A DNA stretch of 34,054 nt, taken from positions 1 to 34,054 of the IMG/VR virus record IMGVR_UViG_3300042878_001390; one strand, 5' to 3'. Under the pieces are notes generated by a model. That model did not search any database. It saw only the letters and a program-made list of their open reading frames with translations, and was not told the origin of the DNA. Positions 1 to 34,054 of this stretch are shown in pieces. A program made the position numbers and the translations under genes. Position 1 is the stretch's first letter, and each line of letters opens with the position of its first letter. Source of the DNA: a virus.

Positions 1-1085
1 GTACTTCTAACAAGAAATACCAAGTGCGTGTACAAAACCAAGGAGTAAAACATGGAGATGGTACTGTCTACACTGTAAGAATGAACTCAGATGATCCTCA
101 AGCATTTATGCCTGTGAAGTATTTGAAACCAGGACAACAATGGGGTAAATTATTCTCTCAATATGAGGAAGCTGCTGAGCAATCAGGTTCAACTGTATTC
201 AGTTTACCAATTGCCTTCAGAAACAGAATGTCTAAGTACAGAAAAGAATACAGAATAACTGACTATGCTTCAACTGAAGTATTGGCTGTAGCTATTCCTG
301 ATTCTAAAGGTGCTTATCACAATTCATGGATGCGTTATGCTGAAGTTGAATATTGGCAACAATGGTACAGAGAAGTAGAACGTGGATATTGGTATTCAAG
401 ATCTGCAGATACTGTATTAGGAGCTAATGGAAGACCAGTAAGAATGGGTCCTGGAATCCAAGAACAATTGGAAGATTCTCATCAACACAGATATTCTCAC
501 TTAACTGCTAAGTTGATTGAAGAGTACTTGCAAGATATTTTCTATTCAAGAGTTAAGCCAGGTGCTGGAAGACAAGTTAAAGGTTTCACAGGAGAGTATG
601 GAATGTTACAATTCCACAGAGCTATCCAAGATTGGCAAAACAAGTCAGGGTTTATTAAAAATATTGAAGTTTACACTAACAAAGTGGCTAACTCAGTACA
701 CACTAATTCCCTTGAAGCTGGTTACCAATTCGTGAAATATAACATGGCTAATGGTGCATCACTTGAGTTAATCCACAATCCTCTTTATGATGATAGAGAG
801 ATTAACTTTGAAATTGATGAAGTTACAGGTTTCCCAATTGAGTCTCAAAGAATTACATTCTTAGACTTCTCAGGAGAATCTAAAAACTCAAACATCAAAA
901 TCATGAACAAGAAAGATGGTTTTGCCTTTACTTATGTTGAAGGTATGTATGGTCCTTATGGTCCTAAAAATGGTGGTTCTTCTGCACACTCTGGTTCTTA
1001 CTATGAAATGCACGTTGAAAAATCATGTGGTATCCATATCCATGACATCACTAAATGTGGAGAATTAATCTTATCTCGTAACTAA
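1..1085 (+). CDS. Major capsid protein, C-terminal part (5' truncated by the window edge)
   Basis: This is the crAss-like HK97-fold major capsid protein, which forms the icosahedral shell. The reading frame is open to the window edge (first full codon at position 3), so the GTG at 24 is an internal valine and not a start. About 360 residues are visible; the family is usually near 490-510, so roughly a quarter to a third lies upstream. Recognition rests on stretches typical of the crAss capsid protein, such as MPVKYLKPGQQWGKLFSQYE and the Trp/Tyr-rich WQQWYREVERGYWYSRSADT. The C-terminus carries a Cys/His cluster C-G-I-H-I-H-D-I-T-K-C (1026-1058) that could bind a metal. It is followed by a hairpin terminator and by three more probable capsid genes. 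It contains six of the window's rare CpGs, some of them in CGT Arg codons, unlike the AGA-dominated genes downstream. Confidence 0.9.
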   Translation, partial: TSNKKYQVRVQNQGVKHGDGTVYTVRMNSDDPQAFMPVKYLKPGQQWGKLFSQYEEAAEQSGSTVFSLPIAFRNRMSKYRKEYRITDYASTEVLAVAIPDSKGAYHNSWMRYAEVEYWQQWYREVERGYWYSRSADTVLGANGRPVRMGPGIQEQLEDSHQHRYSHLTAKLIEEYLQDIFYSRVKPGAGRQVKGFTGEYGMLQFHRAIQDWQNKSGFIKNIEVYTNKVANSVHTNSLEAGYQFVKYNMANGASLELIHNPLYDDREINFEIDEVTGFPIESQRITFLDFSGESKNSNIKIMNKKDGFAFTYVEGMYGPYGPKNGGSSAHSGSYYEMHVEKSCGIHIHDITKCGELILSRN

Positions 1086-1104
1086 GATTCTTATATAACT
1101 ACTA

Positions 1105-1130
1105 AAAAGCTCCTGTAACAAGGAGCTTTT
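1105..1130 (+). terminator. Stem-loop terminator or attenuator after the capsid gene
   Basis: A perfect 10-bp stem, AAAAGCTCCT (1105-1114) with AGGAGCTTTT (1121-1130), closes a GTAACA loop 19 nt after the capsid stop codon. The 3' arm ends in TTTT, followed by GG rather than a long T-run, so termination may be partial. A partial terminator would let the capsid protein be made in excess over the downstream genes. Confidence 0.7.
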
Positions 1131-1190
1131 GGTGGTAAAGGGAAAAAGGTTTCTCTAAAATAAGTTCATTAATTTAAAAAGAAAAAAATT

Positions 1191-1994
1191 ATGGCATCAG
1201 TTAAAGTTGAAGTTAGACCTATTGAGTCAAAAAGATGGCACAACAAAACAGGTCAGGAGTCTTTTACAAGACCCAAAAAAATCCAAGCATTAGTAGATGG
1301 TAGTACAATGAAGTATGCTACAGGCCTATCAGATGCGGATATTAAAGAATTAGCCAAGAAAGGTGTGAACTATGATTTATCAGCTCACTACAATTCAGAA
1401 GCACCTCACCCATTTTGGGATTCAGGTATGGCAATTATTAAGTTAGAGAACAATACTATGTTCTTTGATGCAGACAATGCTCTAGATTACATTAAGATCA
1501 GAGTAATGAAAGCAAGTAAGTATGTTGCCAATTCAATGGCAGAATATGATTTAGGTATGTGGCCAGAAGCTACTCATGTTATTTTTGATGAAGCAGAACA
1601 GGCTTCAGTAATGGCAAGTAAAGTGGAAACCAAAAATACTGCAATCATTGAAGCTTCTAAATTATCACTAGATAGAAAAGTACAATTGATACTTGTATTA
1701 GGTGGTAAGAATATGAAGAACCAATCTGCAGACTTTGTGGCTGTAGAGTTGGATAAAATCATAACTAAAGATGCAGGTGAGTTCTTAAGATATTTGAATA
1801 TGGATAAAAAACAAACAGCATCACATGCTCTTGTTTTGGAAGCATTACAAAAATCTGTATTGAGAAGAGAAGGTCAAAGAATCTTCCACATGGATTCTCC
1901 ATTAGGTATTGATGAAATTGAAGTTGCTGAGTACCTTTCAAAAGAAGAGAATCAGGATATTAAAATGTTGATATTGTCTAAGATTAATAACTAG
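1191..1994 (+). CDS. Conserved crAss-like structural/assembly protein next to the capsid gene
   Basis: 267 residues, soluble, with no signal peptide or membrane segment. I recognise the sequence style (N-terminal VKVEVRPIESKRWHNKTGQE, then RPKKIQALVDGSTMKYATGL) as a conserved protein found directly after the major capsid gene in crAss-like and related Bacteroidota phages, but I know no proven function. The N-terminal half (1-110) looks beta-rich with aromatic positions (HPFWDSG, NTMFFDA); the C-terminal half (130-267) is helical and charged. The context, between the capsid gene and other capsid-block genes and only 5 nt from the next, argues for a head or connector role. The start at 1191 follows an A-rich leader (AAAAAAATT), as for most genes here. 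It ends in TAG, one of only two TAG stops in the window. A minor capsid or head-completion protein is possible. Confidence 0.75.
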   Translation: MASVKVEVRPIESKRWHNKTGQESFTRPKKIQALVDGSTMKYATGLSDADIKELAKKGVNYDLSAHYNSEAPHPFWDSGMAIIKLENNTMFFDADNALDYIKIRVMKASKYVANSMAEYDLGMWPEATHVIFDEAEQASVMASKVETKNTAIIEASKLSLDRKVQLILVLGGKNMKNQSADFVAVELDKIITKDAGEFLRYLNMDKKQTASHALVLEALQKSVLRREGQRIFHMDSPLGIDEIEVAEYLSKEENQDIKMLILSKINN

Positions 1995-1999
1995 GAGTT

Positions 2000-2701
2000 A
2001 TGACAACCAGGGAAATGCATTATGACTTCAAACAGAAGTTTAACAAAATAGATAGCCAAAAAAATAAGGGACTTTTAGTTCCTGAAATAGATTGGTTATT
2101 AAATGAAGCTGCTGAACTATTTGTAAAAAAAGTAGCTCAGCCTAAAGCTTATAATGGCCTTGGTTTTGAATTATCTCAAAGATTAATTGAAGATATTAAA
2201 AGCATTGTTGTTGGAGGTGTTTGGCTTCCTGTAGTCAATAATGTTATTGCCTTACCTTCTAACTACTTATATTTTGCAAGATGCAGAGTAAAGTTATCTA
2301 AAGGAAATTGTAAAGGGCAAGAAGCAGTTCTTTATGTTAGAGAACACAGTGATCTTTTTGAAGAGAGTGAATTTTATAATAGTTCTTTTGAATGGAGAGA
2401 AGTTAATGGAATTTATGAAACTCAAGGTATCCAATCTTTTACAGATGGGACCTTTACAATAGATGAAGCAAAATTGTCTTATATACGCAAAATGGCTTAT
2501 ATGCATAATGCCCAAGATTTTGGGACAGGAAGCTATAACCATCCCTCAGGTGTTACCTTAACAGGTACTGTGAATTGTGATCTCCCAGACCACACCCATA
2601 GGGAAATTGTTGATATAGCAGTGATGCTTGCTGCAAGTGAAGTGCAAACTTCAGACTTACAAACTAAAGTTGGTAAGTTAGGTTTTAATCAGATTGTTTA
2701 A
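2000..2701 (+). CDS. Conserved crAss-like virion protein (possible head-tail connector)
   Basis: 233 residues, no membrane segment. The N-terminus MTTREMHYDFKQKFNKIDSQ and the following LVPEIDWLLNEAAELFVKKV match my memory of a conserved crAss-like protein in the capsid block. The helical N-terminus, a beta-rich middle (residues 60-130) and a helical end with EIVDIAVMLAASEVQTS resemble the architecture of connector/ring proteins of the T7 gp11 or P22 gp4 type, which suggests a head-tail adaptor; that is inference from layout only. It begins 5 nt after the previous stop, and an AGGAG string lies just 2 nt before the ATG, too close for a normal Shine-Dalgarno. It ends in TAA, 19 nt before the next gene. 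Confidence 0.72.
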   Translation: MTTREMHYDFKQKFNKIDSQKNKGLLVPEIDWLLNEAAELFVKKVAQPKAYNGLGFELSQRLIEDIKSIVVGGVWLPVVNNVIALPSNYLYFARCRVKLSKGNCKGQEAVLYVREHSDLFEESEFYNSSFEWREVNGIYETQGIQSFTDGTFTIDEAKLSYIRKMAYMHNAQDFGTGSYNHPSGVTLTGTVNCDLPDHTHREIVDIAVMLAASEVQTSDLQTKVGKLGFNQIV

Positions 2702-2720
2702 TTAATAAAAAATAGAAATT

Positions 2721-3938
2721 ATGAGTAATCGTAACAATGACGTTTTTCAAGTATTGCCTACTTCAGGTAACCAAGCTCTAGCAGCTAATGGTACTACAGT
2801 AGACAGTTTGTTGCCAGGGCAACTAGGTGTTTTTGATGCTAGCACAGGTTTAGCTTATGCTACTGCAGTTCCTGCAGGAACTAGAGGTTTAACTTTAGCT
2901 GTTGGTATTGGTAATGGAGTCTTAAGTGACATCAGAACTTCTGCTGGTCAATCTATCCAAACTAAAGGTATTACAGATTTAACTTTTCAACCTCACACTG
3001 CAGGTCAACCTATGAAGGTTACTGTAGGTAGTTTTAAAGCTGAATGTGATACTGAGTATGGAGTAAGAGTTGAATTCCGTAATGCAAAAATCAACAGAAT
3101 CCAAGGGTATAACCAATTTAGCAAAGCTTTTATGGTTACAACTCCTTGTTGTGATGATTGTGCTGAAGGATGTGGTTCTTTAGATGCCAATGTATTGACT
3201 CAGTTATTTATAGCTAGTATCAATGCTGACTTGTCTAAATTAGTTTTAGCTCAGGCTGTTGCAAGACAACCTTTGACTACTGCTACTCATGGAACTTCTG
3301 TGAACTATGCTACAGGTGCTGTAGTTTCTGCTGCTGATGTTGCACAATTAATTGTATTCAACTCAACTGCTTTAGCTTCTGCTCAAGTATTTGCTGATTT
3401 CCAATTAGTAAGTCAACCTTTGGCAATTGGAACTTACTGTTCTATCAACTTACATTACTACAAATTATTGGAAACAGTTTTAATTGTTTCTTTGATTGAA
3501 GGTTTTGGATGTTCAGGAGCAACTACTATCAACCAATACCCAGTGTATGAAGAAGGTAGTGGAGTAAATATCCAACAAAAAGAGTATCATGCATCAGGAT
3601 GGGCAGGTTCAGGACCTTATAAATTGTCTCAAGTAACAGGTATGGGGTATGAAAATATCAACTATCTTTCTGTAAAAGGAACTACTTATGATCAATTTAT
3701 TGTTCAGTACACTAACACTTCTGAATCAGGATGGTTAGAGTATGCTAATGTTCTTAGCACTGTGATTGCAATCCCAGAAGCTGATACAGTAACAAGACAA
3801 GCTGTTGCAACAATCTTTAACTCTTTCCTATCTTCTCAAGGATTTGAAAGTTTAATTGATGATGCTGCTGCTGCTAGCACTAACCCTGCTGTAGTAGAAC
3901 CAGTTATTACATCTGTTGCTACTGATGGTATAGCATAA
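2721..3938 (+). CDS. Probable auxiliary capsid (head decoration) protein
   Basis: 405 residues, Ala/Thr/Ser/Val-rich and predicted mostly beta, typical of capsid decoration proteins with Ig-like domains. The N-terminal domain (about 1-140: MSNRNNDVFQVLPTSGNQAL onward) is followed by a compact cysteine motif, C-C-D-D-C-A-E-G-C, near residues 142-150, and then by a longer domain with helical DANVLTQLFIASINADLSKL and beta strands. The last 30 residues are Ala-rich and probably disordered. Its place, last in the capsid block and directly before a strong terminator, fits the auxiliary capsid gene of crAss-like phages; I infer that role from position and composition. A head fibre is an alternative. 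CDS boundaries are secure: ATG after an A-rich leader, TAA stop. Confidence 0.6.
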   Translation: MSNRNNDVFQVLPTSGNQALAANGTTVDSLLPGQLGVFDASTGLAYATAVPAGTRGLTLAVGIGNGVLSDIRTSAGQSIQTKGITDLTFQPHTAGQPMKVTVGSFKAECDTEYGVRVEFRNAKINRIQGYNQFSKAFMVTTPCCDDCAEGCGSLDANVLTQLFIASINADLSKLVLAQAVARQPLTTATHGTSVNYATGAVVSAADVAQLIVFNSTALASAQVFADFQLVSQPLAIGTYCSINLHYYKLLETVLIVSLIEGFGCSGATTINQYPVYEEGSGVNIQQKEYHASGWAGSGPYKLSQVTGMGYENINYLSVKGTTYDQFIVQYTNTSESGWLEYANVLSTVIAIPEADTVTRQAVATIFNSFLSSQGFESLIDDAAAASTNPAVVEPVITSVATDGIA

Positions 3939-3964
3939 GGAAACTTAAAATAAAGCTATTTAAT

Positions 3965-3998
3965 AAAACATCTCTATTTCTATAGAGATGTTTTTTTT
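3965..3998 (+). terminator. Strong intrinsic terminator closing the capsid block
   Basis: A perfect 12-bp stem, AAAACATCTCTA (3965-3976) with TAGAGATGTTTT (3983-3994), and a 6-nt loop are followed by an eight-base T-run (3991-3998, overlapping the 3' arm). It is 26 nt after the stop of the probable auxiliary capsid gene and just before a promoter-like box, so it separates two transcription units. Confidence 0.88.
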
Positions 3999-4004
3999 AT
4001 TTTG

Positions 4005-4012
4005 TATATTTG
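4005..4012 (+). promoter_or_regulatory. Bacteroidota-type -7 promoter box for the surface-protein block
   Basis: TATATTTG matches the Bacteroides sigma-ABfr -7 consensus TAnnTTTG. It sits right after a terminator and 19 nt before the ATG at 4032, giving a leader of about 17 nt. No convincing -33 TTTG is present at the usual spacing. Confidence 0.55.
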
Positions 4013-4031
4013 ACACTTAAAACACTTTCCC

Positions 4032-5294
4032 ATGGCTTTGAATTACACATACTTAAAATACAAAGACACATACACACTTAAAAATAATGGAAGTGTGACT
4101 CTTACTTACTCAGTAAGTAAAGTGACTTGTGAAGCAACTACTGAAATAAAAACAGGTACAATCTTACCTGGACAGACTACAATCTTAAACTTTGTAGTAG
4201 ATGGAAAATACTCTGTTTACTTAGCTTCTTCTACTGAAACAGGTATTCCTATTATAATTAAATATTATAATAATCTACTTACTTCTTTTATTAGTATGGT
4301 AGAAGCAATTATATGTGGATGTAGTAAGTGTAATGATTGTGAAGAGTGTAACCAATGTGAAGATTATCTTGGTACATTTATGAAAGCTGAAGCTTTTAAT
4401 ACTCTTAATTATCCTGTCTATCAAGGATACATAAATCAAACAACTCAAGATTCTATTTGTTTATTTAGTGAACAAGTTTTATGTAGTTTATTACATGAAA
4501 AAGTATATGGAAATGTAGAGACAAAAGAAGTGATGTTAAGACTAATAAGTTTTTATTACTTAGGTTTTTATTATCAAGATAAGTTTTTAGCTATAGATGT
4601 ACAAGAGAAGGCTTATGTTACAGAAAAATATAAGTTTGATAAGATAGCAGCATGTATGAGAAAGTTAGGTATTATACCTACAGACCCTTTATTCATGACT
4701 ACAACAACTACTGTTGCACCTATTACAACTTTGGCACCTACTACAAGCACTAGTACTAGTACTAGTACTACAAGCACTAGTACAACAACAACGAGTACTA
4801 CTACCACTACTGCAGCACCTTCTTGTAATTTAGCAGGTACAGCAGCATTAGTAACAACTCCTACTACAGCAGCCCCTACTACTACTCCTACAACTGCACC
4901 AACAACTACTGTAGCACCAACAACTGTAGCTCCTACTACTTCAAGTACAACAACTAGTACAAGTACTACTACTACAACAGTTTCCCCAATACCTGAAGGT
5001 ACACAATTATCTGTTATAACTCAAGGATATACTACAGCTCAATTAGCTTGTAATAACTATACAAGTAATGCAGGAAATACAGGTGGAGTAGGAACAGCAG
5101 GACCTGTTTATGTTGTAGGCAGTATAGTTTACAATACTAATGGTACTCCTTTTGTAGGTAATCCAAATTTATACTATATAATCACTGCATATATTAATAT
5201 AACTCCAGGTCTAGAGAGTACTTCTCGTATTAATGCTTTAGGTGTTATTACATCTGTAAATACTTTAGATTGTTTAGCTATCAATATAAACTAA
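4032..5294 (+). CDS. Surface protein with Cys-cluster and two mucin-like Thr-rich linkers
   Basis: 420 residues in five parts. Residues 1-90 form a beta-rich domain. Residues 95-115 hold seven cysteines as CxC, CxxC and similar pairs (CGCSKCNDCEECNQC), a likely metal site or disulfide knot. Residues 115-222 are helical, with many Tyr/Phe. Two Thr-rich stalks (about 223-263 and 274-318) are built of T, S, A, P and V with no charge. A C-terminal beta domain (about 320-420) includes an AC-x-x-Y element and GSIVYNTNGTPF. Such stalks separate a virion-anchored N-terminus from an outward-facing tip. It is the first gene after a terminator and promoter box. It is probably a head or tail fibre; I know no proven function. 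The C-terminal module resembles that of the next gene. Confidence 0.72.
   Translation: MALNYTYLKYKDTYTLKNNGSVTLTYSVSKVTCEATTEIKTGTILPGQTTILNFVVDGKYSVYLASSTETGIPIIIKYYNNLLTSFISMVEAIICGCSKCNDCEECNQCEDYLGTFMKAEAFNTLNYPVYQGYINQTTQDSICLFSEQVLCSLLHEKVYGNVETKEVMLRLISFYYLGFYYQDKFLAIDVQEKAYVTEKYKFDKIAACMRKLGIIPTDPLFMTTTTTVAPITTLAPTTSTSTSTSTTSTSTTTTSTTTTTAAPSCNLAGTAALVTTPTTAAPTTTPTTAPTTTVAPTTVAPTTSSTTTSTSTTTTTVSPIPEGTQLSVITQGYTTAQLACNNYTSNAGNTGGVGTAGPVYVVGSIVYNTNGTPFVGNPNLYYIITAYINITPGLESTSRINALGVITSVNTLDCLAININ
4698..4820 (+). repeat. ACN microsatellite encoding Thr-rich stalk 1
   Basis: Degenerate triplet tract of ACT/ACA (Thr) with AGT/AGC (Ser) and GCA-CCT (Ala-Pro) punctuation, including a clean ACTAGT hexamer run near 4747-4769. 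It encodes about 41 residues. Loss or gain of triplets keeps the frame. Confidence 0.85.
4851..4986 (+). repeat. ACN microsatellite encoding Thr-rich stalk 2
   Basis: Second Thr/Pro/Ala stalk of the same protein, about 45 residues, with recurring T-T-T-x-A-P units and a terminal run of Thr/Ser. It is separated from stalk 1 by a ten-residue spacer that contains a single Cys. Confidence 0.85.
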
Positions 5295-5326
5295 TAAAAA
5301 TATTAAATAAACTAATACTAGATATT

Positions 5327-5929
5327 ATGACAGTCTTAATAACACTTACAACAGCAGGAACTTCATTAGGTTTCTTTGATTTATACTCAAATGCAAATGG
5401 TTATACAATTCCTTTTGCAACTAATGTATCTAAAGCAACTTTATTGGCAGGGTACACTAGTAGTGCAGTACCTGAAGGGACAACTATGATACAAGTAAAA
5501 TCTTTAGGGGTTTGTACTAATTCTATATATGTAACTGTTACAGGTATAACAACAACTACCTCAACAACAACAAGTACAACTACTACTACCACTACAACAA
5601 CAACCACTACTACTACTACAACTGTTCCTCCTACTTTAGATTGTTCATTAAATGGGACAGCAGTTAGTCAACCTAATGGATGTAATATTACCAGTTCAAT
5701 AGTATTAGCTCAAGGAACTAGTTCAGGAGATGCTTGTACTAAATTTGCTACTCCTGCTAATAGATCCACTTATTATACTTTTGATGGCAGTAGTTTTGCA
5801 AGTACTGATGGTCTTAATCAAACCCCTATTTGTACACAAAGAGCAAGTTCTGGGTGGTACTCAAATGGAATCATATCTAGATACTTTGATAATGCTACAG
5901 GTAATTTTAATACTCCAGTAGGATGTTAA
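5327..5929 (+). CDS. Thr-stalk surface protein, paralogue A
   Basis: 200 residues from the ATG at 5327. An in-frame ATG at 5270 would overlap the previous gene by 25 nt and add a peptide without similarity to the paralogue, whose start corresponds to 5327. The N-terminal domain (1-74: MTVLITLTTAGTSLGFFDLY and on) is closely similar to that of the next gene and looks like a small beta-sandwich anchor. Then come about 28 residues of nearly pure Thr (5549-5632), and a C-terminal domain (about 103-200) with DACTKFATP, YYTFDGSSFAST and a closing Cys, related to the C-terminal module of the preceding gene. Probable fibre or adhesin; its binding partner is unknown. Confidence 0.72.
   Translation: MTVLITLTTAGTSLGFFDLYSNANGYTIPFATNVSKATLLAGYTSSAVPEGTTMIQVKSLGVCTNSIYVTVTGITTTTSTTTSTTTTTTTTTTTTTTTTVPPTLDCSLNGTAVSQPNGCNITSSIVLAQGTSSGDACTKFATPANRSTYYTFDGSSFASTDGLNQTPICTQRASSGWYSNGIISRYFDNATGNFNTPVGC
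5549..5632 (+). repeat. ACN microsatellite encoding Thr-rich stalk 3
   Basis: About 25 Thr codons (ACA, ACT, ACC mixed) interrupted only by two serines and closed by Val-Pro-Pro. This is the purest poly-Thr tract in the window. The codon mixing lowers but does not remove slippage potential. Confidence 0.85.
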
Positions 5930-5966
5930 TAATGAATTTTTATAAATATTATAAAATCAAACTAAA

Positions 5967-6644
5967 ATGACAGTTTTAATCACATTGACAACAGCAGGAA
6001 CTTCTACAGGTCCTTTTAACCTCTACTCAAATGTAGATGGTTATGCAGTCCCATTTGAGACTAATGTAAATAAAGGAAACTTAGTAGCAGGATATACTAG
6101 TACATTAGTTCCTGCAGGAGCAACTACAATACAGGTAAGGTCTTTAGGAGTATGTACCAATGGGATAAACTTGACTATTACAGGAGGAACTACTACTACT
6201 AGTACAACCAGTACTACAACTACTAGTACTACTACAACTACAGTGGCACCTACTACTAGTACAACAACTACAAGTACTACTACTACAACTACAGAAGCTC
6301 CTTTTAATTCAGTAGAGTTTTTTGGAGATGAACTTCCTGCTTATGGAGGAATTTCTGATGGGGGTTACCAATTAACTGGGACTGTGGAAATAATAGGAAG
6401 TCCTGCTACTTTTACGGCTTATGTGTACCTGCCTAGTGAACTTCTAGGATCTGTTTCTAATGATTTTAATATAGGAGGTGGTGGTGGCCTAAGTAGATAT
6501 GTAGAGTTAGTGTCTCCAAATTCAGGAAATGCATACTCACCAACTATGACATTTCCTGCAGGTGTCTATAGTTGGACATTAACTATTCAGTATAGTGGAG
6601 GAGCAGGAGGAGGAAGTGAAGCTGGAGTAAATTGGGTACAATAA
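5967..6644 (+). CDS. Thr-stalk surface protein, paralogue B
   Basis: 225 residues. The N-terminal 75 residues (MTVLITLTTAGTSTGPFNLY and on) duplicate the previous gene's anchor: both have an LYSN-x-x-GY-x-x-PF-x-TNV core and an LGVCTN element. A Thr/Ser stalk with one VAPTTS interruption (6189-6302) follows. The C-terminal domain (about 113-225) is unrelated to paralogue A: Gly-rich, predicted beta-sandwich, with VEFFGDELPAYGG and a GGGGG loop. This is a duplication in which the tip has been exchanged, typical of adhesin modules. The start follows an A-rich leader (AAACTAAAATG). The glycosyltransferase begins 21 nt downstream. Confidence 0.72.
   Translation: MTVLITLTTAGTSTGPFNLYSNVDGYAVPFETNVNKGNLVAGYTSTLVPAGATTIQVRSLGVCTNGINLTITGGTTTTSTTSTTTTSTTTTTVAPTTSTTTTSTTTTTTEAPFNSVEFFGDELPAYGGISDGGYQLTGTVEIIGSPATFTAYVYLPSELLGSVSNDFNIGGGGGLSRYVELVSPNSGNAYSPTMTFPAGVYSWTLTIQYSGGAGGGSEAGVNWVQ
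6189..6302 (+). repeat. ACN microsatellite encoding Thr-rich stalk 4
   Basis: About 38 codons, almost all Thr or Ser, with VAP in the middle and EAP at the end. It corresponds in position to stalk 3 of the paralogue but differs in length and Ser content. Confidence 0.85.
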
Positions 6645-6665
6645 TAAATGTAAAATAATTAATTT

Positions 6666-7592
6666 ATGAGATATATTTGTGCACAACCTGCAAATAATTT
6701 TTATACTTGGCAGGTAGAAGTAGTAATAAATAATTTTAAAAAACAGGGTGTTAACCCTAATAAGATTGACATCCTTTGTGCAATAGATGATAATGTAATT
6801 CCTGAAGAATGGAAAAAGTTACAAAATCATTACAATACAGTTAGGTTCTTTTTTTATAATGATACTAGAGTAGATAAAAGTTATATTCCTTCTATCTATT
6901 TTAATCTTATGAGTAACCACATGAAAGCAAACCCAGACTTAATAGGTCAAAGGTTGTTTCTTCATGATAGTGATATAATTTTTACAAGGCCACCTGAAGT
7001 AGATTGGGCAATGCCAGGTAAAGTTTGGTACTTAAGTGATACTAACTCATACATCAACTATGATTACATACAACAAAAAGGTAATCAGATTTATGAAGAT
7101 ATGTGTGAAATTATAGGTATAGATAAGTTAGTACCTAAACTAATGAACAGTAATTCAGGAGGAGCTCAATATATAACTATTGGAGAATCTTTTGAATTTT
7201 GGGACAAAGTAGAGAGTGATAGTGTCAAACTTTATTCTTACTTTTGTCATACTGAAAATCTCTACATCAAAAAGTATGAAGGAGATTTTCCAATCCAAAA
7301 ATGGACAGCAGGAATGTGGTCTATTCTTTGGAATACTTGGTTAAAAGGCTATGAAACAAAAGTGGATTCTAGACTTAATTTTGGTTGGAGTACAGACCCT
7401 ATCTCCTCAATAGAAAAATACTGGATACTTCACAATGCAGGAGTTTCTTCATCAGACATAGATTTATTCTTTAAAGGTAATTACATAAATGAGTTACCTT
7501 ATAATAAGAGTCTAAATGTAGATACAAATAGATCTAGTTCATATTATTGGAGTGAAGTTCAAGAAACAGGAAAACAAACAATACTGATATAA
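6666..7592 (+). CDS. DxD-type glycosyltransferase (GT-A-like)
   Basis: 308 residues, cytoplasmic, with no signal or membrane segment. I recognise a family of phage-borne glycosyltransferases by the start MRYICAQPANNFYTWQVEVV and by HDSDIIFTRPP. The D101-S102-D103 motif is the metal/nucleotide-sugar binding DxD of GT-A enzymes; a beta strand (FLHDSDIIF) precedes it as expected. NSNSGGAQY (about 162-170) and the WTAGMW/HNAG elements in the C-terminal half are plausible acceptor or sugar pocket residues. Donor and acceptor are unknown. It follows three Thr-rich stalk proteins and is 1 nt from a methyltransferase, which points to modification of those proteins; a host glycan or DNA target is the alternative. 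All expected parts appear intact. Confidence 0.8.
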   Translation: MRYICAQPANNFYTWQVEVVINNFKKQGVNPNKIDILCAIDDNVIPEEWKKLQNHYNTVRFFFYNDTRVDKSYIPSIYFNLMSNHMKANPDLIGQRLFLHDSDIIFTRPPEVDWAMPGKVWYLSDTNSYINYDYIQQKGNQIYEDMCEIIGIDKLVPKLMNSNSGGAQYITIGESFEFWDKVESDSVKLYSYFCHTENLYIKKYEGDFPIQKWTAGMWSILWNTWLKGYETKVDSRLNFGWSTDPISSIEKYWILHNAGVSSSDIDLFFKGNYINELPYNKSLNVDTNRSSSYYWSEVQETGKQTILI

Positions 7593-7593
7593 T

Positions 7594-8190
7594 ATGGTAA
7601 AAGAAACTTTTACAAAAATCTACACTGATAATCTTTGGGCATCTGCTGAAAGTAAAAGTGGTTCAGGTTCAGAGTTAAGAAATACAGAGACTCTAAGACA
7701 AGAGTTATCAGTGCTTCTAAAGAAATATAAAATACAATCTATGTTAGACATTCCTTGTGGAGATTTTAATTGGATGAAGGAAGTAGATTTAAGTGAGATT
7801 GATTATGTAGGAGCTGATATAGTTGAACAACTAATAGAAAGCAATAATAATAAATACTCTGATAAGGCTTTTACAGTATTAAATTTAATTGAAGATGAGT
7901 TGCCTAGAGCAGACTTAATTTTTGTTAGAGATTGCCTAGGGCACTTAAGTAATGCAAATGTCTTAAAAGCTTTAGAAAACATTAAAAAAAGTGGTAGTAA
8001 GTATCTGTTAGTAACTAGTTTTACTAAGTGGGATCAGAATCCAGATATAGTAGATGGAGGTTGGAAATGTATTAATCTAATGATTGCACCTTTCTATCTG
8101 AATCCAATCTATTTAATAAATGAAGATTGTCAAGAAGGATACCCTAATTATAATGATAAGTGTATGTTATTATTTGATTTAACAAAATAA
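7594..8190 (+). CDS. Class I SAM-dependent methyltransferase
   Basis: 198 residues. Motif I is LDIPCGDFNWM (residues 51-61), the Gly-containing SAM loop, a variant of the usual GxGxG. The acidic end of strand 2 is D75 in YVGADIVEQL; the strand 4 region is ADLIFVRDCLGHLS (about 105-118); strand 5 is KYLLVTSF. This pattern belongs to a family I associate with phage and glycan-biosynthesis gene clusters, with a typical C-terminus (here YPNYNDKCMLLFDL). The likely acceptor is a sugar or small glycan rather than DNA, as no DNA-methyltransferase catalytic motif (DPPY or PC in context) is seen. Its start lies 1 nt after the glycosyltransferase stop, so the two are probably translated together and act on one product. 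Confidence 0.82.
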   Translation: MVKETFTKIYTDNLWASAESKSGSGSELRNTETLRQELSVLLKKYKIQSMLDIPCGDFNWMKEVDLSEIDYVGADIVEQLIESNNNKYSDKAFTVLNLIEDELPRADLIFVRDCLGHLSNANVLKALENIKKSGSKYLLVTSFTKWDQNPDIVDGGWKCINLMIAPFYLNPIYLINEDCQEGYPNYNDKCMLLFDLTK

Positions 8191-8201
8191 TATTTTAGAC
8201 C

Positions 8202-9956
8202 ATGTTAGAAATACAAAAAATAAGAAAAGACATTAATTGGTTATTAGAACAAATAAAATGTCTAATAAGAAAAAGTGATTTGGATAGTCCTTTGGCAGCT
8301 ACTGAGTGGTCTTTAAACCATTCTGTGGCAACAGGTAATCCATATATCTTAGGATGTTTTGTATGGTTTGAAGGTCATGTATATGAAAGTCTTATAGATG
8401 ATAATACTTATCCTCCTACTAATGACTGTTATTGGACAGACTTAGGAGAAGGACATTTATTGTTAGAAGAACAATCTAATTGGAATGCTACTACAGGTAG
8501 AGCTTTTATTAGAAACAAACCTGATTTATCTCAGTATGCTCTTGATGCTGATGTAGTTCATAAGACAGGTAATGAAACAATTGATGGTATTAAGACATTT
8601 CTAGAAGATGTAATAATAATTGGAGATTCAAAGTATATTGTTGTTAGTAGTGCTGATAATGAAACTGGAAGTGTTCTTTTAGCTACTGATGAAGATGGGT
8701 TACCTTACATTCAACTAGCAACTTCAGGAAGTGAAAACAGAGCAGTGTTTCGTATGGATAACATAAATTCAAGTTGTACATATCAACTACCTAATGATAA
8801 TGGAACTATTGCTTTAGATGAGAATTTAGTACACAAAACAGGAGATGAAATTATTGATGGCATTAAAACATTTATTAAAGATATAATAGTAAATAATATA
8901 TTTGTTGGAAGAGGAGAAGGAGATAGTATTACTAATACTGCTATTGGTTATAGAGTATTACTTCATAACACTACAGGAGTTGAAAATACAGCTATAGGAA
9001 GTCAAGCACTTAGAAATAACATTACAGGTATTAGAAATACAGCTGTTGGTGAAGGGTCTCTTAAACAAAATCTAGCTAATGAAAATACAGCCATAGGACA
9101 TGGTTCTTTACAAGTAAATACTACTGGGACTGAAAATACAGCAGTAGGAGCACTTGCACTTAATAGTAACATTATAGGTGAGGGTAATACAGCTGTTGGA
9201 CTAAAAGCACTTAAAGAAAATGTTGCATCAAATAACACAGCAGTAGGAAAAGGAGCTCTTAGTGAAAATAAAACAGGATATGACAATACTGCAATTGGAA
9301 AAGATGCTCTTAAAGAAATTATTGGTGGATTTGACAACACTGCTATTGGAACAGATGCCCTTAGAAAAAATACTACAGGTAGTTCAAATACAGCAGTTGG
9401 AAAGATGGCTATGGGAGATACTCTTATTGCAGGAAATAGTAATACAGCATTAGGTACTTCTGCCCTTGAAAGAGCTTATAATTCAACAGGTAATACTGGA
9501 GTTGGAATTTTTGCTCTTTATACTGTTAGAGGAAATTTTAATACTGCACTTGGATACAATGCTCTTAGTAAGATTGGTCTTGGAATTCAAAATGTAGCAG
9601 TTGGAGCTTCTGCATTTGCAAGTAATCAAAGTGGGGATAATAATATAGCTATTGGGTATAATGCACTTAACCAAGAAAATTTTGGTGATGATAATATTGG
9701 AATTGGTAGAGACTGTAGAATAATTGGACCAGGTGCCTCTAATTGCATAGTTATTGGGGCAGATGCTAGAGGATTAGGTTCTAATACAACTGTAATAGGA
9801 AATAACTTTACTACATTAACTGAACTTAGGGGAGATCTATCTTTGCCAGAAGTCAGAAATCTAAATTTTGTAGATGATGCTGCAGCAGCATTAGGAGGAG
9901 TTCCTGTTGATGCAATATACCATAATGCAGGGATACTGCGTATAAGATTAGTATAA
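8202..9956 (+). CDS. Trimeric fibre with YadA-like NTAIG repeats
   Basis: 584 residues. Residues 1-110 form an anchor with a short coiled-coil start (MLEIQKIRKDINWLLEQIK) and an aromatic domain. Two related segments, VHKTGNETIDGIKTF (about 123-137) and VHKTGDEIIDGIKTF (about 209-223), are a common phage fibre spacer. Residues 245-536 hold about 16 repeats of 16-18 residues beginning NTA(I/V)G, the left-handed parallel beta-roll of YadA-type trimeric adhesin heads. The last 35 residues (DDAAAALGGVPVDAIYHNAG then RIRLV) match a small fibre C-terminal domain common in phages. It should form a trimeric surface fibre that recognises the host or mucus. No S74 intramolecular chaperone domain is seen. 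It follows the methyltransferase after 11 nt. Confidence 0.85.
   Translation: MLEIQKIRKDINWLLEQIKCLIRKSDLDSPLAATEWSLNHSVATGNPYILGCFVWFEGHVYESLIDDNTYPPTNDCYWTDLGEGHLLLEEQSNWNATTGRAFIRNKPDLSQYALDADVVHKTGNETIDGIKTFLEDVIIIGDSKYIVVSSADNETGSVLLATDEDGLPYIQLATSGSENRAVFRMDNINSSCTYQLPNDNGTIALDENLVHKTGDEIIDGIKTFIKDIIVNNIFVGRGEGDSITNTAIGYRVLLHNTTGVENTAIGSQALRNNITGIRNTAVGEGSLKQNLANENTAIGHGSLQVNTTGTENTAVGALALNSNIIGEGNTAVGLKALKENVASNNTAVGKGALSENKTGYDNTAIGKDALKEIIGGFDNTAIGTDALRKNTTGSSNTAVGKMAMGDTLIAGNSNTALGTSALERAYNSTGNTGVGIFALYTVRGNFNTALGYNALSKIGLGIQNVAVGASAFASNQSGDNNIAIGYNALNQENFGDDNIGIGRDCRIIGPGASNCIVIGADARGLGSNTTVIGNNFTTLTELRGDLSLPEVRNLNFVDDAAAALGGVPVDAIYHNAGILRIRLV
8934..9810 (+). repeat. Tandem repeats encoding the YadA-like beta-roll
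   Basis: About 16 imperfect repeats of 48-54 bp. Each begins with a codon string for N-T-A-I/V-G and carries an A-L motif seven residues later. The repeats are diverged at DNA level, so the array is old or under selection at the protein level; the last two units (NIAIG, NIGIG) decay into a different beta pattern. Confidence 0.85.
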
Positions 9957-9974
9957 CTTTTAAAATCAAAAATC

Positions 9975-10112
9975 ATGGCAACTAAATCAAACTCAACAAC
10001 ATTTGAACCTAGACCTAAAGTGTCTAGACCAGGAGTACATGCTAAAAGCAAAACCTCTAAGTTAAAAACTTCAAAAAGTTATAAAAAACTTTATAAAGGA
10101 CAAGGAAAATAA
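9975..10112 (+). CDS. Small basic conserved phage protein (45 aa)
   Basis: 45 residues: begins MATKSNSTTFEPRPKVSRPG and ends YKKLYKGQGK. Highly basic (Lys/Arg about 30%) with no acidic residue except one Glu, and no hydrophobic core, so it is probably an unstructured nucleic-acid or membrane binding peptide. I recall near-identical short proteins (MA-K-x-S pattern, VHAKTKTSKLK) in many Bacteroidota phages next to fibre or holin genes, which supports a real gene; its function is unknown to me. The start has the AAAATC-ATG context that recurs at other genes here. It lies 18 nt after the fibre and ends just before a promoter box for the holin. Confidence 0.75.
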   Translation: MATKSNSTTFEPRPKVSRPGVHAKSKTSKLKTSKSYKKLYKGQGK

Positions 10113-10125
10113 CATAAATTTATAC

Positions 10126-10133
10126 TATTTTTG
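10126..10133 (+). promoter_or_regulatory. Bacteroidota-type -7 box upstream of the holin
   Basis: TATTTTTG fits TAnnTTTG and lies 14 nt before the holin ATG, giving a leader of about 12 nt. No -33 TTTG is seen at the usual distance, so strength is uncertain. Confidence 0.45.
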
Positions 10134-10147
10134 TAAAGACTTATATT

Positions 10148-10732
10148 ATGGAAAAGTCATTAAAGATTATATCAATATTAAAAATAAGCGTTATGGAATG
10201 GATAGGCCTATACACAAAGTATTTTATTAAGTTAGGAGTTAGCACTAAAGCTATGGCATCAAGCCCTGCAGGGATAGTTACAGGAACTACTATAGTAACT
10301 GTGTCTGTTTTAACTTCCATACAAAAAGCATTATTGTTATTGCTTATCTTTTTTATCTTAGACTTTATTACTGGTATATTAGCTTCTTGGAAAGTTAAAA
10401 GAGAAGAAGAAAAAACTAAACCTGAACTTAAAGAACAAGCTTTAATATCTTCAGAGAAACTTAAACTTTCAGCTGTAAAAGCTTTCACTTATGCAAGTGC
10501 TATATTAGGTGTTTGGGGTATAGAAAAAGTATTCTTCATTAAGACCTTTAAATTTGATAATGTAAGTACAGAAGGTTTAACTATAACTTTAATTTTTATT
10601 GGCTTTTGTTGTGCTATAGAATTTTATTCAATTGTTTTTGAGAACTTTAAGAAACTAGGTTTTGATATAGCTAAAAAATTTCTTCTTGTAGTTAAGAATA
10701 TAAAAAAGATTATCTTTGAAGTAGAAAAATAA
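10148..10732 (+). CDS. Phage holin (toxin secretion/phage lysis holin family type)
   Basis: 194 residues with three hydrophobic segments: about 58-81 (LLLLLIFFILDFITGILASW), 108-130 and 141-165. The D-x-x-T-G-x-x-A-x-W signature at the end of the first segment is diagnostic of the phage holin 4/Cph1 family, which forms lesions in the inner membrane to release the endolysin. A charged loop (KREEEKTKPELKEQ) follows the signature, and the C-terminus is basic. At 194 residues it is longer than the usual 130-150, the excess being an N-terminal amphipathic extension (1-50). No endolysin is adjacent, so it must be elsewhere. The start at 10148 sits 14 nt after a promoter box; an internal ATG at 10193 is a possible alternative. 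Confidence 0.82.
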   Translation: MEKSLKIISILKISVMEWIGLYTKYFIKLGVSTKAMASSPAGIVTGTTIVTVSVLTSIQKALLLLLIFFILDFITGILASWKVKREEEKTKPELKEQALISSEKLKLSAVKAFTYASAILGVWGIEKVFFIKTFKFDNVSTEGLTITLIFIGFCCAIEFYSIVFENFKKLGFDIAKKFLLVVKNIKKIIFEVEK

Positions 10733-10742
10733 AATAAATCCA

Positions 10743-10750
10743 TATCTTTG
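10743..10750 (+). promoter_or_regulatory. Bacteroidota-type -7 box abutting the nuclease start
   Basis: TATCTTTG matches TAnnTTTG exactly and ends only 4 nt before the ATG at 10755, so transcription from it would give an essentially leaderless mRNA. A second identical octamer lies at 10711-10718; its TTTG is 24 nt upstream of this box, slightly too far for a standard -33 element. Confidence 0.5.
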
Positions 10751-10754
10751 TGTT

Positions 10755-11456
10755 ATGGATTTAGAGACTAAATTAACAAAACCTTTTAGTAACTTGACTT
10801 TTGAAGAGAAAAAGCACAAGTACTTTGTTGAAGGAAAACCTATTAAGACTTCAGTCTCAGGTTTAATTTCAGAATTTTATGAGCACTTTAATGCTCAAGC
10901 AGTGGCCCCTTTCTCAGCTAGAAAGTTAGGAATAACCACAGAGGAAGTCCTAAAACAATGGGCTGACATAAATCAAGAATCTAGAGATAGAGGACATAGA
11001 GTACATAACTTTGGAGAACTCTATCAATTTAACAGAAGTCTAAAACCTTCTTGTCCTCAAGAGGAAGCTATTGTTGCCTTCTGGAAAAGTTTACCAGAGC
11101 ACATTATTCCAGTAGCTGCTGAACTCAGGATGTATCACTTCAAATATCTATTTGCAGGTACAGCAGACATCATTCTATTTGACACTAAGACACAAACATA
11201 CATAATTGCTGACTACAAGACCAACAAGGACTTGTTTAAGAATTTTAAAGGTAAAACTATGTTGGCCCCATTTAAGGCTTTATTAGATTGTCCTTTAAAT
11301 CATTATGTAGTTCAACTCTCTTACTACCAATTACTCTTAGAGCAAATAGGAGTAAAGGTTACTAAAAGAGTTATTATATGGTTAGGATTAGATGGTAAGT
11401 TTACTTGTATAGATACAGATGATGTAACAAGTATTTTAAAAACAACTTTAAATTAA
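10755..11456 (+). CDS. PD-(D/E)XK superfamily nuclease (Cas4/RecB-like)
   Basis: 233 residues. The catalytic order of RecB/Cas4-type nucleases is visible: H58-T... region replaced by RGHRVHNFGELYQF (helix with conserved H), then FAGTADIILFD (G-x-x-D, about 134-144), IADYKTNK (D-x-K, about 150-157) and VVQLSYYQLLLEQ (Q-x-x-x-Y, about 190-202). Crassvirales carry such a nuclease inside the structural gene block, where it is thought to act in DNA packaging or processing; that role is inferred. No Cys cluster of Cas4 (iron-sulfur) is present. The start follows a promoter box by 4 nt. The L7/L12-like gene begins 5 nt after its stop. Confidence 0.82.
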   Translation: MDLETKLTKPFSNLTFEEKKHKYFVEGKPIKTSVSGLISEFYEHFNAQAVAPFSARKLGITTEEVLKQWADINQESRDRGHRVHNFGELYQFNRSLKPSCPQEEAIVAFWKSLPEHIIPVAAELRMYHFKYLFAGTADIILFDTKTQTYIIADYKTNKDLFKNFKGKTMLAPFKALLDCPLNHYVVQLSYYQLLLEQIGVKVTKRVIIWLGLDGKFTCIDTDDVTSILKTTLN

Positions 11457-11461
11457 AAATT

Positions 11462-11809
11462 ATGAAAAGGTTTGAATTAAGAAATTTAAAAAAGGCTTTA
11501 GGAAAATCTTTCTCAGCTTTCTTTCCTACTCTACAAAAAGATCTAAATCAATTTTCTGGATTAGATCCTCAAAAAGATCTAGTACTTATTTCTATTTATC
11601 CTAATGGGTTAACTAGATCAGCACAAATTATTAGAACTATAACAGGATGGTCTATTAAGAAATCTACAAATTTTATTAAACAAGGGGCATTCCCTAAAGT
11701 TATTGAATATAATCTAAAGGCTTCTACTGCAGCTCTTGCAGAAACTCCTATCTCTGAAATGATAGTTAAAGCTGAAGAAGAAAAAGCTTGTGTAATAGAA
11801 ATAAGATAA
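11462..11809 (+). CDS. Small protein resembling the ribosomal protein L7/L12 C-terminal domain
   Basis: 115 residues. Residues 38-115 follow the pattern of the bL12 C-terminal domain: strand LVLISIYP, helix SAQIIRTITGWSIKKSTNFI with the T-G and K-K-(A/S) positions of the bL12 TGLGLKEAKDLV helix-turn, a short loop with P, a second helix with scattered Ala/Glu, and a final strand ACVIEIR matching AEVEVK. Residues 1-37 differ and replace the bL12 dimerisation domain and hinge. In bacteria this domain recruits translation factors; here its role is unknown and it may be a reused fold. The gene is conserved in position in the PD-(D/E)XK to ring-protein segment, tightly linked on both sides (5 and 1 nt). 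The similarity is by eye and could be convergent. Confidence 0.6.
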   Translation: MKRFELRNLKKALGKSFSAFFPTLQKDLNQFSGLDPQKDLVLISIYPNGLTRSAQIIRTITGWSIKKSTNFIKQGAFPKVIEYNLKASTAALAETPISEMIVKAEEEKACVIEIR

Positions 11810-11810
11810 A

Positions 11811-12494
11811 ATGAAGATAGCTGAAGTAATAGAAAGAATTCAATCTTTGTACTCTGTAGGAGTATCTAATGATGAGACAAGACTATCTGATAGACATGTT
11901 TATAATAAAGCATTGTCTGTTAGAATGCAACTTTTATCTCAACAACTAAAAAAGAAACAAAGAATGAGTGATTGGAATTATACAGTTCTTCCTTGTGTAG
12001 AATTAATAAAAGTTCCTAATCATGAATGTGCTTGTCTAGGAGATTTAGGTTGTGATATTTATAGAACTAAGTTTAAGATTCCAAGAGTAATGACAGACTC
12101 TAATAGACACTACATTGAATTTGTAATGTCTGTAGATAGTGGAATGAAGATTGAAGAAACTACAAGACAAGGTGTTCTTTATTCAAAAGGAAATAAGTAT
12201 ACAGGAATAAAACCTAAATATTTATTTGAAAATGGTTATCTATACTTTCCTTCAAATAAAAATCCAGGAGTAGTAAAGATTAAACTTCTTGCTGAAGATC
12301 CTTTAGAAGCTCATCATTATCCTTCTATTTGTGAAGAGTGTCCTGAGTGTATAGATTGTCTTCCAACTCCTGAACATTCTTTTGATATTGATGGAGACTT
12401 AATTGAACCTTTAATTGACATCTGTGTTCAAGAAATTATTGGTATCTTTGGGCAAAAGAAAGAAGTTCAAAAATCTGAAGGAAATAGTAAATAA
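11811..12494 (+). CDS. Conserved crAss-like tail/ring protein candidate with Cys motifs
   Basis: 227 residues, soluble. The N-terminal helix (MKIAEVIERIQSLYSVGVSN onward) with a long Lys/Gln-rich second helix, a beta-rich middle and a helical end resemble neck/ring and tail-stabilisation proteins of podovirus-like phages, and crAss-like phages have a gene of this type before the IHF-like gene. Cysteines occur as C-x-C and a spaced Cys near residues 71-79 (CACLGDLGC), and as CEECPECIDC near 176-185, enough for a zinc site. It overlaps the next start by one nucleotide (TAATG), which implies translational coupling. Ring assignment is from context; a tail-completion protein is possible. Confidence 0.62.
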   Translation: MKIAEVIERIQSLYSVGVSNDETRLSDRHVYNKALSVRMQLLSQQLKKKQRMSDWNYTVLPCVELIKVPNHECACLGDLGCDIYRTKFKIPRVMTDSNRHYIEFVMSVDSGMKIEETTRQGVLYSKGNKYTGIKPKYLFENGYLYFPSNKNPGVVKIKLLAEDPLEAHHYPSICEECPECIDCLPTPEHSFDIDGDLIEPLIDICVQEIIGIFGQKKEVQKSEGNSK

Positions 12495-12967
12495 TGCAGA
12501 GAACAAATCTAAACATAAGAAGTTCTTATAAAAGGTATTCCAAAGAGATGGAGAATCCTGTAGAACTAAATCCTTTTCTTCATATAGCTCATGGGTATAT
12601 GGAATTTCTAATAAAGAAAGTTGTTGAAGGAGAAGAAGTAACTATGCCAGCAAAACTAGGTACTCTATTTATTCAAGGAGTAAAAAAGAAGTTGACATTT
12701 AATAGAGATGGTGTACCATTACTTCCACCTAATTGGGGTGAGACTAAAAAGTTATGGGAGAGAAACCCTGATGCAAAGGCAACAAAGAAGATAGTTTACT
12801 GTCTTAATGAAGAAACAAATGGTGTAGTTTATAAGTTACACTGGTCTAAGAATAGAGTACCAATAGAGAACAAACTCTATTATAACTTTATTCTAACTAG
12901 AGATAATAAAAGGGCTATACATAAGCAAATAAAACAAGGTAAAGAATATATCATTAAATCAGAATAA
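12494..12967 (+). CDS. IHF/HU-like protein of crAss-like phages
   Basis: 157 residues. Residues about 25-110 carry the HU/IHF pattern: helices HIAHGYMEFLIKKVVEG, then E-x-V-x-M-P-x-x-L-G-T-L-F-I (the GFGTF-like strand) and a basic arm region (KKKLTFNRDG, KKLWERNPDA with the R-N-P element typical of the HU arm tip). An insertion around 70-80 and a longer C-terminus (110-157, basic) make it larger than the 90-residue bacterial proteins. Crassvirales genomes encode such subunits among the structural genes, and they may be virion components, binding DNA or serving as ring parts. The start overlaps the previous stop codon by one base. The neighbours are a ring candidate and a fibre cassette. Confidence 0.72.
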   Translation: MQRTNLNIRSSYKRYSKEMENPVELNPFLHIAHGYMEFLIKKVVEGEEVTMPAKLGTLFIQGVKKKLTFNRDGVPLLPPNWGETKKLWERNPDAKATKKIVYCLNEETNGVVYKLHWSKNRVPIENKLYYNFILTRDNKRAIHKQIKQGKEYIIKSE

Positions 12968-12969
12968 CA

Positions 12970-13872
12970 ATGGAAAAGCAAATCCTAGATAGAATTAAAA
13001 GAACAGAACAAAGTGCTGCAGATCTTTATGGAAAAGTAAGAACTTTGTCTATAAAGGTTTCTTCTACAATAGGAAAGTTAATAGGTAAAAATTATGTCTA
13101 TGTTTCTGCAAATGGCACACCAACACAAAATGCTATTGAACTTCAAACAGCTTATAATTTAGCCAAAACAATAACAGGTCTTTCTACTACCAACAGATTT
13201 AAAATTATTATGGGGACTGGAAAATATCAGTTTACAGGACAATTTTTAATAGACACACAATATATTGATTTTGTTTCTTTAACAGGAGATGCAGATGTAG
13301 AAATTATAAATGATATATATGTAACTGCAAATGATGTTTTTTTAAAAGGATTGAAAACAAGTTTACTTTTTAATATAGGTACAAATTTAAGTTTATTAGT
13401 TTGTGATACTTGTGTTGGTCTTGGTAATTGGTCTTTTGGATATAATGGTCCATATGTTAATTCAAGTACATTTAATAATTGTATAGGAGGTATGTTTGCT
13501 TTTACTTCAGGTTTTGGAGTATCTGGAAAATTTACTAATTGTATTGGTGGTGACTATTCTTTTTACTATAGAACATCAGGAGTGTTTACTAATTGTATAG
13601 GAGGAAATTATAGTTTTGGACGTAGTTTTGCATCAGGTACATTCAATAATTGCATAGCAGGTATTGATTCATTTGGTACATATAGTGTTGCATCAGGTAC
13701 ATTCAATAATTGTGTTGGTGGAATACGCTCTTTTGGTGGGGGTGGTGGTGATGGTATTTTAACTGGCAAACTATACTATTGTCGTTTAACATCAGGAACA
13801 TTCATAACAGTTTCTAATGGAGGAAGAACCTATTATTGTGTAGATGGAAATGGAAATACTAATAATCAATAA
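12970..13872 (+). CDS. Beta-helix tail fibre or spike with FNNCIGG repeats
   Basis: 300 residues. Residues 1-36 are a helical anchor (MEKQILDRIKRTEQSAADLY) that resembles those of the two later fibre genes. Residues 40-130 look like the lead-in of a parallel beta-helix, with VYVSANGTPTQNAIELQTAY as in phage pectate-lyase-like spikes. Residues about 160-265 hold five to six repeats of (F/K)-T/N-N-C-(I/V)-(G/A)-G-x-x-S-F, each about 20 residues; Cys and Phe would stack inside the helix. The C-terminus is Gly-rich and ends CVDGNGNTNNQ. It should bind a surface glycan or receptor; no catalytic residues are evident. It opens the fibre cassette, 2 nt from the IHF-like gene. Confidence 0.75.
   Translation: MEKQILDRIKRTEQSAADLYGKVRTLSIKVSSTIGKLIGKNYVYVSANGTPTQNAIELQTAYNLAKTITGLSTTNRFKIIMGTGKYQFTGQFLIDTQYIDFVSLTGDADVEIINDIYVTANDVFLKGLKTSLLFNIGTNLSLLVCDTCVGLGNWSFGYNGPYVNSSTFNNCIGGMFAFTSGFGVSGKFTNCIGGDYSFYYRTSGVFTNCIGGNYSFGRSFASGTFNNCIAGIDSFGTYSVASGTFNNCVGGIRSFGGGGGDGILTGKLYYCRLTSGTFITVSNGGRTYYCVDGNGNTNNQ
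13465..13740 (+). repeat. Tandem 57-60 bp repeats of the beta-helix
   Basis: Five or six units, two of which share an exact 25-bp stretch (13628-13652 and 13688-13712) at 60-bp spacing, meaning 20 codons. This near-identity next to more diverged units points to recent duplication or gene conversion within the fibre. Confidence 0.75.
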
Positions 13873-13874
13873 AC

Positions 13875-14168
13875 ATGAGAAATTTTAATAGCACAATAGA
13901 AAATGAGTGGAAAGAACAATTGGATCTTACAACTACTCAACTTGAAGTATTAAATACAGGTACAGATGATGAAAAAAAAGCAGTAATTGAAACTGTAAAT
14001 GTTATAGTTAATCTAGAGGATTTAAAAACAATTACTGCAATATACAATCAAAATAAACCCACAGAAGAAAGTTACGAATATATAGCTTGTAATTTAACTA
14101 CTGGAGAAGATACAAGGGGAATTATTAATTACAGAGTTAACGGAGAACACAAACAAATTAGATTCTAA
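13875..14168 (+). CDS. Small acidic companion protein of the beta-helix fibre
   Basis: 97 residues, soluble and acidic at the N-terminus, ending in a beta-rich stretch (YEYIACNLTTGEDTRGIINY and then VNGEHKQIRF). I do not recognise a family. It begins 2 nt after the fibre stop and ends 3 nt before another small gene, so it is translated with the fibre. Position and size fit a fibre assembly chaperone or a short fibre tip subunit, but this is inference. Codon use matches the neighbours except for two of the window's rare CpGs (14075, 14141). Confidence 0.65.
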   Translation: MRNFNSTIENEWKEQLDLTTTQLEVLNTGTDDEKKAVIETVNVIVNLEDLKTITAIYNQNKPTEESYEYIACNLTTGEDTRGIINYRVNGEHKQIRF

Positions 14169-14171
14169 ATT

Positions 14172-14447
14172 ATGTCAACAGAACTATTAAAATCAGCAAG
14201 TCTTGAAAAAAAGAAAGACTTTACTCTTCCTAAAGGAGGAACTATTATCAGTAAAGAAGTAAGATTAAGTGTAGAAGAAATTGAAAATGGCTTCTTACTT
14301 AGAAAATCTTATGACATCAAATGGACTAATAAAGAGTCTGATGATAATAACTATGAATACTTTACAAGAACTTGGTTCTCTAAAGATAATCCAATTCAAA
14401 TAACCATGCCTGATGAGACTAAATCATTGGCAGATAAATTAGACTAA
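14172..14447 (+). CDS. Small conserved protein in the fibre cassette
   Basis: 91 residues with beta-rich pattern: FTLPKGGTIISKEVRLSVEE, then ENGFLLRKSYDIKW and YEYFTRTWFSKDNPIQI, ending in a short helix. I recall similar short proteins (LPKGA-x-I-I-S then SVEEIENGF) in crAss-like and other Bacteroidota phages near fibre or ring genes, without known function. Tight coupling (3 nt before, 2 nt after) places it between two fibre genes. It may be an assembly factor or a minor virion component. Confidence 0.7.
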   Translation: MSTELLKSASLEKKKDFTLPKGGTIISKEVRLSVEEIENGFLLRKSYDIKWTNKESDDNNYEYFTRTWFSKDNPIQITMPDETKSLADKLD

Positions 14448-14449
14448 TC

Positions 14450-15820
14450 ATGGAAAAACAAATTCTTTTTGCTATAAAAAGCTTGGAAAAAAAGGTAGTA
14501 GACATCTACTCTAAAATGAAAAATACAGGTTCTAGTCCTGCTCAACTTACTTTAGATGCAATTATTTACAACCCTGAAGCTCCTTTAGATGTTAAAACTG
14601 CTTTTGGAAATGTAGGTACTTCACAATTTTTACAACATTTAATACCTCTTCCTGATGGTAAAATGATAATTTTGGGAGGTTTTTATAAATATCAAGGAGT
14701 TGTTGTAAATGGTTTAGCTAGATTAAATGCTGATTTTACTCTTGATACTACTTATACTGGAGGAGGGAACAGATTTTTAACAGGCCCAAGTTCAAATGGA
14801 CAAGGTTTATCTATGTCTTCCATGAGTCAAACTGTACTTCCTTTTTTAGACTCTAGTTTAAATTTATATTTTATTCGTGAAAGTTCCTATTGTTATCAAT
14901 CTGAAAATTCTAGTAGAAATAGTAAAATATTTAAAGTAGATTCATTAGGTAATTTTGATGAAACTTTTGCTGCAGCAATAGGTACTGGACCTAATGCTAC
15001 TGTCCATAATATTTTACTTTTACCTGATAATGGTTTTATTATAACAGGAAGTTTTACTGCTTTTAATAGTACTTCTTTTAATAGAATTCTTAGGATTGAC
15101 TCTAATGGATCTATAAATACCAGTTTTGTTACTACTATGGGTACAGGTTTTAATGGTACTGTAAATCAAACAGTTCTTACTCCAACAGGTAAACTCCTTT
15201 GTCTAGGAGAATTTACTTCTTATAATGGAGTAGCTAGAAATAATATTGTTCAATTAAATATAGATGGGACTATAGATTATTCTTTTAATTATACCTCAGG
15301 TATTACTTCTTTTTATTCCTCTAACAATAGAATAACAATAAATAAAAATACAGGAGATATTTATTGTTATCTTGGAGGTGTTATAATTTATAATGGAATT
15401 AGTACATTTAAAAGAGTTATTAGAATCTCTTCTACAGGAAATTATGATGCTTCTTTTGCTAGTCCCCCTAATCATCTTGCTGTTAATGGAGGATGGTGGA
15501 CTATGTATTTTGACACAGTTTTAAACAAATTATATTTAGGAGGAGGAGGATACAATTGGGGAACAGCTTTTAATAATTATTTGTACCGAATAAATACAGA
15601 TGGAAGTTTAGACACTACTTATCCTCTTACTCCTGGAGAAGGTCTTCTTAGTAGTATGAATTATATAATTCCTCTTGGAACAGATTATTTGTATCTTTCT
15701 CATTATAACTATAGTAGTTCTTGGGGGAACTTGTCTGGAGAAGTACATAGAGGATTTACTATTATAAATAAACACACAGGAAAACTAGCTACTAAATTTA
15801 CTAAAAGTCTAAATTACTAA
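14450..15820 (+). CDS. Tail fibre with delta-60 repeat beta-propeller
   Basis: 456 residues. The helical anchor (MEKQILFAIKSLEKKVVDIY) resembles that of the beta-helix fibre. From residue about 65 to 400 there are six or seven blades of the delta-60 type: LPDGKMIILGGFYKYQG with LARLNADFTLDTTY, LPDNGFIITGSFTAFNS with ILRIDSNGSINTSF, LTPTGKLLCLGEFTSYNG with IVQLNIDGTIDYSF, and weaker ones with RVIRISSTGNYDASF and LYRINTDGSLDTTY. These repeats form beta-propellers, as in bacterial surface proteins. A propeller at the tip suits glycan or protein receptor binding. The C-terminal 50 residues diverge. It is probably an alternative receptor-binding protein to the beta-helix fibre. Confidence 0.8.
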   Translation: MEKQILFAIKSLEKKVVDIYSKMKNTGSSPAQLTLDAIIYNPEAPLDVKTAFGNVGTSQFLQHLIPLPDGKMIILGGFYKYQGVVVNGLARLNADFTLDTTYTGGGNRFLTGPSSNGQGLSMSSMSQTVLPFLDSSLNLYFIRESSYCYQSENSSRNSKIFKVDSLGNFDETFAAAIGTGPNATVHNILLLPDNGFIITGSFTAFNSTSFNRILRIDSNGSINTSFVTTMGTGFNGTVNQTVLTPTGKLLCLGEFTSYNGVARNNIVQLNIDGTIDYSFNYTSGITSFYSSNNRITINKNTGDIYCYLGGVIIYNGISTFKRVIRISSTGNYDASFASPPNHLAVNGGWWTMYFDTVLNKLYLGGGGYNWGTAFNNYLYRINTDGSLDTTYPLTPGEGLLSSMNYIIPLGTDYLYLSHYNYSSSWGNLSGEVHRGFTIINKHTGKLATKFTKSLNY

Positions 15821-15822
15821 TT

Positions 15823-16068
15823 ATGAATAATCAAATTATTATAGATAAAGAAAACAATGTTGTTTTTATCCAACAAGATACTGCTTTTACTATCTCTTTT
15901 CAAGAAGAGGATATAGTTTTACAAGAAACTACTATAGTAAATGCTAAAGGAAACCTAGAAATTCTAGAAGTAGAGTTACCTGAAAACTTAGATTTATCTA
16001 AATCTTATAAGTTTAAAAATGGTATCTTTACAGAAATTCTAGTACAAGAAGAAAATATTATACCTTAA
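15823..16068 (+). CDS. Small acidic companion protein of the delta-60 fibre
   Basis: 81 residues, strongly acidic and beta-rich (NNQIIIDKENNVVFIQQDTA, then a run of I/V/L alternating with polar residues, and DLSKSYKFKNGIFTEILVQE at the end). No family recognised. It starts 2 nt after the propeller fibre stop, and the next fibre follows in 11 nt. It occupies the same place relative to its fibre as the 97-residue protein does to the beta-helix, so a fibre chaperone or tip subunit is a reasonable guess. Confidence 0.65.
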   Translation: MNNQIIIDKENNVVFIQQDTAFTISFQEEDIVLQETTIVNAKGNLEILEVELPENLDLSKSYKFKNGIFTEILVQEENIIP

Positions 16069-16079
16069 AAAATATAATC

Positions 16080-17009
16080 ATGGCAAAGTCAATTCAAGAA
16101 AGGTTAGTAGCCTTAGAAAGAAAAATAAAAGGAGTATGCTGTAGTCTTGCTAACTCAGGTAATGCTTTAGTGCAAAATCTTCAAGAAGTTACAACTGAAG
16201 GTAATACAACTACAAACAACATTGAATTACTTGATACTGCTAAAGTAACCTTTGATAATGGTTCAAGATTACAAAAAGGAACTACTAATAGTTACAATGG
16301 AGGTAATGGTGGTATTGCTCAAGTATGTTCTATAGACTATGAGTTAAAATGGGAAGCAGGAAGACAGTATGTTATGCAGCAAGATGGATTTACTATTAGA
16401 GAAGTAAACCATACCTTTACACTTACTCCAGGAGTTAATGATGATTCTACTAAAGGGTTTGTACCTGATAGTAGATGGATATTAGATAATGGGGATATTT
16501 ATTTATGTACTGATAATACAGAAGGAGCTGCTATTTGGATCTTAATATATTCAAGATCAGAAGTAGCTGTTAGATGGTCTCCTGTATTTCAAGCTACAGG
16601 ATTAACTTTTACAGGAACTGATGCTACTTACCCTACATATAATTCTTACTATAGTAGGTTTGGACAAATTGTTTCTTTTAATATTGTTATAGAGTTGTCA
16701 ACTGTTACTGATTTTGGGACAGGACAATTTAAAGTAGAACTTCCATTTTTACCTATACCTACAGCAGCAAATCATTTTTCTGCTTGGGCCTGGGTTAATC
16801 CAGCATTACCTCCTGATGAATTAAATGGACATGTGCAAATGGTTGCTGATCACTTACCTAGTTCTTTAGTATTAGATTTACATTGGTTAAAAGAAACTAC
16901 AGCAACTCCTAAACCTTTAATTGAAAGTTTATTGGTTCAAGGAACTCCTGTTACTTTTATTACAGCTAGTAAAATGTATATAAATGGTACTTATATTTGT
17001 GTACCTTAA
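16080..17009 (+). CDS. Third tail fibre protein, coiled-coil anchor plus beta-sandwich tip
   Basis: 309 residues. The short N-terminal helix (MAKSIQERLVALERKIKGVC) parallels the anchors of the other two fibres. Residues 30-85 contain a Thr/Asn-rich segment with the LLDTAKVTFDNGSRLQKGT strand; residues 90-160 a beta region with IREVNHTFTLTPGVNDDSTK and aromatic ILDNGDIYLC. Residues 170-309 look like a C-terminal jelly-roll found in phage fibres (YPTYNSYYSRFGQIVSFNIV, a typical strand with G-x-x-V-x-F, then FKVELPFLP). No repeat or catalytic motif is evident. It stands directly before the ring protein gene, 13 nt away, and ends the fibre cassette. Confidence 0.72.
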   Translation: MAKSIQERLVALERKIKGVCCSLANSGNALVQNLQEVTTEGNTTTNNIELLDTAKVTFDNGSRLQKGTTNSYNGGNGGIAQVCSIDYELKWEAGRQYVMQQDGFTIREVNHTFTLTPGVNDDSTKGFVPDSRWILDNGDIYLCTDNTEGAAIWILIYSRSEVAVRWSPVFQATGLTFTGTDATYPTYNSYYSRFGQIVSFNIVIELSTVTDFGTGQFKVELPFLPIPTAANHFSAWAWVNPALPPDELNGHVQMVADHLPSSLVLDLHWLKETTATPKPLIESLLVQGTPVTFITASKMYINGTYICVP

Positions 17010-17022
17010 ATAAATAAAAATC

Positions 17023-18027
17023 ATGCAAGATAGATTTCAATATGTTACTGTAGATACTATCCTATCTAAATATCTAAGAGACTTCAGGGGTGTAGAACTC
17101 AATGAAGATGAGGCTATTGAATGGATAGGAGAAGCTCTTGGTTTTATGCAAATGTCTTCTGCTTCTGAAGAAGGTATTGCTTTTCTTGAAGTTAAAAACT
17201 TTCAAGCAGCATTACCTAATGGTTTACATTACATAATTCAAATTGCTAGAAACAATGCTTGGTCTCCAACTACTGTTGAGACTTGTACTCCACAAGTCAT
17301 TGCTGAAAACTTAGTCCCTGCCACATCTCCTGACTCTTGTTGTGGAGGTTGGACAGAAGATTTAGTTGCTGTAGATTGTCATGGAGAACTAATTGGAGAT
17401 CAAGAAATAGCTTATTACAGACCTTACTTTGATTTACAATATGAATACTTAGGTTGGGTTCATTCTAAAGCATTCAGAACAAAGTTTACCCCTGTGAGAC
17501 TAGCTAATCATACTTTCTTTAATACTTTAGTTTGTCAGACAGAAGAAAATGCTGGATTATATAGTGAAAGCAATGATGAATATACTATTGTTGGAGATCA
17601 ACTTAGATTTAGTTTTCAAGAAGGGTATGTAGCAGTAGCTTATTTGAGACAAAGAGTTGACCAAGAAACTGGATACCCTATGGTTCCAGATGATGAATCT
17701 GCTAAAGCTGCCATTACTTATTACTTAGGTTGGAAGACTAAAGAAAGAGAAGCTTGGAATCACAGAGAAGGTGCTATGCAAATAGCTCAAGTAGCTGAAG
17801 CAAGGTGGTTAAAATATGTTAAACAGTTTAAGAACAAAGCTAAGATGCCTTGGGGAGCTGATGAGTATGAAGACCTTATGGAACAAAGTAATTACTTACT
17901 TCCTAGAAATAAAAGATACTATGGTTTCTTTGGTAAACTTGGTAAAGCAGAAGATAGGATTTTTAATGACCCTAACTTCACAAACAAATATAGATACACT
18001 TCTGGTAACTCAGCTTATATGAGATAA
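17023..18027 (+). CDS. Tail ring protein (P22 gp4/T7 gp11-like), before the muzzle gene
   Basis: 334 residues. It begins MQDRFQYVTVDTILSKYLRD, followed by NEDEAIEWIGEALGFMQM, a helical start typical of P22 gp4/T7 gp11-type adaptor proteins. The middle (70-190) is beta-rich with several Cys (CCGGWTEDLVAVDC); AYLRQRVDQETGYPMVPDDE and the following helix ITYYLGWKTKEREAWNHREG are characteristic of this family. In crAss-like phages this gene directly precedes the muzzle gene (gp43 and gp44 of PhicrAss001, from memory) and its product forms a dodecameric ring of the tail tube below the portal. The muzzle ATG is 2 nt downstream. Confidence 0.82.
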   Translation: MQDRFQYVTVDTILSKYLRDFRGVELNEDEAIEWIGEALGFMQMSSASEEGIAFLEVKNFQAALPNGLHYIIQIARNNAWSPTTVETCTPQVIAENLVPATSPDSCCGGWTEDLVAVDCHGELIGDQEIAYYRPYFDLQYEYLGWVHSKAFRTKFTPVRLANHTFFNTLVCQTEENAGLYSESNDEYTIVGDQLRFSFQEGYVAVAYLRQRVDQETGYPMVPDDESAKAAITYYLGWKTKEREAWNHREGAMQIAQVAEARWLKYVKQFKNKAKMPWGADEYEDLMEQSNYLLPRNKRYYGFFGKLGKAEDRIFNDPNFTNKYRYTSGNSAYMR

Positions 18028-18029
18028 TT

Positions 18030-21000
18030 ATGGCCCAAGAAAAACAACAAGGAGGAATTAGTGTAAACATTCCTGGAGGATTAAATACAGACTCATCTTT
18101 AGTAAATCAACCTGAAGGCACAACTAGATTTGTGTTTACAGGAGTAAATGAAACTAAAGAAGGAGATTTAGGTTTTATTGCAAATGAAGAGTCTAACCAA
18201 GAATGTTATGATCTTAATGCCAATACTACATTAGGTCCTGGGTATGTACCTATGGGTAAAGTGTATATTGGAGATGAAAACAGTGCAATCTTTTTAGCTA
18301 ATCCTAATGGAAACTCTGCTATAATTATAGTGGATAAAAATTGTAATGTAGTTGTTTCTTTTAGTGATAAGAATCAGACAGAAAAAATGGGATTCAGTGT
18401 AGCTCAACAAATTGATGCAACCTTTAGATTAAGAAGAGGTTGTGAAAGAGTTGTCTATTGGGTAGACCCTAAACCTAGGATGTTTATCTTGGATAAAGAA
18501 GAAGAGTACAAAAACCCTACTACAGGTAATTGGGATGTTTCTAAGTTTAATTTATTTAAAACCTATAAAAAAATTCCTGTTGTTCTAGATTTAGAAGTTG
18601 TAGATGCTGGTGGAGTTTTACCTCCTGGTTCTTACAACTTTTCTATTCAATATCTTGATGAAGATTTTAATCCTACTGAATTTGTTACAAGTACTGAAAC
18701 TGTAATGATTTACAATGTTCCTTCTACTTCTTCTTACAGAGAAAAGAGAGGAGCTACAATGGAGAAAAATGACTCTTACTTAAATTTTGAAAATAGTAAC
18801 AAAGCTATAAAAATAGTTTTTGATCCCAACTCTTTAGATACTACTTTTCCTTTCTATAGATTAGCTATTACAGAAGCTAATGCAGGAGGAGGACTAATTA
18901 GTGATACTAAATATACTTCTGAGATTTCCACAAGAAATAGTACTTTTTATTATACAGGACTTAATTATGAAAGCACAGGTACTCAAGCTGAGGTTACTAT
19001 GTTTAATAACATAATTGAAAAAGCTCAAAGTATAGAACAGATAGAAAATAGATTAGTTCTTGGAGACATAGAAGGAAAGCAAGTTAACTATTGTAAACTC
19101 CAAAAGTATGCAAGTAAAATCAATACAGACTTAATTACTAAAACAGTTATAGTATCTACTGCTGATAAGAGTAATGTTAAAGATCCTGCTGCTCACTTTA
19201 ATGGTATAGGATATATGCCAGGAGAGATATACTCTCTAGCTATTGTATATATTTTTGCAGATAACTCTGTTTCACCTGCTTTTCACATTCCAGGAAAAAG
19301 TCTTGGAGTTCCTTTAAACTATATGTTTTCAGCAGGGACTTCTGTTTATCCTATGAGTAATGTTAATAATGCTTGTACTGATACAAGATATATTGATAAC
19401 AATACTTGTGGAGAAGATACTTTTTGGGGGGAAGATTCTCAAGGAGATTCTTTAACTAATCAAGCTGTAAGACATCACAGATTTCCTTTAAGAACAGATT
19501 ATAATATTCCTTTTGTAACAAAAGTTCCTGAAGGTTCTGCTCTTAGTTTTATAAAAACTCTTAACATAGTTGTAAGTAAAACAGGTGCAATTTGTCCTGC
19601 AGAATGTCCTACTACAGACCCTCCTTCAGGATGTGTAGATACTTTAGGTAACTTTGGTTCTCCAGTAACTTTTGGTCCTTATGTTTATACTGTAAATTAT
19701 ACTGAAGATTCAACTCCAGGAGTTATAGCTAGTACTATAGACCCTTATTTATATGTAGTTACAGTAGGAGATAACACTACTCAAAATGTTAATTACAATG
19801 CTAATTCTGGTAATTTATATGGAGCTTCAGTTGTGATTACAGATATTGAAGAAACTTTTGATTACCCTACTCTTCCTAATACAGTTGCCATGTCAGGACC
19901 TACTTTAGATCCTATTACAGGTATGTATTATTATACAGGAACTTCTACTGTAACAACTATGACTTATAAGATTGTTATAGGTATAGGAGTTCAAGATGCT
20001 TCAGACCCTTTATATTCTTCTGAAATATTTGGTCTTAACTTTTCTAATATACACAAACCTTCTTTAACAGATACTAATGGACAAGAAGTAACTGGATACT
20101 ATATTGTAAGACATGAGAGAACTGAAGCAGATAGAACTGTTGTAGATAGTGCTGTACTTACTTCAACTACTAAAGAGAAGAACTTTGTAGCTCAAGGACT
20201 TTTGTTTCCACAATATGCTACTCCTGGAGAGCAAGCTGCAAAAATTAAAAAAGATACAGTAGGATTAATTTATCCTGAACATAAGTTTAATAGTAGAAAA
20301 TATTCTACTTTTAATAAAATTGTTCAACAAGGTAAGTTTAATAAAATTAAAACTATTTCAAGTAGAACTAAGATTAGAGATGTATCTGATGGTACTGGAT
20401 ATGTATCTGGTAAACATAAAGATGGAGAGTCTGATGATGATGGTTTTACTATTCAAATTAAAACTAGAGATAACATAACTAACTTTGAAGGGACTAGTCA
20501 ATTCACTTTAGATAGTACTAATATTAAAGAGTTATATTATCTAAATGCTTTAGAAGATAAATTAACTCATGATAGTACTGATACAGGTATAGATGTATTT
20601 AATTTGGCTTGTGATAATAGAGTAGGAATTATTCAATTAAAACAAGACTACACATTTAATACTGTATCAAGTTTACCTTATGTTTATTTGTACAGAGATA
20701 TAGTAGAACCTTACTCTAATTTTAGATTGACTCCTTACTATAAAGAAAGTAGAAATCCTGAAACTTTTGACCCTATTACAAATGTAGGTACTGTAGCTAT
20801 TTGGAATGGAGATAGTTATATCAGTTCTATAAGATATGTAAACAGTGTTTACTTTGATACTAGAATGAAAAAAAGAGCAGGTAAAACTTCTGTTTGGAAT
20901 TATATTATTGCTTTTGTACTTGTAGTAGTGGCAGTAGTAGTAACTATTTTTTCATTTGGATTAGGAACTGTTGCTGCAGTTGGGCTAGTTTCTTTAGCTG

Positions 21001-23879
21001 TAGGTCTTGTGGGAGTTGCAACTACTTTGACAATTTCAGGTATTCAACAAGATGCTTGGAATAAGGCATATAACATTTTATATAATCAAGGACTTAGAGA
21101 GACTATTACAGACTCTTATATGCAAGATGATGTTGACCCTATAAATGGAGAACCAAGAGGATTTAGAAAAAACCCTCAAGATGATGAGATTCAGTGGTTA
21201 GGAGATTGTGCAAATCTTTGGTTTGAATCTGCAGTTAACATAGGATTAAGACATGGTGCCACTGATAATACTCCAGACTTTTTAAATGCTCCTGGACTTG
21301 TAGAATCAGGTACTACTTATTCAGAATGGAATAGAGAATACTTTGGAATAAATTCAGTAGGTTCTGCAGAAGTCCCTCCTACCACAGCTTTAGACTTTCA
21401 CATGGTTAAGAAATTAACTTACCTAGATGCAAATAGAAAAGGTGGTAGAGCTTACATTGGTTTAGCTGCTGCTGAAGTCTATGCTTTGAATCCTGATTAC
21501 ACAAGAAGAAACAGACAAAAAGCTTTTAATCATTTAGGATTAGAGTATGACTGTTGTTCAGATTGTGTTGAAACTTTTCCACATAGATTCCACTGGTCAG
21601 AACAAGCCTTCCAGGAAGAAGTGACTGATAACTTTAGAATGTTTTTACCTAATAATTATAAAGACCTTGAAGCTGAGACAGGTAAAATTACAGACTTGTT
21701 TAGAATTCAAAATAATCTTTATGTTCATACTGAAGAAGGTCTTTGGCACTGTCCTCAAACTTTTCAAGAAAGGGTAACTAATGATATTATTTCTTTTATA
21801 GGAACAGGAGAATACTTCTCTGTACCTCCTAGAAAGATTGTAGATGATGCAAACTCTTCTGCAGGTAATATACATAAGTGGGCAAGAACCAAAACTAAGC
21901 ATGGAGTTTTGTTTCCATCTTTTAAAGAAAAGAAATGGTACTTATTTAATGGTCAACAATTGAAACCTATTAGTGATAATGGTAATAGTAATTACTTTAA
22001 AACTCACATGGATTTCTTAGTTGAGCAACAATACTATGCAGCTAATTCTGCAAACTATCCTTATAGAAATAACCCTTCTAATCCTTTAGGAGTAGGGTTC
22101 TTATCTACTTATGATACTAATAAAGAAAGACTTATCATTACTAAGAAAGATATGAAGATTACTAACCTTCCTACAACCTCTTATGAGCTTTGTACTGAAG
22201 GAGCACAGACTATTATCTTTCCTAACATGGCACAAACTATTGCAACTAGACTTGCAGCAGGTTGGAATTACATAGGAATAGAAGATTGTAAAATGAAGTT
22301 TGAAAAAACAACTTATGAAACAACTACTACTATTGCTAATCAATACACTTCTGTAGCAAATGATATAGACATCTGGGCATTCTTTGATACTTCAGGTTCT
22401 TTCTCAGGTTCAGATTTAGCTCAGATAGATGCAAGTCTTGATGATTGGATAGCAAATGATTTAGTACCTACAGGTTGGGCAGGAAATATATACAAAGTCA
22501 ACACTTCTTCAGAAAAGTGGTTAGACTTTCCTAGTCAAATTCCTTTAGCAGATAGAAATAAAGTATTGTTAATTTCTTTTGTTAATGAGGCAGAAGGAGG
22601 ACCAGTATCAGCTCCTTATCATAATAGTGCTTTAAATTTTACAGGGCAACCTACTGCAATTTATACTACACATTACAATGCCTTTACAGGAGTAGGAGGA
22701 CTTTACTCTACTTTTGATAAATTCATAGGTATTAATTATCCTATTGCTACAGTAGCAGCTTCTAAAGCTTTTATACTTCATTCTTTGGCTGCTGTTAAAG
22801 GTTCTGATTATACTCTAACAGAAGTAAACAGCATACCTGTAAATAGTTATTTTTCAGGAGCAGAATGGACTTCTTTAAAATCTCAACTATTGAATAATCC
22901 TTACAAGACTTTATTAGATCCTAATGGAGACCCAGGATTAGAACAATACAATTGGTTTGTAAAACCTGATAGAAGTAATTTAGGTAGTCCTCTTTCTGCA
23001 GACTGTCCTGCTAGTACCCTTATTATTTCTCCTTGTCAATTTGCTGTAGATATGAATACTATCTTAGCATCTTTAACAGAAGTAACACCAGTAGAAATTA
23101 CTAATACTTATCCTGTAACTAGTGTTCAATATGAAACAGGACAAGTTTTTGTACCTCAGACTTTGAACAATGGTTACACTATGTCTTACTCTTTAAAAAG
23201 AGAAGAGTGGGTAGGATGGCATCCTTATATCCCTAGTTTCTATATGCATGTACAAGAGAAGTTTTACTCTTGGACTCAAGGTTCTAGATACTTGTTTAAA
23301 CATAATAGACCTAATCATTATCAGACTTTCTATGGTGTAAGATACCCTTTCATTGTAGAGTATGTAGATAACCCAAGTGCTATGACAACTAAGATATGGG
23401 ATAGTTTATTGTTCCAAACTGAAGCCAAGAAATTTGACCCTATCAGTGAAGAATATTTAGACCAAAGATATGTTACATTTAACAAAGCTTTGTTTTATAA
23501 TACCCAACAGACAAGTGGTATTATTACTCTGGCACCTAAACAAGATAGTAACATCAACTATTTGTTGCAACAAACTAATAATGCTTTAGGAGTAGCAACT
23601 ATAGATAGAAATGAAAGAGATTGGACTATGAACTCTATGAGAGATATAAGAATAGATTATACTATTCCTATGTTCTTAAAAGATTTACCTTCTCTTCAAA
23701 GTAGTTATTACATAGATAAAGTAGTTAACCCTGCTGCTATTGATTATAATAAGGACTGGACACAGCTTGAAAGTTTTAGAGACAAGTTCTTGGTAGTAAG
23801 GTTAATATTTGATAACTTTGCTGATACAAGATTAATCTTTAACTTCTCAGCTTTGCAAAGAGCAGAATCAGAAAGATAA
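18030..23879 (+). CDS. Muzzle protein (giant tail-tip protein of crAss-like phages)
   Basis: 1,949 residues. Size, position after the ring gene and the start MAQEKQQGGISVNIPGGLNT (then RFVFTGVNETKEGDLGFIAN) identify the muzzle, the large oligomer closing the tail tube. The fold should be mostly beta, with strands of Y/T/S-rich repeats. Several extras stand out: a Cys-containing beta insert (about 520-690: PAECPTTDPPSGC onward); a 50-residue hydrophobic hairpin (about 956-1005), with two membrane-length segments joined by a Gly turn; a Cys cluster CCSDC (about 1176); and a von Willebrand A-like insert (about 1445-1640) with MIDAS-type D1453-T-S-G-S. The C-terminus returns to long beta strands. 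The frame is intact throughout with no in-frame TGA or TAG and no CpG at all. Confidence 0.85.
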   Translation: MAQEKQQGGISVNIPGGLNTDSSLVNQPEGTTRFVFTGVNETKEGDLGFIANEESNQECYDLNANTTLGPGYVPMGKVYIGDENSAIFLANPNGNSAIIIVDKNCNVVVSFSDKNQTEKMGFSVAQQIDATFRLRRGCERVVYWVDPKPRMFILDKEEEYKNPTTGNWDVSKFNLFKTYKKIPVVLDLEVVDAGGVLPPGSYNFSIQYLDEDFNPTEFVTSTETVMIYNVPSTSSYREKRGATMEKNDSYLNFENSNKAIKIVFDPNSLDTTFPFYRLAITEANAGGGLISDTKYTSEISTRNSTFYYTGLNYESTGTQAEVTMFNNIIEKAQSIEQIENRLVLGDIEGKQVNYCKLQKYASKINTDLITKTVIVSTADKSNVKDPAAHFNGIGYMPGEIYSLAIVYIFADNSVSPAFHIPGKSLGVPLNYMFSAGTSVYPMSNVNNACTDTRYIDNNTCGEDTFWGEDSQGDSLTNQAVRHHRFPLRTDYNIPFVTKVPEGSALSFIKTLNIVVSKTGAICPAECPTTDPPSGCVDTLGNFGSPVTFGPYVYTVNYTEDSTPGVIASTIDPYLYVVTVGDNTTQNVNYNANSGNLYGASVVITDIEETFDYPTLPNTVAMSGPTLDPITGMYYYTGTSTVTTMTYKIVIGIGVQDASDPLYSSEIFGLNFSNIHKPSLTDTNGQEVTGYYIVRHERTEADRTVVDSAVLTSTTKEKNFVAQGLLFPQYATPGEQAAKIKKDTVGLIYPEHKFNSRKYSTFNKIVQQGKFNKIKTISSRTKIRDVSDGTGYVSGKHKDGESDDDGFTIQIKTRDNITNFEGTSQFTLDSTNIKELYYLNALEDKLTHDSTDTGIDVFNLACDNRVGIIQLKQDYTFNTVSSLPYVYLYRDIVEPYSNFRLTPYYKESRNPETFDPITNVGTVAIWNGDSYISSIRYVNSVYFDTRMKKRAGKTSVWNYIIAFVLVVVAVVVTIFSFGLGTVAAVGLVSLAVGLVGVATTLTISGIQQDAWNKAYNILYNQGLRETITDSYMQDDVDPINGEPRGFRKNPQDDEIQWLGDCANLWFESAVNIGLRHGATDNTPDFLNAPGLVESGTTYSEWNREYFGINSVGSAEVPPTTALDFHMVKKLTYLDANRKGGRAYIGLAAAEVYALNPDYTRRNRQKAFNHLGLEYDCCSDCVETFPHRFHWSEQAFQEEVTDNFRMFLPNNYKDLEAETGKITDLFRIQNNLYVHTEEGLWHCPQTFQERVTNDIISFIGTGEYFSVPPRKIVDDANSSAGNIHKWARTKTKHGVLFPSFKEKKWYLFNGQQLKPISDNGNSNYFKTHMDFLVEQQYYAANSANYPYRNNPSNPLGVGFLSTYDTNKERLIITKKDMKITNLPTTSYELCTEGAQTIIFPNMAQTIATRLAAGWNYIGIEDCKMKFEKTTYETTTTIANQYTSVANDIDIWAFFDTSGSFSGSDLAQIDASLDDWIANDLVPTGWAGNIYKVNTSSEKWLDFPSQIPLADRNKVLLISFVNEAEGGPVSAPYHNSALNFTGQPTAIYTTHYNAFTGVGGLYSTFDKFIGINYPIATVAASKAFILHSLAAVKGSDYTLTEVNSIPVNSYFSGAEWTSLKSQLLNNPYKTLLDPNGDPGLEQYNWFVKPDRSNLGSPLSADCPASTLIISPCQFAVDMNTILASLTEVTPVEITNTYPVTSVQYETGQVFVPQTLNNGYTMSYSLKREEWVGWHPYIPSFYMHVQEKFYSWTQGSRYLFKHNRPNHYQTFYGVRYPFIVEYVDNPSAMTTKIWDSLLFQTEAKKFDPISEEYLDQRYVTFNKALFYNTQQTSGIITLAPKQDSNINYLLQQTNNALGVATIDRNERDWTMNSMRDIRIDYTIPMFLKDLPSLQSSYYIDKVVNPAAIDYNKDWTQLESFRDKFLVVRLIFDNFADTRLIFNFSALQRAESER
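20892..21041 (+). other. Hydrophobic membrane-hairpin segment within the muzzle protein
   Basis: Encodes about residues 956-1005 of the muzzle: a V/I/A-rich first segment (IIAFVLVVVAVVVTIFSFGL) and a second of similar length with G and A, separated by a short turn. Such a hairpin could insert in the host membrane after ejection, or be packed inside the oligomer. No other hydrophobic run of this length occurs in the muzzle. Confidence 0.75.
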
Positions 23880-23891
23880 AGATTAATCTTT
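23878..23891. repeat. 14-bp perfect palindrome at the muzzle stop codon
   Basis: AAAGATTAATCTTT overlaps the TAA stop and ends 16 nt before the next ATG. The 15-mer AAGATTAATCTTTAA also occurs at 23828-23842 inside the end of the muzzle gene, making a direct repeat of 51-bp period. As a hairpin it would be weak and AT-rich. Possible operator or mRNA processing site; chance in AT-rich DNA cannot be excluded. Confidence 0.4.
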
Positions 23892-23907
23892 AATAAACTA
23901 AAGAAAG

Positions 23908-26619
23908 ATGTTACAACCTAAGAAACCTAACCCTGCTCAAAAAACTAAGAGGAAGACTGCTCAAGGACAGTACACCTCTGATATTGATTGGGATCAAGTT
24001 AGATCTGTAAATGATAATGTAGCAGTTCAAACAGCAAAAATGTTTGACCCTACAGGTATTAGTTCTTATCCTGATGTTTATTATGCAGCTAAAGATTTAT
24101 CTGAAGGAAAAGGTTCTTGGGGAGAATTAGGTTTAAATGTTCTTGGAGCTTTGCCTATGGTAGGTAAAGCTAAAACTATTTTTAGATTGGCTAAAGCAGC
24201 TAAAGCATCTAAAACAATAAAGAATACAAAAAAAGTTATTAATGCTGTAGAAGAAGTTGCAAGTAAAGTTAACAAAATTACAAATCCTGCAAATATTAAA
24301 CCTATGATTAAAACTAAATCTGTTGTATCCTCTTCAAAACAAATTGGTAAGGCAGATATAAAAAACTTAGGTGTAGATTTATTAGACATTGGAAATGTTG
24401 GGGCTGATATAACTAGTGTAGTTAAAGCAGGAACTCCTGTAGTAGAAGAAGCTTCTAAGAAAGTGGAAAAACTTTTAGAAGAGCCTTCTATAATAAACAA
24501 AGAAAAAATTAAAAGAACAATACAATATTATAACAGAGACCCAAAAAGAGGAGAAGTAGAAACTCCTGGAAAATTGGCTAATGTAGATTATAGAACCATT
24601 AATAATTCAGCTGAATTAAAAATGTGGGAGCAACAAAAATTAGTTTACGGAACTGGAAATCAAGGAATTATGAAAAGAAAAATGAACCCTAGAAAAAAAT
24701 ATGCTAATGGTACTACTCCTGCTGGAGTTGGACCTAATAATTATATTCAAACTCCTAATGAGGTATTGAATGATTATAATATTATGTTAGCTGAAGCAGA
24801 TCAACAAGTGGCTAGTAATTCTTTAGTTCCTATTGTTTCCTTAGTAGGAGGTCTTGCTCAAGAAGCTATTAAGTTTGGAGGAGCAGGAGGCTTTAGTAAA
24901 GAAGCTTGGACTAAAACTCCTAAGACAGCTGCTAATGGAATGAACAATGTAAACCAAGATGTAGAAGTTGAAGGAGGAGAAATGTATGAAACTCCACAAG
25001 GAGAGACAGGAGAATTTCAAGGACCAAGTCATGAACAAGGAGGTATGCCTATGGAAGTAGGACAAGATATTCCTGAAGGAACTAAGGTTTACTCTGATAG
25101 ACTTAAAGTTGGTAAAGAAACTTTAGCTGAAAGAAAAGAAGCCAGAGAAAGAAAAATTGCTAACCTTGAAAAAATTGCTTCACAACCTTTACTTGATTCT
25201 GCTGTTAAAAATGCTACTCAAAGAAAAATGCAATCTATTCAAAAAGAAGAGATGGCTGACTTACAATTCCAAGAGCAAGTAAATAATATGCAACAAATGG
25301 CTGATAATGTTATTGCAGCTTTTGGTACTAGTATGAAAGGACTACAAGCAAATCCTATGAAATATGAAGATGGTACTGGCCCTGCAGGAATTAAGTATGG
25401 TAAAGGATATGATGCAAATATGTTTAAAGACTTTTATGCAAAGTACAATGAACTAAATCCTGGAGGAGTAATGGATATGAATTTCATTCAAGGAGATTTA
25501 GGTATAGAAAGTAAAACTCCTGGTTTTGGTAAAGTATTTGGACCAGGTACTTATAAAGCAAGTCAAGATTGGTTAGCTGCCAATAAAGACAAGAAAGCTG
25601 ATGGATATGTTACAGGAGATGCTAATGGAGATGGGATAAGTGATTCCCTTGGTAGTAATCCTAATATTAACTTAGATGCTTTAAAGAATTTTAAAATAGG
25701 AGAAGGAATTAATGATAATGCTTCTTTAAGTTATGGAGATCCTTATGCTGAGGATGGTGTTAACTTTAAGATGCCTTCAGAAACTGTAATGACTCCTATA
25801 GAACAATATGGTAATGGTGTTGATACTGGTATTACTCCTGAAACTGATTTACCAGGAAACATGTTTAGTAGAGTATTGGGTAAAGTAGGTACTGCTGTAA
25901 ATAAAAGTGGAGGTATTCCAGGTATGGGAGATATTGCTAGTCTTTTTGGAGATTATCTTGGTTCTACTGCAGGTCTTAAAAATGCTGCTGAACAAAGAAG
26001 TACTGACATAACTCATAGAAATGTGTATGCTAATGCAGGAAAAGAAACTCAGAAACAATTAGATACTGCTATGAGTTCTATTGAAAATGCTAAAGCTCAA
26101 GCAATAAGTAAAGCAACTACTACTACTCAAGGAGGTAAAAAATCTGGTAGAAATGCTGCTAGAGGTATTAATCAATCAAGAGCTATGGATTGGTTATATG
26201 ATACAGCTTTACAACAAAATATTATGGATATTAGTACAGGAGCTGCAGGACAAATTGCAGACATATATAAAACTAAAGCTAGTACTGCTCTAAGTGTAGA
26301 TCAATTAAAAGGACAAGGAGAGTATCAAGCTAATATGGCTAATGAAGCTGCTAAAGATGCTTACTATACTGCTAAAGGATTAGGTCTTAAAGATCAAGCT
26401 TTAGGAATACAGAATATTGGTAAAGACTTAAATACCATGAAAAAAAATAAAGTTAAATGGAATATTGCAAAAAAATCAGGTATCTATGGTCAAGGAAATG
26501 ATGAAGGGGATATTACTAACAAAGCTATAGAAATTACTGACCCTAGAACAGGAAAAAAAATATCTGTATCTATGGAAGAATACCAAAAATTTATAGCACA
26601 ATCTACTAAAACAACATAA
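23908..26619 (+). CDS. Capsid cargo / ejection protein 1
   Basis: 903 residues, Lys/Ala/Gly-rich and helical with long disordered links. Its place right after the muzzle gene is that of the cargo proteins of crAss-like phages (gp45 region of PhicrAss001, from memory). Residues 1-25 are basic; 75-130 contain amphipathic helices (LGLNVLGALPMVGKAKTIFR then Ala/Lys repeats). Residues 350-400 hold an EGGE to GPSHEQGGMPMEVGQDIPEG to KVYSDRL element that I associate with large virion proteins of Bacteroidota phages. At 571-579, DANGDGISD is a Ca2+-binding loop like those of dockerin and thrombospondin repeats. The C-terminal 200 residues are helical, Gln/Ala-rich, resembling a tail-tape or transglycosylase-holder region. 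No enzymatic motif is seen. Likely packaged in the capsid and ejected. Confidence 0.68.
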   Translation: MLQPKKPNPAQKTKRKTAQGQYTSDIDWDQVRSVNDNVAVQTAKMFDPTGISSYPDVYYAAKDLSEGKGSWGELGLNVLGALPMVGKAKTIFRLAKAAKASKTIKNTKKVINAVEEVASKVNKITNPANIKPMIKTKSVVSSSKQIGKADIKNLGVDLLDIGNVGADITSVVKAGTPVVEEASKKVEKLLEEPSIINKEKIKRTIQYYNRDPKRGEVETPGKLANVDYRTINNSAELKMWEQQKLVYGTGNQGIMKRKMNPRKKYANGTTPAGVGPNNYIQTPNEVLNDYNIMLAEADQQVASNSLVPIVSLVGGLAQEAIKFGGAGGFSKEAWTKTPKTAANGMNNVNQDVEVEGGEMYETPQGETGEFQGPSHEQGGMPMEVGQDIPEGTKVYSDRLKVGKETLAERKEARERKIANLEKIASQPLLDSAVKNATQRKMQSIQKEEMADLQFQEQVNNMQQMADNVIAAFGTSMKGLQANPMKYEDGTGPAGIKYGKGYDANMFKDFYAKYNELNPGGVMDMNFIQGDLGIESKTPGFGKVFGPGTYKASQDWLAANKDKKADGYVTGDANGDGISDSLGSNPNINLDALKNFKIGEGINDNASLSYGDPYAEDGVNFKMPSETVMTPIEQYGNGVDTGITPETDLPGNMFSRVLGKVGTAVNKSGGIPGMGDIASLFGDYLGSTAGLKNAAEQRSTDITHRNVYANAGKETQKQLDTAMSSIENAKAQAISKATTTTQGGKKSGRNAARGINQSRAMDWLYDTALQQNIMDISTGAAGQIADIYKTKASTALSVDQLKGQGEYQANMANEAAKDAYYTAKGLGLKDQALGIQNIGKDLNTMKKNKVKWNIAKKSGIYGQGNDEGDITNKAIEITDPRTGKKISVSMEEYQKFIAQSTKTT

Positions 26620-26621
26620 TC

Positions 26622-28835
26622 ATGGGACAGTTTTATAAAGGTACAGAAGCCACATTTCTTGATGATAAAATGTATGAAGCTCCTTATGAATTAATGGGAC
26701 AAGCTTTAGCTAAGAAAGATAAAGAAGTGGAGACAGCAGCTAAAGCTAAAGATGAACTTTCAGCTTTATTAGAAGCTAAAGGTTTAAAAGTAGATGATCC
26801 CAGACTTCAAGAAATTATAGGAGGATACACAACTCAAGTAGGAGACATAAGTTCAGGTATCTATGGAGATGCTATGAATGCTGCTACCTATATGCCTAAG
26901 ATAGAAGACCTTAAAAGAAAGATTACATCTGATTGGAAAATGGGAGAGGTAGCTAAGATACAAGGTAATCTTGCTGCTTTTAATACTTGGGAAGAAGAAA
27001 CTAAAAAACAAATTGATAAAGCTGGAAATAAAATCTCACCTCAACAATGGGAATTATTAAAAGCTAAAAAACTTGCAGAATTTAAAGGAACTGATTATAA
27101 AGGACCTAGTACTTATAACACTTTTACTGGAGAAGCTTTACTAGAGAAAAAACCTTCTGATGTGTTTATTGATGATATGTTTAAAGAAAAAGTAGGTAAG
27201 GTTAAAAGTATTTCTTGGGACCAAGATAGAGGACTATGGGAAATTAAAGGAGAAAGAGGTACAGAAGGATGGAATGATCAAGATTTAAAATCAGCCTATA
27301 AGGCATCTTTAGCAGCAGATCCAAATCAATTGGGTGCCATGCAACAATTAAACTCTTTAGGAGTTCCAGGATACCAAGAACCTTTATTTGATGAGAAAGG
27401 ACAACTTATTGTTGATGATACAAAAAACAATGCTTTTCTTAGGGAATTGAATTATGCTAAAGAGAAATATGGTATTGTAAATGTTAAGACTAGTGATGCT
27501 CAATTAATGAGTGATGCAGGTAAACAAGAATATGCTTATGGAATTAAGCAAAGAGATGTAGAACAACCTGTTGGATTTAGTTTTGAAGATACAGATAAAC
27601 ATGCCTTAACTCATGATTATGGAACTTACAGTAATACTAAAAAAGAAATCGTAACTTCTAAAAATCAATTGTTTACTACTGTAGCTAATAAATTAAACTT
27701 ACAAGGAGGAGAAGCAAGAACTAAACTAGCTGCTCAAATAGGTAGAGGAGATTATTCTGCTTTTGCAGGAATACCTGATAGTGAAGGATATGTAGAACAG
27801 TTTAAACAATTATTTGCTAAACAACAACTTCAAGCTGAAACTGAAAAAGACTATGGTCAATGGGTTAATGGAAGACAAAAAAATGCAAAAGGAGAAATAC
27901 TTACAACTGTTTTAGTAGGAGGAAAAAGAAAAACAGTTCCTGTAAATCCTAACTCTGAAGCAGGTAAAGCTCAGTTATTCAATATTTATTCTAAGCAACC
28001 TGGGTATCAAAAGAATATCACTTCAACTTACATAGCAGATAATATTCAAGCAGGAGTTGGAGCTAAAGCTACAATAGCTATTGGTAAAACTTTAAATGAT
28101 TTAGGAGGTAACTTATCTTTAAATTTACACACTGCTAAAAATATGAATGCTATCTATACAACTCCAGATGGTAAGTCTAATGTAAGATTAGTTCCTCCTG
28201 GAGGAGATAAAAAATATTCTAAGACAGGTACTTATATAGATGGTAAAACTTATAAAGTAGATGATAAAGGTAATTTTGTTATACCTGCTTTAGATACTAC
28301 TGGAGAAATAGGGGCACAAACTTTAGTAAATTTAGGTTTGTCTACTGGATTAGAGTATGTTCAACCAAAAACTTCTGCTGACCCAACTAATCCTGAAGAA
28401 CCAGGAGAAGAAGCTTCTACTACTGTTGCTGGAATGATTATAAATGGTAAAAAGACTAATTTAACTTTTGGGTCTCGTAGTGCTAGGGTTGTAGATAAAA
28501 ATGTTAATGGTAAGACTGTTATTGCACTTCCTGTCTCAGGAGGTAGTTTTTCAACTATTGCTACAATAGATGCTAGTACCATTCAACAACCTGACTTACA
28601 AAGGTATATTAATGACCCAAGTAGAAAGGCTCTTCAAGTCTATAATGATTGGAAAACTTCAGTTCCTCCTGTCCTTACTGCTGTCCCTGTAGCTAAAGGA
28701 TTGACTGTAGGTAAATCTGTTTCTAAAGGTTGGTATGTAGTAAGTAAAGATGGTAGAAAGATGAGTCCTGCTGAAGCTGGAAAAACTCAAGAAGAATTAA
28801 TGACCTTGTATTATAAAAAAGCAAGACAAGAATAG
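26622..28835 (+). CDS. Capsid cargo / ejection protein 2
   Basis: 737 residues, no membrane segment. The N-terminal 130 residues are helical with many Ala/Lys (MGQFYKGTEATFLDDKMYEA, then heptad-like KKDKEVETAAKAKDELSALL). The middle contains mixed alpha/beta with Gly/Asn turns, and residues 520-580 look like a small beta domain (YIDGKTYKVDDKGNFVIPAL). The C-terminal 150 residues are Thr/Val-rich beta. It is 2 nt after cargo protein 1 and followed by a promoter box, so the pair is one translation unit. Position and composition suggest a second packaged protein; no nuclease, lysozyme or RNA polymerase motif is seen. It ends with TAG, the second of only two in the window. Confidence 0.65.
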   Translation: MGQFYKGTEATFLDDKMYEAPYELMGQALAKKDKEVETAAKAKDELSALLEAKGLKVDDPRLQEIIGGYTTQVGDISSGIYGDAMNAATYMPKIEDLKRKITSDWKMGEVAKIQGNLAAFNTWEEETKKQIDKAGNKISPQQWELLKAKKLAEFKGTDYKGPSTYNTFTGEALLEKKPSDVFIDDMFKEKVGKVKSISWDQDRGLWEIKGERGTEGWNDQDLKSAYKASLAADPNQLGAMQQLNSLGVPGYQEPLFDEKGQLIVDDTKNNAFLRELNYAKEKYGIVNVKTSDAQLMSDAGKQEYAYGIKQRDVEQPVGFSFEDTDKHALTHDYGTYSNTKKEIVTSKNQLFTTVANKLNLQGGEARTKLAAQIGRGDYSAFAGIPDSEGYVEQFKQLFAKQQLQAETEKDYGQWVNGRQKNAKGEILTTVLVGGKRKTVPVNPNSEAGKAQLFNIYSKQPGYQKNITSTYIADNIQAGVGAKATIAIGKTLNDLGGNLSLNLHTAKNMNAIYTTPDGKSNVRLVPPGGDKKYSKTGTYIDGKTYKVDDKGNFVIPALDTTGEIGAQTLVNLGLSTGLEYVQPKTSADPTNPEEPGEEASTTVAGMIINGKKTNLTFGSRSARVVDKNVNGKTVIALPVSGGSFSTIATIDASTIQQPDLQRYINDPSRKALQVYNDWKTSVPPVLTAVPVAKGLTVGKSVSKGWYVVSKDGRKMSPAEAGKTQEELMTLYYKKARQE

Positions 28836-28846
28836 AATTTTTTTCA

Positions 28847-28854
28847 TAACTTTG
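28847..28854 (+). promoter_or_regulatory. Bacteroidota-type -7 box before the giant cargo gene
   Basis: TAACTTTG fits TAnnTTTG. It lies in the 45-nt gap after cargo gene 2 and 26 nt before the ATG at 28881, giving a leader of about 24 nt. No upstream TTTG is found at the standard spacing. The T-run just before it (28838-28844) has no stem and is not a terminator. Confidence 0.5.
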
Positions 28855-28880
28855 TATAATAATCTTTAATTATCTTCAGC

Positions 28881-31800
28881 ATGGGCTTAAATCCTAAATC
28901 ACCTATTAGAAAAAAAGAAAATACTATAGACCCTTTTAGTGTAGAAGGAATACACCAAGCTGCAAATACAGGTATTGGTAAAACTATAGCAGAAGCAAGA
29001 GAAAAATTTACTCCTAATGCTCAGTTAGGGGATGTCACTATGCAAGGTGTAGATGATGATGAACTTGAAAATCTTTTTGGAAGTGGTACAGGTACTTTGT
29101 CCTCTAGTAATATAGCTACTGCTAGTGCATATACATCTCAAAGAGAACAAGGACAAATGAATCAGGCCAAGTATGAGGCAATGATTGCAAAAAAGAAAGC
29201 TGAAAAACTTCTTGCTATTGAAGCTAATCCTGTTATCAAAGAGTTAAAAGACAATATTGCAAAAGAAACTGGCAATGAAAAACTTGCTCAAGAAAAAGTT
29301 ATAAAATTTGCTGATACTCAAAGTGAATTAGATAAGTTAGAAAGTAAAACTTTGTGGGAAAGAACTAAAGATTTTACTTTCCAATTTATGCAAAGTCTTA
29401 CTGATGATACTCTTTGGGAAGACAAGATGCTTAAAAATAAAGGACTTGATAATCTTATCTTTAAGGGAATGACTCCTGCTGAAGAAAAGAAATATAATGA
29501 ACTCCAAAATTACAAAAGAAAAGAAATTGAACCTGCTTTAGCTCCTTTAGAAGAAAGAGGTAGACTAATGCATCAAACAGCTTTGGCTAAAGCTGAAGAA
29601 CTTAAACAGAAAAAACTAAAGGATGATTCTCAGCCTATGTTTTATCCTGATGGTAGTGTAGGACCTAAAGCTAACAGTAGTGAAGATAATTATACACAAA
29701 CTGCTGAAGAAGCTTATTGGAGAACTGTGGCCAGTAAACACCAAGACTTAAATGAAAAAATCTCTGATTACAGAAAAGGTAATACAGATTTTTTTGCAGG
29801 TATCTCTACTACAAGTCAAGATGTAGGAACTTTTGGTTTAAGACCTATGGTCAATGATTTTAGAGCTAAAGAAGTATTTGATAAACTTAATAGAATCTAT
29901 TTAGCTAAGAAGAATGGTCAAAAACCAGAGACTATGACTGAAGCTGAAGATGCTGTAGCTGAAGCTTATAAATTAGAAAATGATGTAAATGGATTAAAAT
30001 TACATGAAAATAATTTTGGATATAATCTAGGTGCTGGTGTAGGAGGTTCTGTTGGGTTTATGGCTCAAATGATGTTAACTAGAGGTGCAGGTGCTGTTGC
30101 CAAACAAGGAGTTACTGCTTTAATCAAAGGTGGAGTTAAAAAAGGTGTTAGAGCTGGATTAGAAAAAGGTCTTGAAGAAGAAATGAAAATAGGATTAAGA
30201 GGCCTATTAAAACAAAGTATTAAAAAAGGAACTCTTTCTTCTTTAGGTACTGCTAGTAAAGAAATAGCAGAAAGAAGTTTAGCTGCAGGAACAGGTCTTT
30301 TAGTTCAAGCACCTATTTCTCCTATGTTCTATAAAGCTTATACTTCAGATCAAATAGGTGGAGTAGAAAGTGTAGTTGAAAAAGATGGTAAGACAAGATA
30401 TGTAGTTAAGGATGAACTTTATGAAATGAAAAGTCCTTACTACAAAGACCAATTAAAATCTTTGGATAAATTAATTGAATTAGAAAAAGACTCTGAAAAG
30501 AAAAGTGACCTTGAAAGTAAAAGAAATGCCCTTCAAGCTGAATGGGATTCTTTTATACCTAAGAGTGAAGCTAGTTCTTTACTATATGCTACAGGAGAAT
30601 ACATGAAAGAAGCCTTCTCAGAAGGTTATGTAGGAAGAGGAGTTCAAGCTGCAGGTAAAGGTCTTAGAGCAGGGGTAAAGTTAATACCAAAAGCTGGAGG
30701 ACTATTAGATGCTACTGGAAATTTAATTACTAAAGCTAATGCTCCCTTTAAAAAATTAACAACTGCTGTAAATAATCTTACTTTAGGTAGAGCAAGTTTT
30801 GAAAAAATTGGAAAAGAATCTGGAGAAGGGTTAATTCAAGGTATTCCTGAAGAAGCTCTTGAAGAAATCTTTGTTCAGGCAATGCCAGCTTTAAATCAAA
30901 CAGGTGCTCAGTATAAAGAAAATGTAAAAGAACTAGGTAAACTAAGTTTTTATAGAGATGTAGTAGCTCAAACTGCTGTAATGGGAGTTGGTTTTCAAAG
31001 TATTGGAGCAGCAAGTAGAGCTAGAGCTTATTCAAAAGATAAAACTAATTACTCAAAACTATTAGCAGATTTAGAAAATATAGATATTTCTGAAGATGAA
31101 AAAAAGGCACTTGCTTTGGCTTCAGGTCAAAAGTTAGGTAGTCCTGTAGACTATAGAATTGTTAGTAATAACTTAAGAGAAGTAGGTAAACATGCAGCTG
31201 CAGATCAACTAGAGCAAAGAATGTTTATCAATATGGCTCAACAAGCTGCTAGGTTAGGTAAGATGGGTTCTTATAAAGAATCTATGGATAACTTATTGAA
31301 CAGAAAAGATATTCCTGATACCTTTAAACAAAATGCTTTACAAGTTGCAAATCAAGTAGATGCTATTCATAAGACACACCAAGAACACTCTGACAAAGAA
31401 AACTTTGCTGAGATTCTAAATGCTACTGTATATGCAGGATTGCATCAAGATAATATTAGAAAGTTAGAAGGACAAGCTATTATTTTAGAAGAACAAGCTA
31501 GAGAAGAAATTGAAGCTTATAAAAAAAGAACAGGTAAATCTTTTGATTTTACTCCTAGTAGTTTATTAACTAAAGAATTTGCTTCTGAAGAAGAAAAAGC
31601 TAGTTATGAAGAAACTTTGGATGAATTACTTGACCCAAAGAAAGAAAATAATATGGCTGTTCAAAATCTTGTGGCTAATATTAAAATGAGAAGAGCTGCA
31701 GAATTAGATGTAGCTGAAAACAAAAAAATTCTTAATGATGAACTTGCTCCTGATAGACAAGATAGACTTAAAGCTAAACAGTCTTTAAAAGATGAGTATG

Positions 31801-34054
31801 AGTTAGTTGAACAAGACATTGAAAAAGGAGAATTAGTATTACCTGGAATAAGTAATGTTGAAGAAAAAGAACAACCAAGTGGATTAAATGCTGTTAAAAA
31901 AGCTAAGGCTATTATACAACACATTGAAGATACTTATGGTACTATGATTTCTGCAGAAGACTTAAAAGAACTTAAGGATAATAAAATTGAAAGAGCTAAA
32001 GTTGAAAGAAATGCTACTATCAAAGATTTATTAATTAGTCAAAGTCAAAAAATTGAAGATAATAAAATTCCTGTTAATGAGGATGCTTCTTTATCTTCAG
32101 AACTAGTTACTATGCCTGAAGATGATGATGTACAAGTTAGTGGTTATGTAGATGATACTGAATTGCCTACAAGTGCTATAAACTCAAATCCAGATTTAGA
32201 TGCTGCATTTGGTTTAGCTCATCAAGGTTTTACTGTTGACCCTACTATTACAGTAGGAACACAAGATGTTATATCTCAACCTATAGATTTATCTGTATCT
32301 GCATCTACTACTCAAACAACTTCTAAAACTAATGAGCAACAAGTTGCTGACTTAAGAGCAGAAGAGCAAGTTGAGAATGCTAAAATAGAAAAAGAATATC
32401 AAGATAATTTTCAAAAAATAACATTTGGAGATGATGTTGCTTGGCAAAAACTAATAGATATAAAAGATGCAAAATTAGCTGAAACTTATGATAAATATGA
32501 TAAATTAATCACTCCTTTATTGAATAAGTCTACTCCTAGTACACAAATCTCAGTTCCAGCAGATACAACATTTTTTGATGGAGAACCTATGCTTGGTAAA
32601 GTTTATCCTGAAGAGTTTTTAAAACAAATTCAAGATACTTTAGAAGGTATGACTCAACTTTATGAAGATAAGACTGGAAACAGAATTACTTTTAGAGAAA
32701 TCTTTGACCATTATAAGTCAAAAGGAATGCTTGATGATGTTCAAAAAAACTTTGGAGCCATGTCTTCTGCTTGGATTGCATTAAATGCAAAATATGGAGA
32801 TACTCTGTATCCTCTTGAAGATTTTACAGAAACCTTTAGTGTAATGTATAGTCCTGCAGCCATCTTTGATGTCTTAGCTACTATGGATTTCCAAGATGGA
32901 AATATTGTAACTCCTGTGGCTCCTGTAGTCCCTACAATGCCAACTACTCACCCTGCTATAGAAGTAAGAGAGGAAAATGACAATGTACAAGCAGCAGCTT
33001 TGGTATCTAGTAGAATAGTAGGACAAGATGAATCTAATAGAGAAATCTCTGAACAAGTTGTAGAGACAGTTATTGATACTCAAAGAACTGCTAACATGTT
33101 ACCTAAGATGGGGTATTCTTCTTTAGAATACACAGAAGAAAATGAAGATGGCACATACAGAAAAATAAGCATCCCTATTCTTAATACTAATAAGAGTAAT
33201 GGTGTAAATATAACTCCTTTATTGGATCCTGAAGGATTACAAACTGGAGATACTGTGGGTATTGAAATAGCTACAGAAAATGAATGGAAAGATATTACAG
33301 TTTCTAATGGAAGAACTCCTGAAGGAAAAGTAATACTTACAACTTTTGATAAGTGGTTAGCAGAAAAACCTAGAACTCAAGAAGAAATTGATGCCAAAGT
33401 ACCAATTTATTATACTTACCAAGGAAAAAGAATTGCTACAGTTCATGATTCTGATTGGTATAATGGTTACAATGTGGCTGACCCTACTGGATTAGATATT
33501 AATCCTCACAGACCTTTGGGAGAGTGGGCAAGTGAAATTCAAAAAGGAAAAGAAGGAACTCAAAACTTAAGACAAACTATACTAAAAGGAGGTCTAAGAG
33601 AAGTAACTATAAAAAGAACTCCTACTAGTGTATTCCAAACAGTGGGTGACAATTCTTTAGTTAGTCTAGAAAGTAACAATCCTCAAAGTATTATTGCTGT
33701 TCAAGTAGGAGAAAAAATCTCTATTGGTAATAAACAAGAATTCAAAGATGGAGTTATACTTAATGAAGCAGACTTTTCTGAAAGAACTGCAGATGGAAGA
33801 TTAAAGTATGATAGTAGAACTTGGGAGATAAGAAGAGAAGGTAAGATGCAAAGACCTGATGGGACTTTAGTAAATACTTATAGAGCTTTTCATGTCCAAA
33901 GAAAAGTAACAGAAGAGCAATTAGAGACAGTTAAATGGGCCCTAGCTGCTAATGCAGTTAAGAATAGATTTACTTCTTACTTGACTACAGTAACTCCTTG
34001 GACTTCAATGACTGATGATCAGGCTCAAAATATTAGAGAACAAGTACTTAACCA
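28881..34054 (+). CDS. Giant cargo / ejection protein, 3' end outside the window
   Basis: The frame is open from ATG 28881 to the window edge: at least 1,724 residues with no stop. It begins MGLNPKSPIRKKENTIDPFS. Residues 50-250 are helical and Lys/Glu-rich; about 375-430 hold a Gly/Ala amphipathic segment (YNLGAGVGGSVGFMAQMMLT); a similar piece (FYRDVVAQTAVMGVGFQSIG) lies near 690-715. These could insert in or perforate a membrane, as in ejection proteins. Residues 780-1060 are charged coiled-coil-like helices; 1060-1160 acidic and disordered; about 1390 onward more globular alpha/beta. I looked for the DxDGD of the crAss virion RNA polymerase and did not find it in the part present; a later domain may carry it. 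The gene has no CpG over 5.1 kb. Confidence 0.78.
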   Translation, partial: MGLNPKSPIRKKENTIDPFSVEGIHQAANTGIGKTIAEAREKFTPNAQLGDVTMQGVDDDELENLFGSGTGTLSSSNIATASAYTSQREQGQMNQAKYEAMIAKKKAEKLLAIEANPVIKELKDNIAKETGNEKLAQEKVIKFADTQSELDKLESKTLWERTKDFTFQFMQSLTDDTLWEDKMLKNKGLDNLIFKGMTPAEEKKYNELQNYKRKEIEPALAPLEERGRLMHQTALAKAEELKQKKLKDDSQPMFYPDGSVGPKANSSEDNYTQTAEEAYWRTVASKHQDLNEKISDYRKGNTDFFAGISTTSQDVGTFGLRPMVNDFRAKEVFDKLNRIYLAKKNGQKPETMTEAEDAVAEAYKLENDVNGLKLHENNFGYNLGAGVGGSVGFMAQMMLTRGAGAVAKQGVTALIKGGVKKGVRAGLEKGLEEEMKIGLRGLLKQSIKKGTLSSLGTASKEIAERSLAAGTGLLVQAPISPMFYKAYTSDQIGGVESVVEKDGKTRYVVKDELYEMKSPYYKDQLKSLDKLIELEKDSEKKSDLESKRNALQAEWDSFIPKSEASSLLYATGEYMKEAFSEGYVGRGVQAAGKGLRAGVKLIPKAGGLLDATGNLITKANAPFKKLTTAVNNLTLGRASFEKIGKESGEGLIQGIPEEALEEIFVQAMPALNQTGAQYKENVKELGKLSFYRDVVAQTAVMGVGFQSIGAASRARAYSKDKTNYSKLLADLENIDISEDEKKALALASGQKLGSPVDYRIVSNNLREVGKHAAADQLEQRMFINMAQQAARLGKMGSYKESMDNLLNRKDIPDTFKQNALQVANQVDAIHKTHQEHSDKENFAEILNATVYAGLHQDNIRKLEGQAIILEEQAREEIEAYKKRTGKSFDFTPSSLLTKEFASEEEKASYEETLDELLDPKKENNMAVQNLVANIKMRRAAELDVAENKKILNDELAPDRQDRLKAKQSLKDEYELVEQDIEKGELVLPGISNVEEKEQPSGLNAVKKAKAIIQHIEDTYGTMISAEDLKELKDNKIERAKVERNATIKDLLISQSQKIEDNKIPVNEDASLSSELVTMPEDDDVQVSGYVDDTELPTSAINSNPDLDAAFGLAHQGFTVDPTITVGTQDVISQPIDLSVSASTTQTTSKTNEQQVADLRAEEQVENAKIEKEYQDNFQKITFGDDVAWQKLIDIKDAKLAETYDKYDKLITPLLNKSTPSTQISVPADTTFFDGEPMLGKVYPEEFLKQIQDTLEGMTQLYEDKTGNRITFREIFDHYKSKGMLDDVQKNFGAMSSAWIALNAKYGDTLYPLEDFTETFSVMYSPAAIFDVLATMDFQDGNIVTPVAPVVPTMPTTHPAIEVREENDNVQAAALVSSRIVGQDESNREISEQVVETVIDTQRTANMLPKMGYSSLEYTEENEDGTYRKISIPILNTNKSNGVNITPLLDPEGLQTGDTVGIEIATENEWKDITVSNGRTPEGKVILTTFDKWLAEKPRTQEEIDAKVPIYYTYQGKRIATVHDSDWYNGYNVADPTGLDINPHRPLGEWASEIQKGKEGTQNLRQTILKGGLREVTIKRTPTSVFQTVGDNSLVSLESNNPQSIIAVQVGEKISIGNKQEFKDGVILNEADFSERTADGRLKYDSRTWEIRREGKMQRPDGTLVNTYRAFHVQRKVTEEQLETVKWALAANAVKNRFTSYLTTVTPWTSMTDDQAQNIREQVLN

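Follow-up and report, generated by a model that had tools for sequence, protein, structure and literature searches.

Does a phage glycosylate the threonine-rich stalks of its own particle with an enzyme encoded beside them? The question is raised by a gene cassette in the window, the whole stretch of 34,054 nucleotides of viral DNA that was analysed. The source phage is crAss-like (Crassvirales), as a crAss-type major capsid protein was found in the window (24-1085, on the plus strand like all features given below; Pfam Crass_capsid, E 1.2e-121, profile positions 135-495), with the gene start lying outside it. Three open reading frames for stalk proteins form the first part of the cassette. 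Stalk protein A (4032-5294, 420 aa) is composed of a globular N-domain, a Thr/Ser/Pro stalk and a C-terminal domain. Stalk proteins B (5327-5929, about 200 aa) and C (5967-6644, 225 aa) each possess an N-module of about 73 aa, a Thr tract and a C-terminal domain. The start of stalk B was placed at an ATG at 5327; the ORF list has a TTG at 5270 instead. Stalk C is the direct upstream partner of a glycosyltransferase (GT; 6666-7592, 308 aa), which follows after 21 nt and is itself followed, after 1 nt, by a SAM-dependent methyltransferase (MT; 7594-8190, 198 aa). This order, with its positions, is as described in the earlier note. The next gene (8202-9956) encodes a spike/fibre-like protein (Pfam BppL_N, E 8.5e-12; PHROGs 'tail spike protein' and 'virion structural protein') and is probably the downstream boundary of the cassette. 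The phage thus carries the GT gene within a group of virion genes, after the stalk genes and downstream of the capsid gene, and in named phages the GT gene is likewise situated among head and tail genes.

The proposed acceptors are the Thr/Ser tracts, the densest of which were located in the sequence of stalk A (two, 4734-4817 and 4929-4988), stalk B (5540-5629) and stalk C (6180-6299). The tracts are written in mixed codons (ACT, ACA, AGT and ACC) and not in a single repeated triplet. The N-domain of stalk A (4032-4697), absent from the earlier note, is globular and Cys-rich, and the protein matches phrog_15330 (E 3.8e-11), to which no function is assigned there. The N-module of stalk B (5327-5545) and stalk C (5967-6185) is also found in other phage genes, most of them, not all, with tracts. 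Its predicted model in stalk C (pLDDT 87) gave weak structural matches only (best Z 5.7, rmsd 2.6, 69 aligned) and Foldseek returned no match under E 1; an Ig-like sandwich is our guess for its fold. Searched by tblastn against named phages, stalk proteins A and C gave no match. It is extremely unlikely that the stalks are modified by the general O-glycosylation of a Bacteroidota host. The likely host phylum does have such a system, which targets noncytoplasmic proteins according to PMC12871550. A scan of all three proteins agreed with the earlier claim that the stalks lack its D-(S/T)-hydrophobic motif; the sole such site, D-S-I at residue 140 of stalk A, falls in the globular part.

The window GT matches phrog_4417 (E 5.3e-69), a family listed by PHROGs as of unknown function, and the protein has no Pfam and no NCBIfam match. 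The DxD motif claimed for it was found as DSD (residues 101-103, codons 6966-6974). Both aspartates, D101 and D103, are invariant across 75 GT sequences, along with Q211, W213, H256, G259 and K270. No solved structure was found by sequence search, and the GT was modelled with high confidence (pLDDT 96.2, pTM 0.92) in a GT-A fold. Structural comparison of the model retrieved glycogenin (Z 15.3, rmsd 3.4, 223 aligned), LgtC (Z 14.8, rmsd 3.3, 229 aligned), UGGT (Z 14.5, rmsd 3.8, 240 aligned) and GlyE (Z 13.7, rmsd 3.7, 216 aligned). The same fold runs along the whole GT, which also has the DxD, whereas sequence identity is just 6-13% among the matches listed. These four are retaining enzymes, and a retaining mechanism is suggested for the GT by its model. 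The GT shares with them His-x-x-Gly and, close to its C-terminal end, a Lys, both invariant in the family; such a motif marks the GT8 clan. None of the 17 families that the 75 members matched (E up to 1) is a GT8 Pfam model. Assignment of a class from Pfam was given up, as the 75 relatives yielded weak and scattered matches only, for example Stealth_CR2 in three (best E 0.23) and a GT2-like model in a single one (E 0.043). A possible resemblance of the N-terminus to plant hydroxyproline arabinosyltransferases is not claimed. Two chromosomal relatives of the GT adjoin C39-peptidase and LanC-like genes, a neighbourhood which is a peptide-modifying context.

Analysis of GT loci revealed a close linkage to Ser/Thr tracts upstream. 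The relatives used were the best 80 of 404 and the best 80 of 156, with GT matches of 150 bits or less excluded, and 105 of 107 clusters at 90% identity had an upstream gene. A tract, counted as at least 9 Ser/Thr in 12, was present in the -1 gene of 79 of these 105 loci. At comparison positions in the same loci it was found in 53 of 1051 genes outside the interval from -3 to the GT, and in the +1 gene in 1 of 104. Random anchors in the same loci gave a mean of 6.5 and a maximum of 17 in 10,000 draws, against the 79 observed. The 79 upstream partners represent 18 unrelated families (single linkage, tracts masked) and include, in Bacillota phages, major tail and major capsid proteins with a poly-Thr tail at the C-terminus, identified via annotated relatives. 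Among cultured phages with the pair, such a tail is found on the capsid protein of Lacticaseibacillus phage R3.3 and on the major tail protein of Lactococcus phage CHPC971, and in Chryseobacterium phage MA9V-3 a stalk gene precedes the GT; the related phages phiJL-1 and ATCC8014 lack the GT. The GT need not adjoin the poly-Thr gene, since in phage bIL285 it follows the capsid gene and the tail belongs to the major tail protein, 1.3 kb beyond. A search for displaced tracts at a looser threshold (7 in 10), which also catches chance frames, left seven of the 105 loci without a convincing tract nearby when judged by eye. In many unrelated phages this GT is encoded next to a particle protein that has a long stretch of threonines, which suggests that phages sugar-coat their own particles via threonine tags.

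Thr tail and GT also occur and change together within single protein families. Of the tail-protein homologues, 10 have both tail and GT, 44 have neither and none is mixed; for capsid-protein homologues the corresponding numbers are 8, 16 and 0. In the best tail-protein tree, tail and GT change together seven times (three pairs on supported branches), and in the capsid tree in two pairs, with no discordant pair in either. The queries (L220, L230, L251) come from GT-bearing loci and matches were picked by homology to them. Some loci were hand-picked (L316-L318 for tail, L312-L315 for capsid), and the tables without them read 10/0/0/41 and 7/0/0/13. Identical proteins were counted once, L256 and L354 were excluded for short flanks, and L357, scored as having neither, is partly masked and was left out of the trees. 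A tail was called from 7 Ser/Thr in 10 among the 40 C-terminal residues, a threshold chosen after the tails had been inspected, and L332 is borderline. No capsid relative was found in IMG/VR; therefore prophages in genomes were used. A similar absence was observed in a syntenic crAss relative (L273), where a stalkless homologue of stalk A (3781-4491 of that contig) is followed by neither GT nor MT; as this contig is only 8.2 kb, the GT could sit elsewhere in that phage.

Together with the tract counts, these comparisons show that the arrangement of stalks and GT exceeds chance, and they bear on a different target for the enzyme. The real substrate may be a surface glycan of the host, the cell wall or phage DNA, and the place of the GT in the virion gene block would then be incidental. 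Such roles of phage GTs are discussed in PMC10202952 and PMC12619734, and relatives of the MT often occur away from tracts. This explanation is nevertheless very unlikely, as it accounts neither for two unrelated virion proteins in which tail and GT are either both there or both missing nor for tract partners in 18 unrelated families, far above random anchors in the same loci.

The reverse comparison, from poly-Thr to GT, showed a looser relation. Among the matches listed, 64 viral loci have a called poly-Thr gene; the GT lies within three genes downstream in 8, another 30, whose 3' flank measures 2 kb or more, lack it there, and in 26 the flank is too short. Pfam matches in 45 genes downstream of poly-Thr tracts comprised two GT2 and one GT1. 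A one-to-one rule between poly-Thr and GT was accordingly rejected, and a protein with poly-Thr is not necessarily glycosylated in this way. The many poly-Thr phage genes without such a GT nearby would also fit stalks that are plain flexible linkers, with GT and stalk travelling together as parts of one structural module. We consider this very unlikely, because all 44 GT-less tail-protein homologues also lack the Thr tail and because GT and poly-Thr tail gene of bIL285 are not adjacent.

The MT matches phrog_3382 'methyltransferase' (E 1.1e-52), and its match to Pfam methyltransferase domains is weak and under the cut-off (E 1.7e-5). In relatives the position after the GT is occupied by glycosyltransferases and by methyltransferases such as FkbM. 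The scan of this position covered 53 of 77 eligible genes, mainly from IMG/VR phages (24, nearly all from Bacillota loci, were omitted by eye), and in 28 of the 53 the gene or its blast cluster had a glycosyltransferase or methyltransferase Pfam match, a few of these below the cut-off. The gene after the GT is, in many loci, a variable slot for other glycosyltransferases and methyltransferases, of which the MT is one optional occupant. Viewed from the MT, 39 of 46 distinct loci of its relatives have neither GT family nor tract nearby. The GT family lies within three genes in 6 of the 46, one being the window's own phage, so membership of this system is not a general trait of the MT family. All six also have a tract within four genes; the enzyme pair occurring regularly without Thr-stalk genes, which the earlier note had set as a refuting result, was not seen in these few cases. 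The sparse overlap of 6 in 46 lends some weight to the possibility, which we rate as rather doubtful, that the GT glycosylates the stalks and the MT is a passenger methylating another target. On the other side, the MT lies 1 nt from the GT in a slot filled by comparable enzymes in relatives. Relatives of it also occur in runs of glycan-type genes, with GT genes in mycobacteriophage Ariel (41% identity; capsid-GT-GT-kinase-MT) and next to GT and nucleotide-sugar genes in cyanophage ACG-2014f.

The best explanation of the cassette, with a probability of about 0.86, is that the phage uses it to O-glycosylate oligo-threonine stretches of virion proteins with enzymes of its own. Of the GT/MT system for stalks proposed earlier, the link between GT and stalks is retained as probable, and the MT is reduced to an optional slot occupant; the comparative tests and the GT-A model strongly support that the phage GT would modify the Thr stalks encoded beside it. 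A soluble GT-A enzyme of phrog_4417 would use a nucleotide sugar as donor and attach its sugar to stalk Thr/Ser, presumably in the cytoplasm of the host, either ahead of assembly or while it proceeds. The stalks encoded directly upstream would be the acceptors, with the crAss stalks placed in the virion. The product of the next gene, here the SAM MT, would then probably modify the sugar, most simply by O-methyl capping. The benefit may be, as a guess, that the glycan acts as a shield or that the stalk becomes stiffer and resists proteases. For a wider reading we see an even chance: phrog_4417 and its relatives would be general oligo-threonine O-glycosyltransferases in phages of Bacteroidota, Bacillota and (one record) Actinomycetota, also recruited by bacterial RiPP-like loci. 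For modification in the cytoplasm, a protein would need no more than a short poly-Thr tag, and in many phages a fast-swapping next-gene slot would change the outer glycan, varying the sugar coat of the particle as bacteria vary their surface antigens.

With this, a GT family without a PHROGs function or a Pfam or NCBIfam name gains a proposed function, testable in cultured dairy phages. A simple rule is suggested, that a poly-Thr tail together with this GT would flag glycosylated phage particles from sequence alone. A soluble enzyme glycosylating a short Thr tag in the bacterial cytoplasm would be a useful tool, and the system bears on phage persistence outside cells and on recognition of particles.

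Eukaryotic mucin-type O-glycosylation uses different enzymes in a different compartment; the shared end result would be dense O-glycans on Thr/Ser/Pro stalks, an analogy only. When Ser/Thr-rich-repeat adhesins are glycosylated in the cytoplasm, sugars are likewise placed directly on Ser/Thr-rich repeats, as described in PMC12871550, but the acceptors there are exported bacterial adhesins, whereas virion proteins are proposed here. A further close parallel is given by the mycobacteriophages Che8, Corndog and Myrna, in which phage GTs modify capsid and tail-tube subunits, reportedly at their C-termini (Freeman et al. 2023, as cited in passages of PMC12619734, PMC12363180 and PMC12691614). Phage-encoded GTs are common to both systems, and Ariel has GT and methyltransferase genes after its capsid gene; the acceptors here would be oligo-Thr tracts, whereas the Ariel capsid protein has no poly-Thr C-terminal tail. 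By name, no Mycobacterium phage was among the 74 phage records matched by the GT (tblastn; six records without a phage name), and among the open-access papers listed, no title or abstract described a link between poly-Thr tails and a GT of a phage. Phage-encoded virion glycosylation is known from mycobacteriophages; the GT family phrog_4417 and its oligo-Thr acceptor appear to be new.

The window, the whole of a 34 kb metagenomic virus record, starts with a gene whose product is a major capsid protein of the Crass_capsid family (Pfam E 1.2e-121); further along, another gene gave a weak match, under cut-off, to a crAss ring-protein model. On this protein content the phage was classed as crAss-like, and the same phage is probably represented by a contig of 64 kb whose glycosyltransferase (GT) is identical. 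The order proposed in the earlier note, three genes with Thr/Ser stalks (A, 4032-5294; B, 5327-5929; C, 5967-6644) followed by a DxD GT (6666-7592) and a methyltransferase (MT, 7594-8190), was present on the + strand of 4032-8190 according to gene order and reading frames, with gaps of 21 nt from stalk C to GT and 1 nt from GT to MT. The stalk tracts are written with mixed synonymous codons, so repetition of one DNA triplet does not account for them. A 73-aa N-module (70% identical) is common to stalks B and C and also occurs in genes of related phages, most with tracts and some without. The downstream spike-like protein (8202-9956) shows many NTA(V/I)G..AL..N..G repeats by eye in its translation, after two BppL_N stretches; they recall YadA-like head domains.

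The window GT belongs to phrog_4417 (E 5.3e-69), whose function is listed as unknown in PHROGs. Profile searches matched it to no Pfam or NCBIfam family, and 75 relatives gave only weak and scattered Pfam matches. Built on 75 natural sequences, the predicted model has high confidence (pLDDT 96.2, pTM 0.92) and resembles GT-A transferases along its full length: glycogenin (Z 15.3, rmsd 3.4, 223 aligned), LgtC (Z 14.8, rmsd 3.3, 229 aligned), UGGT (Z 14.5, rmsd 3.8, 240 aligned) and GlyE (Z 13.7, rmsd 3.7, 216 aligned). These four are retaining enzymes, and some of the structural neighbours have proteins or glycoproteins as substrates; a common fold in a predicted model would not by itself indicate function. 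D101, D103, H256, G259 and K270 are invariant in the 75 sequences, and the His/Gly/Lys set may be the counterpart of the nucleotide-binding motif that GT8-clan enzymes carry at the C-terminus.

Linkage to threonine tracts (at least 9 Ser/Thr in 12 residues) was counted in 105 clusters at 90% identity having an upstream gene. The relatives came from 74 named phage records, none named Mycobacterium, from IMG/VR (IMG/VR relatives being the best 80 of 404 and of 156) and from 36 loci of bacterial genomes. The gene just before the GT carries a tract in 79 of the 105 clusters, with a median gap of 11 nt, and any of three upstream genes does so in 86. The gene just after the GT has one in 1/104 and genes outside positions -3 to GT in 53/1051, while random anchors within the same loci gave a mean of 6.5 and a maximum of 17 in 10,000 draws. 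Tracts consist of 65% Thr, 11% Ser and 7% Pro, and single linkage sorts the 79 partners into 18 families. In many Bacillota phages, annotated relatives identify the partner as the major tail protein, ending in stretches like TTTTTTTTGGA, or as the major capsid protein. Nineteen loci fall short of the strict criterion. Eleven of them still show a tract that is weaker or displaced (7-10 Ser/Thr in 10), located in the upstream gene (sub-threshold or uncalled), farther upstream, or on the downstream side, where Lactococcus phage bIL285 has it on its major tail protein; in 7 we judged no tract convincing under a lax criterion. In one failing locus (L009) a (TTVKP/TTVAP) repeat closes an Ig-domain protein. 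In Enterococcus phage phiFL2A (23415-24324; 4001-4910 of locus L003) the GT frame after the major tail protein is unannotated, the record having only the 93-nt gp49 at its end; tblastn matched it in two pieces, so it may be frameshifted.

Natural knock-outs were sought by taking a major tail protein and a major capsid protein from GT-bearing loci and collecting their homologs from 80, 397 and 397 genomes, IMG/VR and seven hand-picked named-phage loci. Poly-Thr tail and GT were both present with 10 tail-protein homologs and both absent with 44 (Fisher 4e-11, rows not independent), and the capsid protein gave 8 and 16 (Fisher 1.4e-6, rows likewise not independent), with no mixed case in either set. 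Tail and GT change jointly 7 times on the tail-protein tree, 3 of these pairs lying on supported branches, and in 2 pairs on the capsid-protein tree, with no discordant pair on either; the supported pairs are too few for significance by sign test. In Coetzeevirus, the R3.3 capsid protein has tail and GT, and phiJL-1, ATCC8014 and Silenus have neither. An Ig-domain gene in phiJL-1 occupies the place of the R3.3 GT, and three capsid homologs without GT (L348, L349, L351) end in an extension, Ig-like by eye, in place of the poly-Thr tail. The two kinds of end, Ig domain and Thr tail, may substitute for each other. In the window's own lineage, an 8.2 kb contig (L273) keeps the gene order from capsid gene to anchor protein, as assessed from lengths and first residues. 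Over the aligned part the anchor shares 50% identity with stalk A; it ends short of the stalk and is followed by two genes that are neither stalk genes, GT nor MT.

The reverse association is weak, so poly-Thr is no proof of glycosylation. A called poly-Thr gene was present in at least 64 viral loci: in 8 a phrog_4417 GT lies no more than three genes downstream, in 30 others, with 2 kb or more of sequence beyond, it does not, and the flank of the remaining 26 is too short; Pfam scans of 45 of 49 downstream genes gave two GT2 matches and one GT1. Many viral poly-Thr genes without this GT nearby were seen in L361-L440, and the poly-Thr gene of L367 is followed by a radical SAM/SPASM protein as a further candidate for a peptide-modifying partner.

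The gene after the GT varies between loci. Of 77 eligible, 53 were scanned with Pfam, and 28 matched a glycosyltransferase or methyltransferase directly or through their blast cluster (GT2, GT6, GT7, GT11, GT34, Fringe-like and several methyltransferase types including FkbM), a few, the window MT among them, under the curated cut-off. The other 25 encode crAss muzzle or ring proteins, a head-tail connector, a LanC-like protein or no recognised family. This position appears to be a slot serving to elongate or cap the glycan, a reading confined to IMG/VR phages since Bacillota loci supply nearly all of the 24 unscanned genes. Relatives with 36-41% identity to the window MT lie in a capsid-GT-GT-kinase-MT run in mycobacteriophage Ariel, among four GT genes in prophiGD91-2, and in a GT and nucleotide-sugar run in cyanophage ACG-2014f. 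The Ariel capsid protein has no poly-Thr end, which counts against a close parallel. As 39 of 46 distinct IMG/VR loci with MT relatives have neither this GT nor a tract nearby, the MT family appears to be of general use and recruited beside the window GT.

Two GT relatives are chromosomal and form parts of larger proteins, one of 711 aa in Sphingobacterium (region L241 2707-8136) and one of 566 aa in Mucilaginibacter (region L246 3468-12889). Both adjoin C39-peptidase genes, that of Sphingobacterium being a C39 ABC transporter, and LanC-like genes, over the Pfam cut-off in Mucilaginibacter and under it in Sphingobacterium; NCBIfam transporter matches were under cut-off. At the Mucilaginibacter locus there are, in addition, a VKOR/thioredoxin protein and a small one whose leader is, by eye, of the double-glycine type. 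This peptide-modifying setting fits a peptide acceptor, and the loci are possible glycosylated RiPP-like peptide loci. In the Enterococcus phage 9183 record, annotators liken the GT relative to a 'PqqD family peptide modification chaperone'.

The core of the earlier hypothesis, that the phage GT would modify the adjoining Thr stalks, is thus well supported at the sequence level by tract linkage and tail/GT co-occurrence. The system appears broader than was supposed, combining a distinct GT family, oligo-Thr tracts of unrelated virion proteins and a variable partner gene. Bacteroidota carry out general O-glycosylation at a D-(S/T) motif of noncytoplasmic proteins (PMC12871550), in agreement with the claim that the host process acts outside the cytoplasm; this motif was not found in the window stalks, as had also been stated. 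Searching open-access titles and abstracts gave no match for poly-Thr tails tied to phage GTs. Mycobacteriophages are reported to glycosylate capsid and tail tube proteins at their C-termini by their own GTs, with effects on antibody binding (PMC12619734, PMC12363180, PMC12691614), and virion glycosylation of some Rhodococcus phages was deduced from a GT and a methyltransferase (PMC13313380). Virion glycosylation by phage GTs is already known; what seems new is the tie of this GT family to oligo-Thr tracts.
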